Part shown: piece by piece, positions 1 through 64,000 of the stretch
Position numbering within the stretch: position 1 is the first letter of the stretch
How the letters are laid out: each line of letters opens with the position of its first letter
NCBI RefSeq assembly: GCF_014204325.1
Contig: NZ_JACHKT010000010.1
Location: 1-64,000 of the forward strand
DNA: 64,000 bases
Origin: Arcicella rosea
GTDB lineage: Bacteria > Bacteroidota > Bacteroidia > Cytophagales > Spirosomataceae
Direction: 5' to 3'
The notes under the pieces: generated by a model
What the model was told of the DNA's origin: nothing
Seen by the model: the letters and a program-made list of their open reading frames with translations, nothing else
The model's database searches: none
Program-made: the position numbers and the translations under genes

Positions 1-101
1 ATCAAAATTGTCAGGAGTCTCCATAAATAAATTGTGACTGTAAAAATAAAAAAATAAACTTAAATTTAAACTGACACAGTTTGATGAACAGACTCTCAAT
101 T

Positions 102-297
102 GATGACACAAAATATCTCTCAGGAATCACTATACATCTCTTCGATGACACAAAATATCTCTCAGGAATCACTTTACATCTCTTTGATGACATAAAATAT
201 CTCTCGGGAATCACTTTTTATCTCTTCGATGAGATAAAACATTTCTCAGGAATCACTTTACATCTCTTCGATGACACAAAATATCTCTCAGGAATCA
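102..297. repeat. 42-bp tandem repeat, about 4.7 copies
   Basis: Units begin at 102, 144, 186, 228 and 270 (the last is partial), each starting GATGACACAAAATATC or a close variant. Because 42 is divisible by 3, both strands stay open across the array (a 14-residue periodic peptide on +, another on -), so the open frames are probably by-products of the period. Weak, diverged copies seem to lie at about 10-25 and 305-330. Units are contiguous with no spacers. I see no start signal, signal peptide or partner gene that would make the peptide convincing. Confidence 0.85.
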
Positions 298-501
298 TAA
301 AATAAGTCTCTGATGACATCAATTGTGATTAATGGTTTTTATAAAATCTAATTAATGTTAATAAAGAGGATTACAAATCAGGAAGCTAAGGAGTGGTTTT
401 TTCGGTGTTATATCGCTGGTGCACAACCATAATTAGCTTTTCACAAACATAAAGTAATACTTGAAATAAAAAAAGAAGAGGATTATTTATTTCACAAAAA
501 A
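298..501. other. AT-rich intergenic region
   Basis: Between the tandem repeat and the terminator of the pseudouridine synthase gene I see no open frame with coding character, no tRNA and no clear promoter octamer. The stretch 1-101 on the other side of the repeat is likewise without a recognisable gene. Confidence 0.5.
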
Positions 502-530
502 AATCCCTTTCTCTGAATGAGAAAAGGATT
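502..530 (-). terminator. Rho-independent terminator of the RluA-type gene
   Basis: A 12-bp stem with one mismatch and a 5-nt loop (arms AATCCYTTTCTC and its complement). Read on the - strand it is followed by a run of eight T. It lies about 60 bp beyond the stop codon of the gene at 590-1507. Confidence 0.8.
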
Positions 531-589
531 ATGTTCAAATTTTATACTGAATAGTTAATGGTTTTCTGATAACCGATAACAGTCAAGGG

Positions 590-1507
590 TTAAAACAGAC
601 TCAAAAACTTTTTAGGAACTATTGTTTCAAAGTACATTTCTTCATCTGTAATTGGATGAACAAAAGAAAGTACCCAAGCATGTAACCCTAAACGACCAAT
701 TGGGTCGGTTTTAGCACCGTACTTTTCATCGCCCACAATCGGATGACCAATGTCTTTCATGTGTACTCTGATTTGGTTTTTGCGTCCTGTCTCCAAATTC
801 ACTTTTAGCAAAGTATTAAATTCCGTCGCATTAATGGTATCGTAATGCGTAATGGCTTCTTTTCCTAAAGCTGGATTTGAAGTAGAATACACTGTTAAAG
901 CCTTACTTTCTACTAAATAAGAACGAACCGTTCCAAGTGGATATTCGACATTTCCTTCCACCACTGCCAAATATGTACGTTGTTGAATGGTTTCATTCCA
1001 AGATTCCTGCAAAAGTTTTTGTATTCTTTCGCTTTTGGCAAACATCATCAAACCCGAAGTTTCACGGTCGAGGCGATGTACCACAAAAATTCTGTTGGCG
1101 GGGTCTTGTTTCTTTACGTGGTCACTCAAAGTACTGTAAGCATTGTACAGTTTTTGTTTTTCGGTAGCGATAGAAAGGAAGCCTTCTTGTTTTTCAATAA
1201 TGATTAAATATTGGTCTTCATAAATAATCGTCAGTCCTTTGTACTTCTGAATTTCTGGAGCTTTAGAGCTTTTAATATTCACGCTCTGCCCTACTCTCAA
1301 CTTATAATTATACTGGGTTTCAGCTTTGTTGTCAACCAATACTTGTTTGTCTCTTAAATACGACTTTATATTATGACGGCTTTTATGTGGCATTTTATCC
1401 AATAAAAAAGTCATTAATTCAGCAGGTTCGCTTACTTCAAAATACACTTCTGCTTTTTTTGTATCTTTTGGATTTCGTTCACTAACTCTTCTATCCGTTT
1501 CTTTCAT
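590..1507 (-). CDS. RluA-family pseudouridine synthase
   Basis: Predicted to isomerise uridine to pseudouridine in rRNA or tRNA in the cytoplasm. The 305-residue protein has an S4-like RNA-binding segment at about 30-80, then the RluA catalytic core with motif HRLDRETSG at 144-152, where Asp147 is the expected nucleophile. The conserved RxHxxxxGxPIxGDxxYG stretch follows near residue 250. It belongs to the RluC/RluD-like branch, but which position it modifies cannot be read from sequence. A second family member (RluD-like) lies at 53.9 kb. The start at 1507 fits the promoter-like octamer at 1557-1564, and transcription ends at the hairpin at 502-530. Family assignment is secure; the exact substrate is not. 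Confidence 0.92.
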   Translation of the reverse strand: MKETDRRVSERNPKDTKKAEVYFEVSEPAELMTFLLDKMPHKSRHNIKSYLRDKQVLVDNKAETQYNYKLRVGQSVNIKSSKAPEIQKYKGLTIIYEDQYLIIIEKQEGFLSIATEKQKLYNAYSTLSDHVKKQDPANRIFVVHRLDRETSGLMMFAKSERIQKLLQESWNETIQQRTYLAVVEGNVEYPLGTVRSYLVESKALTVYSTSNPALGKEAITHYDTINATEFNTLLKVNLETGRKNQIRVHMKDIGHPIVGDEKYGAKTDPIGRLGLHAWVLSFVHPITDEEMYFETIVPKKFLSLF

Positions 1508-1556
1508 CTTTCAACACTGTTTACTGTTTTCCAAAAGTTAATCTCATTTGGTTTTG

Positions 1557-1588
1557 CAAAGGTACAAAAAATAGAAGTTTATTTTCAA
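1557..1588 (-). promoter_or_regulatory. Bacteroidota-type promoter for the RluA-family gene
   Basis: On the - strand TACCTTTG (1564 to 1557) matches the -7 consensus TAnnTTTG. A TTG lies 21 nt upstream (1588-1586), the usual -33 spacing in this phylum. It sits 50 bp before the start codon. Confidence 0.6.
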
Positions 1589-1687
1589 TAATCTCATCCA
1601 AGCACAGTTTGAAAGCCAATGTTAGAACTTGTATCCAATTGAATATTTTACTATGTTTATTCGTTCAATGAAAAAATCAACAACAAT

Positions 1688-2347
1688 ATGAAAAAAATAT
1701 TTTTTATCCTCTTACTATCTATCAAAGTAATGACTGGTTATGCTCAAGGAATGAGCAACGCTGGGACAATACTTCAAGACGTTAACGGAAAGCCTATTCT
1801 TTCAAATAATTATGTAGAAGTAGAAGGAAACCCATATTTACCCGAACAGTGGACAGTTGGAAGTATTAAGTTGAAAAATGGTGGCATCATTAATTATAAT
1901 GCTTTAAGATATAATATGGCATCGGGCGAACTCGAATTTCAAAGAAACGACCAAGCTTTTGTGTTAACTAATCTTTTTGATGAGTTTACGCTCATCAACG
2001 CAACGTTTAGAAAAGGCTTTTCTAGTATCGACGGACAAAGTAATAATAGTTTTTACGAAGTTTTATATGATGGCAAATTAAAATTATTGTGTTTCAAAAA
2101 TGCGGTGATGTATGAGGAAAAGCCTTATAATTCGGCAACAAAAATCAAGAAATTTTTATACAATACTTATTATTATGTTTATAAAACTGATGGCACGATG
2201 GTAAAAGTCAAAAAAGACAAAAAGGCTATTCTTGCTATTTTGAGTGATAAGTCAAGCCAATTGGAAGAGTATTTCAAAAAAGAAAATATCAAAATCAAAG
2301 AATGGAGTGATGTTGCAAATGTGTTGGCTTATTATGAAAAATTATAG
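1688..2347 (+). CDS. secreted protein of unknown function
   Basis: This is a 219-residue protein with a clear N-terminal signal peptide (MKK, hydrophobic core, cut likely after YAQ at about 20). The mature part is mixed beta-rich and shows no catalytic motif I recognise. It contains a YVEVEGNPYL segment near 40 and a Lys-rich stretch (VKVKKDKKA) near 175. Similar small exported proteins are common in Cytophagales without assigned function; that comparison is from memory. It stands alone: the upstream gene is divergent, and a strong hairpin terminator follows at 2375-2408. A weak promoter candidate (TTG, 20 nt, TATGTTTA) lies at 1629-1659. It may act in the periplasm or at the outer membrane. 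Confidence 0.75.
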   Translation: MKKIFFILLLSIKVMTGYAQGMSNAGTILQDVNGKPILSNNYVEVEGNPYLPEQWTVGSIKLKNGGIINYNALRYNMASGELEFQRNDQAFVLTNLFDEFTLINATFRKGFSSIDGQSNNSFYEVLYDGKLKLLCFKNAVMYEEKPYNSATKIKKFLYNTYYYVYKTDGTMVKVKKDKKAILAILSDKSSQLEEYFKKENIKIKEWSDVANVLAYYEKL

Positions 2348-2374
2348 CATGAGTATTTAAAATAAATCGTTGTA

Positions 2375-2408
2375 AAATGCCTCTATTTGCTCGAAAATAG
2401 AGGCATTT
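2375..2408 (+). terminator. Rho-independent terminator
   Basis: Perfect stem of about 14 bp (AAATGCCTCTATTT and its complement) around a short loop, followed by a T-rich stretch. It closes the secreted-protein gene. Confidence 0.85.
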
Positions 2409-2517
2409 CTTATTTAATACAATAATTTGATAACAAAGAGTATGAAAAGGAGTTATACAAAGACGATTAATTTCTACCTGCTTATTAAATTATCTATTCA
2501 ACATTTTCAACTCCATA

Positions 2518-3285
2518 ATGCCAAAACTTTCTATTAACGATAAATTTATTGATTTCTCTGATTACGGACGACCTATTGCTAGTTTTCTTGCCCTTCATTT
2601 ATCAAGGTTGAACGTCAATGCTATCCAAGTAACTTTTACTTTCTTTTTGGCTGGTATCGCTTGTGTTTATTGTATTCAAACACATCATTTTGTATTGGCT
2701 GCTTTGTTTTTAATGCTCAAAAACATTTTGGATGCCGTGGATGGCGAAATCGCTAGAATCACGAAACATCCTTCGATTATTGGTAGATATTTAGATTCTA
2801 TTTTTGATTTTATCATTAACCTGCTGATTCTCTGGAGTATTCTCAGCATCGAAAGTTCATCAAAGCTTACTTTTTTACTTGCCTTTTTCGGGATTGAATT
2901 CCAATGTTCTATTTATAACTATTATTATGTAATTTTGAGGAGACGCTTGAACAATGATGAGACAAGTCGTATTCTTGAATTTAGAAAGCCAATCAGCTAT
3001 CATTACGAAAATCAGAAAATAGCCAATGTTTTACATGCCACATTTTTGTGTTTATATGTCGTCTTCGATGCACTGGTATTAGTTTTAGACAAGCCTGCTC
3101 TTTTTGTAAAGCAATACCCAAAATGGTTTATGAGTTTACTCTCTTTCTTGGGTTTGGGCTTTCAGTTACTCATCATTTGTAGTTTACTTTGCTTAGGGTT
3201 AACTGAAATGATACTGCCTTTCTTTGCTTGGTACAGTATTTTCGGTTTATTTGTGATTTTAATCAGAAAATTACTAGTGAAGTAA
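2518..3285 (+). CDS. CDP-alcohol phosphatidyltransferase family membrane enzyme
   Basis: An integral membrane enzyme expected to move a phosphoalcohol group from a CDP-alcohol onto an acceptor alcohol in phospholipid or related lipid synthesis. The 255-residue protein shows the full family signature at about 76-101: DG, two residues, AR, eight residues, G, three, D, three, D (DGEIAR then GRYLDSIFD). These are the metal and CDP ligands. About six hydrophobic segments surround it. The acceptor (glycerol-3-phosphate, serine, inositol or other) cannot be told. It is followed at once by the VWA gene, whose likely start lies 26 bp beyond this stop, so they may be co-transcribed. Family confident, substrate open. 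Confidence 0.88.
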   Translation: MPKLSINDKFIDFSDYGRPIASFLALHLSRLNVNAIQVTFTFFLAGIACVYCIQTHHFVLAALFLMLKNILDAVDGEIARITKHPSIIGRYLDSIFDFIINLLILWSILSIESSSKLTFLLAFFGIEFQCSIYNYYYVILRRRLNNDETSRILEFRKPISYHYENQKIANVLHATFLCLYVVFDALVLVLDKPALFVKQYPKWFMSLLSFLGLGFQLLIICSLLCLGLTEMILPFFAWYSIFGLFVILIRKLLVK

Positions 3286-3311
3286 ATGTAATACCTTTAT
3301 TTCCTCAAAAG

Positions 3312-4271
3312 ATGAATTTAACCTCAGAGTTAGGTAAAACTGAATATTGGTTTATCGCTATATTTTTTATTTTGTACTTAATTTATTTAGGACGAGTTTT
3401 TTGGATAGCAAGAAGGCTAAAAACCACAGCACGCTCAAGTATTTTGAAATTCTTTTTAAGAACCATCTATTTTGGCTTAATGTTGTTAGCATTGTTAAAT
3501 CCATCATTTGGTGAATTGAATGAAGCAACAAAAGCAGTAAGTAGAGAAATATTTTTTCTGGTAGATGTTTCAAAATCAATGGATGCTACAGATATTCAGC
3601 CCAGCAGAATTGAAAAAGCGAAATTTGAGATTAATAGAGTAATCAATCAATTTCCGAATGATAGAATTGGCATTATTGTCTTTTCAGATGAAGCGATTTT
3701 ACTATCACCACTTACTTTTGATAGAAATGCCATCAGCTTGTTTGTCCCGAAAATTAATACAAATTTGTTAACTGGCGGAGGTTCACAGATAAATCCTGCA
3801 CTTGAATTAGCGTATAATCGTTTCCAAAAATCTAAATCAAAAAATAAATCAAAAGTAATCGTATTAATAAGTGATGGTGAATTTTCGGATGAATATGACA
3901 GAAATATCATAGGGCAAATCAAGCAAAATCGTATTAATTTCTTCTCAGTAGGCATTGGAACGAGTGAAGGTTCAGCCATTAAAGAAGAAAATACCTTTAA
4001 AAAAGACAGTGATGGAAATATTGTTATCACCAAATTAGATAACAGTTTATTGAAAAAAATCACAAACGAAGCTAAAGGTAAATACCTAGAAATTAGCAAT
4101 ATATCGAATAGTTTAACAGAGCTAATTACCGAAATAAATCTAATCACAAGTACAATTTCAAGTAACCAACAAATCAATGTTGCTGTAAATAAATATTTTT
4201 ATTTTCTAATCATTGCATTATTTTTGCTCGGAATTGATGTTTTCTTCACGGTGCGAACCTTTCAATTATAG
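3312..4271 (+). CDS. batB: VWA-domain membrane protein, BatB-like
   Basis: From the ATG at 3312 it is 319 residues: two N-terminal membrane segments (about 13-33 and 45-63), a von Willebrand A domain and a C-terminal membrane segment. The MIDAS metal site is complete: DVSKS at 85-89, Thr154 and Asp188 in the ISDGE motif. The DIQPSRIEKAK stretch just after the MIDAS serines resembles BatB rather than BatA. The frame extends upstream to 3228, inside the previous gene, but the ATG at 3312 puts a normal membrane segment near the N terminus. With the TPR gene that follows it looks like a reduced Bat (aerotolerance) pair. No BatA, BatD, BatE or MoxR ATPase is adjacent, so the function in envelope stress is inferred only. 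Confidence 0.8.
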   Translation: MNLTSELGKTEYWFIAIFFILYLIYLGRVFWIARRLKTTARSSILKFFLRTIYFGLMLLALLNPSFGELNEATKAVSREIFFLVDVSKSMDATDIQPSRIEKAKFEINRVINQFPNDRIGIIVFSDEAILLSPLTFDRNAISLFVPKINTNLLTGGGSQINPALELAYNRFQKSKSKNKSKVIVLISDGEFSDEYDRNIIGQIKQNRINFFSVGIGTSEGSAIKEENTFKKDSDGNIVITKLDNSLLKKITNEAKGKYLEISNISNSLTELITEINLITSTISSNQQINVAVNKYFYFLIIALFLLGIDVFFTVRTFQL

Positions 4272-4372
4272 TGTTGGAATAGCACGTTTTGAAAATTAAA
4301 TAACGAAAAAAATGATATTATTGATTAATTTTAATTTGTCAAATTTTAAAAATCACTAAATATTATTCAACT

Positions 4373-5062
4373 TTGTTAAATCAATTCGTCTTATACATTT
4401 TTCTTTGGATACTTGATAACGGCTCTTTTTCAAAAGTAAACAATAGAAATAGAGCCAAAATTGAGGCAACAATTGCATTTAGGAAAGGTAATTATCGTGA
4501 AGCGGCAAACCAGTATCTTATTTTATCAAAACAATCTATTTTTACACCTCCAGAAGTATCTTTAAATTATGCACACGCTCTTTTTGAGGCCAAAGATACG
4601 CTTGCTGCCCGCCAAATATATGCTCGATTAAGTGGACTAAAAGAAGCCAAACTAACATCAACTACTTTAGTTCAATTGGGTTTAATATTTTGTAATCAGC
4701 AAGACACTGCTAAAGCATTGACACTTTTCAAGCAAGCTTTAGTGATGATGCCCGAAAATAATATCGCTAGGTTTAACTATGAATTATTGAAAAGGAAATT
4801 CAAACCTAAGCAAGAGCCACCTAAACCGCCGCCGCCCAGCAGTCAAAAAACGCCTCCTAAACCTCCTCCTCAGGAAAATGCTGAAGTAGCAAAAAATGAA
4901 AACCAACAAGAGTTACTTAGAACATTGAAAAACTATGGCTTAACAGTGGACAAAGCAAAAACCATATTGGATGCCATGAAAAATAGTGAAATCCAATATA
5001 TACAGCAACGTCAAAAAGCTACCAAAAACCCTAATAAAACAATAACAAAGCAAAACTGGTAA
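4373..5062 (+). CDS. batC: TPR protein, BatC-like
   Basis: A 229-residue protein with a hydrophobic N terminus, two to three TPR-like helical repeats at about 30-140, a proline-rich linker (KPPPPSSQKTPPKPPP) at about 147-165, and a C-terminal segment AKTILDAMKNSEIQYIQQ. That segment is typical of the TPR protein encoded beside BatB. No in-frame ATG precedes the repeats, so the TTG at 4373 is the only plausible start; the frame is open back to 4325. It lies 101 bp after the VWA gene and 11 bp before the thiolase gene. Probably periplasmic or membrane-attached and a partner of the VWA protein. Start uncertain. Confidence 0.75.
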   Translation: MLNQFVLYIFLWILDNGSFSKVNNRNRAKIEATIAFRKGNYREAANQYLILSKQSIFTPPEVSLNYAHALFEAKDTLAARQIYARLSGLKEAKLTSTTLVQLGLIFCNQQDTAKALTLFKQALVMMPENNIARFNYELLKRKFKPKQEPPKPPPPSSQKTPPKPPPQENAEVAKNENQQELLRTLKNYGLTVDKAKTILDAMKNSEIQYIQQRQKATKNPNKTITKQNW

Positions 5063-5073
5063 GAACCGCATTT

Positions 5074-6255
5074 ATGAATACACAGGAAGTTTATATCATT
5101 TCGGCCGTTAGAACGCCAATTGGAAGTTTCGGAGGAGTATTATCTAGCCTATCGGCTACTCAATTAGGAAGTATCGCTATCAAAGCGGCTGTTGAAAAGG
5201 CAAAAATCAAGCCTGAAAGTGTAGAAGAAGTAATAATGGGCAATGTTGTCTCTGCCAACTTGGGGCAAGCTCCTGCTCGCCAAGCAGCTTTAGGTGCTGG
5301 TCTTTCAGTACAGGCTAGATGTACAACCATCAATAAAGTATGTGCTTCGGGTACAAAATCAATTATGTTGGCTGCACAAAGTATCATGCTTGGTATTTCG
5401 GATATTGTAGTAGCTGGTGGAATGGAAAGTATGTCGAATGCACCATTCTATGTTCCAAACGCAAGATTCGGTTATAAATTTGGCTCATCAAGTTTTATCG
5501 ACGGACTAGAAAAAGATGGTTTGACTGATGTTTATGAAAACTGTTCAATGGGATTTTTTGCCGATAGAACCGCTCGTAAATATGGAATTAGCCGTGAAGC
5601 ACAAGACAATTACACCATTGATTCTTACAAACGTGCAGCTGCTGCAGCTGAGAGTGGTTCTTTTGCTGGCGAAATTGTTCCTGTTGAAGTAAAAACAAAA
5701 CAAGGAAGTATTCTTGTTACTGAAGATGAGGAATTCAAAAAAGTAAAATTTGAGAAAATTCCAGATTTAAAACCAGCATTTGAAAAAAGAGGAACTGTTA
5801 CTGCTGCAAGTTCATCCAACCTAAGTGATGGTGCTTCGGCTTTAGTATTGATGTCGAAAAAGAAAGCTGATAAATTGGGGTTATTACCAATCGCCAAAAT
5901 TATTGGTATGGCAGATGCCGAACAAGAACCTGAATTCTTTACAACTACGCCAACTGTAGCTTTACCAAAAGCCATCAAAATGGCAAATTTAATCAAAGAA
6001 GAAATTGATTATTATGAAGTAAACGAAGCTTTTGCTGTTGTACCTTTGGCTTTTGAGAAAATCTTGGATATTCCGCACAAAAAAGTAAATGTACATGGCG
6101 GTGCAGTAGCTTTAGGACATCCACTGGGTGCATCTGGTGCTAGAATTGTAACTTCTTTGATTTACATCTTAAAACAAAAAGGAGCAAGATACGGAGCCGC
6201 TGGTATTTGCAACGGTGGCGGAGGAGCATCTGCTATTGTCATTGAAAGGATGTAA
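5074..6255 (+). CDS. acetyl-CoA C-acetyltransferase (thiolase)
   Basis: Biosynthetic-type thiolase: joins two acetyl-CoA to acetoacetyl-CoA or does the reverse thiolytic cleavage, in the cytoplasm. At 393 residues it has the exact family length. All catalytic positions are visible: Cys90 in NKVCASG (acyl-enzyme nucleophile), His349 in GHPLGASG and Cys379 in CNGGGGAS. The N-terminal VRTPIGSFGG is also typical. It starts 11 bp after the TPR gene, so may share its transcript, though no functional link is evident. It could serve ketone-body, branched-chain or isoprenoid precursor metabolism; no other pathway gene is adjacent to decide. Confidence 0.95.
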   Translation: MNTQEVYIISAVRTPIGSFGGVLSSLSATQLGSIAIKAAVEKAKIKPESVEEVIMGNVVSANLGQAPARQAALGAGLSVQARCTTINKVCASGTKSIMLAAQSIMLGISDIVVAGGMESMSNAPFYVPNARFGYKFGSSSFIDGLEKDGLTDVYENCSMGFFADRTARKYGISREAQDNYTIDSYKRAAAAAESGSFAGEIVPVEVKTKQGSILVTEDEEFKKVKFEKIPDLKPAFEKRGTVTAASSSNLSDGASALVLMSKKKADKLGLLPIAKIIGMADAEQEPEFFTTTPTVALPKAIKMANLIKEEIDYYEVNEAFAVVPLAFEKILDIPHKKVNVHGGAVALGHPLGASGARIVTSLIYILKQKGARYGAAGICNGGGGASAIVIERM

Positions 6256-6272
6256 TCTCTGAAAGTTGATGG

Positions 6273-6280
6273 TAATTTTG
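6273..6280 (+). promoter_or_regulatory. promoter -7 octamer for purC
   Basis: TAATTTTG matches TAnnTTTG and lies 58 bp before the purC ATG, in the thiolase-purC gap. No well-spaced TTG was found upstream. Confidence 0.45.
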
Positions 6281-6337
6281 CAGAAATTATTTCAGAAAAT
6301 AGCATAAATAAGCGGATTAAAATCGCAAAAAAACATA

Positions 6338-7279
6338 ATGAACGTAATTAAAAACACAAATTTTAATTTTCCGAATCAAACAAATTTTTACAAAGGAAAA
6401 GTACGTGATGTATATTCTTTTGATAATCTTTTGGTGATGGTTGCCTCTGACAGAATTTCAGCATTTGATGTAGTTTTACCTAGAGCAATTCCATTTAAAG
6501 GACAAGTTTTAAATCAAATTGCGGAACATTTTCTGAATGCCACCAGAGAAGTAGTTCCAAACTGGCTTGTTGCAACGCCAGACCCAAATGTAAGTGTTGG
6601 TTTGAAATGCGAAACATATCCTGTAGAAATGGTTGTTAGAGGCTATTTGGCTGGTCATGCTTGGCGTACTTACAAATCAGGCTTGCGTACTTTGTGCGGA
6701 GTAACTTTACCAGAAGGTTTGAAGGAAAATGACAAATTACCTACGCCAATTATTACGCCAACTACCAAAGCTCATGAAGGACACGATGAAGATATTTCAA
6801 GAGAAGAAATTCTAGCAAATGGATTAGTTTCTGAAGCAGAATACATCCAACTTGAACAATATACATTAGCACTTTTTGCAAAAGGTACTGAAATGGCTGC
6901 TGAACAAGGCTTGATTTTAGTAGATACTAAATATGAATTTGGGAATAAAGACGGACAAATCACTTTAATCGATGAAATCCATACGCCAGATTCTTCTCGC
7001 TATTTTTATGCTGATGGATACCAAGAACGCCAAAACAATAACGAATCACAAAAACAACTTTCAAAAGAATTTGTACGTGAATGGTTAATTGCAAATGGTT
7101 TTCAAGGTAAAGACGGACAAGTTATTCCTGAAATGACTGACGAATGGGTTAATCAAGTTTCTGAACGTTACATCGAGCTTTTTGAACAAGTAACAGGCAA
7201 AAAATTTGTAAAAAATAATTCCGAAGACATTTTAACCAGAGTCGAAGAAAACGTAAACAGTTATTTAAAGTCTTTGTAG
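6338..7279 (+). CDS. purC: phosphoribosylaminoimidazole-succinocarboxamide synthase
   Basis: Catalyses the ATP-dependent joining of aspartate to CAIR to form SAICAR in de novo purine synthesis. The 313-residue sequence carries the family N terminus [10 protein letters not shown], the [13 protein letters not shown] motif, [16 protein letters not shown], and LVDTKYEFG / [14 protein letters not shown]. These line the ATP and CAIR sites. It is the longer form of the enzyme (about 300 residues rather than about 240), common in this phylum. No other pur gene is adjacent. It is 27 bp upstream of the STAS gene, suggesting one transcript running to the terminator at 7738-7768. Confidence 0.96.
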
Positions 7280-7306
7280 GAAGTAAACAAGAAATTACAA
7301 CAATTT

Positions 7307-7732
7307 ATGGAATTTAAGGTAGAAAAAAACGAGCAGTACGCTCTTATTGAACTTAAAGAAACTGCCTTAACGCAGGAAAATTACGCTGATTTAGAAAAAG
7401 TGGTTCGACAGCTTTTCAGAGAAGGCTATGGTAATATTATCATTGGATTTGATAGTATTACTGAATTAGATGGACATGGTATTTCTATCATTCGTAAAGC
7501 CAATAAAATTTGCTTGAATGAATTAGGATTATTGATTATCGTTACAAAAAATCAAGAAATTATTGACCAGTTAGATGCTGCAAAAATTGAAGATTTAACA
7601 GTAATGCCAACTGTTCAAGAAGCAATTGATGCTGTTTATTTGAATGAATTGGAAAACGATTTCCAATCAGACGAAGACGATGAATACGACCACGGCGAAT
7701 ACGGCGAAGGTGGTGCTGAGGAAGATTATTAA
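7307..7732 (+). CDS. STAS-domain protein with acidic tail
   Basis: 141 residues. Positions 1-110 read as a STAS fold of the anti-sigma-factor-antagonist type: NIIIGFDSITELDGHGISII carries the usual strand, loop and helix around the phospho-acceptor position. The acceptor Ser is replaced here by a DGHG sequence, so classical phospho-switching by a Ser/Thr kinase is doubtful. Residues 112-141 form an extremely acidic tail rich in D, E, G and Y. It follows purC closely and precedes RNase Z. STAS genes beside RNase Z genes are familiar in Bacteroidota (from memory), but the reason is not established. Probably a cytoplasmic protein-interaction module. Confidence 0.75.
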   Translation: MEFKVEKNEQYALIELKETALTQENYADLEKVVRQLFREGYGNIIIGFDSITELDGHGISIIRKANKICLNELGLLIIVTKNQEIIDQLDAAKIEDLTVMPTVQEAIDAVYLNELENDFQSDEDDEYDHGEYGEGGAEEDY

Positions 7733-7737
7733 TAAAA

Positions 7738-7768
7738 GAAGAGGTCAGTCTAAAAACTGACCTCTTTT
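7738..7768 (+). terminator. Rho-independent terminator after the STAS gene
   Basis: Stem AAGAGGTCAGT with its complement ACTGACCTCTT around a 6-nt loop, followed by TTT. It separates the purC-STAS transcript from RNase Z. Confidence 0.85.
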
Positions 7769-7836
7769 ATAACAAATCAATATTTTGAGTTGTTAAACTA
7801 ATATTGATTTAACAACTTTACAATCCATAAACAATC

Positions 7837-8763
7837 TTGAGTTTTCAACTAACTATCCTAGGTACGGGTTCTGCCACACCCGTTTTAACGAGAAACCCAA
7901 CGGCTCATCACCTACAGATTGAGCAAGAAGGCTATCTGATAGATTGTGGAGAAGGTACACAAAACCAATTACTTCACTATAAAATCAGAACAACAAAACT
8001 CAAATATATTTTCATTACACATCTTCACGGTGATCATTTCTTTGGTTTAATCGGGCTTTTATCTACTTTAAATATGCACCGAAGAATTGAAGATTTATGG
8101 ATTTTCGCACCAAAAGGACTGGCAGAAATCATCACAATTCAATTAAAATATTCTGATACTCGACTGAACTTTAAAATACATTTTACTGAAACTCAAACAG
8201 AAAAAAGTTACCTTCTTTTTGAGAATGACAATGTTACAATCACGACCATTCCACTGATTCACAGAGTACCATGTTGTGGCTTTTTGTTCAGAGAAAAAAG
8301 GAAGAAAAGGAAAATCGTAAAAAATACAAAACCTGCGGATTTGACTTTTGAAGAAATCAAAATGTTAAAAGACGGTGAGGACATCTTTCATCTTGATGGT
8401 TCAGTGAAATATAAAAACGAAGACTATACTACTCCTTCTCTAAAAAGTTCCAGTTATGCTTTTTGTTCGGATACGCTTTTCAATGAATCAATTATTGACA
8501 TTGTTAAAAATGTTGATATGCTATATCATGAGGCAACTTTTTTAGATGAATTATTACCAAGAGCTACGCAGACCAATCATTCTACCACCAAACAAGCTGC
8601 CTTAATTGCCAAGAAAGCAAAAGTAGGCAAGCTTATTATTGGGCATTATTCTTCAAGATATAAGGAACTAGAAACACATTTGGCCGAAGCTCGTGAAGTA
8701 TTTATGAATTCTTATTTAGCCATCGAAGGCGAAATACATAAGGTTCGTGACATAAAAGCCTAA
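7837..8763 (+). CDS. rnz: ribonuclease Z
   Basis: Metallo-beta-lactamase-fold endonuclease that trims the 3' end of tRNA precursors. The 308-residue protein begins MSFQLTILGTGSATP, the standard RNase Z N terminus. It has the zinc motif HLHGDH at 62-67, further ligand histidines (LIHRVPCCGF, a late NHSTTKQAA and GHYSSRY), and an aspartate in CSDTLF. The start is a TTG at 7837; it places the conserved first strand at the usual distance and no ATG is available upstream. The stop codon lies one base from the stop codon of the convergent T9SS-cargo gene, leaving no room for a separate terminator between them. Confidence 0.95.
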   Translation: MSFQLTILGTGSATPVLTRNPTAHHLQIEQEGYLIDCGEGTQNQLLHYKIRTTKLKYIFITHLHGDHFFGLIGLLSTLNMHRRIEDLWIFAPKGLAEIITIQLKYSDTRLNFKIHFTETQTEKSYLLFENDNVTITTIPLIHRVPCCGFLFREKRKKRKIVKNTKPADLTFEEIKMLKDGEDIFHLDGSVKYKNEDYTTPSLKSSSYAFCSDTLFNESIIDIVKNVDMLYHEATFLDELLPRATQTNHSTTKQAALIAKKAKVGKLIIGHYSSRYKELETHLAEAREVFMNSYLAIEGEIHKVRDIKA

Positions 8764-8764
8764 G

Positions 8765-10987
8765 TCATCTAATGAGGTTGACCCAACCTTTGAATTCCCG
8801 TTTGGTAAATTTTAATAAGTAATAATATTCCGCAGAAGCATACTCCCCGCCAGTCCATCTAAAATTTCTATCTTTCGATTCATAAACCATTCCACCCCAA
8901 CGGTCGAAAATTTGGATAAACTCAAATTTTTCAAAACAGTTATTTTCTGGCAAATCTGTTAGTGAAAAGTACTCGTTCTTTCCATCACCATTAGGCGTAA
9001 AAACATTCACAGGCTTAAAGTTATCATAACCTACCAATTTACTTTTTAGCACAACATTTACCGAAACAGTATCAAATCGATTCGGATTACAAGAATTATC
9101 TTCTGTAATAAAATCAATTACATAATTTGCTTGGTCTTTTCCTTCAAGTAAACTACAATCAACTTTCCATGAAAAAGGATTGATGATTTTAGCAATACCA
9201 TTTTTATTAGTCCAAACTGCCCCTACTTTAGTCAAATCAAAACCTTTTCCTACAGCATATAATTTTATTGGGTCTGCGTCTGGGTCTTGTGCAGTAACAT
9301 CAAAATTAATTGGCTGAGCATCCGTGCCATCTAGGATAATTTCTATTTCATTTTTCGCCAAAGAAGTCAGTACATTTGGTGCGAGGCTAGGAATGGGCAA
9401 GGCCTTTAAATTTACCGAAATACTATCTTTCAGATTTCTGTTACAACGGTTATCAACAATAAAAAAATCTACGATATAATCATTACTCCTAACGGCATTA
9501 CAATTGGGAGTCCAAGTAAAAGGAGAACTAACAGTTCCTAATCCTGTTACAGAGCCAAAATTCATTCCAATATCAGCAAGATTGAATCCTCTTCCTTTGG
9601 CTGTGATTGTAATATTATCATTGTCTATATCTTTCCCGAACAAATTAAATTTTAATTGCTGATTAATGACAACCTCTCCTTTTCTATTTTGTAAATCAGT
9701 TGAAATATTTGGTCGATTATTCAAATCGGGTTCAACAATTACCTTTACTCTTAAAGTACTTACCAAAGGTTGCGGACAGCCATTATCCCAAGCAATCAAA
9801 TCAAATATCAATGGTTTCCCATCAAAACTAGCTGTACAGGCATCAAAGCATAATTCAGCTCTAAGTGTATCTTTATAAGTATTTGTACGAATTGAAGTAG
9901 GAGAAAGTGTATAAGAACCTGAAAAATTATTGGGAATAATTTTTAAGTTTAGCTCTTGATTAGGGTCTAAATCTGTCTCTAAAATACTTAAACATTTTTG
10001 TTGGTTAGCCTTAATTGTTATGGTTTGATTGATGTCATAAAAGTCTGTTTTACCTTTTTCTCTCAGAAAACTTAGCGGTGCATTATTGGTAGGACAATCA
10101 ATTACTTTCAACTGAAAATCCCTTCTCACCTCTCCTATTTTCTTTCCATTTCTAAATTCTTCGGTTAAAACACAAAAAACATACAAACCTAAAAGGTCTG
10201 TTGTTACAGAAAGTTGTCCAGTTCTAGGATTTACTCTTAATGGTTGTGGGCCTGGAATCACATTATTCACACCATAACCCGCTTGCCAGCGAACAAGGGG
10301 ATAATTACTACTGGCAACTGGAAAATCTGGTTTTGGGTTTTGTGTGTTAGAAAAGCCATTTAATGGAGTAACTAAACTATAAACCAAACTATCTTTATCG
10401 GCATCAGTTGCACCAAAATCAAATACAAATGGACGACCACGACAAATATAATCGCCAGTGAGTTTACCAAATAATGGAGAAGAATTTTCGAATGTTTTTC
10501 CATCTTTTATTAAGGCTGGAAATGCCAAATAAAATACAGACCCAGCTGCTTCTGGACTCTGAATATTGGTAATTGTATTATTTCTACAGCAGCGTTCCCA
10601 TACAAAATAATAACCATCTGGATCATTAAAGTTCTCTGGAAGTAAGTATATATAACCACTGTAGCGAATCAATCTAGTTCTTACTGAATTATTCTGAACA
10701 CAATTCGGATTAGAAAAACCTATCAAACTATCACTGATAATGGGTAAAGTGGCTACACCTTGATATGCGTTATCCCTTTTTCTATACACCACCAAAGAGA
10801 CTGTGGGATCTTTTGCACCAACATTACCATTAATATCATCAAAATACAAATTAAGGCTTAAACGATGAGTAGCATTAGGTAGGTTTTTAACTACTTGTAA
10901 TTCAATCTCACCCCCAACAATATGCGTAGCATTAGCTTGGAGTATTGAAAACAGCAATAATAACAATGAGAGTAAAGTTTTTTTCAT
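8765..10987 (-). CDS. secreted T9SS type B sorting-domain protein with repeated beta modules
   Basis: This 740-residue protein has a signal peptide (cleavage near NATHIVGGE, about residue 20) and several beta-rich modules. The C-terminal region of about 85 residues beginning VFTPNGDGKNEYF and containing FDRWGGMVYES and WTGG is the gliding-motility-associated / type B sorting domain. That marks export by the type IX secretion system and attachment or release at the cell surface. Residues about 430-650 contain two copies of a module of about 110 residues, each with GKDIDNDN- or AQDPDADP-like, GRGFNL/GKGFDL, PFTW/PFSW and YIVDF/YVIDF landmarks, plus paired cysteines. The repeats suggest an adhesive or structural role; I see no catalytic motif. 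Family call secure, role inferred. Confidence 0.9.
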   Translation of the reverse strand: MKKTLLSLLLLLFSILQANATHIVGGEIELQVVKNLPNATHRLSLNLYFDDINGNVGAKDPTVSLVVYRKRDNAYQGVATLPIISDSLIGFSNPNCVQNNSVRTRLIRYSGYIYLLPENFNDPDGYYFVWERCCRNNTITNIQSPEAAGSVFYLAFPALIKDGKTFENSSPLFGKLTGDYICRGRPFVFDFGATDADKDSLVYSLVTPLNGFSNTQNPKPDFPVASSNYPLVRWQAGYGVNNVIPGPQPLRVNPRTGQLSVTTDLLGLYVFCVLTEEFRNGKKIGEVRRDFQLKVIDCPTNNAPLSFLREKGKTDFYDINQTITIKANQQKCLSILETDLDPNQELNLKIIPNNFSGSYTLSPTSIRTNTYKDTLRAELCFDACTASFDGKPLIFDLIAWDNGCPQPLVSTLRVKVIVEPDLNNRPNISTDLQNRKGEVVINQQLKFNLFGKDIDNDNITITAKGRGFNLADIGMNFGSVTGLGTVSSPFTWTPNCNAVRSNDYIVDFFIVDNRCNRNLKDSISVNLKALPIPSLAPNVLTSLAKNEIEIILDGTDAQPINFDVTAQDPDADPIKLYAVGKGFDLTKVGAVWTNKNGIAKIINPFSWKVDCSLLEGKDQANYVIDFITEDNSCNPNRFDTVSVNVVLKSKLVGYDNFKPVNVFTPNGDGKNEYFSLTDLPENNCFEKFEFIQIFDRWGGMVYESKDRNFRWTGGEYASAEYYYLLKFTKREFKGWVNLIR

Positions 10988-11866
10988 ACAGCTAAAACAG
11001 GAGTTTTTACAAATTATTGATTCATATACTTACTTTACTAGTCTATTGACAAAATAAAAGTAATAAAGGTTGTTTTCAATTTTACTCAAAAATTGAAATT
11101 CTGAGGTCTTTCAAAATTTTATTTCCATAACAGTTCTTAAAACGAAATTTATTGACAGAAATGTATTTAAAACATCAAATAAGTAAAAGGTTTATAATGA
11201 GTTAAATGTGTTATAAATGTAGTCTGAAAATTTGAATATCTTTACAGTTAACTATCAAACAAAATAGCCATTATACTATAGACTTAATGGGCTAATATAC
11301 AAGTATTTAACATCACATAAATACAAGTAATAAGCTAATTAACGATAGCTTTTGGCGTTTTTTACAGCTAAATGAAGAAAAATGAGATTTTTTTCATAAA
11401 AAACTTATAAATTAAATAAAATTGAAATTTTCAATATTTTACTATTAATTTTAATTGACAATTATTATAAAACTGCAAAATCATTAAAAACAGGTTAAAA
11501 AAAAGTAGTTTTTCGCAAAAAAAATATTCATATTCAGCAAATAATGTTTTGGGGGAATATATTATAAAATTGCATCTAACTAAGATAAAATTTTACGAAT
11601 TCTTGAAATTGTATCATTCAGATGATTCTTCGGCAAAACGCTATTTTTTCCAAAGAATTTCTTGTATATCTTTGTAATAACAAAACAGACAGCAATACAT
11701 TCTTCATTTTTCATAAAGTTTGAGTAAAATAAAAAAGCTACTTCAATTTTATTATTTACATTTTATACTGTATTTCTCTGACAATTTTCCAATATTATAG
11801 TAAAACAATTGCCACTAACATAATATTAAGTTCTCTGTTAGTAAATTTAAAAACAGACCCATTACC
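10988..11866. other. long AT-rich spacer between divergent genes
   Basis: This 880-bp gap holds the divergent promoters of the T9SS cargo gene and gltB. Only one good octamer was found (11667-11674, for gltB). I see no tRNA, convincing small ORF or strong hairpin. The unusual length and homopolymer A/T content leave room for regulator sites or a small RNA that cannot be recognised by eye. Confidence 0.5.
11667..11674 (+). promoter_or_regulatory. candidate promoter octamer for gltB
   Basis: TATCTTTG matches TAnnTTTG. It lies 192 bp before the gltB ATG, implying a long 5' leader of about 180 nt. The -33 region is T-rich (11644-11649) without a clear TTG. Confidence 0.45.
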
Positions 11867-14800
11867 ATGACTAATTTCGACAATAAAGGTTTGTATCGTA
11901 AAGAATTCGAGCATGATGCTTGTGGAATCGGCTTCGTAGCGAACATGAAAGGACGTAAGTCTCACAAAGTAGTTGCTGATGCAATTCAGATGCTCATTCG
12001 TATGGATCACCGTGGTGCGTGCGGCTGTGACCCTAATTCAGGTGACGGTGCAGGAATTTTATTACAAATTCCTCACGAATTCTTTTTGGAAGAATGTACC
12101 AACTTGGGTATTGACTTACCCGCTGCTCAGGAATACGGAGTAGGGATGACTTTCTTTCCAAAAGACAAAACAATTCGTGAAGAATGTAAGGATATTATTA
12201 CCCGAAAGGCCAAACGCCTAGGCTTAGAAATTTTGGGGTATCGTGTAGTTCCATGTGATAATTCTGAAATTTTAGGTGCAGAATCTGGAAACACAGAACC
12301 ACAAATGGAACAATTATTCATCAAACGTCCAGCCAGCATCACAGATGAAATGGCGTTTGAAAGAAAATTGTACGTTTTCCGTCAATATACAGCCCGTATT
12401 ATCAATGAAACAGTCAAAGGTTTAGATAATAAATTTTACTTTGCTTCATTGTCTGCTCATACCATTATTTACAAAGGGATGTTAACGACGATGCAAGTTC
12501 CTGGGTATTTTGATGATTTAAAACGTGAAGAATTTACTTCTGCTTTAGCAATTGTACACTCTCGTTTCTCTACAAATACTTTCCCAGAATGGAAACTAGC
12601 ACAACCTTTCCGTTTTATTGGTCACAATGGTGAGATTAATACTGTAAAAGGTAATGCTGCTTGGATGCAGGCTCAGTCTGCTTTGTTTGAATCTGAATTC
12701 TTCACGAAAGAAGAAATGGACATGATTTTACCTGTTTGTCAGTTAGGTCAGTCAGACTCTGCCATTTTGGATAACGCTATCGAATTATTATACATGAGTG
12801 GGCGTTCGCTTCCACATGTAATGATGATGTTGATTCCTGAAGCTTGGGACGGAAATGAGCAAATGGAGCAATACAAAAAGGATTTCTATGAATATCACGC
12901 TGCCATGATGGAGCCTTGGGATGGTCCAGCTTCAATTTCATTCACGGATGGAAAAATGATTGGTGCAACTTTAGATAGAAATGGTTTACGTCCATCTCGT
13001 TATTGGGTTACTGATGATGATTTCGTAATCATGGCATCAGAAGCAGGTGTTTTAGATATTGACCCAGCCAAAATTGTGTCAAAAGGACGTTTACAACCTG
13101 GTAAAATGTTCGTTGTGGACATGGAAGCTGGTCGTATTATTCCTGATGAAGAATTAAAAGAAAAAATTTGTCAACAAAATCCTTATGGAGAATGGTTGAA
13201 AACAAATAAAATTAAAGTTGAAGATTTACCAGCGGCTGGTGCTGAATACCGTACTCCATTTGAACGTGAGTTATTGTTACGTCAACAAGTATTTGGTTTC
13301 ACAACAGAAGATTTAAGAGTAATTCTTTCTCAAATGGTTGAAACTGGTAAAGAAGCACTAGGTTCAATGGGTGTTGATACTCCTTTGGCTATTCTTTCTG
13401 ACCAAGCACAACATTTATCGTATTACTTCAAACAATTATTTGCTCAAGTAACAAACCCACCGATTGACTCAATCCGTGAGCGTACTGTAATGTCGCTTTT
13501 ATCTGACATTGGTGGTTTGAAAAACTTGTTGAAAGAATCTCCTGAGCATTGTCGTCAGATTGAAATTCGTCAACCAGTTTTAACAAATAGTGAAATTGAA
13601 AAAATTCGTTGGATAGACCATAAAAACTTCCAAACGAAATCTATTCATACTACTTTCCGTGCTACGGGTGAGAAAGGTCAATTAAAAAGAGCTTTAGATA
13701 GAATTTGTCAATATGCTGAAGATGCTGTAGATGATGGATATGCTATCATTTTATTAACTGACCGTGGTGTAGATTCATCCCATGCTCCAATTCCATCTTT
13801 ATTGGCTGTAAGTGCAGTACATCATCACTTAATACGTCAAGGGAAAAGAGCTCAAACTGGTTTAATTGTTGAAGCAGGAGATGTTTGGGAAACACATCAT
13901 TTTGCTACATTAATTGGCTTCGGAGCATCTGCAGTAAACCCTTACATGGCTTTTGAAACAATATATGGCATGAAGGAAAAAGGTATTCTACAAGTAGATT
14001 ATCCTTATGAAAAACTTCAAGCAAATTACATCAAAGCCGTTAATGGTGAATTGTTGAAGATATTCTCTAAAATGGGAATTTCAACACTTCAATCATATCA
14101 AGGTGCCCAAATTTTTGAAATTGTTGGTTTAGGTAAAGAAGTAGTAGATACTTATTTCTCTCGTGCTATTTCAAGAATTGGTGGTATTGATTTAGAAGGA
14201 ATCGCTAAAGAAGCGTTAATTAAGCATAGAAATGGTTACCCTGAATTGCCAGTGGTTAATCCTAAGTTGGAAGTTGGAGGAATTTATCAATGGAAACAAC
14301 GTGGTGAAGCCCATTTGTTCAATCCAGAAACAATTCACCTTTTACAACAATCAACTAAGAATAACAGCTATCAGCAATATAAAAAATATTCTAAATTGAT
14401 TGACGACCAATCTGAAAAAGCAATGACGCTACGTGGTTTGCTTAAATTCAAAAAAGGTAAATCAATTGATATTAGTGAAGTTGAACCAATTGAAAATATT
14501 TTCAAACGTTTTGCCACTGGTGCGATGTCATTCGGTTCAATTTCTTACGAAGCACATACTACTTTAGCCATTGCGATGAACAGAATTGGCGGTAAGTCAA
14601 ATTCTGGAGAAGGTGGTGAAGACCCAATCCGTTTTACTCCACTTGCTAACGGAGATTCTATGAACTCTGCAATTAAACAAGTAGCGTCTGGACGTTTTGG
14701 AGTAACAGCTCATTACTTGACAAATGCTACTGAGTTACAAATCAAAATGGCTCAGGGTGCAAAACCAGGTGAAGGTGGACAATTACCAGGACACAAAGTA

Positions 14801-16438
14801 GATGACTGGATTGGAAAAACTCGTCACTCTACGCCAGGAGTTGGTCTAATTTCTCCTCCTCCTCACCACGACATTTATTCTATCGAAGACTTAGCTCAAT
14901 TAATTTTCGATTTGAAAAATGCCAATCGTGCAGCTAGAATTTCAGTAAAATTAGTTTCTGAAGCAGGCGTAGGAACTATTGCTGCGGGTGTTGCGAAAGC
15001 ACATGCTGACCATATTTTAATTGCTGGACATGATGGTGGTACTGGAGCTTCTCCACTTTCATCAATCCGTCACGCTGGTTTGCCTTGGGAACTTGGTTTG
15101 GCAGAAGCACATCAAACTTTAGTAAGAAACAAATTGCGTGGTCGTGTTACTGTTCAAACAGATGGACAAATCAGAACTGGTAAAGACTTAGCAGTAGCGG
15201 CTTTATTGGGTGCTGAAGAGTTTGGTGTAGCAACGGCGGCTCTTGTTACGGCTGGTTGTATCATGATGCGTAAATGTCATGTGAATACTTGTCCAGTTGG
15301 TGTAGCAACACAAGACCCACGTTTAAGAGCTTTATATACTGGTCAACCAGAACATGTTGTGAATCTATTTACTTTCTTGGCAACTGAATTGCGTGAAATC
15401 ATGGCTGAATTAGGTTTCAGAACAGTTAACGAAATGGTTGGTCAGGCTGATAGATTAGAGATGAAAGAAGCTCTTAGCAACTGGAAATTGAAACATTTAG
15501 ATTTATCTCCAATCTTGTATAAACAACCAATGGCATTGGATGTGGCTTTATACAAACAAGAAGATCAAGATCATGGTTTACAAGACCAAATTGACTGGAA
15601 ATTGTTAGAAATTGCAAAACCAGCCCTTGAAAGCGGAGAAAAAGTAACAGGTGAATTAGAAGTAATTAACGTGAATCGTACTATCGGAACAATGTTATCG
15701 AACGAAATCACGAAGAAATATGGTGCAAAAGGTTTGCCAAATGATACTATTCATGTGAAATTCAAAGGAACTGCTGGTCAATCTTTCGGTGCGTTCTCAG
15801 TAAATGGTATCACATTTGAATTAGAAGGTGACTCTAACGATTATATTGGAAAAGGACTTTGTGGTGCTAAACTAATTGTATATCCAAGTAAAAAAGCAAC
15901 ATTCAATCCATCTGAAAATGCGGTAGTTGGTAACGTATCCTTCTACGGTGCAACATCAGGCGAAGCATATTTGAGAGGTATGGCAGGCGAACGTTTCTGT
16001 GTAAGAAACTCTGGTGCGAAAGTTGTCGTAGAAGGTATTGGCGACCACGGTTGTGAATATATGACAGGTGGTTTAGTTGTCATCTTAGGTGAAACTGGTA
16101 GAAACTTCGGTGCGGGTATGTCGGGTGGTGTGGCTTATATCTGGGACAAAAAAGGTGACTTTGCTCCTAAATTGAACGGAGAAATGGTTGCCATTGAAGA
16201 GTTGACGGTTGAAGATCAAAATATATTAAAAATGTATGTAGAACAACATTTACAATATACAGATTCGGACACTGCCAAAGCTGTTCTTGATAATTGGGCT
16301 ACTGTTTTACCACAGTTTTTAAAGGTAATGCCTCAAGATTTCAAAAAAGCCCTTGCTTCACGTAACATTAGCGTAGCAGAGGTTTTAGAGAACAAGGATG
16401 TTGTTTACAAAGATATTCAAGTAGAAATTGCACATTAA
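11867..16438 (+). CDS. gltB: glutamate synthase, large subunit
   Basis: Transfers the amide of glutamine to 2-oxoglutarate to give two glutamates; the cytoplasmic GOGAT step of ammonia assimilation. It is full length at 1523 residues. An 18-residue propeptide precedes Cys19 (DACGIGF), the class II glutaminase nucleophile. The central and FMN domains follow, with the 3Fe-4S cysteines in C-x5-C-x4-C spacing at 1131, 1137 and 1142 (CIMMRKCHVNTC). The C-terminal beta-helix (GXGXG-like repeats, about 1280-1450) completes it. gltD follows after 126 bp, giving the two-subunit NADPH enzyme. A perfect 14-bp stem in the gap may modulate downstream expression. A possible long leader precedes the gene. 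Confidence 0.98.
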   Translation: MTNFDNKGLYRKEFEHDACGIGFVANMKGRKSHKVVADAIQMLIRMDHRGACGCDPNSGDGAGILLQIPHEFFLEECTNLGIDLPAAQEYGVGMTFFPKDKTIREECKDIITRKAKRLGLEILGYRVVPCDNSEILGAESGNTEPQMEQLFIKRPASITDEMAFERKLYVFRQYTARIINETVKGLDNKFYFASLSAHTIIYKGMLTTMQVPGYFDDLKREEFTSALAIVHSRFSTNTFPEWKLAQPFRFIGHNGEINTVKGNAAWMQAQSALFESEFFTKEEMDMILPVCQLGQSDSAILDNAIELLYMSGRSLPHVMMMLIPEAWDGNEQMEQYKKDFYEYHAAMMEPWDGPASISFTDGKMIGATLDRNGLRPSRYWVTDDDFVIMASEAGVLDIDPAKIVSKGRLQPGKMFVVDMEAGRIIPDEELKEKICQQNPYGEWLKTNKIKVEDLPAAGAEYRTPFERELLLRQQVFGFTTEDLRVILSQMVETGKEALGSMGVDTPLAILSDQAQHLSYYFKQLFAQVTNPPIDSIRERTVMSLLSDIGGLKNLLKESPEHCRQIEIRQPVLTNSEIEKIRWIDHKNFQTKSIHTTFRATGEKGQLKRALDRICQYAEDAVDDGYAIILLTDRGVDSSHAPIPSLLAVSAVHHHLIRQGKRAQTGLIVEAGDVWETHHFATLIGFGASAVNPYMAFETIYGMKEKGILQVDYPYEKLQANYIKAVNGELLKIFSKMGISTLQSYQGAQIFEIVGLGKEVVDTYFSRAISRIGGIDLEGIAKEALIKHRNGYPELPVVNPKLEVGGIYQWKQRGEAHLFNPETIHLLQQSTKNNSYQQYKKYSKLIDDQSEKAMTLRGLLKFKKGKSIDISEVEPIENIFKRFATGAMSFGSISYEAHTTLAIAMNRIGGKSNSGEGGEDPIRFTPLANGDSMNSAIKQVASGRFGVTAHYLTNATELQIKMAQGAKPGEGGQLPGHKVDDWIGKTRHSTPGVGLISPPPHHDIYSIEDLAQLIFDLKNANRAARISVKLVSEAGVGTIAAGVAKAHADHILIAGHDGGTGASPLSSIRHAGLPWELGLAEAHQTLVRNKLRGRVTVQTDGQIRTGKDLAVAALLGAEEFGVATAALVTAGCIMMRKCHVNTCPVGVATQDPRLRALYTGQPEHVVNLFTFLATELREIMAELGFRTVNEMVGQADRLEMKEALSNWKLKHLDLSPILYKQPMALDVALYKQEDQDHGLQDQIDWKLLEIAKPALESGEKVTGELEVINVNRTIGTMLSNEITKKYGAKGLPNDTIHVKFKGTAGQSFGAFSVNGITFELEGDSNDYIGKGLCGAKLIVYPSKKATFNPSENAVVGNVSFYGATSGEAYLRGMAGERFCVRNSGAKVVVEGIGDHGCEYMTGGLVVILGETGRNFGAGMSGGVAYIWDKKGDFAPKLNGEMVAIEELTVEDQNILKMYVEQHLQYTDSDTAKAVLDNWATVLPQFLKVMPQDFKKALASRNISVAEVLENKDVVYKDIQVEIAH

Positions 16439-16456
16439 TATCATTTGAAAACTTGA

Positions 16457-16494
16457 AGATGAGTCAATTCAAAATATGTTGAATTGACTCATCT
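16457..16494 (+). terminator. strong hairpin between gltB and gltD without T tract
   Basis: Perfect 14-bp stem (AGATGAGTCAATTC with its complement) and 10-nt loop, 19 bp past the gltB stop. No T run follows, so it looks more like an mRNA-stabilising or processing hairpin, or a weak attenuator between the two subunit genes, than a full terminator. Confidence 0.55.
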
Positions 16495-16525
16495 CAACAT
16501 CAATCGCTAAAAAATAAAAGATTGA

Positions 16526-16556
16526 TTTCAAATTTTCAAATCCTCAAATTTTCAAA
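16526..16556 (+). repeat. octamer mini-array in gltB-gltD spacer
   Basis: Consecutive units TTTCAAA, TTTTCAAA, TCCTCAAA and TTTTCAAA end 9 bp before the gltD ATG. Similar 7-8-bp arrays occur at 22147, 27442, 27717, 53174 and 53388. Confidence 0.6.
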
Positions 16557-16564
16557 TTAAAGAA

Positions 16565-18055
16565 ATGGGAAAACCAACAGGATTTTTAGAGGTTACTAGA
16601 GAAACTCCAAAGAAAAGACCCGTAGCAGAACGTGTCGAAGACTTCAAAGAAATAGATATTGATTTTACTGCTGATAAAGTAAAATCTCAAGCAAGTCGTT
16701 GTATGGATTGTGGCGTACCTTTTTGCCACAGTGGTTGTCCACTGGGTAATATTATTCCAGAATTCAACGATGCAGTGTATGATCAAAACTGGGCTTATGC
16801 GTATGAGATTCTTTCTTCAACGAATAATTTCCCTGAATTTACTGGTCGTATTTGTCCAGCACCTTGCGAATCTGCTTGTGTACTAGGTATCAATAAACCA
16901 CCCGTTACGATTGAGTACATCGAAAAATCAATCATCGAATACGCTTTTGGTAACGGTTTAGTAAAGCCAAATATTCCAACAAAACGTACTGGTAAAAAAG
17001 TAGCCGTTGTAGGTTCTGGGCCTGCTGGTATGGCTTCTGCTGCTCAATTAAACAAAGCTGGTCATACAGTTACAGTATTTGAACGTGCAGATAAAATTGG
17101 TGGATTATTACGTTATGGTATTCCAGATTTCAAATTAGAAAAATGGGTTGTTCAACGTAGAGTTGAAGTAATGGAACAAGAAGGAATCATCTTCAAAACA
17201 AATACTAATATCGGCGTTGACATCAAAGCAGATGATTTGTTAGAAGATTTTGATTTAGTAATTCTTTCAGGTGGTTCAACTGTTCCAAGAACTTTAGGTA
17301 TTCCGGGGTCGGACTTGAAAGGAATTTATCCAGCAATGGAATTCTTATCTCAGCAAAATAAAAGAGTATCAGGCATCGAACGTGAAGTAAATCATGCTGG
17401 TAAGCCTTATCCAATGGGCGAACTTTATGCAACTGATAAAAATGTTGTAGTAATTGGTGGTGGTGATACTGGTTCTGATTGTGTGGGTACTTCTAACCGT
17501 CATAAAGCAAAGTCTATTACGCAAGTTGAAGTAATGCCAATGCCTCCAATGGAAAGAGCATCTCAAACTCCTTGGCCAAACTGGCCGATGATGTTGCGTA
17601 CTTCAACTTCACATGAAGAAGGAGCTGATCGTCACTGGTCAATTGCGGTAAAAGAATTTATTGGCGATGCTGATGGAAATTTAAAAGGACTTAAACTTGC
17701 TGACATCGTAATGGAAGTTGTTGATGGAAAAGCACAACAAGTTCATGTTAACGAACGTGAAATTCCTGTTGAATTAGCTTTAATTGCAGCAGGTTTCTTA
17801 CATCCACAACGTGAAGGAATCCTTGCTCAATTGGAAGAAAAAGGCTTGGAATTTGATGAAAGAGGTAATGTAAAAGCTCATAATTATCAAACAGCAATCG
17901 ACAAAGTATTTGCCGCTGGGGATATGCGCAGAGGACAGTCATTAGTCGTTTGGGCGATTTCAGAAGGTAGAGAAGCAGCACGTGCAGCAGATATTTACTT
18001 GATGGGAGAATCTGTTTTAGAAGCTAAAAATGTTTCAAGTTTCGCAGTTGCATAA
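16565..18055 (+). CDS. gltD: glutamate synthase, small subunit
   Basis: Feeds electrons from NADPH through FAD and two 4Fe-4S clusters to the large subunit. Its 496 residues match the family. The N-terminal cysteine clusters are visible (C46, C49, C54 and C58 in CMDCGVPFCHSGC, then CPAPCESAC). An FAD-binding GSGPAGMA motif follows near 150, the NADPH-binding GGGDTGSDC motif near 298, and the C-terminal FAD motif AAGDMRRGQSLVVWAI. The ATG at 16565 is preceded by an A/T-rich octamer array rather than a Shine-Dalgarno sequence. It shares the transcript with gltB and ends at a strong terminator at 18070. Confidence 0.97.
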   Translation: MGKPTGFLEVTRETPKKRPVAERVEDFKEIDIDFTADKVKSQASRCMDCGVPFCHSGCPLGNIIPEFNDAVYDQNWAYAYEILSSTNNFPEFTGRICPAPCESACVLGINKPPVTIEYIEKSIIEYAFGNGLVKPNIPTKRTGKKVAVVGSGPAGMASAAQLNKAGHTVTVFERADKIGGLLRYGIPDFKLEKWVVQRRVEVMEQEGIIFKTNTNIGVDIKADDLLEDFDLVILSGGSTVPRTLGIPGSDLKGIYPAMEFLSQQNKRVSGIEREVNHAGKPYPMGELYATDKNVVVIGGGDTGSDCVGTSNRHKAKSITQVEVMPMPPMERASQTPWPNWPMMLRTSTSHEEGADRHWSIAVKEFIGDADGNLKGLKLADIVMEVVDGKAQQVHVNEREIPVELALIAAGFLHPQREGILAQLEEKGLEFDERGNVKAHNYQTAIDKVFAAGDMRRGQSLVVWAISEGREAARAADIYLMGESVLEAKNVSSFAVA

Positions 18056-18069
18056 TTAAATTGATATAC

Positions 18070-18107
18070 AAAAGCCGTCAGTTCTACAGAAATGACGGCT
18101 TTTTTTA
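18070..18107. terminator. terminator after gltD
   Basis: Stem AAAAGCCGTCA with its complement TGACGGCTTTT followed by a T run. It touches the 3' end of the convergent AraC gene, whose stop is at 18105, and may serve both directions. Confidence 0.85.
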
Positions 18108-18968
18108 TGCACTTTTATCATGATTATTTCTACTCATTTTCCTAAACTCATTGGGCGTTCTTTTCTTTTTTCTTAAAAATATTCTATTAAAATAAGTAAT
18201 ACTCTCAAAACCTGTTTGAAAGCCAATCTCCGCAATCGTTTTATCAGATGATGTTAATAAAGTGCAAGCCTTTCCAATTCTAATTTCATTCAAATAATCT
18301 GAATACGTCTTTCCTGTCATTTTTTTGAAGAATTTACAAAAAGCACTTTCAGATAAATGAATTAATTCAGCTACACTTTTCAATGAAATATCGGTTGATG
18401 AATTCTTCAACATGTACTGGCAAACTGTATTGATTCGTAATTCATTCTCTTCATTTTTAATTGGTTGAAAAAAAGGAGACGCTAATACTTCATAAGGCAA
18501 TTCGGTAAGAATTGTAAATATTTCAAGTAAAATACTAATCCTTGCAATACCTTCTTTTTGGTTGATTGTTTCCATTTTGCTTATAATTTCCAAAGGAGGA
18601 CTAGGAAAATATAAACCTTGAGTACTCATCTCCAATATTTTTTTGAGCTTAATAAATTCGTTTAATACTAAAAAACGCTCAATAAAATGGTTGGAAAATT
18701 GTATTACAACAGCTGCCGAAACAACGTTTTTCTCCTTATCACTCATCCAAGTATGTGGTAAATCCGGCCCTATCAAGACCAAATCTCCTTTTTGAAAACT
18801 CTCAAATGAATCTCCTATGAACCTATCTCCTACTCCACTTTCAATAAGTGTTAGTTCAAATTCAGGATGATAATGCCATTTATATTCAAAACTTGAAGTT
18901 GTGTATTGATTAATTCTAAAAGAGTTGATATGATTATCAGCACTTAAATCCTCAAGAATTGCCTTCAT
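18105..18968 (-). CDS. AraC-family transcription regulator with cupin sensor
   Basis: The 287-residue protein has an N-terminal cupin-like ligand domain (about 20-150, with HYHPEFELTLIESG) and a C-terminal double helix-turn-helix (about 185-280). The latter contains the family hallmark IAEIGFQTGFESITYFNRIFLRKK followed by RTPNEFRK. It is divergent from the phytanoyl-CoA dioxygenase gene, 148 bp away, and a long inverted repeat lies between them. It therefore probably controls that gene and perhaps itself in response to a small molecule bound by the cupin. The ligand is unknown. Confidence 0.9.
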   Translation of the reverse strand: MKAILEDLSADNHINSFRINQYTTSSFEYKWHYHPEFELTLIESGVGDRFIGDSFESFQKGDLVLIGPDLPHTWMSDKEKNVVSAAVVIQFSNHFIERFLVLNEFIKLKKILEMSTQGLYFPSPPLEIISKMETINQKEGIARISILLEIFTILTELPYEVLASPFFQPIKNEENELRINTVCQYMLKNSSTDISLKSVAELIHLSESAFCKFFKKMTGKTYSDYLNEIRIGKACTLLTSSDKTIAEIGFQTGFESITYFNRIFLRKKKRTPNEFRKMSRNNHDKSA

Positions 18969-19008
18969 TTAAACACTATTTTTATTTAAAAACTAAAATG
19001 CAAATTAA

Positions 19009-19042
19009 AAAGATTCAATATAGTGCTATATATTGAATCTTT
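19009..19042. promoter_or_regulatory. 14-bp inverted repeat, likely operator
   Basis: Arms AAAGATTCAATATA and TATATTGAATCTTT are perfect complements with a 6-nt centre. The repeat sits in the divergent araC-phyH region, about 40 bp from the AraC start and just upstream of the phyH core promoter octamer (19071). That position suits an activator site. Confidence 0.6.
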
Positions 19043-19070
19043 AGTGTAAAATATACTTTTATTTAATAGA

Positions 19071-19078
19071 TAGTTTTG
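19071..19078 (+). promoter_or_regulatory. promoter -7 octamer of the dioxygenase gene
   Basis: TAGTTTTG matches TAnnTTTG, 38 bp before the ATG at 19117. No TTG is placed at -33, consistent with a promoter that needs an activator bound at the inverted repeat 28 bp upstream. Confidence 0.6.
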
Positions 19079-19116
19079 CATGTCAATTCTTTACTGAATA
19101 TCAAATTCTTAATGTT

Positions 19117-19950
19117 ATGTCTGAAATCGCCAAATCAATTTTGGAAGCCCTCAAAGAGCCTTACGAATTAAGCCCAGAACAAATTGAGTTTTATCAAGAA
19201 AACCGCTACATTAAACTCAAAAATGTATTAAATAAAGATGTCATAGAACGATACAATCTCTTAATAAGAGAGAAAGTACAAGAGCTAAATACCATGAATA
19301 TCCCGCTTGAAGAAAGAGATGTTTATAACAAAGCTTTCTTACAAATCATGAACATTTGGACTCATAGTGATACCATTAAAGAATTTGTATTCAGTAAACG
19401 AATTGCAAAAATTGCTAGTGATTTGATGCAAGTAGAGGGTGTTCGGCTATATCATGACCAAGCACTTTTCAAAGAGCCAGGCGGAGGCTTCACTCCTTGG
19501 CACGCTGACCAATATTATTGGCCGCTGGAAAGTGATAAAACAGTTACGGCTTGGATTCCATTACAAGAAACGCCCTTAGAAATGGGGCCACTTGAATTTA
19601 GTGCCAAAAGTCATTTAATGAAAGAAGGACGTAATCTCAAAATCAGTGACGATAGTGAAGTTGAAATTCAGAAAAAATTAAGATTGGGAGATTTCCAACA
19701 AGTAAATGAAGCGTTTGAATTAGGTGAAGTAAGTTTTCATTCTGGATGGGTTTTCCATAGAGCTGGTGCTAATAAAACCGATAAAATGCGCCAAGTTATG
19801 ACGATGATTTACATGGATAAAAATATGAAATTGAAACAGCCAGAAAATGTAAATCAACAAGCTGACTGGGAAACTTGGTGCCAAGGTGCGAAAATCGGGA
19901 AAGTTATCAACACGCCAATCAATCCTATTTTGTACGAGAAGACATCCTAA
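19117..19950 (+). CDS. phytanoyl-CoA dioxygenase family oxygenase
   Basis: A predicted Fe(II)/2-oxoglutarate-dependent hydroxylase. The 277-residue protein has the iron triad His129 and Asp131 (WHADQYYW) plus His214 (FHRAGAN). Arg225, eleven residues later, has the spacing of the 2-oxoglutarate-binding arginine in this family. GPLEFSAKSH is the usual strand before the distal half. The substrate is unknown; family members hydroxylate lipids, amino-acid derivatives such as ectoine, and natural products. Divergent AraC regulator and activator-type promoter suggest an inducible catabolic or modifying step. It stands as a single gene before the terminator at 20059. Confidence 0.88.
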   Translation: MSEIAKSILEALKEPYELSPEQIEFYQENRYIKLKNVLNKDVIERYNLLIREKVQELNTMNIPLEERDVYNKAFLQIMNIWTHSDTIKEFVFSKRIAKIASDLMQVEGVRLYHDQALFKEPGGGFTPWHADQYYWPLESDKTVTAWIPLQETPLEMGPLEFSAKSHLMKEGRNLKISDDSEVEIQKKLRLGDFQQVNEAFELGEVSFHSGWVFHRAGANKTDKMRQVMTMIYMDKNMKLKQPENVNQQADWETWCQGAKIGKVINTPINPILYEKTS

Positions 19951-20058
19951 AATTAGCAAAAAGAAATTAATAACAAAACAGACAAACTAGTGATGAAAAT
20001 CACTCAGAATTAAACCAAAATTAGCGTTGATTAAACGTTAAGAAAAATGAATCTTTTT

Positions 20059-20092
20059 AGGGTTGTGCCTTGATGAAGACACAACCCTTTTT
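20059..20092. terminator. terminator between convergent genes
   Basis: Stem AGGGTTGTG with CACAACCCT, extended by imperfect pairs, then T5. It lies 108 bp after the dioxygenase stop and adjoins the stop of the convergent ABC gene. Confidence 0.8.
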
Positions 20093-20741
20093 AGCTCAGT
20101 AAAAGTCCATCTTGCATTACTAACTTTCTATCAGCCATGTTGGCTAATTCTTCATTATGCGTAACGATGACGAAAGTCTGATTAAACTGGTCTCTTAAAT
20201 TAAAAAAGAGTTCATGCAATTCATGTGCATTCTTTGAATCTAAATTTCCAGAAGGTTCGTCAGCAAAAATGATGGATGGTGAATTAATTAAAGCCCGTGC
20301 TACAGCTGTTCTTTGCTGTTCACCACCAGACATTTGTGAAGGCAAATTATGAATTCTATCTTTTAGTCCAAGTAATACTAAAAGTTCCTCAGCTTTCTCT
20401 TCTACCTTTTTATTTTTTCCGCCAATATAAGCTGGCATACAAACATTTTCTAAAGCTGTAAACTCACCCAAGAGATTATGAAATTGAAAAATAAAACCCA
20501 ATTTTTCATTTCTAAATTTAGCTAAAGCTGTATCTTTCAAGTTAGTAATCTCTTGTCCTGCAATAAATACTTTTCCAGTATCAGGTTTATCGAGCGTTCC
20601 AGCAATATGTAACAACGTACTTTTCCCAGCACCAGAAGCCCCAACAATTGAAGCTACTTCACCTTGATTAATCTGTAAATCAATACCTTTCAAAACATTT
20701 AAGTTTCCATAGGTCTTTGTGATATTTTTTACTATTAACAT
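20091..20741 (-). CDS. ABC transporter ATPase, LolD-like
   Basis: ATP-binding subunit of a MacB/LolD-type transporter. Walker A GASGAGKST, Q-loop FQFHNLL, signature MSGGEQQRTAVARAL, Walker B IIFADEPSGNLDS and the switch His in VTHNEE are all present. Starting at the internal ATG at 20741 gives about 216 residues beginning MLIVKNITKTYG, the usual N terminus; the open frame extends 11 codons further to 20774. The permease partner (LolC/E or MacB-like) is not in the neighbourhood, so the exported substrate, lipoprotein or other, is only a guess from similarity. Confidence 0.9.
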   Translation of the reverse strand: MLIVKNITKTYGNLNVLKGIDLQINQGEVASIVGASGAGKSTLLHIAGTLDKPDTGKVFIAGQEITNLKDTALAKFRNEKLGFIFQFHNLLGEFTALENVCMPAYIGGKNKKVEEKAEELLVLLGLKDRIHNLPSQMSGGEQQRTAVARALINSPSIIFADEPSGNLDSKNAHELHELFFNLRDQFNQTFVIVTHNEELANMADRKLVMQDGLLLS

Positions 20742-20800
20742 TTTTTCTTTTTCAATGAATATTCGCTGAAACAAAACAACGATAAAAAAGGTGGAATTAC

Positions 20801-20808
20801 TATATTTG
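20801..20808 (+). promoter_or_regulatory. candidate promoter octamer for sucC
   Basis: TATATTTG matches TAnnTTTG, 135 bp before the sucC ATG, in the divergent gap with the ABC gene. No -33 TTG was found. Confidence 0.4.
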
Positions 20809-20942
20809 TCATGAATAAATACTTTATTGTTCGTTCAAAAAAGTTGATAAACTATAAATATTTACCAAATAAAAGCGATTAATTAAATTGTTTGTAAGTA
20901 ATTTAGCAAACGAATTAATTTCGACATATAAAACTGTATCAA

Positions 20943-22139
20943 ATGAACATTCACGAGTATCAAGGTAAAGACATTTTGAAAAGTTACGGTGTCCGCATTC
21001 AAGAAGGCATCGTAGTCGATACACCAGCATTGGCAGTAGAAGCTGCTAGAGAGTTGTCGGCAAAAACTGGTACACAGTGGCACGTAATTAAAGCCCAAAT
21101 TCATGCCGGTGGACGTGGTAAAGGCGGTGGAGTAAAAATTGCTAAAAATTTAGATGAAGTTCGCCTTAAATCAGAACAGATTTTAGGAATGCAATTAATT
21201 ACGCACCAAACTGGCCCAGAAGGTAAAAAAGTTAATAAAGTCTTGATTGCTGAAGACGTTTATTATCCAGGCCCATCTGAACCGAAAGAGTATTACATTT
21301 CTATTTTGTTAGATAGAGGTCGTGCTTGTAATGTTATCATGGCATCAACAGAAGGTGGTATGGACATTGAGGAAGTTGCAGAACATACTCCTGAAAAAAT
21401 CATTAAAGAATGGATTGATCCAAGAGTAGGTTTACAAGCATTCCAAGCTCGTAAAATTGCTTTCGCTTTAGGTTTATCAGGTGATGCTTTCAAAGAAATG
21501 GTGAAATTCATCAACTCTCTTTATAAAGCTTATGTTGAAACTGATTCTTCGATGTTTGAAATCAACCCTGTGTTGAAAACTTCTGACAACAAAATCTTGG
21601 CAGTAGATGCTAAAGTAAATTTGGATGACAACGCATTGTATCGTCATGCTGACTTTATTCCATTGCGTGATGTTACAGAAGAAGATCCATTAGAAGTAGA
21701 GGCATCTAAAAACGACTTGAACTACGTAAAATTAGATGGTAACGTTGGATGTATGGTGAATGGTGCTGGTTTAGCAATGGCTACGATGGACATCATCAAA
21801 TTGTCTGGTGGTGAACCCGCTAATTTCCTTGATGTTGGGGGAGGAGCTAACGCTAAAACGGTTGAAGCTGGTTTCCGTATCATCTTGAAAGATCCAAACG
21901 TTAAGGCTATCTTAATCAATATTTTTGGTGGTATCGTACGTTGTGACCGTGTTGCTACGGGTGTTGTTGAAGCTTATAAAGCTATCGGTGATATTCCTGT
22001 ACCAATTATCGTTCGTTTACAAGGAACTAATGCTGCTGAAGGAGCTAAAATCATTGACGAATCAGGCTTGAAGGTATTCTCGGCTGTTTTATTGAAAGAT
22101 GCAGCGACTAAAGTAGAAGAAGTATTAGCAGCGATGTAA
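20943..22139 (+). CDS. sucC: succinyl-CoA synthetase, beta subunit
   Basis: The ADP/GDP-forming succinyl-CoA ligase beta subunit of the TCA cycle, 398 residues. [17 protein letters not shown] is the standard N terminus. The ATP-grasp segment includes [14 protein letters not shown], and the C-terminal part has [13 protein letters not shown], where the swivelling domain meets the alpha subunit. sucD is not adjacent: the next gene downstream is on the other strand, so the alpha subunit must be elsewhere in the genome. The gene is a single transcription unit closed by a strong terminator at 22258. Confidence 0.97.
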
Positions 22140-22146
22140 GCAAGAG

Positions 22147-22174
22147 TTGTGAATTGTGAGTGATGAGTTTTGAG
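22147..22174 (+). repeat. heptamer mini-array after sucC
   Basis: Four contiguous 7-bp units TTGTGAA, TTGTGAG, TGATGAG and TTTTGAG lie directly after the sucC stop. It is the same kind of degenerate short array as at 16526, 27442 and 53174. Confidence 0.55.
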
Positions 22175-22257
22175 TTTAAAACCTTGAAATAAGATACTTT
22201 AATTCATATACCAACGTTGTTTATTTTTAGATAGAGTGCTTATATCATAGGTCAATA

Positions 22258-22296
22258 AAAAAGGCGAAGGATTTAAAAATCTTTCGCCTTTTTTAT
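22258..22296. terminator. bidirectional-type terminator
   Basis: Stem AAAAAGGCGAARGATTT with its complement and T6 on one side, A6 on the other. It lies between sucC (+) and the M48 gene (-). Confidence 0.85.
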
Positions 22297-22325
22297 TGAC
22301 TTTAAATATTTTGCATTAATAAAAT

Positions 22326-23177
22326 CTAGTTTTTCTTAACAGCACCAGACTTTGCACCGTTGAAATACTGAGTTGCTTCTGGTAAAAGTCTTTTTATATC
22401 AGCAATACGCTGTGCATCTGATGGGTGAGTTGACAAGAATACAGGTGGCTTAGAACCATTTCCCGATTGTGCTGCCATTCTTCCCCAAAAAGCTACAGCT
22501 TCATTAGGATTATATCCAGCCATCGCCATAAAAATTAAACCCAAATGGTCAGCTTCTGATTCTTGGTTACGTCCGAAAGCAAGCATTCCTATTTGAGCAC
22601 CCGCTGGAGCAGCAACACTAAACACTGAATTCCATAAATTTTGGGTTGCACTTGGTTTACTTTGCATGGCAATTCCTAAACCTACTTGTCCAGCAGTTAA
22701 TAAACCTTGAGCGACCATTCCTTGGCTCATTCTTTCGCTACCATGTTTTGCAATCGCATGTGATACTTCATGACCCATAACTACAGCTAAGCCTGTTTCG
22801 CTCTGAGTAATTGGCAAAATACCTGTATAAACAACCATTTTACCTCCTGGCATACACCAAGCATTTACTTGGCTGTTTTGAACTAGTTCGGTTTGCCATT
22901 GGTATCCATTCAAATAGTTTGGTGAACCGTTCTGTTCAAAATATGTTTGTGCAGCCTTAGCAATTTTATCGCCAACTCTTTTTACCATCGCTGCTTGTTG
23001 AGAACTAGCCGCTACTACTTTATTAGTATCTAAAAATTGCTTATAGCTAGTGAATGACATGGCATTCATTTCATCATCAGAAACTAATAATAATTGACTG
23101 CGACCTGATATAGGTACTTTTGTACAAGCCCAAATTGACGTTAGGAGAATTGCTCCATATAAAACGATTTTTTTCAT
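22326..23177 (-). CDS. M48-family metalloprotease lipoprotein
   Basis: A predicted zinc endopeptidase of the Oma1/BepA/LoiP kind acting in the periplasm. The 283-residue precursor has a lipoprotein-type signal (Cys18 in IWAC) and zinc motif HEVSH at 136-140. The third ligand is predicted in RNQESEADHLG, and the NAWCMPGGKMVVYTG stretch is typical of these proteases. Such enzymes usually degrade or help assemble misfolded envelope proteins; that role is inferred. It is a single gene. The lipobox is slightly atypical (Trp-Ala before Cys). Confidence 0.9.
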   Translation of the reverse strand: MKKIVLYGAILLTSIWACTKVPISGRSQLLLVSDDEMNAMSFTSYKQFLDTNKVVAASSQQAAMVKRVGDKIAKAAQTYFEQNGSPNYLNGYQWQTELVQNSQVNAWCMPGGKMVVYTGILPITQSETGLAVVMGHEVSHAIAKHGSERMSQGMVAQGLLTAGQVGLGIAMQSKPSATQNLWNSVFSVAAPAGAQIGMLAFGRNQESEADHLGLIFMAMAGYNPNEAVAFWGRMAAQSGNGSKPPVFLSTHPSDAQRIADIKRLLPEATQYFNGAKSGAVKKN

Positions 23178-23321
23178 TTTTCTTAAAAGGATTAAGACAC
23201 ATTAAATTTTAACGGTAAAATTAATATTAAATAATCATACCAACACCTTAGTAATAATCTACCAATTTAGATTTTAGACGTAAAAATCTAAAAAAGGTTC
23301 TAAATTTCTATATTTAAACGG

Positions 23322-23329
23322 TATTTTTG
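23322..23329 (+). promoter_or_regulatory. promoter -7 octamer for the FAH hydrolase operon
   Basis: TATTTTTG matches TAnnTTTG and lies 27 bp before the ATG at 23356. It probably drives the run of + strand genes to the transketolase. Confidence 0.5.
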
Positions 23330-23355
23330 TAAAATAATTCATAAAACGAAGAAAT

Positions 23356-23967
23356 ATGAAAATTTTGTGCATCGGTAGAAATTACGCTGAACATATTGCT
23401 GAATTAAACAATGAGCGTCCGTCTGAACCTGTTATTTTTATGAAACCAGATACGGCGATACTTAAAGATAATGAAGCTTTTTATCATCCTGACTTTTCAA
23501 ACGACATTCACCATGAGGTAGAAATCGTCTTGAAAATCAATAAGATGGGTAAAAATATCGAAGCTAAATTTGCACATAAATATTATGAGGAAATAGGTAT
23601 TGGGATTGACTTTACGGCTAGAGATGTCCAATCTAAATTGAAAGAAAAGGGATTACCTTGGGAAAAAGCCAAAGCTTTTAATGGCTCTGCTCCTATTTCT
23701 GGTTTCGTTCTAAAATCTGAATTTGCCGATTTGAAAAACTTAAATTTCCATTTAGAAATCAACGGAGAAACTCGCCAAACAGGAAATACTTCCATGATGC
23801 TTTGGGATTTTGATGAAATTATCGCTGAAATATCAAAATACTTCACATTAAAAACTGGCGATTTAATCTTCACAGGAACTCCTGCTGGCGTTGGCAAAGT
23901 AAAAATTGGTGATAAGTTAAGTGCATTTGTTGAAGGTAAAGAAATGCTTTCATTTGACATTAAGTAA
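23356..23967 (+). CDS. fumarylacetoacetate hydrolase family protein
   Basis: This is a compact 203-residue FAH-fold enzyme, the size of the single-domain members that act as acylpyruvase or oxaloacetate decarboxylase/tautomerase. It has the metal-binding HHEVEIV motif (about 55-61), GIDFTARDVQ, KAFNGSAPIS and the closing FTGTPAGVG. The exact substrate cannot be assigned. It precedes the M23 peptidase gene by 57 bp to that gene's preferred start (24025) and lies in the same direction as bcp and transketolase. Confidence 0.9.
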   Translation: MKILCIGRNYAEHIAELNNERPSEPVIFMKPDTAILKDNEAFYHPDFSNDIHHEVEIVLKINKMGKNIEAKFAHKYYEEIGIGIDFTARDVQSKLKEKGLPWEKAKAFNGSAPISGFVLKSEFADLKNLNFHLEINGETRQTGNTSMMLWDFDEIIAEISKYFTLKTGDLIFTGTPAGVGKVKIGDKLSAFVEGKEMLSFDIK

Positions 23968-24024
23968 ATCGTGATTTGGTCTTCATAATAAACAATTTTC
24001 ATGAAAACCATTTTACAATATTCT

Positions 24025-26031
24025 ATGAAATTAAAACTCTTTCTTTTTTGTAGCCTTCTTTCATTCCAGAATCTAGCACAAAAAACAAGACTTCTTTATC
24101 CGAAAGATTACTTTCTCTTTCCAATTAATCCAAAACAACAAAACTATTTGGCTGGTGGAATGGGTGATTTGCGTGCAGATCATTTCCATGCTGGTATTGA
24201 TATTAAAACCCAAGGAAGAGAAGGTTTAATAGTTCAAGCCTCGGCTGATGCTTATGTTTCTGAAATTAGAGTGCAAACCTCTGGTTATGGAAACGTTGTT
24301 TTTTTGACTCATCCAAATGGCTATGTTACTGTTTATGGACATTTAAAAGAATTTGCAGAACCATTGGCTACTTATGTAAAGAAAAAAAGATTAGAAAGTC
24401 AGACTTTTGAAATTCAATTAAAACCTGCTCCAAATGAATTTGTTGTAAAAAAAGGACAAATCATTGGTTACTCTGGCAATACTGGCGGTTCGGCTGGTCC
24501 ACATTTACATTTTGAAATCAGAGATACTAATAACAATATTCTGAATCCTCTGAATTTTGGTTTTACTGAAATTAAAGATAATGTCCCTCCTATTTTCCAA
24601 CAATTATTTATCAAAACGCTTAATACAGATGCTAGAGTAAATGGTGAATTTGGTAGAAAGACTTTTCAACCAATCAAAAAACCAGACGGTACATATAGCA
24701 TCAATACAGAAATTTCTGCCATTGGTGAAATTGGTTTAGAATTGATGGCAGTTGATAAAATGAATGATACTCATAATTCAAATGGGTTAAGTTGTACGGA
24801 ATTATTCGTTGATGGCAAAGAAGAACATTATTTTCATTTAGAACAATTTCCTAATGCTGTTTCGCACGATATTAATGTACATACAGATTATGCTTACGAA
24901 AAAACTGTTGGACAAAGAATCCAGAAGCTTTTTCAGGATGATGGAAATGATGAATTGCCAGTTTATAAAACCATTTCACAAAAAGGGAAACTTAATTTTC
25001 AAGATGGTAAAACCCATCAAATAAGCATTAAAATTTGGGATGCTTATGAAAATGGAAGTACTTTAAATTTTACAATTAAAGGAGAAAAACCTCAAAATTC
25101 AGTAACGGCTAGTCCAAGTAAGTTACCTTTAATAATCAACTATCATATTGATGATAACACTTTAGTCATAAAAGCACACAACTTAAAGACAATCAATTCG
25201 ATAGCAATTTTAAATTTCGAAAAATCATCTGCTGATTTGCCCATAAATTACGTAAAAAACAATGAAGCTGTGTATCTTTGGGACTTGAAGAAAGGTTTAC
25301 CAAAATCTATCCAGATTGATAGTGTAGAAAAGTCTCTAAACATTCAAAAAGCTATTTTCCCCAACCTAGCAAATAGCTTTGTTTCAGATAAACTTTCAAT
25401 CATTTTTGATGCTAAAACATTATATGATACCCTTTATTTAGAAACAAACACGCTTGCTAATCGTATAGAAATTGGACAAACAACAATACCGCTTAGGAAT
25501 CCTATTAGTGTAAGTTTCCAACCTGACATAAAAGTAAATTTACCTCAAAAGACATCTGTGTACTATACGTCCCGAAATCAAAGAAGGTTTTTAGGTGGTA
25601 AATGGAACTCAGATAGAATTGTCTTTAAATCTGGGCTACTTGGTCAGTTTACACTTTTAACGGATACTATTCCACCTAAGGCAAGTTTTGTAACGAAGAG
25701 TCCCAATTATGTCGCAATCAGAATCTATGATAATTTAGCAGGTATCAAAAGCTTTAAAACTTATCTAAATGACAAGTATATTTTATCAGATTACGATGCC
25801 AAAAGAGCATTGCTATGGACTGTAAAATCAGATTCTAGTCAAAATTTTATTGGTAAGCTTCGTTTAGATTTAGAGGATAACCAAGGCAATAAAAGCTCAT
25901 TTGAAACTGAAGTCGATGAACAGACAAAGGTTGTAGCAACCAAGAGTGAAAAACAAAAGAAAGCAAAACATAAACCTGAACGCAAAGCCAAAAAAGAGAG
26001 AAAAGTAACCAAGAAAAAGAAAAAGCATTGA
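24025..26031 (+). CDS. M23-family peptidase / LytM protein with Lys-rich tail
   Basis: A predicted zinc endopeptidase acting on peptidoglycan cross-links in the periplasm. A signal peptide fits the ATG at 24025 (MKLKLFLFCSLLSFQNLAQ) better than the ATG eight codons earlier at 24001. The LytM domain comes first (HFHAGIDIK with the HxxxD ligands, then HLHFE), so active-site residues appear intact. About 450 residues of beta-rich sequence follow. The last 30 residues are almost all Lys, Arg and charged partners (KKERKVTKKKKKH). That polycation could bind teichoic-like or nucleic polyanions or the inner membrane. About 668 residues in total. Confidence 0.88.
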   Translation: MKLKLFLFCSLLSFQNLAQKTRLLYPKDYFLFPINPKQQNYLAGGMGDLRADHFHAGIDIKTQGREGLIVQASADAYVSEIRVQTSGYGNVVFLTHPNGYVTVYGHLKEFAEPLATYVKKKRLESQTFEIQLKPAPNEFVVKKGQIIGYSGNTGGSAGPHLHFEIRDTNNNILNPLNFGFTEIKDNVPPIFQQLFIKTLNTDARVNGEFGRKTFQPIKKPDGTYSINTEISAIGEIGLELMAVDKMNDTHNSNGLSCTELFVDGKEEHYFHLEQFPNAVSHDINVHTDYAYEKTVGQRIQKLFQDDGNDELPVYKTISQKGKLNFQDGKTHQISIKIWDAYENGSTLNFTIKGEKPQNSVTASPSKLPLIINYHIDDNTLVIKAHNLKTINSIAILNFEKSSADLPINYVKNNEAVYLWDLKKGLPKSIQIDSVEKSLNIQKAIFPNLANSFVSDKLSIIFDAKTLYDTLYLETNTLANRIEIGQTTIPLRNPISVSFQPDIKVNLPQKTSVYYTSRNQRRFLGGKWNSDRIVFKSGLLGQFTLLTDTIPPKASFVTKSPNYVAIRIYDNLAGIKSFKTYLNDKYILSDYDAKRALLWTVKSDSSQNFIGKLRLDLEDNQGNKSSFETEVDEQTKVVATKSEKQKKAKHKPERKAKKERKVTKKKKKH

Positions 26032-26079
26032 AAAGTATAGTCAAATGATTGAAAATTGTCTTTATAAAAATATACGAAC

Positions 26080-26526
26080 ATGAAATTAACAGTCGGAGAA
26101 AAAGCACCAAATTTTGAGCAAAAAGACCAACACGGAAATTTGGTTAGGCTCTCGGATTTTGAAGGTAAAAAAGTAATTTTATACTTTTATCCAAAAGATG
26201 ATACTCCTGGTTGTACTGCTCAAGCTTGTAATTTGAATGAGAATCTACCAGTCTTGCAAGCAAAAGGTTTTGAGATTATCGGTGTAAGTGTAGATGGACA
26301 AAAGGCTCATCAAAAATTCATCAAGAAATATGATTTAAAGTTTACTTTACTTTCGGATGAAGACCATCAATTAGTAGAAGCTTATGGCGTTTGGGTAGAA
26401 AAATCTATGTATGGTAAAACTTACATGGGCACAGCCAGAACCACATTTATCATAGATGAAACTGGAATTATCACCGATATTATCGAAAAAGTAAAAACTA
26501 AAGAGCATACCTCTCAAATAATTTAG
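26080..26526 (+). CDS. bcp: thioredoxin-dependent peroxiredoxin, BCP type
   Basis: Reduces hydrogen and alkyl peroxides in the cytoplasm. At 148 residues it is standard length. The peroxidatic Cys45 and resolving Cys50 stand in DTPGCTAQAC, the five-residue spacing typical of atypical 2-Cys BCP/PrxQ enzymes. FYPKDDTPG and GVSVDGQKAH are further family marks. It sits 48 bp after the M23 gene and 52 bp before the transketolase N-half, so is probably co-transcribed with both. Confidence 0.95.
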   Translation: MKLTVGEKAPNFEQKDQHGNLVRLSDFEGKKVILYFYPKDDTPGCTAQACNLNENLPVLQAKGFEIIGVSVDGQKAHQKFIKKYDLKFTLLSDEDHQLVEAYGVWVEKSMYGKTYMGTARTTFIIDETGIITDIIEKVKTKEHTSQII

Positions 26527-26578
26527 GCTAGTAAACTATAAAAATAACAAAAGCATATAAAAAATTAATCAAGAACAA

Positions 26579-27436
26579 ATGGAAATTACTGAATTACAAA
26601 AAGTTGCTTCGCAAGTACGTCGTGACATCGTACGTCAAGTACATGCTTGTCAGTCTGGTCACCCAGGCGGTTCATTAGGCTGTGCTGATTTATTGGTTGG
26701 TCTTTACTTCGACCAAATGACTTTAAAATCAGACGAAGCTGGAAACAAAATCTTTGATATGGACGGTATCGGCGAAGACCTTTTCTTCTTATCAAATGGA
26801 CATATTTCTCCAGTTTTCTATTCAGTATTAGCTCGTGCTGGCTACTTCCCAGCGGCTGAATTAGCAACTTTCCGTAAATTAAATTCTCGTCTTCAAGGTC
26901 ACCCAACTACGCATGAACACCTTGAAGGTATTCGTATCGCTTCTGGTTCTTTAGGACAAGGAATGTCGGTAGCCATTGGTGCAGCTCAAGCGAAAAAATT
27001 GAACAAAGACAATTCTTTGGTATTTGTTTTAATGGGTGATGGCGAGCAAAACGAAGGTCAAGTTTGGGAAGCGGCAATGTATGCTCCACACCACAAAGTT
27101 GATAACTTGGTAGCTGTTATCGACTACAACGGTCAGCAAATCGACGGGCCAACGGACAAGGTAATGAACAACCGTGATTTAGGAGCTAAATATGCAGCTT
27201 TCGGTTGGAATGTAATGAAAATGAATGGTAACGATATGGCAGATGTAGTGAAAGTATTAGCAGAAGCTCGTGCTTTTTCTGGAAACGGACAGCCAACAAT
27301 GATTTTGATGACCACTGAAATGGGTGCTGGTGTTGATTTCATGATGGGTTCACACAAATGGCATGGCGTAGCTCCAAACGACGAGCAATTAGCCGCAGCT
27401 TTAGCTCAGTTACCTGAAACTTTGGGAGACTATTGA
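26579..27436 (+). CDS. transketolase, N-terminal (TPP-binding) half
   Basis: First of two genes that together encode transketolase, which exchanges two-carbon ketol units in the pentose phosphate pathway. The 285-residue protein carries the TPP-binding motif GDGEQNEGQVWEAAMYAPHH, the SGHPGGS entry motif and GQGMSVAIGAAQA. The split form is common in this phylum, and the two halves are normally adjacent. Here the partner starts 2.5 kb downstream at 29928, with three foreign-looking genes between, and the first 300 bp after this gene carry no coding sequence. Confidence 0.95.
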   Translation: MEITELQKVASQVRRDIVRQVHACQSGHPGGSLGCADLLVGLYFDQMTLKSDEAGNKIFDMDGIGEDLFFLSNGHISPVFYSVLARAGYFPAAELATFRKLNSRLQGHPTTHEHLEGIRIASGSLGQGMSVAIGAAQAKKLNKDNSLVFVLMGDGEQNEGQVWEAAMYAPHHKVDNLVAVIDYNGQQIDGPTDKVMNNRDLGAKYAAFGWNVMKMNGNDMADVVKVLAEARAFSGNGQPTMILMTTEMGAGVDFMMGSHKWHGVAPNDEQLAAALAQLPETLGDY

Positions 27437-27441
27437 TTAGA

Positions 27442-27744
27442 TATGAATTATGAGGTATGAATTATGAAAAGTAAAAATTTGTTAATTTGATAAATTCGTT
27501 GCGATAAACTTTAACATATTCATCAGGTTTAGATTTTTTCATAAATTAGGAATAGCACAAAAAGGTGACTAAACAAAATACTGTCTTGGACTTTTAAATG
27601 AACCTGATTAATAATCAGAAATAAAAAATGATTCGATTTATAATGATTCAATATCACTTTTGAAAATTGTTAAATCAATCATTATCACTCAAAAAAGAAG
27701 AAAGAAGGGTTAAAAATTTCATAATTCATAACTAATATCTCATA
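27442..27744. repeat. inverted pair of heptamer arrays flanking a non-coding spacer
   Basis: Left array 27442-27469: TATGAAT, TATGAGG, TATGAAT, TATGAAA. Right array 27717-27744 holds the inverse-oriented units (on the - strand TATGAGA, TATTAGT, TATGAAT, TATGAAA). The arrays border about 250 bp without an ORF, between the transketolase N-half and the Uma2 gene. The inside contains a further short inverted pair (ATCAGGTT / AACCTGAT). I find no TAnnTTTG promoter. It could mark the left edge of an inserted module. Confidence 0.55.
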
Positions 27745-27753
27745 GCTAAATAA

Positions 27754-28338
27754 ATGATTACCAGCATAGAACAACTCGATTTAACCAAACAATATACTTA
27801 TGCCGATTATTTAAAATGGCAAATAGTTGAACGTTTGGAATTGATAAAAGGATATATTCGTCAAATGTCTGCTCCTTCAAGAGAGCATCAAGCTATCTCT
27901 CGAAATTTGGGTAGGCAAATTGACGCATACTTTTATGCTCGTAAATGTGAATGGTACTCTGCTCCTTTTGATGTACGGATTCCACGGTTTGATAAAAAAA
28001 TTGAAAAGGAAGTCATCACAGTGGTTCAGCCAGATATTTGTGTGATTTGTGATGAATTGAAATTGGATAAAAGAGGCTGTATTGGTGCTCCAGACTTAAT
28101 TGTTGAAATTTTATCGCCCGGCAATAGTAAAAAAGAAATGCGAGAAAAATTTGAAGTCTATGAGGAAGCTGGTGTAAAAGAGTACTGGATTGTAAACACG
28201 CTTGATAAAAACGTGTTGATTTACACACTCAATGAAGCAGGCAAATACATCGGTCAGCGTCCTTATGTAGAAGATGAAATCATGAACTCATTTACATTCC
28301 CTGAATTAAGTATCGACTTAAACAAAGTATTCATTTGA
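27754..28338 (+). CDS. Uma2-family (DUF820) putative endonuclease
   Basis: A 194-residue protein of the Uma2 family, which has a PD-(D/E)XK nuclease fold. Family landmarks are visible: QPDICVI (Asp94), APDLIVEILSP (Asp114, Glu118) followed by a Lys-rich helix (NSKKEMREKFEVYEEAG), and VKEYWIVN. Many family members are numerous stand-alone genes of unknown role. Here it overlaps the next gene by 4 bp (TTGA), so the two are translationally coupled and very likely work together. A DNA-cleaving partner for the ATPase/TOPRIM pair is a reasonable but untested inference. Confidence 0.85.
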   Translation: MITSIEQLDLTKQYTYADYLKWQIVERLELIKGYIRQMSAPSREHQAISRNLGRQIDAYFYARKCEWYSAPFDVRIPRFDKKIEKEVITVVQPDICVICDELKLDKRGCIGAPDLIVEILSPGNSKKEMREKFEVYEEAGVKEYWIVNTLDKNVLIYTLNEAGKYIGQRPYVEDEIMNSFTFPELSIDLNKVFI

Positions 28339-29339
28339 AAATCAAGAAATTACATATCAAAAATTTTAAATCTATTGCAGATTTAGAAATCATTGAACCA
28401 AATCCATTTACGGTCTTTGTTGGGCCAAATGGGTCTGGGAAAAGTAATATTTTTGAGGCTTTGGAGTTTCTGAATTTATGTGTAAAAAGACTGAGAAGAA
28501 ATATTGATGGCTTATTTGGAGGGGAAAATAGTTTTGTACATCACAAAGCAACAGGAGATACCAACATTTTCATTGATGGTGATAATCATGAGTCTATCCA
28601 CACAGTTAGAATGAGAAGTGATAAAGACCATTATTATGACTATATTATTCTAACAAATCGATTGACAGATAATGAAGACCAAATAATGGATATAGCAAAA
28701 TCAAGTTTTTATCCTCAATTATCTGATAATTTTTCTCGTTTTTTTATAAATTCTCCTAAAGGGAATAAGCTTAACTTTCAGGATGGAAATCGATTAAATT
28801 TGGTTACAAATAATCTTGAAAAGGTTCTAAAAAGAATTTTAAACGAAGAAGGTAAAAAAGAGGAAATACTTGATTGGTTGCGATTGTTTATTCCTGAGTT
28901 TGATGATGTGTTTATAGAATCTTCTGAATTGAGTGGAACTGATACTATAGTAATCAAGGAAAAATATTCTGACAAATATTTTACTAAAGAACTTATCTCA
29001 GACGGAACATACAATATTCTCGCTCTTTTAACTGCCGTTTTTCAGTCTGATGAACCGCAATTTTTGTGTATTGAAGAACCTGAAAATGGGCTTACTCCTG
29101 ATGTCATTAAAGAGATGGTTACTTTTTTCAGAAATGCTTGTGAAGAAAAAGGGCATTATATATGGCTAAATACACATTCGCAATCATTAGTATCTCAGCT
29201 TACTCCTGATGAAATAATCACTGTAAATAAAATCAAGGGTGAAACAAAAATAAAGCAGTTCAAAGGAGAAGATTTTCATGGATTAAGTATGGATGAAGCA
29301 TGGCTAACTAATACCCTTGGAGGTGGGTTGCCATGGTAA
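28335..29339 (+). CDS. AAA/ABC-type ATPase (RecF/AAA15-like)
   Basis: A cytosolic ATPase of the SMC/RecF/OLD class, 334 residues. Walker A GPNGSGKS lies at 30-37, a degenerate ABC signature ISDGT at 221-225, Walker B with catalytic acid in CIEEPENGL (Glu247/Glu248), and the switch His281 in NTHSQSLVS. The central region (about 60-200) has no long coiled coil. It starts at a TTG that overlaps the Uma2 stop codon and ends overlapping the next start by 7 bp. ATPases of this kind paired with small TOPRIM-like proteins occur in phage-defence modules such as AbiL, RloA/RloB and OLD/Gabija-type systems (from memory). Function here is inferred. Confidence 0.88.
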   Translation: MKIKKLHIKNFKSIADLEIIEPNPFTVFVGPNGSGKSNIFEALEFLNLCVKRLRRNIDGLFGGENSFVHHKATGDTNIFIDGDNHESIHTVRMRSDKDHYYDYIILTNRLTDNEDQIMDIAKSSFYPQLSDNFSRFFINSPKGNKLNFQDGNRLNLVTNNLEKVLKRILNEEGKKEEILDWLRLFIPEFDDVFIESSELSGTDTIVIKEKYSDKYFTKELISDGTYNILALLTAVFQSDEPQFLCIEEPENGLTPDVIKEMVTFFRNACEEKGHYIWLNTHSQSLVSQLTPDEIITVNKIKGETKIKQFKGEDFHGLSMDEAWLTNTLGGGLPW

Positions 29340-29917
29340 ATATTGGTTTTATTTGTGAAGGTTATACTGAGCTTTTTATTTTAGAATCTCAAGCTTTTAA
29401 GAATATTCTAAATCAACTCCAACTTAATTCTGTTGGAATAATTAATGTTGAAGGAAATGGTAATTTATTACCCCATAATCTTAAAAGTCATAGAGAAAAT
29501 CTTTTCACCAAAGGGGCTTCAGTTATTTTTATTTTTACAGACCTTGATCAAGACCAATGTATTACCAAAACCCGATTGAGGATTACAGAATCTGAAAATC
29601 AAATTATTATCGTTGCTGTTAAGCAGATTGAGTCTTGGTTTCTATCAGACTATACTTCAATGAATACGATTTTTCAAGGTGATTACGCTTTTGAATTTCC
29701 CGAAAACGAAGATGTCCCATTTGAAACTATTCGAACCAAATATTTTGAAAAGTTTAGAAGAGGACTTGTAGGCAGAAATGAAAAGAAAAGATTAGCTCAA
29801 AAAATGCTTAACTCAGGTTTCTCAATTCAAAATGCAGCAAATCATCCTAATTGCCCGAGTGCCAATTATTTTTTAACAAAATTAAAGCAATGTGCCTCGA
29901 CTGAAACTGTCGAGTAA
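29333..29917 (+). CDS. TOPRIM-like protein, DUF4276/RloB-type partner of the ATPase
   Basis: 194 residues. The N-terminal strand and acidic motif FICEGYTE (Glu9, Glu13), then FIFTDLDQD (Asp70, Asp72, Asp74) and IESWFLSD (Glu100, Asp106) follow the TOPRIM layout of a Glu plus a DxD. They resemble DUF4276/RloB proteins, where ExW...D is characteristic. This fold in OLD-type systems cleaves nucleic acid with two metals. The ATG overlaps the ATPase stop. The stop lies only 10 bp before the transketolase C-half start, so the last module gene and tkt are now on one message. Enzyme activity is inferred from fold only. Confidence 0.75.
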   Translation: MVNIGFICEGYTELFILESQAFKNILNQLQLNSVGIINVEGNGNLLPHNLKSHRENLFTKGASVIFIFTDLDQDQCITKTRLRITESENQIIIVAVKQIESWFLSDYTSMNTIFQGDYAFEFPENEDVPFETIRTKYFEKFRRGLVGRNEKKRLAQKMLNSGFSIQNAANHPNCPSANYFLTKLKQCASTETVE

Positions 29918-29927
29918 AAATAGAAAA

Positions 29928-30887
29928 ATGAAAAAATATACTTTCACAGAAAAAAAAGATACTCGTTCTGGCTTCGGTGCTGGAATGCAAGTGTTGGGAC
30001 AAACCAACCCAAATGTTGTAGCTCTTTGTGCTGACCTTATCGGCTCATTGAAATTGGATGCTTTTATCAAAGAAAATCCAGAACGTTTTTTCCAAACGGG
30101 TATTGCTGAAGCAAATATGATTTGTATCGCTGCTGGTTTGACAATCGGTGGAAAAATTCCTTTTGCTACTACTTTTGCTAACTTCGGTACTGGACGTGTC
30201 TATGACCAAATCCGTCAGTCAGTAGCGTATTCAAACAAAAATGTTAAAATCGCTTGTTCACATGCTGGTTTAACGTTGGGTGAAGATGGTGCTACTCACC
30301 AAATCTTAGAAGATTTAGGAATGATGAAAATGCTTCCAGGCATGACGGTCATCAACCCTTGTGACTATAACCAAACAAAAGCTGCTACTATCGCTGTAGC
30401 TGAACACGAAGGTCCAGTTTATTTACGTTTCGGTCGTCCAGTTGTGCCAATTTTCACCGCTCCAGATCAAGAATTTATCATTGGTAAAGCTTGGATGGTG
30501 AACGAAGGTGCAGACGTAAGTATCTTCGCAACAGGACATTTGGTTTGGGAAGCTATTTTAGCAGGTGAAATTTTGGCTGAAAAAGGTATCGACGCTGAAA
30601 TTATCAATATCCACACGATTAAACCTTTAGACGAAGAAGCTGTCTTAGCTTCAGTTCGCAAAACTGGTTGTGCAGTTTCTGCCGAAGAACACCAAATTGC
30701 TGGTGGTTTAGGAGATTCTATCGCACAAGTATTAATTAAAAATCATCTTGCTCCATTAGAATACGTTGGCGTTGAAGATTCATTCGGTGAATCTGGTACT
30801 CCTGCTCAATTAATGGAAAAATATGGTTTGAATGCAGCAGCAATCGTTGAGAAAGCTTTGAAAGCGATAGCTCGTAAACAAGCGTAA
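29928..30887 (+). CDS. transketolase, C-terminal half
   Basis: Second transketolase gene, giving the pyrimidine-binding and C-terminal domains. From the ATG at 29928 it is 319 residues beginning MKKYTFTEKKDTRSGFG. FFQTGIAEANMICIAAGL contains the catalytic Glu that activates TPP, and SHAGLTLGEDGATHQ, LRFGRP and the EEHQIAGGLGDS stretch are all normal. The open frame extends 12 codons upstream into the TOPRIM gene, but that is unlikely to be used. It ends at a long hairpin terminator (30911). The intact N-half lies 2.5 kb upstream, so the enzyme should still assemble. Confidence 0.94.
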   Translation: MKKYTFTEKKDTRSGFGAGMQVLGQTNPNVVALCADLIGSLKLDAFIKENPERFFQTGIAEANMICIAAGLTIGGKIPFATTFANFGTGRVYDQIRQSVAYSNKNVKIACSHAGLTLGEDGATHQILEDLGMMKMLPGMTVINPCDYNQTKAATIAVAEHEGPVYLRFGRPVVPIFTAPDQEFIIGKAWMVNEGADVSIFATGHLVWEAILAGEILAEKGIDAEIINIHTIKPLDEEAVLASVRKTGCAVSAEEHQIAGGLGDSIAQVLIKNHLAPLEYVGVEDSFGESGTPAQLMEKYGLNAAAIVEKALKAIARKQA

Positions 30888-30910
30888 TTTTTACAATTTA
30901 TCATTTTATC

Positions 30911-30990
30911 AGGCAAAAGGCGAACAAGTATCAGTAATTAGAGTAAATAAACACTCTGATTGCTATTCTTTTCGGCTTTTGCCTTTTTTA
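30911..30990 (+). terminator. long terminator of the transketolase operon
   Basis: Outer arms AGGCAAAAGGCGAA (30911-30924) and its near complement (30971-30984, one mismatch) are followed by T6. The inside also folds (AGTAATTAGAGT against ACTCTGATTGCT with G-U pairs), so the whole 75 nt can form one extended hairpin. Confidence 0.75.
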
Positions 30991-31043
30991 TTTTGTGACT
31001 TGTGCCTATTTTGCATTTAGCATTCTAAGCCAAATGCCCAACA

Positions 31044-31589
31044 ATGACAGATAAAGAATTATTAGAAAAATTTGCTAACCCTGAAAGTAGTAACTATGCT
31101 TTCAATTTACTGGTACGCCAATATCAGCAGAAAGTATATTGGCATATCCGTAAAATGGTAATCGACCATGACGATGCCAATGACCTTACCCAAGATACTT
31201 TTATCAAAGCATGGAAAGGTCTTGAAAATTTCAAAGGTGATTCACAATTATTTACTTGGTTATATAGAATTGCAACAAATGAGTGTTTGAATCATCTTAG
31301 CAAGAAAAAAAGACGCTTCTTTTTACCTATTAATGATATAACCGAAGAATTATCCAATAAACTAGAAGACAGCGATTTGATTTCTGGAGATGAAATACAA
31401 TTGAAACTTCAGAAAGCTTTGTTAACCTTGCCCGACAAACAACGTTTGGTGTTCAATATGAAATATTATGATGAGTTGAAATATGAAGAGATTGCCGAAA
31501 TTACGGGAACTTCAGTTGGTGCATTAAAGGCATCATATCATTTAGCCGTCAAAAAAGTAGAAGAGCATCTTAAAAATTCGATACCATAG
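31044..31589 (+). CDS. ECF-type RNA polymerase sigma factor
   Basis: A 181-residue sigma-70 family protein with only regions 2 and 4: region 2 contains DHDDANDLTQDTFIKAWKGL and FTWLYRIATNECLNHL. Region 4 has LPDKQRLVFNMKYYDELKYEEIAEITGTSVGALKASYHLAVKKV. It lies upstream of a small single-membrane-span protein and a Spy-like periplasmic protein in the same direction, the typical layout of an envelope-stress sigma operon in this phylum. Target genes are unknown. Confidence 0.95.
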   Translation: MTDKELLEKFANPESSNYAFNLLVRQYQQKVYWHIRKMVIDHDDANDLTQDTFIKAWKGLENFKGDSQLFTWLYRIATNECLNHLSKKKRRFFLPINDITEELSNKLEDSDLISGDEIQLKLQKALLTLPDKQRLVFNMKYYDELKYEEIAEITGTSVGALKASYHLAVKKVEEHLKNSIP

Positions 31590-31675
31590 CTAAATGATTT
31601 TAATATTTAAAAAAAATAAAATCATTTTAAACCATTACAGACCAAGACAGTCAAAGTAGCATAATCATTAAAACA

Positions 31676-32134
31676 ATGGAAAATAATAAGTTTGATTTAG
31701 AAAAACTACCACGTGAGAATATTTTCAAAGTACCTGAGAATTACTTTGAAGAACTTCCGATGCTCATACAGTCGCAAACTTCTGCCAAACCTAAAACCAT
31801 TCCCTTAGTTACTTGGTCGATGAAAAGAACTTGGGCAAGTGTAGCCGCTTGTGCTGCTATTGCAATTTTGGGATACTTTACTTGGATGCCTAAGCAAGAT
31901 GCGTTAGGTAATGAAGCTCTTTCTGAAGTACAAAATCAAGAAATCATTAATTATCTAATTCAACAAAACATTAACCAAACCGACCTTGCAGAGCAATTTG
32001 AAAGCGTTCAAACGAATAACAAAGTTGAGGTTGAAGAAACTAGTAATGATTCGGAATTATTAGATAATTTAAAAATAAATAGACAAGATATTTTACAAAG
32101 TATCGATTTAGATGATTTAGAAGAGAATATTTGA
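31676..32134 (+). CDS. single-span membrane protein, probable anti-sigma factor
   Basis: 152 residues with a cytoplasmic N terminus containing IFKVPENYFEELP, a motif often seen in proteins encoded after ECF sigma genes in Bacteroidota. A single membrane span follows (about 60-70, ASVAACAAIAILGYFTW), then an acidic periplasmic tail ending DLDDLEENI. It lies 86 bp after the sigma gene. No zinc-finger anti-sigma motif is present, so the assignment rests on position and topology. Together with the Spy-like gene it would hold or release the sigma factor in response to envelope change. Confidence 0.65.
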   Translation: MENNKFDLEKLPRENIFKVPENYFEELPMLIQSQTSAKPKTIPLVTWSMKRTWASVAACAAIAILGYFTWMPKQDALGNEALSEVQNQEIINYLIQQNINQTDLAEQFESVQTNNKVEVEETSNDSELLDNLKINRQDILQSIDLDDLEENI

Positions 32135-32214
32135 ATCAAAAAGTGAAAATTCTTTATCTAAGTAAGAATTAACCAAATAAATATCGTTTTTGTAACGACT
32201 TAATAAAACAAAAT

Positions 32215-32691
32215 ATGAAAAAGTCAGTCATTATTATCAGCTTAATTTTCTTTGTCTTCTCAATTAATGTGAAAGCACAAGACGAGCCATTAAAGGGCAA
32301 AGAAAAAATAAAAGCCGCTAAAGTTGGGTTAATCACTAATCGCTTAAATCTAACAGAAGACCAAGCTAAAGGCTTTTGGGTAGTTTATAACGATTTTGAT
32401 ACCAAACGCTGGGAAATCAGAAAAAGTATCAGACAAATTACCGCAGAAAGTAGAAATACCACTAGCTCTGAGGATAAAATTTTATCTGATTTAAAAGAAA
32501 TTTTAAACCTAAAACAAAAAGATGTTGACTTAGAAAAAGAATATATGTCAAAATTCCTGAAAGTTATCAATGTTCGTCAGGTTTCTGAATTGTATAAAAC
32601 GGAACAGCTTTTTAATGCTATGCTCTTTAATAGACTTAACAAAAAGGATGGCAAAGGCAAAGATGAAAAGATGAGAATGGAAAGACCATAA
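32215..32691 (+). CDS. Spy/CpxP-like periplasmic protein
   Basis: 158 residues: a signal peptide (cut after VKAQ, about residue 21) and an all-helical mature part with the LTEDQAKGFWVVYNDFD motif (an LTxxQ type) near 40. Basic and methionine-bearing C-terminal residues (KGKDEKMRMERP) complete it. The pattern fits the periplasmic Spy/CpxP/heavy-metal-sensor superfamily that senses unfolded proteins or metals. It follows the sigma and anti-sigma genes and probably acts as sensor or effector of that circuit. Terminator at 32697. Confidence 0.7.
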   Translation: MKKSVIIISLIFFVFSINVKAQDEPLKGKEKIKAAKVGLITNRLNLTEDQAKGFWVVYNDFDTKRWEIRKSIRQITAESRNTTSSEDKILSDLKEILNLKQKDVDLEKEYMSKFLKVINVRQVSELYKTEQLFNAMLFNRLNKKDGKGKDEKMRMERP

Positions 32692-32696
32692 TTTAA

Positions 32697-32734
32697 AATC
32701 CCTCAATTTGATAAACAATTTGAGGGATTTTTTA
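32697..32734. terminator. terminator between convergent sigma operon and deoR
   Basis: Stem of 15 bp with one mismatch (AAATCCCTCAATTTG and CAATTTGAGGGATTT), loop ATAAA, then T run on +. It lies between the + stop at 32691 and the - stop at 32754 and may serve both. Confidence 0.8.
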
Positions 32735-32753
32735 TACAACCCAATTCAAAATC

Positions 32754-33503
32754 CTACTGAATTTCTGTACCAAATCGTTTATAATCAACCAATTGCTCTT
32801 CAGTAATCACATCATCAGTAATCATCACATCAATATCAGTGTAAGGACATACTACAAAACTATCAGCAGTATTTAGTTTTTCAGCAGTAATTAAAGCAAT
32901 TACTTTTGCAGAAACTTCTACCATTTTTTTCTTCACAACGCACTCTCCCCAATCTGGAATCGTCACACCAATTTCTGGATGAATTCCACAAACACCTATC
33001 AATAAAACATCGGCTCTAATTTTTGTCAGCAAATCTATTACTTCGGTTCCATAAGTATTTTGTGCATCTTTGAACACTTTTCCACCTAACATAAACAATT
33101 CAATATTAGGATGTTCGCATAGAATTTGAGCAATGGCAATACTTGTAGTAAACACGGTAGCTTTTAAGTTTGGCGACATCATTTTGGCTACTTCCATATT
33201 TGTAGAGCCATTATCAAGTATTATTACTTGACCATCTTCAAAAAAACTTTGTGCTTTTTTAGCCAAAATTAATTTTTCTTCATGTGCGATATGAATCCTT
33301 TCTTTAAGCTTGTATGGACTAGCAGCTTTGGGAACAGCCCCGCCATGTACTTTTTTTAGCAAACCATCTTCGGCTAATTCATTCAAATCCCGACGAATGG
33401 TATCATCAGAAACATTCAGTATTTCTGCTAATTGAACAGAGGAAACTCTTTGGTTGGTTTCCAACATTTTCAAGATAATTTGTAATCTTTCTTCCCTGAG
33501 CAT
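32754..33503 (-). CDS. DeoR-family transcription repressor
   Basis: The 249-residue protein has the canonical DeoR N-terminal helix-turn-helix (VSSVQLAEILNVSDDTIRRD, then LAEDGLLKKVHGGAVP). Its C-terminal sugar-phosphate sensor domain (ILDNGSTNMEVAK, GVCGIHPEIGVTIPD) is the DeoRC fold that binds phosphorylated sugars. It is divergent from the nucleotidase operon. CGG repeats with a 10-bp period occur twice in the 119-bp intergenic region, one block between its own promoter and start. Autorepression and repression of the neighbouring operon are therefore likely. The inducer is probably a pentose or deoxypentose phosphate, an inference from the neighbour. Confidence 0.93.
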   Translation of the reverse strand: MLREERLQIILKMLETNQRVSSVQLAEILNVSDDTIRRDLNELAEDGLLKKVHGGAVPKAASPYKLKERIHIAHEEKLILAKKAQSFFEDGQVIILDNGSTNMEVAKMMSPNLKATVFTTSIAIAQILCEHPNIELFMLGGKVFKDAQNTYGTEVIDLLTKIRADVLLIGVCGIHPEIGVTIPDWGECVVKKKMVEVSAKVIALITAEKLNTADSFVVCPYTDIDVMITDDVITEEQLVDYKRFGTEIQ

Positions 33504-33507
33504 ATTT

Positions 33508-33531
33508 GCGGTTTAATTCGGTTTATTTCGG
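33508..33531. promoter_or_regulatory. operator block 1: three CGG at 10-bp period
   Basis: CGG then TTTAATT, CGG, TTTATTT, CGG: three CGG triplets spaced one helical turn apart. It lies between the predicted deoR promoter (33541-33548 on -) and the deoR start codon, so bound repressor would block deoR. Confidence 0.6.
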
Positions 33532-33540
33532 AATATAACA

Positions 33541-33548
33541 CAAATTTA
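33541..33548 (-). promoter_or_regulatory. deoR promoter octamer
   Basis: On the - strand TAAATTTG matches TAnnTTTG, 38 bp upstream of the deoR start codon. Confidence 0.5.
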
Positions 33549-33559
33549 ATAAATTTTAT

Positions 33560-33591
33560 TTTGATTTATTCGGTTTATTGCGGTAAGTTTG
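33560..33591 (+). promoter_or_regulatory. promoter of the nucleotidase operon overlapping operator block 2
   Basis: TTTG at 33560-33563, then 20 nt, then TAAGTTTG at 33584-33591: a full match to the Bacteroidota promoter. The spacer (33565-33583) is exactly a second copy of the TTTATTCGGTTTATTGCGG operator, so repressor and RNA polymerase would compete. A further half-site in inverse orientation lies at 33605-33613. Confidence 0.7.
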
Positions 33592-33622
33592 TCAAAAATA
33601 ATTAAAAACCGCAGAAAAACGT

Positions 33623-34144
33623 ATGAGAATCTTAATCGATATGGATGATGTCTTGGCAGACACAAGTTTGAAAATATTAAATGAAACCAATAAAAGACTT
33701 GGTACAAACTTTACTCGTGAGCAACTAAATACTAGTCCAGAAATTTACAAAGAATATTATGAAAAGTATTCAACCGTTAGAGGAATGCTTTGGGAAAAAG
33801 GTTTTTTTGCAGATATTCCTTTGATTCAAGATGCTCAAGAAGTAGTTCAAAAACTTCATGCAAAACATGAAATTTTTATTGTTTCTGCGGCAACTGAATT
33901 TCCATTATCTATGGATGAAAAATTAGAATGGCTTGATAAATACTTCCCATATATTGGTTGGTCGCACACCGTTTTTTGTGGACATAAATGGATGATTAAA
34001 GCAGATTATATCATTGATGACCACGAAAAAAACCTTATCAACTTTGAAGGCAAAGGCTTATTATTTAATGCTACTCATAATCAACACGTAAAAGAATTTA
34101 CAAGAGTACATTCTTGGAAAGAAATTGAAACGATATTATTGTAA
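33623..34144 (+). CDS. 5'(3')-deoxyribonucleotidase family phosphatase
   Basis: The 173-residue HAD-superfamily enzyme resembles mitochondrial/bacterial 5'(3')-deoxyribonucleotidases, which dephosphorylate dUMP, dTMP and similar. MRILIDMDDVLADT holds the nucleophile Asp6 and acid/base Asp8. Motif II lies in FIVSAATEF, and YIIDDHEKNL gives the metal-binding acidic pair; Lys lies in HKWMIKADY. It is the first gene of the DeoR-controlled operon, 62 bp before the transporter. It probably makes nucleosides from deoxynucleotides or acts on a related sugar phosphate. Confidence 0.85.
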   Translation: MRILIDMDDVLADTSLKILNETNKRLGTNFTREQLNTSPEIYKEYYEKYSTVRGMLWEKGFFADIPLIQDAQEVVQKLHAKHEIFIVSAATEFPLSMDEKLEWLDKYFPYIGWSHTVFCGHKWMIKADYIIDDHEKNLINFEGKGLLFNATHNQHVKEFTRVHSWKEIETILL

Positions 34145-34206
34145 GTGCTCAATCAGTTTCTAGCTCAAAAGTTCATTAAATTCGATTTCAATAATCGTAA
34201 ACTATT

Positions 34207-35361
34207 TTGGAAACTACTATTATTCAAACAAATATTGGAAAAAATGCACGCATTGCTACCAATGCTTTATTCTTTTTATGTGGAATTAGTTTTGCCTCGT
34301 GGGCTTCAAGAATTCCAGATATGAAAGAATTACTGCAACTAAGTGACGCTGCCTTGGGAACTGTTTTATTCGCCATGCCAATTGGTAGTTTAACGGCTCT
34401 TCCCATTGCTGGAGTAATTATTCACAAATTTGGCAGTAAAAGAATTACTTTTCTAGCCGTATTAGTGTATTTTATTGCCTTGCCTTTATTAGGGCTTTCG
34501 ACTAGTCCAGTTACTTTAGCCATTTCCTTATTCATTTTTGGGTTCGGAAGTGATTTATTGAATATAGCGATGAACGTTCAAGCAGTTGGTGTAGAAAAAA
34601 TCCAAAAGCGTTCTATCATGTCTTCTTTTCATGCAGTATTTAGCATTGGGTTTATGCTTGGGGCAGCCTTAGGTGGTGTTATTGCTAAACAAGGTATTTC
34701 TACTTTTCATCATTTAGTGGCGATTGGTAGCATAGATTTACTGATTGGCATTGCTTCTTTTTCATACTTATTACAACACGACCATAAGTCGGATGAGAAC
34801 CAACCTCTTTTTGCTATTCCTGATAAATCATTGATTATTCTGGGTGTAATTTGTTTTTGTGGAATGCTTTGCGAAGGTGCAATGGCAGATTGGAGTGTAC
34901 TTTATTACAAGCAAATCATGGATAATCCTAACGGTTTCGCTACAGCAGGGTTCACGGCTTTTTCTGTTTTGATGGTAGTAGGTAGAATTTTTGGCGATAG
35001 AATTTTACAAAATTTTGGGCTAAGAAAAACGCTTTTAATCAACTGTTTATTAGTTTTTGTGGGAATGACTATTGCCATTTTAATCGGCAATCCTGTAGCA
35101 GTTGTGATTGGTTTTGGGATTACTGGTTTAGGACTTTCAACCATTGTTCCACTTATTTATAGCGAAGCAGGGCATTCAAAAACAATGGCTGCTGGGGTGG
35201 CATTGGCAGCAATTTCAACCTTAGGAATTGCAGGTTTTTTGATTGGCCCAGTCATGATAGGCTATCTTTCTGAATTCCTTTCATTGAAAATAGCACTTTC
35301 TTCCTTGATTTTTTTAGGCTTATTAGGAGCCTTTTTAACGACAAAAATTTCAAATCAATAA
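34207..35361 (+). CDS. MFS transporter, YbjJ-like
   Basis: A 384-residue, twelve-span major facilitator protein. Its FASWASRIPDMKELL N-terminal signature, together with FGFGSDLLNIAMNVQA and SSFHAVFSIGFMLGAALGG, are hallmarks of the YbjJ/fucose-permease-like branch. The start is a TTG at 34207; no ATG gives the complete first span. The substrate is unknown, but operon context with a nucleotidase under DeoR control suggests a nucleoside, sugar or ribosyl compound. Its stop codon abuts the NUDIX start with no gap. Confidence 0.85.
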   Translation: METTIIQTNIGKNARIATNALFFLCGISFASWASRIPDMKELLQLSDAALGTVLFAMPIGSLTALPIAGVIIHKFGSKRITFLAVLVYFIALPLLGLSTSPVTLAISLFIFGFGSDLLNIAMNVQAVGVEKIQKRSIMSSFHAVFSIGFMLGAALGGVIAKQGISTFHHLVAIGSIDLLIGIASFSYLLQHDHKSDENQPLFAIPDKSLIILGVICFCGMLCEGAMADWSVLYYKQIMDNPNGFATAGFTAFSVLMVVGRIFGDRILQNFGLRKTLLINCLLVFVGMTIAILIGNPVAVVIGFGITGLGLSTIVPLIYSEAGHSKTMAAGVALAAISTLGIAGFLIGPVMIGYLSEFLSLKIALSSLIFLGLLGAFLTTKISNQ

Positions 35362-35844
35362 ATGGAAGGTTTAAAAAGAGTAGCGGTTATCTGTGTCCTC
35401 AGAAATGGTTCAAATTTCTTACTACTCAAACGTTTTAAAGAACCCAACAAAGATACTTACGTACCTGTTGGAGGAAAAGTAGATGCTTTTGAGAATCCTT
35501 ATGATGCTGCCATTCGTGAAGTGTGGGAAGAAGCAGGAATAAAACTGCCTGCTATGCGATTTTGCGGTACTTTGGTTGAAACTTCACCCGTAAAATACAA
35601 TTGGATGAGCTTTATTTACGAAGCAGAAATTGAAGTATTTGAACCACCCATTTGTAATGAAGGCATTTTAGAATGGCATAATTTCGAGCATCTCGAAAGC
35701 TTCCCGACTCCCAAAACTGACTTTTTTATCTACGACTATATTTTACAGAAAAAATATTTTGCCTTTAATGCCATTTATGACAAGGAAGTAAAATTACTTT
35801 TTATGAATGAAGAAATGGAAAACAAAGTAGTTTTTGAACAATGA
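35362..35844 (+). CDS. NUDIX hydrolase
   Basis: 160 residues with a perfect NUDIX box at 38-60: G, five residues, E, seven residues, REVWEEAGI (GKVDAFE...REVWEEAGI), which binds the catalytic Mg ions. It cleaves nucleoside diphosphates linked to another group; MutT-like or ADP-sugar-like specificity cannot be decided. It begins directly at the MFS stop and overlaps the next gene by 4 bp (ATGA), so the enzyme belongs to the same pathway as the nucleotidase and TrpF-like isomerase. Confidence 0.9.
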   Translation: MEGLKRVAVICVLRNGSNFLLLKRFKEPNKDTYVPVGGKVDAFENPYDAAIREVWEEAGIKLPAMRFCGTLVETSPVKYNWMSFIYEAEIEVFEPPICNEGILEWHNFEHLESFPTPKTDFFIYDYILQKKYFAFNAIYDKEVKLLFMNEEMENKVVFEQ

Positions 35845-36500
35845 AAATTAAAATCTGCTGTATTTCTTCTCAGGAAGAAGCACAAATAGCCATATCATCA
35901 GGAGCTGATGTGTTAGGATTAGTCGCCAAAATGCCGAGCGGACCTGGTACAATTGATGATATTTTAATTCGAGATATTGTAAGCATTATACCAAAAAACA
36001 TTGATAGTTATTTACTTACGCCTAAAACCAATCCTTATGAAATCATTGAACATCAGCGTTTTACTGGAGCAAGTTGTGTTCAATTAGTAGATACTGTTGC
36101 AATTGAAGATTATCCTATGCTGAGAACGCATTTACCCAATGTAAAACTTATTCAAGTAATACATGTGACGGGCGAAGAGTCGATTCAAGAAGCAAAGAAG
36201 TATGATAAGCTTGCCGATATGATTTTACTAGATTCCGGAAACCCGAATTTAGCCATTAAAGAATTAGGAGGAACAGGTAGAAAACACGATTGGGAAATTA
36301 GCAGAAAAATCGTTGAAAGTGTTTCAATTCCAGTTTTCTTGGCAGGCGGACTCAATCCTGACAATGTTTGTGAAGCTATTGAAGCCGTAAATCCTTATGG
36401 TTTAGATATTTGTAGTGGTGTGAGAAGCAATGGAAAATTAGATTCCGAAAAATTATCTCGTTTAATCAATGCCATTCAAGATAAAATGAAGGATAAGTAA
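35841..36500 (+). CDS. TrpF-like (phosphoribosylanthranilate isomerase-related) protein
   Basis: A 219-residue TIM barrel related to TrpF, which performs an Amadori rearrangement of an N-ribosyl amine. Catalytic-type residues are kept: Cys in KICCISS near the N terminus, Asp in ILLDSGN, and GGTGRKHDW, FLAGGLNPDNV and DICSGVRSNGKLD as in TrpF. The usual SPRxV phosphate/substrate loop is replaced by KMPSGPGTID. No other trp gene is nearby, and it ends a DeoR-nucleotidase-MFS-NUDIX operon. I infer a paralog acting on a different ribosyl amine or sugar-phosphate adduct; a true tryptophan role is possible but less likely. Confidence 0.8.
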   Translation: MKIKICCISSQEEAQIAISSGADVLGLVAKMPSGPGTIDDILIRDIVSIIPKNIDSYLLTPKTNPYEIIEHQRFTGASCVQLVDTVAIEDYPMLRTHLPNVKLIQVIHVTGEESIQEAKKYDKLADMILLDSGNPNLAIKELGGTGRKHDWEISRKIVESVSIPVFLAGGLNPDNVCEAIEAVNPYGLDICSGVRSNGKLDSEKLSRLINAIQDKMKDK

Positions 36501-36505
36501 TCATT

Positions 36506-36542
36506 AAAAAAGCGGTCAAAAGGTAATGTTAACCGCTTTTTT
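36506..36542 (+). terminator. terminator of the DeoR-controlled operon
   Basis: Stem AAAAAAGCGGT with its complement ACCGCTTTTTT around a 15-nt loop, ending in T6, just after the TrpF-like gene. Confidence 0.85.
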
Positions 36543-36633
36543 AATGCCTATATTATTCAATAAATTAATGCCTTTTTGATGTTGGAGGATATACTTACTT
36601 AAAAAAGAAATATCACTACTCAAGAAAGTATTC

Positions 36634-37299
36634 TTAATAAATTGAGCTGTTAGTAATTACTTCATCCGTATGAAAATCATATTTAAAAATAGGATCAATC
36701 TCAGAACAAGCTACTATTTCCATCACTTCATTAATCAAACCTGTTTTCATATCAAAAACCCAACCATGGATATGAGGCATTTGGAAGTACTTCCAAGAAC
36801 GTTGGATGATTGTTGTCTTTGAGAGGTTCTTTACTTGCTCTTCAACATTCAATTCGACCAAACGTCTAAACCTTGCATCTTCATCTGAAATGTTTTTCAG
36901 TTCATAATTATGTTTATCATAAACTTCCTTAATATTTCTCAACCACTTATTGATAAGACCTAAATCACTTGAACCCATCGCTGCCTTTACACCACCACAA
37001 CCGTAATGTCCACAAACAATTATGTGTTTTACATGAAGTACTTCTACCGCATATTGAAGCACCGAAAGCAAATTAATATCCGTATGAACAACTAAATTTG
37101 CTACATTTCTATGAACAAACACCTCTCCCGGCTGTGCATGAGTAATTTCTTCAGCGGGGACTCTACTATCGGCACAACCTATCCACAAAAATTTTGGCTG
37201 TTGGTCTTTAGAAAGTGTCTCAAAATAATCTTCATCTAATTCCAGACGTTCTTTTGCCCATGCTTTATTGGCTAACAGTAATTGCTTATAATCTTTCAT
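36634..37299 (-). CDS. can: beta-class carbonic anhydrase
   Basis: Interconverts CO2 and bicarbonate in the cytoplasm. In the 221-residue protein the zinc ligands Cys42, His98 and Cys101 and the Asp44-Arg46 dyad (CADSRVPAEE, CGHYGCGG) occupy the same numbers as in E. coli Can. The C-terminal length is also typical. It is 14 bp downstream of a SulP transporter gene, a pairing that suggests bicarbonate delivered by the carrier is balanced with CO2 here. It is the last gene of the inorganic-carbon cluster. No terminator-like hairpin is obvious right after it. Confidence 0.96.
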   Translation of the reverse strand: MKDYKQLLLANKAWAKERLELDEDYFETLSKDQQPKFLWIGCADSRVPAEEITHAQPGEVFVHRNVANLVVHTDINLLSVLQYAVEVLHVKHIIVCGHYGCGGVKAAMGSSDLGLINKWLRNIKEVYDKHNYELKNISDEDARFRRLVELNVEEQVKNLSKTTIIQRSWKYFQMPHIHGWVFDMKTGLINEVMEIVACSEIDPIFKYDFHTDEVITNSSIY

Positions 37300-37313
37300 C
37301 TCTTTAATTTTTA

Positions 37314-38903
37314 TTAATGTGATTCTATTTTTGCTTGATAGTGATTGATATCACCTTGTATTTTACGATTCACTTTCTTGAAAATCACGTCAATTCCTTT
37401 ACTTTTAGAACTGTTCTTAAAAGTATAAAGTAGTGTAAAAATATCATGGTCGATAAAATTGGCTCTTGTCCCATCGAATAATACTTCGTCACCTTCCTTC
37501 AAACTCATTAAAATATTTTTGATTCTTGGTTTATTCAAGAAAGATACATCTTTATTAAATTTAACCAATACATTGTTGCCTTCACGAATTACAGAAATCA
37601 CAGAACGAAAATTGGTAAAAACAACAAATAAAAGCCCGATAAAGGTGCCGATAAAAATGCCAAAAAGTAAATCTTTGAAAATAATAATGGCGATAGTACT
37701 TGCAAAAGGAATATACTGATCGTACCCTTCTTTATAAACTCTTTTAAATACAGCTGGATTAGCTAATTTATAACCTATCATTAATAAAATTGCAGCCAAA
37801 GCAGATAAAGGAATCCTATTCATCAACATCGGAATAAAAACTACCGAAGCCAATAATAATACTCCATGAACGATTGAGGACATTCTAGTTTTTCCACCTG
37901 CATAAACGTTTGCTGAAGTTCTAACAACCACAGAAGTAACAGGAAGACCACCCAAAAAACCAGCAATGGTGTTTCCTATTCCTTGAGCTACAAGTTCTTT
38001 ATCTGATGAAGATATACGTTTTAGAGGGTCGATACTATCGCCTGCCTCCAAACTTAAAAGCGATTCTAAACTTCCCACAATTGCCAACGTTATCGCAACA
38101 GTATAAACATGTGGATTACTTAAAAATGAGAAATCTGGAAAGATTAAAACGTTTTTAAAATCTTGAAAATTATTAAAAATAGGCATTGCCACCATGTGAA
38201 TTGGCGAATTCCCTAAAAAGTACTCTGGTTTAGCAATGGCATATATTTCATTGATTGAAACACCCAAAAGCACAGCAGCCAAAGCAGAGGGAAATACTTT
38301 GAAAAAGCTAATATTTCTCTTTGCCGCATAATCCCAGAAAATCAAAAGTGCTAAACAGGAAAACGAAATAATGACAGCACCATAATTGAAATCGACAAAA
38401 GAACGAATTAATTCAGTAATTGTATTTTGATGGTCGGCTACTTGTTCAAATTCAAATTCGCCTTCATAGTCTTGGTCATCTCCTAAAGCATGAGGTATTT
38501 GTTTAAGAATAATTACGATACCAATGGCAACCAACATTCCTTTGATAACACTTTCGGGGAAATATGCACTAAATTTCCCTGCTTTTAGATAACCTAAAAC
38601 AATTTGAATTAAACCTGCTAAAATAACTGCAACAAGAAAACCTGGATAAGAGCCTAAATCTTTAATAGCCGTAGCTACAATTACAGTTAATCCAGCGGCA
38701 GGACCACTTACCGAAATTTCAGAACCTGATAAAATTGATACCACAATTCCGGCTACAATTCCAGAAAGCAAACCAGCAAAGAGGGGTGCTCCTGAGGCAA
38801 GTGCAATGCCTAAACAGAGCGGAAGTGCTACTAAAAAAACAGAAAGTCCAGATTTCCAGTCAGTTTCTAGTAGTGACTTTTGATAATATTTAATTTTTGA
38901 CAT
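37314..38903 (-). CDS. SulP-family anion transporter (bicarbonate candidate), copy 1
   Basis: A 529-residue membrane protein with 10-14 hydrophobic segments. The SulP hallmark segment lies near the N terminus (GLSVFLVALPLCLGIALASGAP), with conserved GPAAGLTVIV and NTIAGFLGGLPVTSVVVRTSANV. A C-terminal STAS domain runs about 440-520. It clusters with beta-carbonic anhydrase (14 bp gap) and the Dab genes, which suggests Na-dependent or proton-coupled bicarbonate uptake as in BicA-type SulPs; sulfate transport cannot be excluded. A second, clearly related SulP lies at 40955. Confidence 0.9.
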   Translation of the reverse strand: MSKIKYYQKSLLETDWKSGLSVFLVALPLCLGIALASGAPLFAGLLSGIVAGIVVSILSGSEISVSGPAAGLTVIVATAIKDLGSYPGFLVAVILAGLIQIVLGYLKAGKFSAYFPESVIKGMLVAIGIVIILKQIPHALGDDQDYEGEFEFEQVADHQNTITELIRSFVDFNYGAVIISFSCLALLIFWDYAAKRNISFFKVFPSALAAVLLGVSINEIYAIAKPEYFLGNSPIHMVAMPIFNNFQDFKNVLIFPDFSFLSNPHVYTVAITLAIVGSLESLLSLEAGDSIDPLKRISSSDKELVAQGIGNTIAGFLGGLPVTSVVVRTSANVYAGGKTRMSSIVHGVLLLASVVFIPMLMNRIPLSALAAILLMIGYKLANPAVFKRVYKEGYDQYIPFASTIAIIIFKDLLFGIFIGTFIGLLFVVFTNFRSVISVIREGNNVLVKFNKDVSFLNKPRIKNILMSLKEGDEVLFDGTRANFIDHDIFTLLYTFKNSSKSKGIDVIFKKVNRKIQGDINHYQAKIESH

Positions 38904-38941
38904 AATATTTAATAACGTAGTAGCTTTAAATCAAATTTTAA

Positions 38942-38999
38942 AAGGGAGTATTCCCTAAAATTTAGTGCAAGATTGAATCTTTCAAATAAAATTTGAAAG
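38942..38999 (-). promoter_or_regulatory. two small inverted repeats before SulP copy 1
   Basis: CTTTCAAAT AAA ATTTGAAAG (38979-38999) is a perfect 9-bp inverted repeat with 3-nt centre. GGGAGTATTCCC (38944-38955) is a shorter one, with A/T-rich flanks. Both lie 40-95 bp upstream of the SulP start and after the stop of the small gene at 39027. They may be a regulator site and a weak terminator. Confidence 0.4.
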
Positions 39000-39026
39000 G
39001 CACAAATACACGTTCTTTAAAATGAT

Positions 39027-39398
39027 TTAAACACGAGGTGGTTGAATAATTACATCAAAATGACCACGAAGGATTCGGGAAGAATAAGAAGAAAACAATG
39101 TGAGGGCTGAATGATAAAAGCTTTCGCTTAAGGTAATGTCTTTATCAAAAACTGAGTAATTATGTAAAATACAAACTACTTTGTAAGCATCAATATCTTC
39201 AGATTCTGGAACATCATCGGTAGCATTTGAAGATGTTTTCTTTTCTGTTTCAGTTTTGTTTTGAACACTTACAATTTTTTCTTTCGGTAAAAAAAAACTT
39301 AAATAATGAATTCCACCTACGCTCAATGCGACAAAATGCAAGGTTGAAACCAAGCAAAAAATCTGAAAAGTAATATAAAATTTACTTTTTGCTCTCAT
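39027..39398 (-). CDS. small membrane-anchored protein, unknown function
   Basis: 123 residues: one N-terminal hydrophobic segment (about 8-33), an acidic, Ser/Thr-rich linker (TETEKKTSSNATDDVPESEDID), then a folded-looking C terminus ending HFDVIIQPPRV. No known domain recognised. It sits between the porin and SulP copy 1 in the inorganic-carbon cluster, downstream of the porin terminator and 123 bp upstream of SulP. A similar architecture is found in the small protein at 47286, and the C termini may be distantly alike (HF-V-R-V / HLFV-R-I). A transporter-associated role is a guess. Confidence 0.55.
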   Translation of the reverse strand: MRAKSKFYITFQIFCLVSTLHFVALSVGGIHYLSFFLPKEKIVSVQNKTETEKKTSSNATDDVPESEDIDAYKVVCILHNYSVFDKDITLSESFYHSALTLFSSYSSRILRGHFDVIIQPPRV

Positions 39399-39484
39399 GG
39401 TTAGGTTTAATTATGTTAGCAAAATTATAACATTTTTGTTCTAAATTTTATACTAAAAGCTATAAAAGATTAAAAATAAAACAA

Positions 39485-39512
39485 AATTGGGTTATCGAAG
39501 CCGATAACCCAA
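39485..39512 (-). terminator. terminator of the Dab-SulP-porin transcript
   Basis: Stem ATTGGGTTATCG with CGATAACCCAAT and a 4-nt loop. On the - strand TTTTGTTTTATTTTT follows. It lies 41 bp after the porin stop. Confidence 0.85.
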
Positions 39513-39552
39513 TCTAACATTAAACCACATACAAACTAAAATATTGTAATCT

Positions 39553-40872
39553 TTAATTGAAAAAGACTTGATATTGCATAATGATACCGCCTTTTCTATC
39601 TGTTGCATTATATTCTCCCGAAGTATTACTTGTATAAACTGGACGACTTTGATAAGCCAATGTCAGCTTAGAAGTATGACCTGAGAAAAGCCAATTAATC
39701 CCTGCATCATAAAATACCATTGGGTCAGCTAATTTTTCATAGTCAGAATATTGAACACTTACGTAAGGCATCAAAGTACCTGCTTTACCCAACATATTAT
39801 TCGCCATTTTATAGCCTACTTGTCCATACAAAGTTTGTCCTGTACCATACAATGGGGCATTGTTTCCAGCACCATTTAATACTGTACTATTTGCATTACC
39901 CGTTGCAGGGTTCAATGGTCCACTTTCTCGGATATAATTTTTCCCGAAATTATAATCAGAAAAAGCAGCATAAGCACTCAAAGCTGTTCCTTTTTCTTTA
40001 TTGATGGGTGCATCATAAAATACATCTACTGCCAATAAAGTCATGGCTGTTTTCAAAGTATCTTTTCCATTATCAGCTAAATGCCACATGGCATCAGGCT
40101 GATAAATAAAACCTGCACCAATGTTAAATACTTTTTTTGTTCCCAAATAAGTACCTACCATATAAGGATTCATGTTTGATTCCTTATCCCAAAATTGATA
40201 TTGAAAATATCCTTGGGTCTGGAATTTAGGTGGCATCGTTGAAAAATTTGAATTCTTCGTCAAAGCGGTAGCAGCATTAAAACCTGCTGATTTTTGAATT
40301 GCCATTGGGTCTGAAAGTGCCAAACGATAATCAAAACCTCCCAATTTCCCTTTAGCATATACGCTTAGTTTTCTTAGGAATTGGTCAGTTACATCATTCG
40401 TTGCTTGTTGGTACAGTGGAGCATCTACTCCCAATTGTCCTCCAACCGCCGCCGCTGCAAAACGAGATAATCCACTCCAGCCTGTTAAGCCTCCACCAAG
40501 TGACAATTTATTTTTCACAACAGCGTATTCGCCAAGTGCATCGTGGATAAAAAAACCTTGTTTACGATCCGATAAAGCATTAAAATTATTCTCTCCTACT
40601 TGTAAATAGATATAAGTACGGTCGGTAATTTGTCCAAATAGTTGTAATCTCAAACGTCGAATACCAATATCTGTCGTAGAAGATTTATCAAAACCGTTAG
40701 TGGTTGAACCCGGGTTATTATCATTATATCGTAACCAAGTTTGGTTCAACAAAGTCATTTTTAGAAATTGAGAACCATCTTGATTCAAATATAATTTTCC
40801 TTCTTTATAGGTTTGAGAAAAGCTGATAGATGATAACATTAGACCAGCCACTAGAAAAAGTATTTTTTTCAT
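39553..40872 (-). CDS. outer-membrane porin-like protein
   Basis: A beta-barrel protein of about 439 residues from the ATG at 40872, which gives a clean signal peptide (MKKILFLVAGLMLSSISFSQ); the frame is open 14 codons further. The body consists of alternating amphipathic strands, with IGIRRLRLQLFGQITDRTYIYLQVG near 60-90 and a C-terminal QYQVFFN ending on an aromatic-plus-polar residue. It resembles phosphate-selective (OprP/OprO) porins. Its location between two SulP genes and Dab genes suggests that it passes bicarbonate or other anions across the outer membrane. This is inference from context. Confidence 0.8.
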   Translation of the reverse strand: MKKILFLVAGLMLSSISFSQTYKEGKLYLNQDGSQFLKMTLLNQTWLRYNDNNPGSTTNGFDKSSTTDIGIRRLRLQLFGQITDRTYIYLQVGENNFNALSDRKQGFFIHDALGEYAVVKNKLSLGGGLTGWSGLSRFAAAAVGGQLGVDAPLYQQATNDVTDQFLRKLSVYAKGKLGGFDYRLALSDPMAIQKSAGFNAATALTKNSNFSTMPPKFQTQGYFQYQFWDKESNMNPYMVGTYLGTKKVFNIGAGFIYQPDAMWHLADNGKDTLKTAMTLLAVDVFYDAPINKEKGTALSAYAAFSDYNFGKNYIRESGPLNPATGNANSTVLNGAGNNAPLYGTGQTLYGQVGYKMANNMLGKAGTLMPYVSVQYSDYEKLADPMVFYDAGINWLFSGHTSKLTLAYQSRPVYTSNTSGEYNATDRKGGIIMQYQVFFN

Positions 40873-40900
40873 GGAAATTAAATGCTGAAAATTTTGGAGA

Positions 40901-40928
40901 TACAGAGTAACCAATTAGCTACTCTGTA
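40901..40928 (-). other. intercistronic hairpin
   Basis: TACAGAGTA and TACTCTGTA form a perfect 9-bp inverted repeat with a 10-nt loop between SulP copy 2 and the porin gene. There is no T tract, so mRNA processing or stabilisation is more likely than termination. Confidence 0.4.
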
Positions 40929-40954
40929 TAATTATTACAAAAAAAGAATCAAGC

Positions 40955-42541
40955 TTAAATTTTTCTTGCTGCCAATTTATGAGCTGAAACAGGCTTATGT
41001 TCGTCGAGTCCGATAATTTTAACTGTACCGCCATTTTCAACATAATCATGTTCAAAATGGTGTAAATTCTCCATTACGGAGTGGTCAACAATTTTCGTGT
41101 TTTTCAAATCAATCGTTACATTGAAGCCAGCAGGAATCGCATCTAATTTAGATTTAATCCCCAAATAGTTAGTAAATACAGCCGATTTATCAATTTCTAC
41201 CAAATAATCATCTCCTTCAAAAGAAACCAATGTAGGTGCTTTGAAAAGAGAAGTAATTGGCAAACCATTCACCAAGTGAATGATGATTTTTAAGCCAATA
41301 CCAGCAGCAATACCTACCAGTAAATCTTCGTATAAGGTAAAGAAAATAGTAATCAAGAAAATAGACAATTGTTCTTTGCCAATTTTGAAAGTATGAATAA
41401 ACTCTTTAGGATGAGCCAATTTAATACCAACAGTAATTAACATCGCTGCTAAAGCTGTGTTAGGAATCAGTTCGATTAAATGTGAAGCCAGTAAAACAAA
41501 ACCTAGGATAAAAAAGCCATGAAAGAAATTTGCCCAACGAGTTTTTGCACCATTATTAACATTGGAAGAACTACGTGCTACCTCTGAAATCATTGGTAAA
41601 CCACCTAAAATTGCGGCTAAAGTATTTCCTATTCCTACGGCAATTAAATCTTTATTAGCATCTGATTTACGACGATACGGATCCAACATATCAATTGCTT
41701 TTACCGTCAGCAGTGACTCTAAAGTTCCTACCAAAGCAAACATTACTACATATTTGATAAACATTCCTGTCTGAGCAAAACCAGAAAAATCTACATTTAC
41801 TTTTATATTTTCCATTAAGTTTCCAATATGAACTAAAGCATAAGCTGGTTCAGTAGTTTGGAAATCCATTGCTAATTCAGCTGGAATTGCTACAATTAGT
41901 ACAACCAAAGGAGCAGGAATCTTCTTGAAAATAGGATGCTTTATAAAAGGCCAGCCTAACATAATAGCCAAACAAACCACGCCTATCAAACTTGCTTTTG
42001 GGTCAAGATGAGCAATAAATGTAGGAATTGCTCCTATCAATGCAATTGGGCCTTTTCCTTTAGTAAGTGCTGGTGCTACATCTAACAAAACAGGAATTTG
42101 TTTTGCAATAATAATCAAACCAATGGCAGCAAGCATTCCATGAATAGCTGACAAGGGGAAAAAATCTGCTAATTTACCTAGCTTGAATACGCCAAAAAGT
42201 ATTTGAACAAGACCCGCAATTACCATAGCACCAAGTGCTAAATGCCAGCCTGTTTCGCCTCCACCAAATTCATTCACCGCTCCTGCCACGATTACAATCA
42301 AACCAGCCGCTGGACCTTTGATAGTAAGCCTTGAGCCCATGATAAAACTAACAACTATTCCACCAATAATAGCGGAAACTAAACCCATAATCGGTGGAAA
42401 TTCTGAAGCTTTTGCAATTCCTAAACTAAGTGGAAGTGCAAGTAAAAAAACTATAAATCCAGATATAGCATCTGTAGAAAAGTTTTCTTTTAATCCTGCG
42501 AGGCCATCAAGCGGAGCAGTCAATTTTGTTTTTACTTCCAT
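40955..42541 (-). CDS. SulP-family anion transporter (bicarbonate candidate), copy 2
   Basis: 528 residues with the same plan as the copy at 37314: FLLALPLSLGIAKASEFPP, GPAAGLIVIVAGAV, NTLAAILGGLPMISEVARSSSNV, many membrane spans, and a C-terminal STAS domain (YLVEIDKSAVF to GTVKIIGLDEH). The sequences differ enough to be old paralogs rather than a recent duplication. It lies 77 bp after DabB and 82 bp before the porin gene. SulP genes beside DabAB are reported in other bacteria; bicarbonate or proton/anion exchange is likely, but the ion is not proven. Confidence 0.9.
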   Translation of the reverse strand: MEVKTKLTAPLDGLAGLKENFSTDAISGFIVFLLALPLSLGIAKASEFPPIMGLVSAIIGGIVVSFIMGSRLTIKGPAAGLIVIVAGAVNEFGGGETGWHLALGAMVIAGLVQILFGVFKLGKLADFFPLSAIHGMLAAIGLIIIAKQIPVLLDVAPALTKGKGPIALIGAIPTFIAHLDPKASLIGVVCLAIMLGWPFIKHPIFKKIPAPLVVLIVAIPAELAMDFQTTEPAYALVHIGNLMENIKVNVDFSGFAQTGMFIKYVVMFALVGTLESLLTVKAIDMLDPYRRKSDANKDLIAVGIGNTLAAILGGLPMISEVARSSSNVNNGAKTRWANFFHGFFILGFVLLASHLIELIPNTALAAMLITVGIKLAHPKEFIHTFKIGKEQLSIFLITIFFTLYEDLLVGIAAGIGLKIIIHLVNGLPITSLFKAPTLVSFEGDDYLVEIDKSAVFTNYLGIKSKLDAIPAGFNVTIDLKNTKIVDHSVMENLHHFEHDYVENGGTVKIIGLDEHKPVSAHKLAARKI

Positions 42542-42618
42542 TTTGAAATTATATTTTTAAATATGTTAGGGACGTTACTCTATGCTTAATTTGAGTTTGA
42601 ACTCAGATAATATATTTT

Positions 42619-44487
42619 TTACGAAGACTTATAAGCTACTTCATGATATGTTTTGATGTGTGGTCCAAGAAAAATTCTTGCGTAAAGTCTAACTACAGAA
42701 ATTCCACCGATAATGAAACTTGAAGAAATCAAAAATGCTAAGAATACTTGGTCTTCGTGAATGTGGCTAAAAATTAAATCTTCACCAATAAAAGTTGAAG
42801 TAATCGGGAAGCCTGTTAAGCCTAAACAGGAAACTAAAAACATCATCGCAAATCTTGGATGTTCATAGACATGTCCATTGAAACGATTCAAATCAAGTAC
42901 TTTTTCGATAGCAGTAAGTTTGCTCAAAGTGAAGTATCCCAACGTTCCCATGATTACGATACCACTCAGGTAAAAAACTGCTTCTTCAACTTTGAAATGC
43001 TCGTTGAATGAAATCGCTAAGGCAATCCAGAAATGATTCATGATGATTAATAGCCAGCTCATTCTTGGATTTTTCCTTTCTGAATAAGATTTCAACACCA
43101 TAATAAACCCAATTAATGAAAACAAACCTGGTAAATACTCATGTAATTCTACCGCTAGATTTTCCTCATTATACAGTAATAGCAATCCAATAAAATACGT
43201 AGGAACGAAAAGAAACAACAGCTTTTTTACTGTTAAAAAGTCTAATTTTCTCCCTACATTTTTCAAGGGTTTCCAAACAATATAATCCATGAATAAATCT
43301 AAATTCCATTCTTTCAAACTCATCATATAAATAGAGTACTCTACTTTTTTAGGGAAAGAATCTTCAATAGTATGGTGACGTGGGACGAAATTGTAAAACT
43401 GTTCACGAATCATATAACTTACAATAGATGGCGAAACAAGTAATTGATACGTTCTCAAGAAAGCATTTCCTGCAAAGTGAAATAATGCCAAATTCTCAAA
43501 ACCTGCTGCTACTTCTATGAAAATTAAACCAATTTGTGCTATCGAAGCATAAGCAATTTGGCTTTTCACCGACGATTGTACTCTTGCAATTAAAGAAGCA
43601 ATGAGACTTGTTGAAAACCCAAGTAAAGCAATGAGGATTCTTACAGAAATTTGATGTTCCCAAAAAGGGAAAGTTCTTACCAAAAGAAAAACGCCTAAAT
43701 GCACCGAAAGCGAACCATAAAAAATAGCACTTGAAGGCGTTGGCCCTTCCATTGCTCTTGGTAACCAAGACGAAAATGGTAATTGTGCAGACTTAACCGC
43801 TGCTGCAACTAATATCATAATCGAAATAAATACGCCCGTAAAACTATGACTTTGCAGATGCTCATGTACTAATTCATAGTTACTCAACTTCAAAAAAGTA
43901 ATATTTTCATGCCATAAATGATGGCTCGCCCACATAGCTAGGATTAAACCAATGTCGCCAATTCTATAAACTGAAAATACTTTAATGGCATTTTTTACGG
44001 GTAAATATCTATCACGATAAAAGGCAATTAATAGAAATGATGAAATTCCAAGAATTTCCCAACCTATAAAAAGCGTTTCAAAGTTTCCAGAAAGTATAGC
44101 TACATTGTAACCTACATAGAAAAATAAAATCGTATTAAAAAAACGTTTATATCCTTGTTCTCTATGAAGATAATAACGACTGTAAATCGTTACGAGAAAC
44201 GTTAAAAATGCACCAACCAACAGATATACAACCGTGATTTTATCAAAACAAAAATCAATCAGAAACTCATACTCTTTGGATTTAAAAAGTACAATTTCCT
44301 TTAAATTAAGCGTTTCATGACCATGTAAAAGCCAATAAACTAAAAAAACAATAAAGCTAATTAAGTGTACTCCTACCGTTGAAAAAGCAGTCCATGACAG
44401 AACACCTTCCATTTTTCGAGGAATTAATAAACTTACTATAAACCCAATGATAGGTATAAGAATAAAAATTTGAAGTATTGAAGTCAT
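42619..44487 (-). CDS. dabB: DabB, membrane subunit of the CO2-hydrating pump
   Basis: The 622-residue protein belongs to the NuoL/MrpA proton-conducting transporter family. Multiple spans are present, with LPFSSWLPRAMEGPTPSSAIFYGSLSVHLG as the conserved proton-channel loop, including the lysine/acid-bearing helices. It stands beside dabA, 9 bp away, and not in a complex I operon, so it is the ion-coupling partner of DabA rather than a respiratory subunit. It energises vectorial CO2 hydration to bicarbonate, using proton or sodium motive force. It is somewhat longer than better known DabB proteins; a C-terminal extension is likely. Confidence 0.9.
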   Translation of the reverse strand: MTSILQIFILIPIIGFIVSLLIPRKMEGVLSWTAFSTVGVHLISFIVFLVYWLLHGHETLNLKEIVLFKSKEYEFLIDFCFDKITVVYLLVGAFLTFLVTIYSRYYLHREQGYKRFFNTILFFYVGYNVAILSGNFETLFIGWEILGISSFLLIAFYRDRYLPVKNAIKVFSVYRIGDIGLILAMWASHHLWHENITFLKLSNYELVHEHLQSHSFTGVFISIMILVAAAVKSAQLPFSSWLPRAMEGPTPSSAIFYGSLSVHLGVFLLVRTFPFWEHQISVRILIALLGFSTSLIASLIARVQSSVKSQIAYASIAQIGLIFIEVAAGFENLALFHFAGNAFLRTYQLLVSPSIVSYMIREQFYNFVPRHHTIEDSFPKKVEYSIYMMSLKEWNLDLFMDYIVWKPLKNVGRKLDFLTVKKLLFLFVPTYFIGLLLLYNEENLAVELHEYLPGLFSLIGFIMVLKSYSERKNPRMSWLLIIMNHFWIALAISFNEHFKVEEAVFYLSGIVIMGTLGYFTLSKLTAIEKVLDLNRFNGHVYEHPRFAMMFLVSCLGLTGFPITSTFIGEDLIFSHIHEDQVFLAFLISSSFIIGGISVVRLYARIFLGPHIKTYHEVAYKSS

Positions 44488-44496
44488 TTTGTATTC

Positions 44497-46998
44497 TTAT
44501 TTAATTAAATAAACTGGAAAATTTTCTTGATTTGATTCAAGCAAGGTTTCAATATCAGCAACTGAATCTAACTGTTCATGAACAGCCTGATAAGGCACAA
44601 AATGACCATTCTCAAATCTAAATACTTTTCTACTTTCAGGATTCACCACAACCAAATGCACCCATTCATTATTGAACCATTCGTAAGTTTCTGGTGCTGT
44701 TTTGATTGTATTCAACACCACATCAGGAAAATGTTCAACAATAAAAAGCATCCGAATTGGGTCATGAACTTCAATCATCTGACTAGGCAGACCGGGTCTT
44801 AAATCTCCATCAATACCGTTGGCAACTCCAAAAAGCCCCATTACATTATGTGGTAATTTTGAACCAGCACCTAATTTCTGATTATCAACCCTTGAAAAAT
44901 AATATTCCAGATTAATCCCACCGCAAACTGGTGCGGCTGCTTTCAAAATATTAAAAAGATACTTGCCATCTAAATCAACTTTGTAATTGTAAGAATTCAT
45001 AAAAGCACGTCTATCTAAAAATAAATCTTTCGATAGCTCTCTTCTTCCAACAATACAAATCGCATTGGTTGCGTGGTTAAGCTCTGGTCTAGGCTCAAAG
45101 AGCGAAACCGACCTAATTCGTATTTTTTCATGAATATCCTCAACTGTCAGTTTAGTATCAATTGATTCAAATCTTCTTGACCGTTCTTTCGCATTAAAAT
45201 CAAGAGCTTTCACAAAAAGTGGTTCATTCTTTTCATGACCAACTTTATTTTTTTCAGAAAGTATATTTTCATCAAAAAACAAAATTTCATCACGAGTTGT
45301 ATCATGCAAAGCACCTACAAATTGAGTCGTTTCTGGAATGTCAATTCCTTTTGAAGCCAATATTTTTCTTACTTCAATATGATTCAACATATAACTCGCT
45401 ACTCTCGCATTCACCGAACCTGGTCTTCCACAACAAGCACCGCAATCATAACCTGCATAATGAGTATTATTTACGCTACTCGCTCCATGCCCTACTATAT
45501 ATACGATAGGAGCAAAATCTTTCACTAAACCAATACTCTTTAGCAATCCTTCCATACGTTGAGCCATTTCATCAACAGTAAAACCAATCTGGAGTTCATC
45601 TTTTCTTGGATGACTGTGATGATGACCATGTTCAATCGTTAGGGTCGATTCTTTATCCATGTGTTTGAATGAAGAAACCGAAGCGGCACTCATTGATGGT
45701 CTGAAAATATTCAAGAACAAACGAAATATAGACCAAAAGCCCAAAGTCTGAGAAAACAACCAGCCACTCAATAAAGAATGGGTTTGTTTAGTAAAATGAG
45801 CATCTTTCCCCTCTTTCTTTTTTGAGCCCAGCTCTTTTATCAAGAATTTAGGATTAACTGGTGATGGACATTGCTTTGTGTATGAATTGGCATGTTCGGG
45901 CTGATAATAAAACTCAACACCAAAAAATCCTGGTGTACCAAATGTTTCGCAAGCATTATCAAATTTTTCAAGGTATCTACGAATCGAACATTCACGGTCG
46001 TCAATACAAAACATTGCTTGAAAACTCTTTTCTTGAATTTCTCTTTTTGTACCTTTTTCAAGTTGAATACCTGCCAATACTTGGTCATAATAAGTCCATT
46101 CAAAAGCATCTTGCCAAATTATAAGTACTTGATTCAATTCAGTTTCAGGCACTTCTGCAAAAACATCTTTTGCGTTTTCTTTAACAGTACTTCCAAGTGT
46201 TACCCAATTTTCTCCAAATTTGAAGTCAAGTGCATCAATTTCCAATAGCAATTCAAAAACGATTAAATCATGCGTAGAGATTTTCTTATGATCCAATAAT
46301 GTTTGTGGTAAATCTTCAACGACTGAAACCATTCCCGACCAACCTTGATGGGCAAACTGCTGATCGTAAAGGTATTGCTTATAAAATGAAGCATCGCCCA
46401 CAAGGATTTTTAACAAATCTTCGATTTTACAATTTCCTTCCAATAATAACTTCCTCGCTCTTTCTGTTTTGAAAAAACTGGTAAAAGTATTGCGTTCCAT
46501 TTCTCTAATCGAAGCCAAAAATCCTTTGTGAATATTAGGAAAGCTCCAAATTGAAATGCCTTGATCAAGGAAACTACAAAGAATTCTGAACAAAATTGGA
46601 TGAACTAGCAAATCCATATCAATATGGTGAACTAATTTCCAGTTTGCTCTTAAATTACCAACTCTCGGAGAAATTAACGTGTCATACTCTTTATGGAGCA
46701 CTTTTTCTTTCCAATCTTCCAGATGCTCCTCTCCCATTCTTTCAACAATCACTTTATCAAGAATAGCTGGACTAATTCTTTTTGAATAATAAAGTGTTCT
46801 GAATTCATCCAAACTCAAAAATACTTTATACCCAAATATTTTTGAAGCATTTCTGATAGCTTTATAAAACTTAAGATGTTGAAAAGCATGAAGCGTATTG
46901 TGATGAACAAAGTCCTTCAAAGGAGCTTGGGCAGGCAAATAATGCTTGAGTTCATGAAGAATTTCATGTTCATCAAAGGATAAATTGTGTGCTTTCAT
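44497..46998 (-). CDS. dabA: DabA, DUF2309 catalytic subunit of the CO2-hydrating pump
   Basis: 833 residues. The zinc site reads exactly as in experimentally studied DabA proteins: Cys331 and Asp333 (CIDDREC), His504 (GHGASS) and Cys519 (DCGACCG), with the same 15-residue spacing between the last two. It is a beta-carbonic-anhydrase-like active site on a cytoplasmic protein that binds DabB and hydrates CO2 unidirectionally. CGRPGSVNARVA and YYFSRVDN are further family landmarks. It is the first gene of the cluster dabA-dabB-SulP-porin. No RuBisCO gene is in the window, so carbon would feed carboxylases of ordinary metabolism. Confidence 0.94.
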   Translation of the reverse strand: MKAHNLSFDEHEILHELKHYLPAQAPLKDFVHHNTLHAFQHLKFYKAIRNASKIFGYKVFLSLDEFRTLYYSKRISPAILDKVIVERMGEEHLEDWKEKVLHKEYDTLISPRVGNLRANWKLVHHIDMDLLVHPILFRILCSFLDQGISIWSFPNIHKGFLASIREMERNTFTSFFKTERARKLLLEGNCKIEDLLKILVGDASFYKQYLYDQQFAHQGWSGMVSVVEDLPQTLLDHKKISTHDLIVFELLLEIDALDFKFGENWVTLGSTVKENAKDVFAEVPETELNQVLIIWQDAFEWTYYDQVLAGIQLEKGTKREIQEKSFQAMFCIDDRECSIRRYLEKFDNACETFGTPGFFGVEFYYQPEHANSYTKQCPSPVNPKFLIKELGSKKKEGKDAHFTKQTHSLLSGWLFSQTLGFWSIFRLFLNIFRPSMSAASVSSFKHMDKESTLTIEHGHHHSHPRKDELQIGFTVDEMAQRMEGLLKSIGLVKDFAPIVYIVGHGASSVNNTHYAGYDCGACCGRPGSVNARVASYMLNHIEVRKILASKGIDIPETTQFVGALHDTTRDEILFFDENILSEKNKVGHEKNEPLFVKALDFNAKERSRRFESIDTKLTVEDIHEKIRIRSVSLFEPRPELNHATNAICIVGRRELSKDLFLDRRAFMNSYNYKVDLDGKYLFNILKAAAPVCGGINLEYYFSRVDNQKLGAGSKLPHNVMGLFGVANGIDGDLRPGLPSQMIEVHDPIRMLFIVEHFPDVVLNTIKTAPETYEWFNNEWVHLVVVNPESRKVFRFENGHFVPYQAVHEQLDSVADIETLLESNQENFPVYLIK

Positions 46999-47285
46999 AC
47001 GAGTAGTTAAGATTTAACCAAGACTTGTACAGTTGATTGTGCAGTGATACTTATATTTTACTGGAAAGTAAAAATGAAGTACAACAAACTAGCCTATAAA
47101 ATTTGATTTTTACCAATTGAAAAACCAAACAATACAATCAAGTTCAATACAAGTTTTAGCCAACATTATCAGCGTTAGACTAATAATTTGAAGCAACTTT
47201 AATAAAAAATACGTTGAAATAAAGGGTTGATTTACCTTGAAACGGTAAACAATGCAAGCATCAAGGATGATACTTTAGAAAAATA
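46999..47285 (-). other. leader region of dabA
   Basis: This 287-bp non-coding stretch lies between the small secreted protein and dabA. I see no TAnnTTTG octamer on the - strand and no T-tailed hairpin. It may therefore be transcribed through from upstream or use a divergent promoter. Confidence 0.4.
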
Positions 47286-47636
47286 TCAAATACGAAAATT
47301 GAGGAACAGCACGAAAAGATGATGACAAGTATAGTCTTTCGCTTTAAAAATCGAAGAAGAAAGGTAAGTTTGCTTTAGTACAAAAGCTTTGAAGGTGAAA
47401 TACTGACTAATTGTAAAGTTGATTTTTGCTAAATCAAAATCTTTACCATTTTCAGAATTTTCTTCAGTTTCATTAATTTCAGTGTCACAGAATTGTGTTC
47501 TGGAGGTATCATCTGAAGATTTGAGAAAATGTCTTTTAATGTGTTGATGATGCACATCACTATCAAGATTCATTGGCGAAGCAATGAATTTGAAGCTTAC
47601 GAGCAACAACAATAAAAGTATTTTCAAAAATTTCAT
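47286..47636 (-). CDS. small secreted/membrane protein upstream of dabA, unknown function
   Basis: About 116 residues from the ATG at 47636 (the frame opens at 47660). It has a hydrophobic N terminus (MKFLKILLLLLLVSFKFIA), a His-containing stretch (DVHHQHIKRHF), an acidic linker (EINETEENSENGKD) and a C terminus ending VLFLNFRI. No domain recognised. It has the same layout as the small protein at 39027 in the same cluster, though the sequences are only faintly similar. Possibly an assembly or metal-handling factor for the Dab pump; equally it could be unrelated. Confidence 0.5.
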   Translation of the reverse strand: MKFLKILLLLLLVSFKFIASPMNLDSDVHHQHIKRHFLKSSDDTSRTQFCDTEINETEENSENGKDFDLAKINFTISQYFTFKAFVLKQTYLSSSIFKAKDYTCHHLFVLFLNFRI

Positions 47637-47810
47637 ATTGCCGGAATTCTTTGTTGACAAGAAAGTGCATTACAGATGATGGTGGCAATTTATGCCTTTC
47701 ACTTCAAATTAACATCAATAACACATAATTATTTTACGTTCAACTTAAAAATCATTATAAAGTTTAATTTTTTAACTAAAAATCAATATTAAATTCCTGA
47801 AAAAAGAAAA

Positions 47811-47833
47811 AACTACTTGTAAACAAGTAGTTC
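47811..47833 (-). terminator. terminator of an unassigned - strand transcript
   Basis: AACTACTTG and CAAGTAGTT with a 4-nt loop; on the - strand TTTTTTCTTTTTT follows. No coding gene lies upstream of it on that strand, so it ends either a small RNA or a leader that attenuates the genes downstream. Confidence 0.7.
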
Positions 47834-47940
47834 TATAATTAAATATTCAGAGATAGGAGGCAAAATCATCAAGCTTGTTTAGAAGACAATTGCCTGCGGA
47901 GACAAAATCATGCCTCCGACAGACACTGTACACCATTAAC
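47834..47940 (-). ncRNA. candidate small or leader RNA
   Basis: On the - strand GGAGGC (47918-47913) can pair with GCCTCC (47862-47857), enclosing about 50 nt that contain an inner GTCTCCGCAGGC. A 14-nt near-repeat (GATGATTTTGCCTCC / CATGATTTTGTCTCC) also lies inside. It ends in the strong terminator at 47811-47833. I do not match it to any riboswitch I know. Promoter unclear; the 5' end given is a guess. Confidence 0.4.
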
Positions 47941-48206
47941 CATTTTTATAAACAAAACTTGTAAAAGTAGCATCTCAAAAAGAGAGATGGAACATTATAT
48001 GTTAAAGCTTATTTTGAGTTAAGTGAAAATCAAAACAATGCTATACTATGCTAGTAAATTTCAGTACAAATTTAAAAAAAAAATTAGCGATTCAAAATTT
48101 TTCAAACACAATTTGAGTTAAAATTGGAAAAAGACAATATTTTATTAATACAGGAGCAAAAAAAATATTAATTTGCCTTAATTACCTCAAATTAGAAATA
48201 CTTCCA

Positions 48207-49223
48207 ATGAAAAATAGCATTCAAATTGATGCGAGCTCAAGTAAGCCTAAATTCCAACAACTAATAGAATATATCCTTAACGCCATTGAAGAAGGCGAAT
48301 TAACGAGAGGTCAGCAATTGCCTTCTATTAATGAGGTTTCACAGAACTTTGGAATGGCAAGAATGACTGTAGCCAAAGCCTATGATGAACTTCGAGAAAA
48401 AGGAATCATTACTTCTCATCACGGAAAAGGTTTTTATGTTTCTAATACTGATACAAGAAGTCAGTTAAATATTTTTGTGCTTTTTGATGCCCTCACACCT
48501 TACAAAGAAATTTTATATGATAGTCTGGTAGCTGAGTTAGGCGAAAATGTTACTTTAAATATTTTCTTTCATCATCACAATCTTAAAGTATTTGAAAATA
48601 CTATTATCAACCATCTTGGCTCTTATAATTTTTATATTGTAATGCCTCATTTCAATCAAGATGTAAGGGATGTACTTCAAAAAATACCAAAAGAGAAACT
48701 CTTGATACTAGACATTGATGTACCCACTTTTGGAACAGACTATGCTATTTTATACCAAGATTTTCAGAAAAATACTTATACCGGTCTGATTGAAGCCAAG
48801 GATTTAATTAAAAAATATCAGACTTTTTCCTTGGTTTTAAGCAGTAAAAGTTTTCAATATACTCCTGTTGGAATCATTCAGGGTTTTGAACGTTTTTGTC
48901 TTGAAAATAATGTTTCTTTTGAAATTATTTCTGATTTAGAAGAAGAGGAACACCTCCAAAAAGACCATGCTTATTTGGTTTTCCGTGAAAATGATTTGGT
49001 TAGATTTATCAACTGGTCGAATAAAAAAGGTTGGAAATTAGGTACAGACATCGGCTTAATGTCTTATGACGATACGCCAATTAAAGAAATCTTGGCTGAA
49101 GGTGTTTCAGTAATTTCAAACGACTTTGCGTTGATGGGGAAAAGAGCTGCTGAAATGATTTTAACTCGTCAAAAAGGAAGATTTGTCAATAAAAGTTACT
49201 TTATCAAGCGAAAATCTTTGTAA
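48207..49223 (+). CDS. GntR-type regulator with LacI-like sensor domain
   Basis: 338 residues. The N-terminal GntR winged helix reads LTRGQQLPSINEVSQNFGMARMTVAKAYDELREKGIITSHHGKGFYVSN. It is followed by a periplasmic-binding-protein-like (LacI/AraR-type) domain ending in IGLMSYDDTPIKEILAEGVSVISND and a C-terminal ILTRQKGRFVNKSYFIKRKSL. Regulators of this build usually sense sugars and control sugar catabolism in Bacteroidota. Its neighbours here are an unrelated oxoprolinase-like gene (convergent) and the inorganic-carbon cluster (divergent). The target is thus not evident, and may be elsewhere. Confidence 0.88.
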   Translation: MKNSIQIDASSSKPKFQQLIEYILNAIEEGELTRGQQLPSINEVSQNFGMARMTVAKAYDELREKGIITSHHGKGFYVSNTDTRSQLNIFVLFDALTPYKEILYDSLVAELGENVTLNIFFHHHNLKVFENTIINHLGSYNFYIVMPHFNQDVRDVLQKIPKEKLLILDIDVPTFGTDYAILYQDFQKNTYTGLIEAKDLIKKYQTFSLVLSSKSFQYTPVGIIQGFERFCLENNVSFEIISDLEEEEHLQKDHAYLVFRENDLVRFINWSNKKGWKLGTDIGLMSYDDTPIKEILAEGVSVISNDFALMGKRAAEMILTRQKGRFVNKSYFIKRKSL

Positions 49224-49290
49224 AGTTTAATTTAGAATTGGTGATTTGTGAATATATTTTACTTTTAAAAGTACAAGATACAATTCCATT

Positions 49291-49354
49291 AAACCTATAA
49301 GGATTTAGATAAAACCTAGTAATAAAATACTTAAACTAAAATCCTTATAGGTTT
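49291..49354. terminator. 16-bp inverted repeat with 32-nt loop between convergent genes
   Basis: AAACCTATAAGGATTT (49291-49306) and its exact complement (49339-49354). It lies between the GntR stop (+) and the oxoprolinase stop (-) and is T-flanked on both sides. Long-loop bidirectional terminator is the simplest reading; an insertion-element relic is possible. Confidence 0.55.
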
Positions 49355-49387
49355 TCATCCTCAATTTATTTTGTCCTAGCTTTGAAC

Positions 49388-52300
49388 TTATTCATCCCCA
49401 AAACCTCCGCCCCCTGGTGTCCAAATGGTTAATTTATCTCCTTTATGAGCCGTTATCTCATTGTTTGTCGTAGATGTTCCATTTGTTCTGGTTAATAAAT
49501 GTTTTCCTGATTTTCCAGCTTTTCCTCCCGTCAAACCATAAGGTTGTGTGCTAATATGTTGACGAAGTAATGAAACTTCTACTTCTTCTAAAAAGGTTAC
49601 TTCACGCACAATTCCTTCTCCTCCTTTATATTTTCCAGCACCCGCAGAATCATGACGAATTTCAAAACGATTTAGATAAACAGGATAACGTAACTCCATA
49701 ATCTCAGCATCTGTGATTCTAGTATTCGTCATGTGCGTATGTATGCCAGAGGTACCGTCGAAACCATTTCCTGCTCCACTTCCTCCGCAAATTGTTTCGT
49801 AATAACCAAAGTTTTTGTTACCAAATAAAAAGTTATTCATCGTTCCTTGCGATGAAGCCACAATGCCAAAAGCTTTCAGTAAAGTATCTGTTAGTCTTTG
49901 ACTTAATTCAACATTACCACCTACAACAGCAGGACAATCTGCTGGGTTTTCAGGATAATCAGGATTCAAAATTGACTTTTCTGGAATGATTAATTCAACC
50001 GCTTTTAAAATGCCATCGTTCAATGGTATTTTTTCGTTCAATAATAATCTTAACACATAAATCACGACAGAATTGACAATCGCAATATTGGCATTCAAGT
50101 TTCCTGAATCAGTTTTTGTACTTCCAGTAAAATCAATGGTGCAATGATTTTCTGTAATTGTTATTGCTACTTTTAAAGGCTCACCATTATCTAAAAACTC
50201 TTCTGCTTGATAAATTCCTTGTCCAAATGCTTGAAGTTTTTCTCTCATTCTACTTTCAGAATAAGTCTTCAAACGCTTCATGTAAAAATGAACTTTCGCT
50301 AATCCATGTTCCTGAACCAAGGTTTGTAAAGCTTCTTCGCCATTTCGATTTGCCGCTAAAGCTGCATTTAAGTCTGCTAAATTCTCATCAATCGCTCTTG
50401 TTGGATACGCTGCTGATAGCAGTAAATGTTTAATTTCATCCCAACGTATTTCACCATTTTTCACCAAATACATCGGAGGAATCACAACACCTTCTTCTGC
50501 TAAATTCTTTGAATACGGTGGCATTGAAGCAGGACGAACTCCACCAATTTCAGAATGGTGACAACGATTTACTACGTAACCAATCAATTCATCTTCAAAG
50601 GAATATACCGAAGAAATCAAAGTAATATCTGGTAAATGCGAACCACCAAATTTTGGATGATTTGTTACAACCACATCGCCTTTTCCAATTGAAATATGCT
50701 TCAACACACTTCTTACACAAACGCCCAAACTACCTAAATGAACTGGAATATGTGGCGCATTGGCGATTAATTCTCCTTCTGCATCCAGTAAAGCACAAGA
50801 AAAATCTAGTCGCTCCTTTACGTTCACTGACAATGCTGTTCTTTGAAGTAGTAAACCCATATTCTCGGCAATCGTCATAAAACGATTGGTGAAAAGTTCT
50901 AATTGAGTTTCTTGATTATGTACTTCATTATCAAGAATTTCCTCCGATACTTTTTGTATAATGGCTGTTCCTTGACTATCAATTTTCAAAGTCCAACCTT
51001 GTTCTATAACGGTTGTACTAAAAGGGTCTAATAACAAAGCAAATCCATTGATGACAGCACCATTTTCCAACTGATTTCTGAAATATACTGGAATATTTTG
51101 CCATTTTTTATTGAAAAAAGCCTTTACAGTATGATTTGCTTTGGGGAAGTTTTCGTTTGCAATTTCAGCTTCTGGAGTCACTTCTTTTTCCGAAAACTCA
51201 AAAGCATTTACTCTGATACTTTCTAATTCAATCGCTCTGTTTTCTATCCAATGACCAAAAATAGCATTGTATTTTTCTTTGAATGTAGCTAACATTTCAT
51301 CGAAACTTTGCCATGTTACTTCTATCGTTGAATCTTGTCCTTTGAAACGAAGATATAAAGTATGACTTTTGAAACGAATATTTTCATTGGCTACTCCATC
51401 GTTTTCTAAAGTCTTGATAACTTCATCTTCTGCTTGTGTGAACAATTCTTTTAGTTGTATCTCTAATTTCTCATCAAAAATTGATAATACTGAGCGTTCT
51501 GAAAAGCGTTCTACTTGTGCTTTATCAATGCCAAAAGCTGAAAGTAATCCAGCATCTTTTGGTAAAAGAATCGTATTGATATTTAATAAATTAGCAATTC
51601 CACAAGCGTGTAAACCGCCTGCACCACCAAAAGCGACCAATGCGTAATCATGGATTGAATACCCTTTTGAAATAGATATTTTGCGAACTGTATCTGCCAT
51701 TTTTTCATTGGCAATAGCTCTAAATCCTTCTAAAATCTCTTCTTTTACAGGTTCTTTACCTGTCTTTTGGGCAATATTTTGTAATAATTCTTGCAGTTTA
51801 GCTGCTGCTTTTTCTGGAAAAACAGGAATGCTAAATTGTTGAATATCTAAGCGACCTAATAATAAGTTGACATCCGTAATGGTTAAATCTCCACCTGCAC
51901 CATAACAAGCAGGGCCTGGCATTGAACCTGCACTTTCGGGGCCAACACTTAGTTTAAAACCATCAAATGAACAGATTGAACCTCCGCCTGCTGCTACAGT
52001 TTCTATGGCTAATGAAGGACTAAAGATTTGTCCGCTGCCAATTTTCTGTGAGAATTGATAATCAAAATTTCCATCATAACGTGCTACATCGGTACTTGTT
52101 CCACCCATATCGAAAGTTACAATTTTCTGAAAACCAGAAGCTTTGGCAATATATGCCGCACCAACTACGCCTCCTGCTGGGCCTGAAAGTAAACTATCTT
52201 TGGGATGAAAATGATGAGCATTCACTAAACTTCCTGCACTTGTCATTACTTTAAAATGCTTATCTGGAATTTGTGAACTGATATTATTGATATAAGTATG

Positions 52301-53161
52301 AATAATTGGAGCAAGATAGGCATTCACAACAGTTGTTTCTGCTCGATTCAAAAACTTGATTTGCTTACTTAATTCTGTAGAAATATTCACGTATTGAAAG
52401 TGTTTTAGTAATATTTCTTTCAATGTTTTTTCGTGAATATTGTTGCGATAAGCATTTTTCAAACAGATGGCTATTGCTGAAATTCCTGCTTCTTTTAATC
52501 TTTTGGCTACTATTTCTATCGCTGAAATATCTATTTCATCAATGATATTGCCATCTTTATCAATTTGCTCTTTTACTTCAATTACTTCACTATAAAGTGG
52601 TTCTGGACGAACAATATTCAAGGCAAAAATATCTGTACGTGACTGATTACCAATCACTAACAAATCTTTAAATCCTGCTGTTACGAAAAAAGCTGTCTTC
52701 GCTCCTTTCATTTCTAAAAGTGCATTTGTTCCTTTGGTAGAACCAATTCTAATTTGAATCGCTGGAAATTCTTCTTTTAATCCTGTTTGGGTAATTAGTC
52801 TCGCTCCTAGAACAGGAGCTTCTTCAAAAGCTGTTAATGCAAAACTCATTACTCTATTTTGCAATGATATAGGTAAAGCTTGGTCTAATGTTAGAGTATT
52901 ATTGGCTACATCAAAACTTACAACTTTTGCTTCAAAATCATGATTCAATAAAGTAAAAGTATATCCTTCAAGAATATCTCTTTTCAAAAACCAAGAAGCT
53001 TTTACTGTGAAAAGTTGTGGATTAATTTGCGATACAATTTCGCCACGAAGTGAACTGTTAGAGAGTATTTTGTAGCGATATTGTTTCCCATCACTATCAG
53101 AGGCAACACAATCGGTGAATGTGCCACCAGTATCTATTGAAATGTAGTAGGTTTTTTGCAT
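49388..53161 (-). CDS. hydantoinase/oxoprolinase family protein, fused A and B subunits
   Basis: 1257 residues fused as in eukaryotic 5-oxoprolinase. The N-terminal HyuA part has DTGGTFTDCV and GSTKGTNALLEMKG near 140, and the ATPase-like FDMGGTSTDVAR near 350. The HyuB part starts near 740 (MTIAENMGLLLQRTALSVNVKERLDFSCALLD) and ends with GGEGIVREVTFLEEVEVSLL and GKHLLTR. Residues about 35-120 form an insertion between the first glycine motif and the GSTKGTN motif, containing a VVSFDVANNTLTLDQALP stretch. It hydrolyses 5-oxoproline or a hydantoin with ATP, or carboxylates a ketone as in acetone carboxylase relatives. Substrate open. Confidence 0.88.
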   Translation of the reverse strand: MQKTYYISIDTGGTFTDCVASDSDGKQYRYKILSNSSLRGEIVSQINPQLFTVKASWFLKRDILEGYTFTLLNHDFEAKVVSFDVANNTLTLDQALPISLQNRVMSFALTAFEEAPVLGARLITQTGLKEEFPAIQIRIGSTKGTNALLEMKGAKTAFFVTAGFKDLLVIGNQSRTDIFALNIVRPEPLYSEVIEVKEQIDKDGNIIDEIDISAIEIVAKRLKEAGISAIAICLKNAYRNNIHEKTLKEILLKHFQYVNISTELSKQIKFLNRAETTVVNAYLAPIIHTYINNISSQIPDKHFKVMTSAGSLVNAHHFHPKDSLLSGPAGGVVGAAYIAKASGFQKIVTFDMGGTSTDVARYDGNFDYQFSQKIGSGQIFSPSLAIETVAAGGGSICSFDGFKLSVGPESAGSMPGPACYGAGGDLTITDVNLLLGRLDIQQFSIPVFPEKAAAKLQELLQNIAQKTGKEPVKEEILEGFRAIANEKMADTVRKISISKGYSIHDYALVAFGGAGGLHACGIANLLNINTILLPKDAGLLSAFGIDKAQVERFSERSVLSIFDEKLEIQLKELFTQAEDEVIKTLENDGVANENIRFKSHTLYLRFKGQDSTIEVTWQSFDEMLATFKEKYNAIFGHWIENRAIELESIRVNAFEFSEKEVTPEAEIANENFPKANHTVKAFFNKKWQNIPVYFRNQLENGAVINGFALLLDPFSTTVIEQGWTLKIDSQGTAIIQKVSEEILDNEVHNQETQLELFTNRFMTIAENMGLLLQRTALSVNVKERLDFSCALLDAEGELIANAPHIPVHLGSLGVCVRSVLKHISIGKGDVVVTNHPKFGGSHLPDITLISSVYSFEDELIGYVVNRCHHSEIGGVRPASMPPYSKNLAEEGVVIPPMYLVKNGEIRWDEIKHLLLSAAYPTRAIDENLADLNAALAANRNGEEALQTLVQEHGLAKVHFYMKRLKTYSESRMREKLQAFGQGIYQAEEFLDNGEPLKVAITITENHCTIDFTGSTKTDSGNLNANIAIVNSVVIYVLRLLLNEKIPLNDGILKAVELIIPEKSILNPDYPENPADCPAVVGGNVELSQRLTDTLLKAFGIVASSQGTMNNFLFGNKNFGYYETICGGSGAGNGFDGTSGIHTHMTNTRITDAEIMELRYPVYLNRFEIRHDSAGAGKYKGGEGIVREVTFLEEVEVSLLRQHISTQPYGLTGGKAGKSGKHLLTRTNGTSTTNNEITAHKGDKLTIWTPGGGGFGDE

Positions 53162-53173
53162 TTTTTTTTAGAT

Positions 53174-53221
53174 TTGAAGACTTGAAGACTGGAGGACTAA
53201 AGGATTTGAGGATTTTGAGAC
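53174..53221 (+). repeat. array of six 8-bp units (left arm of composite element)
   Basis: Exactly contiguous 8-bp units TTGAAGAC, TTGAAGAC, TGGAGGAC, TAAAGGAT, TTGAGGAT, TTTGAGAC; consensus TnnARGAY. It starts 13 bp upstream of the oxoprolinase start codon. Mirrored by the array at 53388-53451. Confidence 0.7.
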
Positions 53222-53319
53222 AAGATGATTTAGGATAACGCTATAGATTAAAAGAATCAATTAATTAAAGGATAGAATTTTAAATTGTAATATTGATGAA
53301 AGCTGTTTAAACATTCCCT

Positions 53320-53365
53320 ATTTTCCAATTAGCGGGTGAATTAATTCACCCGCTAATTGGAAAAT
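53320..53365. repeat. 46-bp perfect palindrome
   Basis: Each 23-bp arm (53320-53342; 53343-53365) is the exact reverse complement of the other, with no loop. The centre is GAATTAATTC and the GC-richer blocks are GCGGGTG / CACCCGC. It can form a cruciform in DNA or a 23-bp hairpin in RNA. No T tract follows on either side. Confidence 0.85.
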
Positions 53366-53387
53366 CTACAATCTCCTTATTCTTGCA

Positions 53388-53451
53388 GTCCCAAAATCCA
53401 AAAGTCTTAAAGTCTTAAAATCCTCTAGTCCTAAAATCCTACAGTCTCCAA
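53388..53451 (-). repeat. array of eight 8-bp units (right arm of composite element)
   Basis: On + the units are GTCCCAAA, ATCCAAAA, GTCTTAAA, GTCTTAAA, ATCCTCTA, GTCCTAAA, ATCCTACA, GTCTCCAA; on - the consensus is TnnARGAY, the same as the left array but inverted. It ends 3 bp before the GNAT stop codon. Confidence 0.7.
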
Positions 53452-53454
53452 AAA

Positions 53455-53904
53455 CTAAAAATCCAAATGCACATTAATCCATTCTCCATCCATTCTTGTT
53501 CCGAATTTTTTGTAGAAATTAATGGCTGGTTCGTTCCAATCTAATACTTGCCACATCACTCCAGTACAAGCATCATCTTTGGCTTGCTGAATCGTTGCTT
53601 CTAATAATTTTTCACCTAACCCTTTTCCTCGCATTTTTTCAGAAACGATTAAATCTTCCAAATACAAACGCTTTCCTTTCCAAGTAGAATATCGGTAATA
53701 ATACAAGGCTAATCCTAGTACTTCACCTGCTACTTCTGCAACAATGCTTCCAAAGATTGGATTATCGCCAAAACCATCCACATACATTTGTTCCACTGTA
53801 TTGGTTACTTGTTCTGGAGCTTTTTCGTAAAGTGCTAATTCTTTGATTAACTCAAACATCACAGGTACATCTTCACGAATACCTTTTCTGATAATAACTG
53901 ACAT
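53455..53904 (-). CDS. GNAT-family N-acetyltransferase
   Basis: 149 residues with the acetyl-CoA pyrophosphate loop VSEKMRGKGLGEKLLEA (R/Q-x-x-G-x-G/A). The N-terminal VIIRKGIREDVPVMFELIKELALYEKAPEQV and C-terminal NEPAINFYKKFG match the diamine/spermidine acetyltransferase-like (SAT-type) members. Acceptor not determinable; polyamines, thialysine or related amines are typical. It lies 24 bp after the rluD gene, in one transcript. The 8-bp array begins right after its stop. Confidence 0.9.
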   Translation of the reverse strand: MSVIIRKGIREDVPVMFELIKELALYEKAPEQVTNTVEQMYVDGFGDNPIFGSIVAEVAGEVLGLALYYYRYSTWKGKRLYLEDLIVSEKMRGKGLGEKLLEATIQQAKDDACTGVMWQVLDWNEPAINFYKKFGTRMDGEWINVHLDF

Positions 53905-53928
53905 TGGAATATTTTTAGGTTAATGGTT

Positions 53929-54948
53929 TTATTCGTTATTCACATAAGTATCCCATTTCTGGATTACTTGTTGCATTTCTTCTGGGAGTTCTGTATCAAA
54001 TTGTAAAAACTCTCCTGTTTTTGGATGAATAAATCCTAATGACTTTGCATGTAATGCTTGTCTCGGACACATCTTAAAACAATTACCTACAAATTGTTCG
54101 TATTTAGAAAATACCGTTCCTCTCAAAATTCTATCGCCACCATAAGTAGTATCGTTGAACAATGGATGACCAATATGTTTGAAATGTACTCTAATTTGAT
54201 GCGTTCTTCCAGTTTCTAAATTACATTGAACTACAGAAACATAGCGTAATTTCTTCAATACTTTATAATGTGTTGTAGCATCTTTTCCCATTGAACCATC
54301 TGGGAAGACAGTCATAATCTTACGGTCTTTTAAACTTCTTCCAACATGACCCGTAATTGTTCCTTCATCAGCTTTAGGTTCTCCCCAAACTAAAGCATTA
54401 TAAGTACGTTCAATACTATGATCAAAGAATTGCTTTGCCAAATGTGTCATCGCTGTTTCTGTTTTGGCAATTACTAATAAACCAGAAGTATCTTTATCTA
54501 TTCGATGTACTAAACCCGGACGAATTTCTCCATTGCGATGTGTCGGTAAATTTTGGAAGTGATACACCAAAGCATTCACTAAAGTACCTTCCCAATTGCC
54601 ATGTGCTGGATGTACAACCATACCCGCAGGTTTGTTTACAACTAGCAATTCATCGTCTTCATAAACAATATCTAAAGGTATATTTTGTGGGATAATCTCT
54701 GTATTACGAGGCGGTTCTGCTAACAAAATCGTAATAACATCTAATGGTTTTACTTTATAGTTTGCTTTAACGATTGCCTCATTTACTCTGACTGCACCCG
54801 TTTCAATAGCATCTTGAATTTTATTCCTAGAAGCATTTTGCATTCTTGACATGAGATACTTATCTACCCTTAAGATACTTTGTCCTTTGTCAACCTCAAA
54901 TCGGTGGTGTTGATACAATTCTTCTTCTTCGTCTTCTATTTCTTGCAT
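53929..54948 (-). CDS. rluD: 23S rRNA pseudouridine synthase, RluD-like
   Basis: Expected to make the conserved pseudouridines of helix 69 of 23S rRNA. From the ATG at 54948 it is 339 residues; the frame opens at 54969. It has an S4 domain (LRVDKYLMSRMQNASRNKIQDAIETGAVRVN), the catalytic PGLVHRIDKDTSGLLVIAKT (Asp within HRIDKDTSG) and RTHQIRVHFKHIGHPLFND. The gene is divergent from the PLP enzyme. The two start codons are only about 18-40 bp apart, and the promoter octamer of the PLP gene (54948-54955) falls on this start. Confidence 0.94.
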   Translation of the reverse strand: MQEIEDEEEELYQHHRFEVDKGQSILRVDKYLMSRMQNASRNKIQDAIETGAVRVNEAIVKANYKVKPLDVITILLAEPPRNTEIIPQNIPLDIVYEDDELLVVNKPAGMVVHPAHGNWEGTLVNALVYHFQNLPTHRNGEIRPGLVHRIDKDTSGLLVIAKTETAMTHLAKQFFDHSIERTYNALVWGEPKADEGTITGHVGRSLKDRKIMTVFPDGSMGKDATTHYKVLKKLRYVSVVQCNLETGRTHQIRVHFKHIGHPLFNDTTYGGDRILRGTVFSKYEQFVGNCFKMCPRQALHAKSLGFIHPKTGEFLQFDTELPEEMQQVIQKWDTYVNNE

Positions 54949-54955
54949 ATATTTG
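54948..54955 (+). promoter_or_regulatory. promoter octamer of the PLP enzyme gene
   Basis: TATATTTG matches TAnnTTTG. It lies 33 bp before the ATG at 54988 and overlaps the preferred start codon of the divergent rluD. Confidence 0.5.
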
Positions 54956-54987
54956 GCATTAAAAATCAAAATTAATCAAATACCGCC

Positions 54988-55863
54988 ATGTTTCAATTAC
55001 CTCATTCTCCTTTAACGTTAATAAAGGATGCTGTGTTAGCATCCTACAACATAAAATTATACATTAAAAGAGATGATTTAATTCACCCAACTGTAACGGG
55101 AAATAAATGGAGAAAACTAAAATTCAATCTAATAGAAGCGAAAGAAAAAGGATTTGACCAACTATTAACTTTCGGTGGTGCTTATTCTAATCACATTTAT
55201 GCAACGGCTGCCGCTGGCAAAGAATTTGGGTTTAAAACTGTAGGAATTATTCGTGGAGATGAACTAACGCCAGATTCAAATGATACTTTACGATATGCCC
55301 ATGATTGTGGTATGGAATTAATTTTTGTTACTCGCCTTGATTATAATTTTAGGAATAGATTAACCCGACAATACGGAGAAAAGTTTTATGTATTGCCAGA
55401 AGGTGGCACAAACGATTTGGCAATAAAAGGAGTAAATGAAATGGTTGATGAAATTTATGAGGTAATCGACCCCGACTTTATTTGTTCTGCCGTTGGTACT
55501 GGTGGAACTTTAGCAGGTATAGTGAGTGGCGTTAGAGGTACAACAAAAGCCATTGGCTTTGCTTCATTAAAAGGGAAAGGTTTATTGAAAGGACAAATTG
55601 AAAAGCTTTTACCTTTTGAAAAAGAGTTTGAACTCAACGAACAATATCATTTCGATGGCTATGCTAAAACTACTCCAGAACTGATTGAATTTATCAAAGG
55701 CTTTGAAGAAAGAAATAATGGCATTCAACTCGAACAAGTTTATACAGGCAAAATGATGTTTGGGATTTATGATTTAATCAAGCAAGGATATTTTCCAGAA
55801 AACTCAAATATCGTAGCTGTTCATACTGGTGGTTTGCAAGGACGAAGCGAGGAGTTGAAATAA
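54988..55863 (+). CDS. PLP-dependent D-cysteine desulfhydrase / ACC deaminase-like enzyme
   Basis: 291 residues of the fold-type II PLP family. LYIKRDDLIHPTVTGNKWRKLKFNL contains the Schiff-base lysine (Lys40 by comparison, GNK), FGGAYSNHIYATAAAG is the substrate-binding SNH segment, and SAVGTGGTLAGIVSG is the phosphate-binding glycine loop. It is most similar to D-cysteine desulfhydrases and 1-aminocyclopropane-1-carboxylate deaminases. The residues that separate those activities cannot be judged safely. Single gene; convergent with bestrophin. Confidence 0.88.
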   Translation: MFQLPHSPLTLIKDAVLASYNIKLYIKRDDLIHPTVTGNKWRKLKFNLIEAKEKGFDQLLTFGGAYSNHIYATAAAGKEFGFKTVGIIRGDELTPDSNDTLRYAHDCGMELIFVTRLDYNFRNRLTRQYGEKFYVLPEGGTNDLAIKGVNEMVDEIYEVIDPDFICSAVGTGGTLAGIVSGVRGTTKAIGFASLKGKGLLKGQIEKLLPFEKEFELNEQYHFDGYAKTTPELIEFIKGFEERNNGIQLEQVYTGKMMFGIYDLIKQGYFPENSNIVAVHTGGLQGRSEELK

Positions 55864-55876
55864 GGTGTGAGCTTTC

Positions 55877-55954
55877 AGCTTTTGGATTTCAGCAATCAAG
55901 TTTCTTTGTTAATAAAAAATAAAGCTAAAATCTGATTGCCGAAATCCGTAAGCT
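55877..55954. terminator. imperfect inverted repeat between convergent genes
   Basis: AGCTTTTGGATTTCAGCAATCA (55877-55898) pairs with 55933-55954 over 22 positions with three mismatches. The central loop is A/T-rich. Probable bidirectional terminator for the PLP gene and bestrophin. Confidence 0.5.
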
Positions 55955-55976
55955 AAAAAATAAAACCCATCCTCTC

Positions 55977-56843
55977 CTACAAAATCTCACCAACATGTTT
56001 CTGGATATTCTTCGACATCATTGTCAATGGTAAATCGTTATCATCTACACCAAAAGGATTTTCAATTTCTTCTGCAATAATTTCTAAACTTGCCAATACA
56101 TAAAACACAAAAACTACAATTGGCACAGCGATATAACCCAAACTAAATACATAGCCAAAAGGCAAAGACATCACATAAAAGAAAATAAACTTCTTGATAA
56201 AAACAGAATAAGAGAACGGAATCGGCGTATTCTTGATGCGTTCGCAAGCACCACAAATATCAGTAAATGCACGAAACTCTTCATTCAAGAAAAGTAATTG
56301 TGTCCCACTAATGATTTTTTGATTGTACAAATCATTCAAACGAGTGTACATCAAAGCTGCAATATGATTGGGCTTATGTAGTTCATGGTCGATAATAACG
56401 TTAGACTGAAATACTTCGCTTTCTCGTTGATGTCCCCTGAGATGTCTTTTCAAGGCGAAAGCATATTCTACAATATGTTCTTTAAAAAATGTTCTGTTAA
56501 GCTCATCGTCTTTAGGCAACACGGCATTGATTTTCATCGCTAAGTTTCTGGAAGTATTGGTTAAACTTCCCCATAGCTTTCTTCCTTCCCACCAACGTTC
56601 ATAAGCAGTATTGGTTCTAAAAACCAAGAGTAACGAAATCACAAAACCCAACATTCCATGCAGAATAGTAATGTTTTTGAGATGACTATTTTCGCCTAAA
56701 TTAAACACTTGTATTTCTAAAAATGCAACCAAAGCCACATAAATCGACAAACTGATTATCATTGGCATCAACTGACGAACAGTATCACTTTTATGAACTC
56801 TGAAAATAAAGGTAAACCATTCTTTAGGGTTATAATTAATCAT
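55977..56843 (-). CDS. bestrophin-family channel (UPF0187)
   Basis: 288 residues with four hydrophobic regions. NTAYERWWEGRKLWGSLTNTSRNLAMK is the bestrophin landmark; ENPFGVDDNDLPL near the C terminus is likewise typical and binds Ca in animal homologs. Bacterial relatives (KpBest type) conduct ions across the inner membrane, with cation preference. N-terminal MINYNPKEWFTFIFRVHKSDTVRQLMP is normal. Single gene with its own promoter (56887-56915). Confidence 0.9.
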   Translation of the reverse strand: MINYNPKEWFTFIFRVHKSDTVRQLMPMIISLSIYVALVAFLEIQVFNLGENSHLKNITILHGMLGFVISLLLVFRTNTAYERWWEGRKLWGSLTNTSRNLAMKINAVLPKDDELNRTFFKEHIVEYAFALKRHLRGHQRESEVFQSNVIIDHELHKPNHIAALMYTRLNDLYNQKIISGTQLLFLNEEFRAFTDICGACERIKNTPIPFSYSVFIKKFIFFYVMSLPFGYVFSLGYIAVPIVVFVFYVLASLEIIAEEIENPFGVDDNDLPLTMMSKNIQKHVGEIL

Positions 56844-56886
56844 TTTAGTTTGATGGGTTTAATAGATTTAGGAATGATGACCTTAG

Positions 56887-56915
56887 CAAATATACTACAA
56901 GGCTTCTATTTTCAA
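56887..56915 (-). promoter_or_regulatory. bestrophin promoter
   Basis: On the - strand TATATTTG (56894-56887) has TTG 18 nt upstream (56915-56913). Its -33 part lies inside the terminator hairpin of the preceding gene. Confidence 0.5.
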
Positions 56916-56930
56916 GTAGAAGCCTTGTAG
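56895..56930. terminator. hairpin after the alpha/beta hydrolase gene
   Basis: Perfect 14-bp stem CTACAAGGCTTCTA with its complement and an 8-nt loop; only a short T-rich tail on the - strand. 17 bp past the hydrolase stop. Confidence 0.6.
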
Positions 56931-56947
56931 AAATAAGCTCAATCTAA

Positions 56948-57727
56948 TCATTTTAAAAAACGCATGATATACTCATTGATTTCTTTTCGCTGAGCCTCAT
57001 TGGCATTATCGTCCATATCATTATGAATAGTATTATTTAATTTAATGATGGTAATTCCGTATTTCTTTTGTTCTTCAAGGCTTGGTAAAACACCCTCATC
57101 TGCAACTTGGTCGCTCGAACGCAAAGAGTATAATTTTGGTTGGGCAGTTCTAGGAAAAGGCATTCTTCTACTATCCAATGAAATTACTTTATATACCAAA
57201 TCAGGATGTTTATGAGCAAACAAAACTGACATATCTCCCCCATTTGAATGCCCAATAAGTATTACATGTTTGAAATCTAACTGAGATTGAGTCTTTTTTA
57301 ATTCATTCAACACAAAGAGAATATTATCACTCCCTCTTTCCCAAAATGGACGCCTCACTATTTGTGGAATTCCAGTTGTTGGTATTAAATCATCGTTGGG
57401 TAATTCGTGTTGAATACTGGCTACGAAATATCCATGAGTAACCAAGTATTTTGCAATAGAAGTATATGCTTTATTTGAGCCACCCTTGTTTTGCCAATAC
57501 CCATGACTAACAATTATCAATGGCTGATTCTTTAGTTTTTTAGTACTTTGCGGAAAATACAAAGCTACAGGAATTTGTCTATTCCTAGTTTTATCAAAAA
57601 GCATAAGGCTATCTTCAAGAACTTTAAAGCTCGTAAAAACTAATGGAGAGGATTGAGCAATAGAAGGTTTTACACAATTGAAAAGAACTACCGAACAAAG
57701 TAGAAAACTACAGATTTTCTTGTACAT
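56948..57727 (-). CDS. secreted alpha/beta-hydrolase
   Basis: 259 residues with an N-terminal signal (MYKKICSFLLCSVVLFNC, possibly lipidated at Cys18 although the lipobox is poor). A serine hydrolase fold follows: oxyanion strand IIVSHGYW, nucleophile Ser151 in GHSNGGD, later Asp in VISLDSRR and His in NNTIHNDM. No family name beyond dienelactone-hydrolase/lipase-like can be given. Promoter-like TATATTTG on - at 57794-57787. Substrate unknown; periplasmic esterase is a fair guess. Confidence 0.8.
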   Translation of the reverse strand: MYKKICSFLLCSVVLFNCVKPSIAQSSPLVFTSFKVLEDSLMLFDKTRNRQIPVALYFPQSTKKLKNQPLIIVSHGYWQNKGGSNKAYTSIAKYLVTHGYFVASIQHELPNDDLIPTTGIPQIVRRPFWERGSDNILFVLNELKKTQSQLDFKHVILIGHSNGGDMSVLFAHKHPDLVYKVISLDSRRMPFPRTAQPKLYSLRSSDQVADEGVLPSLEEQKKYGITIIKLNNTIHNDMDDNANEAQRKEINEYIMRFLK

Positions 57728-57786
57728 GGGTTTGAGGAAAATGAAGTTAATTAAAGGGTTTTACGAACAAAAAGCATCGTTTCTAC

Positions 57787-57794
57787 AAATATAC
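57787..57794 (-). promoter_or_regulatory. promoter octamer of the alpha/beta-hydrolase gene
   Basis: TATATTTG on the - strand, 60 bp before the start codon. No clear -33 element. Confidence 0.4.
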
Positions 57795-58094
57795 TTAGAT
57801 GAAATATTTAATAGAAAAACTATGCTGAAAAGCGTAAAAACAACATCAAAACTGTAAGAAAAAAGATATTGAAATAATTGACGATTTTCTACCGATTGAC
57901 CTCTTTTAAATAAAGTTATATATTTTAAAAAATAAACTAATTAACTATTAATGAGCTACTTATAAAAAAACTCTTTATTACATCAGAATTTTGTTTGTTT
58001 ACAATGGAATATTATTTTCAAGACACAAACAATGGCGATAGCATAAGCACAAAATTACTCTATTCAACCAATAGGATTTTTTTTTACAACTACG
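57795..58094. other. divergent intergenic region
   Basis: AT-rich spacer between the hydrolase (-) and TlpA (+) genes. Apart from the two promoter octamers at its borders I see no structured element or ORF. Confidence 0.5.
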
Positions 58095-58102
58095 TATATT
58101 TG
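58095..58102 (+). promoter_or_regulatory. promoter octamer of the TlpA gene
   Basis: TATATTTG matches TAnnTTTG, 44 bp before the ATG at 58146; a T9 run lies at the -33 position. Confidence 0.5.
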
Positions 58103-58145
58103 TTGAGAGTCAACCATCAATTATTAAACTAAAAATCCTTATTCA

Positions 58146-59324
58146 ATGAAAAAACTATTTGCAATCGTTCTGCTTGCACTTCCAATGGCTGTTCATGCAC
58201 AAAAAGTAAAACCTAATGTTCATGTAAAAGGAACACTAAAAAACATTAAAGATACTCTTTCTATTATCTATGCCAATTATTCCGCTAATGGTAAAAGAGT
58301 AGTAGATAGCGCCAACGTAGTTAATGAACAATATGCCTTTAATATCAACGTCACTGAACCTGTAAGAGTACAGTTTTCTGCTAAAAATGCGGCTAATAAA
58401 AAAGCTAGACTTACTCAAAGAAATGTTGCTAGTGTGTTTATCGAACCGGGTATTATTAATGTTGCTAGTGTAGATTCATTTACCAATGTTAGCGTAAAAG
58501 GTTCTAAAGCTCATATTGAATTTGAGAAATTGAATCTGGCTTCAAAACCTTATGAAAGCCAAATGCAAGAATTATATAAGCAATATTCAGCATACAGTAA
58601 AAACAAAGACAAAGTTGCTACCGATAGAGTTGAAGCATCAATTGATTCGTTGGATGAAATACAAAGAGAAAATGTTTATGGAACTTATTTGAAGAAAAAT
58701 CCAAACTCTCCGATAGCTTTATATACTTTAAAAACATATTCAGGTTATGAATTGCTAGTTGATAAAGTAGAACCTCTTTTTAATTTATTATCAAGCACTG
58801 TTAAATCTTCTCCTGCTGGACTAGAGTTTAAAGCTAAAATTGAAACGGCTAAACTTACTGGCATTGGCAGAGAAGCGTTAGATTTTACGCAAAATGATAC
58901 TTTAGGCGTAGCTGTTAAGTTATCTTCTTTAAGAGGTAAATATTTATTAATTGACTTTTGGGCAAGTTGGTGTGGCCCTTGTAGAAGAGAAAATCCAAAT
59001 GTTGTAAAAGTATTTAATCAATTCAAAGACCAAGGTTTTCATATCATCGGTGTTTCTTTAGACCAACCAAATGCCAAAGAAAAATGGTTAAAAGCCATTC
59101 ATGACGACCAATTAACTTGGACACAAGTTTCTGATTTAAAATATTGGGATAATGAAGTAGCCAAACTTTACGGTATTCAAGCTATTCCACAAAACTTATT
59201 ATTAGATCCAGACGGTAAAATCATTGCTAAAAATCTAAGAGGAGAAGCTTTAGGAAAGAAATTGGAATCAATTTTCAGTAAGCAAACTAATGTAAAGAGC
59301 GAAGTTCAATCTAAAGGAAAATAA
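58146..59324 (+). CDS. TlpA-like periplasmic thiol-disulfide oxidoreductase
   Basis: 392 residues: signal peptide (MKKLFAIVLLALPMAVHAQ), an N-terminal DUF4369-type beta domain (about 25-130), a helical linker, then a thioredoxin domain with active site Cys276 and Cys279 in FWASWCGPCRRENP. The cis-Pro lies in GIQAIPQNLLLDPDG. It probably keeps periplasmic cysteines reduced for cytochrome c maturation or similar. The DUF4369-thioredoxin combination is characteristic of Bacteroidota. Single gene with its own promoter and terminator. Confidence 0.92.
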   Translation: MKKLFAIVLLALPMAVHAQKVKPNVHVKGTLKNIKDTLSIIYANYSANGKRVVDSANVVNEQYAFNINVTEPVRVQFSAKNAANKKARLTQRNVASVFIEPGIINVASVDSFTNVSVKGSKAHIEFEKLNLASKPYESQMQELYKQYSAYSKNKDKVATDRVEASIDSLDEIQRENVYGTYLKKNPNSPIALYTLKTYSGYELLVDKVEPLFNLLSSTVKSSPAGLEFKAKIETAKLTGIGREALDFTQNDTLGVAVKLSSLRGKYLLIDFWASWCGPCRRENPNVVKVFNQFKDQGFHIIGVSLDQPNAKEKWLKAIHDDQLTWTQVSDLKYWDNEVAKLYGIQAIPQNLLLDPDGKIIAKNLRGEALGKKLESIFSKQTNVKSEVQSKGK

Positions 59325-59360
59325 AGCGTAAAAACATATTCTTTGAAAATTAAAATCAAC

Positions 59361-59399
59361 AAAAAAGCGGTCGAAAAACTAATTTCGACCGCTTTTTTT
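59361..59399. terminator. terminator between TlpA and CocE genes
   Basis: Long perfect stem AAAAAAGCGGTCGAAA with its complement, 6-nt loop, and T7. Symmetric A/T flanks let it work for both convergent genes. Confidence 0.85.
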
Positions 59400-59418
59400 A
59401 TGGATGTTGGATTTGATA

Positions 59419-61305
59419 TTACTTCAATACCTCAACAGAAATCTTACTGTCACCATATACTCTGTGAGTCGCTTTTTGGAAATCACTTTCTTTAGCTTTA
59501 TAGATATTTTCTACGTATTTCTGTGGGTTAATATCAAATAATGGAAATACAGTAGATTGCACCTGAATCATGATTTTATGTCCTTTTTTGAAAGTATGCA
59601 ATACATCTTGCAAACGGAAATTGATGTCTGTTACTTTATTGGCAACTAAAGGTTCTGGCTTGCTAAATGAATTTCTGAAACGTGAACGCATAATTTCACT
59701 TCTTACCATTTGCTGATAACCACCTAAAGTAATATGTGTTGGCGTGTAAGGGCTATTCTTTTCATCACCCGGATATACATCAACCAATTTCACAAACCAG
59801 TCGGCATCAGTTCCTGTTGTTGAAATTTTTAATTTCGCCATGATTTCTCCACCCAAAGTAATATCCTCCGTCAACACATCTGTTTCAAAAGTCAAAACAT
59901 CAGTTCTACTTCCTGCAAAACGTTGGTCTTCACTCATGTAATTTCTTGGACTAAATCCTAAAATCTGTTTTGGGTCTTCTGTGTAAGGAACAGGTTTTGA
60001 TGGGTCAGAAACAAATTCTGCAAAGCCTTTTGCTGGAGTTCCTGTGGCAATTTTTCCATTTGGATTCAAGTAAAAGTCTATTTTTTGAGCTGTTTTAACA
60101 GGATATTCAGCAAATTCTTTCCATTCTTTTTTTCCAGTATCAAATAATGTTGCTTCTGCTAATTTGCTGTTGCCATCGCCTGCTTCTTTCAAGAAATGTT
60201 TAAAGAATTTTAATTCAATGTTTTTCTGATAATGCGTAGCAATACTATCGCCAAAGTAAATATTTGAATGGAAATGGTGTCCATTTTCACGAGACCAATC
60301 ACCATGACCGAAAGGTCCCATAACAATTGAATTGTAAATATTTGGATTATTTTTCTCAAGTGTTTTATAAATAGAAAGCGGACCGTATAAATCTTCAGCA
60401 TCAAACCAACCACCAACAACCATGATGGCAGGTGCATTCTTGATATTTTTTAGATGTGGAAGAATATTTCTTTTTTGCCAGAATTCATCATAATTAGGAT
60501 GTTCTACATGTTCTTGCCAAAAGAAATTGTTGGCATAGTTTTCTCCGAAATTTTTGAGTGGAGACATTGTTTTATACCATTCAAAACCATCAAAAGTTTT
60601 GATTCTTGGAAATTGCTCATCATACCAAGAATTAGTTGTAGGTTTTGGATGCTGAACACCAAAGACTGGAAATGTTAAACCATAACCCATTGTAAAAGCT
60701 CCATTATGATGAAAATCATCAAAGAAAAAATCTGCAATAGGTGCTTGTGGTGAAGCGGCTTTTAATGCTGGATGACCACACAAAGCACCAGCAATCGTAT
60801 AAAAACCAGGATATGAAGTACCGAATTGACCAACGTTTCCATTATTATTAGGTAAGTTTTTCACTAACCAATCAATGCTGTCATAAGTATCAGAAGCTTC
60901 ATCAATATCTTTATTACTGTTTTTGTTTGCAATATGCGGAGTCATGTTTGTAAAATTGCCTTCCGACATCCAGCGTCCACGCACGTCTTGGTCAACAAAA
61001 ATAAATTTCTCACGCATCAAGTATCTTGAGTTCGAAATCAGATTAGGTAATTGGTCTTTACCATAAGGAGCGACGCTGTAACAAGTTCTTTTGAGAATAA
61101 TTGGATATTTTTTGTTGGCAGAGGCATCCTTAGGCGTATAAACATTTGTGAAAAGTTTAACACCATCTCGCATTTCGATTTCGTATTGCGTCTTGACATA
61201 GTTTTCGTGAACAAAGACAGAATCTAATTGAGCAACCGTTAGCTTTTGAGCTTGATTATAAAATGAAAAGCAACAAAGAGCAAATAAGAGTAATAATTTT
61301 TTCAT
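59419..61305 (-). CDS. CocE/NonD-family serine hydrolase (X-Pro dipeptidyl-peptidase class)
   Basis: A 628-residue exported enzyme: signal peptide (MKKLLLLFALCCFSFYNQAQ), an S15-type alpha/beta hydrolase domain with nucleophile Ser164 in GTSYPG, and a C-terminal jelly-roll domain (EDITLGGEIMAKLKISTTGTDADWFVKLVDVYPG, then NFRLQDVLHTFKKGHKIMIQVQSTVFP). The layout matches cocaine esterase, alpha-amino-acid ester hydrolase and glutaryl-7-ACA acylase. Acylase or esterase activity on peptide-like or ester substrates is expected; the natural substrate is unknown. Single gene. Confidence 0.92.
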   Translation of the reverse strand: MKKLLLLFALCCFSFYNQAQKLTVAQLDSVFVHENYVKTQYEIEMRDGVKLFTNVYTPKDASANKKYPIILKRTCYSVAPYGKDQLPNLISNSRYLMREKFIFVDQDVRGRWMSEGNFTNMTPHIANKNSNKDIDEASDTYDSIDWLVKNLPNNNGNVGQFGTSYPGFYTIAGALCGHPALKAASPQAPIADFFFDDFHHNGAFTMGYGLTFPVFGVQHPKPTTNSWYDEQFPRIKTFDGFEWYKTMSPLKNFGENYANNFFWQEHVEHPNYDEFWQKRNILPHLKNIKNAPAIMVVGGWFDAEDLYGPLSIYKTLEKNNPNIYNSIVMGPFGHGDWSRENGHHFHSNIYFGDSIATHYQKNIELKFFKHFLKEAGDGNSKLAEATLFDTGKKEWKEFAEYPVKTAQKIDFYLNPNGKIATGTPAKGFAEFVSDPSKPVPYTEDPKQILGFSPRNYMSEDQRFAGSRTDVLTFETDVLTEDITLGGEIMAKLKISTTGTDADWFVKLVDVYPGDEKNSPYTPTHITLGGYQQMVRSEIMRSRFRNSFSKPEPLVANKVTDINFRLQDVLHTFKKGHKIMIQVQSTVFPLFDINPQKYVENIYKAKESDFQKATHRVYGDSKISVEVLK

Positions 61306-61377
61306 GTTATTGATGAATATTTATTGAGTAAAATGCAATTTATAAAGTAAATTAAGGATTGATATAATGATTTGTGT

Positions 61378-62421
61378 TTACCAAGTTTTAGCAAGAGGAA
61401 TGATAATGGTAGAAACTACTTTATCTTCAATTTCTTCAATTTTCAAGGAAGCTTCTCCGCTGTATTGTAACTCTAAACGTTTCTTGAGATTCACCAAACC
61501 AATGCCACCATCATATCGTTTGGTTTCATCCTGCTTCACAAAATTTCCCGTATTGATTACTTGCATCATTAGGTTATCATCTTCTTCAAAAATTTTTACG
61601 TTAACTTCTCCCCCATTTTTTAGTTTAGCAATACCATGTTTGATAGCATTTTCAATAAGAGTACTCAACGAAATTGGAATTATCATTTTATTAATAAGCT
61701 TTTCATCGATGTCAAAGTAATACATGAGCCTTTTATCAAACCTGATTTTTTCTAGGAAAAGATAAGCTTTGGTGAGTTTTAGTTCTTCTTCCACTCGTAC
61801 TGTTTGAGATTCCCCAATGTTGAGAGATAAACGTAGTAAATCTGAGAGTTGATCTACCGCTTCACGGGCTTCGTGATGGTCTATCACCATTAAAGCTTTG
61901 ATACTATTGAGTGCATTAAAGAAAAAGTGAGGATGTAATTGTGTTTTGAGAGCATCTAATTCCGATTTGATAAGCATTTTTTCCATCGAAATCATTTTCT
62001 CATTTATCATTTGTTTCTGTGTAACATACCTAAGAATATGAAAAAAGAAAAACCAAGGAGTAGTTACCCAAATATCATCAACAAACAGACCGAAATAATC
62101 GCCAAAAGCAGTATAATTACTTTTTAATATTTCACTTGAAGTGAATTTAATATCTAAAATAAAAAATAGAAAACCCAGTATAATATTCCCGATGAGTGGG
62201 AATAAAAGAAATGTTTGAATAGAGGATTCTTCAGGTTCGTATTTATCTACAAACAGTTTGTAAGTATGTGTTGTAAAAAGCCCAAATATGAATACTGAAG
62301 AAAAGTATTGAAATAAAAGATTGTAGGTTGCATCCTCTTTGATGGTATATTTCGAGGCCATCATGGCGATGAGTAACCAGCTAGAAACTTGCATTAACCA
62401 ATAAATTTGTCTGAGATTCAT
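61378..62421 (-). CDS. LytS-like sensor histidine kinase
   Basis: 347 residues with four membrane spans in the first 140 residues, a short coiled linker (KQMINEKMISMEKMLIKSELDALK), then the His_kinase dimerisation motif QLHPHFFFNALNSIKAL (His165 the likely phospho-acceptor). The ATP-binding part carries LSTLIENAIKHG and GIGLVNLKKRLELQY. Such kinases normally sit next to a LytTR response regulator, but none is adjacent: tRNA-Ala lies upstream and the CocE gene downstream. The partner must be elsewhere. No extracellular sensor domain is seen. Confidence 0.9.
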   Translation of the reverse strand: MNLRQIYWLMQVSSWLLIAMMASKYTIKEDATYNLLFQYFSSVFIFGLFTTHTYKLFVDKYEPEESSIQTFLLFPLIGNIILGFLFFILDIKFTSSEILKSNYTAFGDYFGLFVDDIWVTTPWFFFFHILRYVTQKQMINEKMISMEKMLIKSELDALKTQLHPHFFFNALNSIKALMVIDHHEAREAVDQLSDLLRLSLNIGESQTVRVEEELKLTKAYLFLEKIRFDKRLMYYFDIDEKLINKMIIPISLSTLIENAIKHGIAKLKNGGEVNVKIFEEDDNLMMQVINTGNFVKQDETKRYDGGIGLVNLKKRLELQYSGEASLKIEEIEDKVVSTIIIPLAKTW

Positions 62422-62525
62422 ATAAGAAAATAGCGTAAATAATATTTAATCAGATGTAAAAGGTTCTTAGGCTTTGTTTAGCAAACAAAAATGAACTTTT
62501 TTTCTGATTAATACCACAAAACATA

Positions 62526-62560
62526 AAAAAACCTTTGTACTAGCTTGTACAAAGGTTTTT
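62526..62560 (-). terminator. terminator of the tRNA-Ala transcript
   Basis: AAAAACCTTTGTAC and its exact complement with a 6-nt loop. On the - strand a run of seven T follows. It starts 4 bp after the tRNA 3' end. Confidence 0.85.
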
Positions 62561-62563
62561 AAG

Positions 62564-62637
62564 TGGAGACTATGGGATTCGAACCCATGACCTCTACGCT
62601 GCCAGCGTAGCACTCTAGCCAACTGAGCTAAGCCCCC
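62564..62637 (-). tRNA. tRNA-Ala (anticodon GGC)
   Basis: The 74-nt cloverleaf reads on the - strand from GGGGGCTTAGCTCAGTTGG to the discriminator A. D-arm GCTCAGTTGGCTAGAGT, anticodon arm CTACG-CTGGCAG-CGTAG with anticodon GGC, and T-arm with GGTTCGAATCC are all standard. The acceptor stem GGGGGCT pairs with AGTCTCC through two G-U wobbles (pairs 3 and 5). The universal alanine identity pair G3-U70 is visible as the third pair. CCA is not encoded. Confidence 0.96.
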
Positions 62638-62648
62638 AAGAATACTTA

Positions 62649-62679
62649 CAAAAGTATTCAATATGAATTAGTAAGCAAA
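62649..62679 (-). promoter_or_regulatory. promoter of the tRNA-Ala gene
   Basis: On the - strand TACTTTTG (62656-62649) is preceded by TTTG 19 nt upstream (62679-62676): a near-perfect Bacteroidota promoter, starting transcription just before the tRNA. Confidence 0.6.
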
Positions 62680-62696
62680 ATTGAAGTATGAATTTC

Positions 62697-63203
62697 TTAG
62701 AAATTGTATCTTACTCCCAAACCACCCTGAGGATGTGTATAAAAGAATGAAGGAACAAGTTCTAAGTATAGTCCTAATTCTCCAAAAACTGATAAAGGTG
62801 AATCTGGAACACCATACTCTAGTCCAGCTTGTCCAACGCCGCCAATTCCAGTGTTGGGTGTTTGTTTACTCGCCAAAATATATGAACGAGAAGTAATTTG
62901 CCCCCCAAAACCATAATAACATCTCAAAGGAGAATTGCCTAATTGCTGATGCCAAAGATAAATTCCACTAAAAGAAATCCCAGCTCCATCAAAATTACCA
63001 TCTCTGTAAGGGCTTCTTAACCCCCAAAGTGCACCATAAACACCAACATTTAGTTCTAAAGCATTTTTATCATTACTTAAATAATGACGAATTGTTAAAC
63101 CAGATGGGTCACCCAATTTGGCACCAACAGCCCAAGTTTTGTACTGCGAAAACCCAGAAAAACTTAATAACATTAAAGAAAAGATAAAAGCAATTTTTTT
63201 CAT
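62697..63203 (-). CDS. outer-membrane beta-barrel protein, unknown
   Basis: 168 residues: signal peptide (cut after FSQ, about residue 19), then alternating amphipathic strands such as NALELNVGVYGALWG, GAGISFSGIYLWHQQ and GVGQAGLEYGV, ending in GGLGVRYNF. The terminal Phe is typical of barrel proteins. About eight strands, OmpA/OmpW-like in size. It begins 11 bp after the hisC stop, so is probably co-transcribed with it. No link to histidine synthesis is evident. Confidence 0.8.
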   Translation of the reverse strand: MKKIAFIFSLMLLSFSGFSQYKTWAVGAKLGDPSGLTIRHYLSNDKNALELNVGVYGALWGLRSPYRDGNFDGAGISFSGIYLWHQQLGNSPLRCYYGFGGQITSRSYILASKQTPNTGIGGVGQAGLEYGVPDSPLSVFGELGLYLELVPSFFYTHPQGGLGVRYNF

Positions 63204-63214
63204 AAGGAATAAGA

Positions 63215-64000
63215 TTATGATTTGTAAGCTTTCACTAGATTCATTAAATGAGTATTTTCTTCTGTCGTACCAATCGAAATTCTTAAAGAATTATCGCAAA
63301 GTTTTACTTTAGAGCGGTCACGAACGATGGTTTTTTGCTCAATTAAATAATCAAAAACTGCTTTTGCATCTTGAAATTTAACCAACAGAAAATTAGCATC
63401 CGATGGAAAAATCTTTTCAACGATTGATAATTCAGATAATGATTCTGCCAATAGCTTACGGTTATTGTTCAGCGTATTAACGGAATTTACCACAAAATCA
63501 GTATTAGCAATATTTTCAATTAATAATTTTTGTGTCAAACCATTAATGTTATATGGATATTTAATCTTATTCAAAAGCTTGATTAATTCCTCATTGGCAA
63601 AAGCCATTCCCAATCTTAAAGCCGCTAAACCCCAAGCTTTTGAGAACGTTTGAAGTACCATTACATTCGGGAAATTATCTAATTCAGGAATGAAAGATGG
63701 CTCATCTGAAAAATCATTGTAAGCTTCATCAATAATTACCAAACCATGCTCAAAATTATCAATGATGGTTAAAATTGCTTCACGATTGATAATATTCCCA
63801 GTTGGGTTGTTCGGCGAACAAATGAAAATCAATTTCGTTTTTGGATTGATAGCTTCAATAATCGCATCAACATCCAATTGATAATCTTCCGTCAAATCAA
63901 TCTTCTGAACCTGAACATTATTCACCGAAGCACTTACTTCATACATTCCGTAAGTTGGCGGAAGGATAATAATATTATCTTCTTTGGGTTCGCAAGTCAA
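63215..64000 (-). CDS. hisC: histidinol-phosphate aminotransferase, 3' part
   Basis: A PLP enzyme of fold-type I that transaminates imidazole acetol phosphate in histidine synthesis. 261 codons are visible; the N-terminal 85-90 residues lie beyond the window edge, so no start is given. SPNNPTGN, VIIDEAYNDF and SKAWGLAALRLG (with the Schiff-base Lys) are clear, and RVSIGTTEEN-like (LRISIGTTEENTHLM) sits near the C terminus. Related aminotransferases share these motifs, but NNPTGN and the C-terminal IGT pattern favour HisC. Confidence 0.88.
   Translation of the reverse strand: MTCEPKEDNIIILPPTYGMYEVSASVNNVQVQKIDLTEDYQLDVDAIIEAINPKTKLIFICSPNNPTGNIINREAILTIIDNFEHGLVIIDEAYNDFSDEPSFIPELDNFPNVMVLQTFSKAWGLAALRLGMAFANEELIKLLNKIKYPYNINGLTQKLLIENIANTDFVVNSVNTLNNNRKLLAESLSELSIVEKIFPSDANFLLVKFQDAKAVFDYLIEQKTIVRDRSKVKLCDNSLRISIGTTEENTHLMNLVKAYKS

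Follow-up and report, generated by a model that had tools for sequence, protein, structure and literature searches.

A resident ATPase-TOPRIM gene pair with a hypervariable block between the transketolase genes of Arcicella rosea and its family

Genes and features of the locus

The window, namely the whole stretch of 64,000 nucleotides that was analysed, lies on contig C10 of the 5.3-Mb genome of Arcicella rosea, and, among named relatives, an unclassified Cytophagales MAG, Flectobacillus, and Arcicella are closest to it. The genes for the two transketolase halves (tktN and tktC) and those for a Uma2 protein, an ABC-type ATPase, and a small TOPRIM protein form one tight row, all on the + strand (Table 1). 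The Uma2 and ATPase genes overlap by 4 bp, the ATPase and TOPRIM genes by 7 bp, and the TOPRIM stop codon is followed after 10 bp by the ATG of tktC; the ATPase gene starts with TTG. All of these overlaps, the gap, and the gene coordinates of the initial annotation were reproduced, and the three genes said there to fill the interval are present, together with a non-coding stretch of 317 bp that takes up part of it as well. Pfam-type domain scores along the row are 9e-48 for Transketolase_N, 5e-33 for Uma2 (PF05685; 114 bits against a gathering cut-off of 27), 2e-24 for AAA_21, and 3e-39 for Transket_pyr.

Table 1. Features of the tktN-tktC locus, with positions in the window
Feature	Position	Strand	Basis or remark
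tktN, transketolase N half, left flank of the seat	26579..27436	+	Transketolase_N
Non-coding leader, 317 bp, 23% GC	27437..27753	+	33-nt imperfect inverted repeats (85%) at both ends
Uma2 family putative nuclease, optional member	27754..28338	+	Uma2 domain, PADLOC PDC-S03
ABC/SMC-head ATPase	28335..29339	+	PADLOC HEC-01A
ATPase codons 1-45, conserved left edge with Walker A	28335..28469	+	Silent sites unusually alike
ATPase codons 46-150, hypervariable block, proposed sensor	28470..28784	+	Alignment, entropy, identity
ATPase codons 151-334	28785..29336	+	ISDGT signature, Walker B EEPENG, H-loop, C-terminal GGGLPW
Small TOPRIM protein, DUF4276-like, proposed nuclease effector	29333..29917	+	PADLOC HEC-01B
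TOPRIM codons 161-194, conserved edge bounding the larger unlike stretch on the right	29813..29914	+	
tktC, transketolase C half, right flank of the seat	29928..30887	+	Transket_pyr
Inverted repeat 14+14 nt 3' of tktC, possible operon terminator	30911..30984	+	Sequence only

The A+T-rich leader has ends similar to those of a 288-bp leader in a relative (G066), 30 bp of it are found again on contig C15 of the window's own genome, and it may be a small miniature element. A regular-expression search of the leader for a Bacteroidetes-type promoter gave no match, a result that is still compatible with the presence of one. A second, empty tktN-tktC pair is located on contig C6 of this genome, the window's own (L042, 5161-7059), and its proteins are 99% identical to those of the window pair (DNA 97% and 95%). 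Since the 204-kb C6 carries replication-initiator-, ParA-, and ParB-like genes (recognised by eye) beside this pair, the second copy is probably on a plasmid; it could serve as a backup or recombination partner. A second, empty tkt pair also occurs in other genomes with the module (e.g., G142 and G190).

With regard to family assignment, the ATPase matches HEC-01A best among 127 PADLOC families (PDLC04176, 4.5e-95), and the small protein HEC-01B best among 15 (PDLC04191, 8.2e-54). By these profile matches, the pair is classed as PADLOC HEC-01 type, a catalogued defence candidate, and the initial annotation was right to see an ATPase-TOPRIM pair of defence type inside a core operon. The proposed match to AbiL or RloA/RloB does not hold: HEC-01 is closest, no AbiLii model is found among the 15 matches of the small protein (AbiLi reaches 2e-24 for the ATPase), and no RloB Pfam domain is detected in the window protein at E<=0.1, a domain that 3 of 50 relatives match. 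No AriB model is included among the 15 matches of the TOPRIM protein at E<=1, and the ATPase matches AriA at 3.2e-27, far more weakly than HEC-01A; the absence of AriA among the 50 VIA-align entries listed for the ATPase is uninformative on kinship. MADS Mad3 reaches 79 bits against an NCBIfam cut-off of 420, the TOPRIM protein has only weak matches to DUF4276 (0.0023) and OLD-like_TOPRIM (0.02), both below cut-offs, and its profile returned nothing useful from the sequences of solved structures. The TOPRIM topology claimed for the small protein is upheld in the predicted model, in which it is OLD/GajA-like with the E and DxD residues in place. The models show an ABC fold for the ATPase and, at a modest margin, a TOPRIM fold for the small protein, and the putative catalytic residues are conserved in sequence.

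Distribution at the transketolase genes and elsewhere

Among 200 genomes of the family, 196 have tktN and all 200 have tktC-like proteins, and the TOPRIM protein is carried by 67 genomes in 16 of the 36 genera. These 67 genomes hold 68 modules, every one of which adjoins tktN or tktC, with 62 located between both. The recurrence of the ATPase-TOPRIM pair at the same place in 67 of 200 genomes indicates that the arrangement in the window is not due to chance. Of the remaining six modules, four are truncated because their contig stops within them, and the others belong to G006 and G093. In G006 (L086, L087), an unrelated frame precedes the ATPase gene, the module and tktC share one contig, and tktN resides on a different contig with other neighbours; a further weak TOPRIM match of this genome (36% over 68 aa) is located elsewhere. 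In G093 (L167), a transposase-like frame, so named by eye, extends 3' of the TOPRIM gene to the contig end, at the expected place of tktC. Gene order and strand are constant across the module loci of the family, and the 7-bp ATPase/TOPRIM overlap recurs in 67 of 68 rows, the exception (G031) being a shortened alignment.

The Uma2 gene accompanies 11 of the 68 modules, and in one genome (G144) it stands alone between the transketolase halves. The three-gene unit suggested by the initial annotation therefore recurs as a variant, but Uma2 is not part of the core. The tkt genes are the standing seat of the ATPase-TOPRIM pair in this family, with Uma2 as an optional neighbour. In addition, an alpha/beta-hydrolase-like frame (by eye) lies between the TOPRIM gene and tktC in G128 (L075, 1518-2581).

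Among the matches listed, 69 of 70 module-free tktN-tktC gaps are empty (1-187 bp) and the 70th is that of G144; the sample comprised 69 of the 133 genomes lacking a match and the second tkt copy of the window's own genome. The module is present in 4 of the 8 genomes of the window's genus. The empty site that had been expected in close relatives is thus real, but the single insertion that it seemed to imply is not, because all 68 copies are at tkt; a simple recent insertion was rejected on the basis of the same family survey.

Several of these genomes show further peculiarities. The TOPRIM gene is broken and the ATPase frame intact in G001 (L091) and G118 (L090), intact copies being present elsewhere, and the broken genes were excluded from the TOPRIM set. 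Two different modules occur in the draft genome G097 (C103 and C499; L084, L085); one adjoins a tktN end and the other a tktC end, which possibly reflects a tandem arrangement, the presence of two tkt loci, or a mixed bin. The tkt locus of a record titled Flavobacterium sp. SUN052 (L204) is Larkinella-like, and the title may be wrong.

Beyond the family survey, the best 80 named loci by similarity comprise 49 at tkt and 31 elsewhere. Nine of the latter have FtcD (formimidoyltransferase-cyclodeaminase) downstream and one follows RbfA. Neighbours were read at 20 of the other 21; the names of ten neighbours submitted to Pfam were confirmed, and ileS, carotenoid, and other genes were named by eye. 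The pair is preceded by ileS and a gene of DksA type at three loci, flanked by a diaminopimelate-type decarboxylase and an ABC gene at two, and preceded by carotenoid genes at two more, in one case with phosphoglucomutase after it; a single locus has DapB on one side and a signal peptidase on the other. Further core genes precede it at some of the remaining loci, and at least four (L200, L225, L226, and L238) have no such core-operon seat. In a tree built by a quick method from the conserved columns of 61 ATPase rows, 2 changes account for the tkt label, against 18.6 after shuffling, so the tkt address is inherited. At class level, 17 of 395 genomes have a match. The 5 strong matches beyond the family lie away from tkt in the stretches that were read, and tkt was rejected as a universal site; 9 further genomes have weak matches. 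Within the order to which G299 belongs, matches occur in 2 of 36 genomes, the second being G598 (L255). In E. coli, 26 of 5,426 genomes carry a homologous pair, in all 26 inside BREX with pglX on one side and pglZ on the other; its ATPase has 31-32% identity over its whole length, and a 7-bp overlap occurs in two of three annotated stretches, the third annotating the second gene with a later start.

The TOPRIM protein has no match among 50,697 phage records, the ATPase has 7 weak loci in IMG/VR, and on plasmids it is limited to 11 records, all from E. coli; a phage or plasmid vehicle was rejected on these counts. A site-specific mobile element inserting between tktN and tktC would fit the recurrent presence and absence at one site, since the tktN tree (85 rows, its 20 empty loci nearest the window, including the plasmid-like copy, being part of the empty genomes) requires 11 changes, at least 7 of them forced, and it would also fit the third-position GC of the ATPase gene, which is below that of tkt in 62 of 62 comparisons. 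However, such an element is very unlikely in view of the lack of an integrase or transposase among the window's three genes, the phage, IMG/VR, and plasmid counts, and the few changes of the tkt label on the ATPase tree.

Alternatively, the module could act together with transketolase or the pentose phosphate pathway, either as a partner or as a regulator, for instance by guarding the enzyme; the seat is kept across 16 genera, and the 10 bp to tktC suggest coupled translation. This role is distinctly unlikely, because the module is missing from most family genomes (present in 67 of 200), has 31 named loci elsewhere (9 at FtcD, others at RbfA, DapB/signal peptidase, phosphoglucomutase, and more), and lies inside BREX in E. 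coli; moreover, a hypervariable domain is ill-suited to one constant host partner.

Hypervariable block and conserved edges

The initial annotation missed a hypervariable block in the ATPase, as this becomes visible only with relatives. Alignment and entropy show that residues 1-45 are nearly fixed, that residues 46-150 are saturated with change, and that the rest is less strongly conserved. The edges at 45 and 150 were set from these two measures before the identity and silent-site comparisons, for which the 55 of 68 modules complete in four genes were used. Residues 46-150 share about 21% identity between genomes whose transketolases are 95-100% identical, and over 1,485 pairs the mean block identity is 15% at tkt identities below 75% and 20-22% above 95%, a weak trend (Spearman 0.43). 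The block varies in length from 84 to 189 aa, and LFGG and the R135 motif inside it are still recognisable. In the predicted ATPase model, the Walker A helix ends within the block and is followed there by three strands (77-107) and by helices that reach residue 131. In Rad50 and SMC proteins, the coiled coils leave the head from the side matching this block.

Close pairs show an abrupt change of DNA at the block edge, and in the clearest of them the DNA on either side is 90-100% identical. For instance, G148 and G163 share 98% of the left flank, 31-62% of the block, and 89-100% thereafter. G031 and G050, with transketolase proteins about 100% identical, are unlike from ATPase codon 45 to TOPRIM codon 157, and their DNA is 90% identical before this stretch and 100% after it. 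Free two-breakpoint fits were made on 32 close pairs, which share genomes and are not independent, with the left breakpoint allowed within columns 20-120. The fitted left edge falls at codons 45-47 in 29 of 32 pairs; the right edge falls at ATPase codons 89-239 in 22, at TOPRIM codons 145-162 in 9, and at TOPRIM codon 6 in one. A clean small block is seen in 6 of the 22 pairs with an ATPase edge (DNA beyond it 85-97% alike), and a clean large block in the 9 pairs with an edge at TOPRIM 145-162 (93-100%). The DNA right of the fit is only 43-78% alike in the other 17 pairs, so that most of the module differs there, often as a mosaic and not as a single clean block. Some pairs combine alike blocks with unlike TOPRIM proteins.

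Rapid mutation or relaxed constraint, instead of exchange, might also produce variability of this kind, as surface parts of proteins can evolve fast and the rest of the module differs too in 17 of the 32 close pairs. It is nevertheless highly improbable given the near identity of the codons next to the block in G148 and G163, the range of block lengths, the persistence of LFGG and the R135 motif, and the alike blocks found with unlike TOPRIM proteins.

Silent sites were compared in pairs with tkt silent identity above 0.5, and the resulting counts are descriptive because pairs share genomes. Silent identity is greater than that of tkt in 414 of 428 pairs for ATPase codons 1-45 and in 302 of 420 for TOPRIM codons 161-188; inside the module, this applies to 22 of 428 pairs for the rest of the ATPase and 28 of 428 for TOPRIM codons 1-160. 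At large distance (tkt 0.3-0.4), the edge stands at 0.45 versus 0.41-0.45 for the interior, and constant nucleotide constraint or codon bias alone is therefore insufficient as an explanation. The pattern can be read to mean that genes flow across the edges while the diversity between them is old and maintained. It suggests that blocks are exchanged by recombination running through these conserved edges, in the manner of a polymorphic recognition locus.

Non-tkt copies in Bacteroidota are likewise hypervariable (93/35/93% for L200/L223), which indicates that the tkt seat is not the cause; another non-tkt pair (L236/L239) is alike throughout, at 96-97%. One pair of E. coli alleles displays a mild gradient over residues 1-45, 46-170, and 171-373 (98/70/86%), so strong hypervariability is not universal.

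Proposed action and relation to known systems

In PARIS, a hexamer of the ATPase holds the TOPRIM nuclease until a phage protein binds the ATPase, and the freed nuclease dimerises and cuts tRNA (PMC11455837, and PMC12409363 in its accessible part). By analogy, the tkt locus would hold a resident two-gene HEC-01-type module at a fixed seat, presumably co-expressed with the transketolase operon, in which the ATPase would keep the TOPRIM nuclease inactive; a phage protein binding the ATPase would free the nuclease, and the cell would be stopped. Hypervariable codons 46-150 would be the sensor, a role argued solely from their variability. Homologous recombination, using the conserved edges and the tkt genes outside them, would allow lineages to replace this block or everything up to TOPRIM codon ~160, and many recognition alleles would circulate at one locus. 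We consider this whole explanation, a resident HEC-01-type immune module with PARIS-like action and a swappable sensor, to be probable. The chances are about even for the more specific proposal of a polymorphic immune-recognition locus, in which a fixed core-operon seat would offer housekeeping genes and gene edges as homologous arms, and sensor and, separately, nuclease cassettes would be traded under balancing selection. It is unlikely that the pair is an addiction (toxin-antitoxin) unit that resides in core operons and plays no part in immunity: the broken TOPRIM genes beside intact ATPase genes in G001 and G118 are what is expected for an antitoxin-held toxin, but the hypervariable block and the BREX location are left unexplained.

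The protein families of the module are ordinary, its address is unusual, and its variable block is striking. HEC-01 (Hma-embedded candidate) likewise consists of two genes with the ATPase first, but the module described here is found in core metabolic operons, with a hypervariable ATPase block and an optional Uma2. OLD and Gabija GajA have the ATPase head and TOPRIM folds in common with it; in those proteins both domains belong to one polypeptide, whereas the module is made of two overlapping genes. In type I restriction HsdS recognition domains and fungal mating-type idiomorphs, unlike sequences occupy one locus with conserved edges; here, in contrast, the unlike part is an ATPase and its putative nuclease, in a core operon. 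The AriA/AriB proteins of PARIS likewise pair an OLD-type ABC ATPase with a separate TOPRIM nuclease, and the action is likely the same (PMC11455837; PMC12409363, as far as accessible), although the TOPRIM partner is not AriB-like and both location and hypervariability differ. The BREX-embedded pairs of E. coli have the same gene order and a seamless seat inside a host operon; that operon, however, is a defence system, and the alleles are only mildly variable mid-protein. TOPRIM-linked OLD ATPases with BREX have been described (PMC12839542, available part). Several HECs, including HEC-06, are reported to be active against viruses, and HEC-01 is not named in the part of that source available (PMC12988326). 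Diversity-generating DGR systems diversify putative sensors of bacterial conflict systems (PMC10907252, available part), whereas whole-block differences with length changes are seen here.

Defence genes are usually described in islands or mobile elements, and core-gene defence hotspots are known in Pseudomonas (PMC10250203, available part); the present module has a permanent address inside a core operon, family-wide, with a proposed sensor that differs block-wise amid surroundings that are in good part conserved. No account of the tkt locus, core-operon residence, the hypervariable block, or the optional Uma2 was recognised among listings of the literature outside most subscription papers. Because natural alleles differ mostly in one domain, phage recognition of the OLD/PARIS type becomes directly testable by allele comparison. 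Moreover, the locus suggests a search for defence genes through empty and filled pairs inside housekeeping operons.

Uma2 would be an accessory gene, added to the seat in certain lineages. It has a milder unlike patch of its own at residues 46-90 (G086/G123, 47-53% inside and 93-100% outside), and in G000/G066 residues 46-75 form an unlike patch between near-identical flanks.
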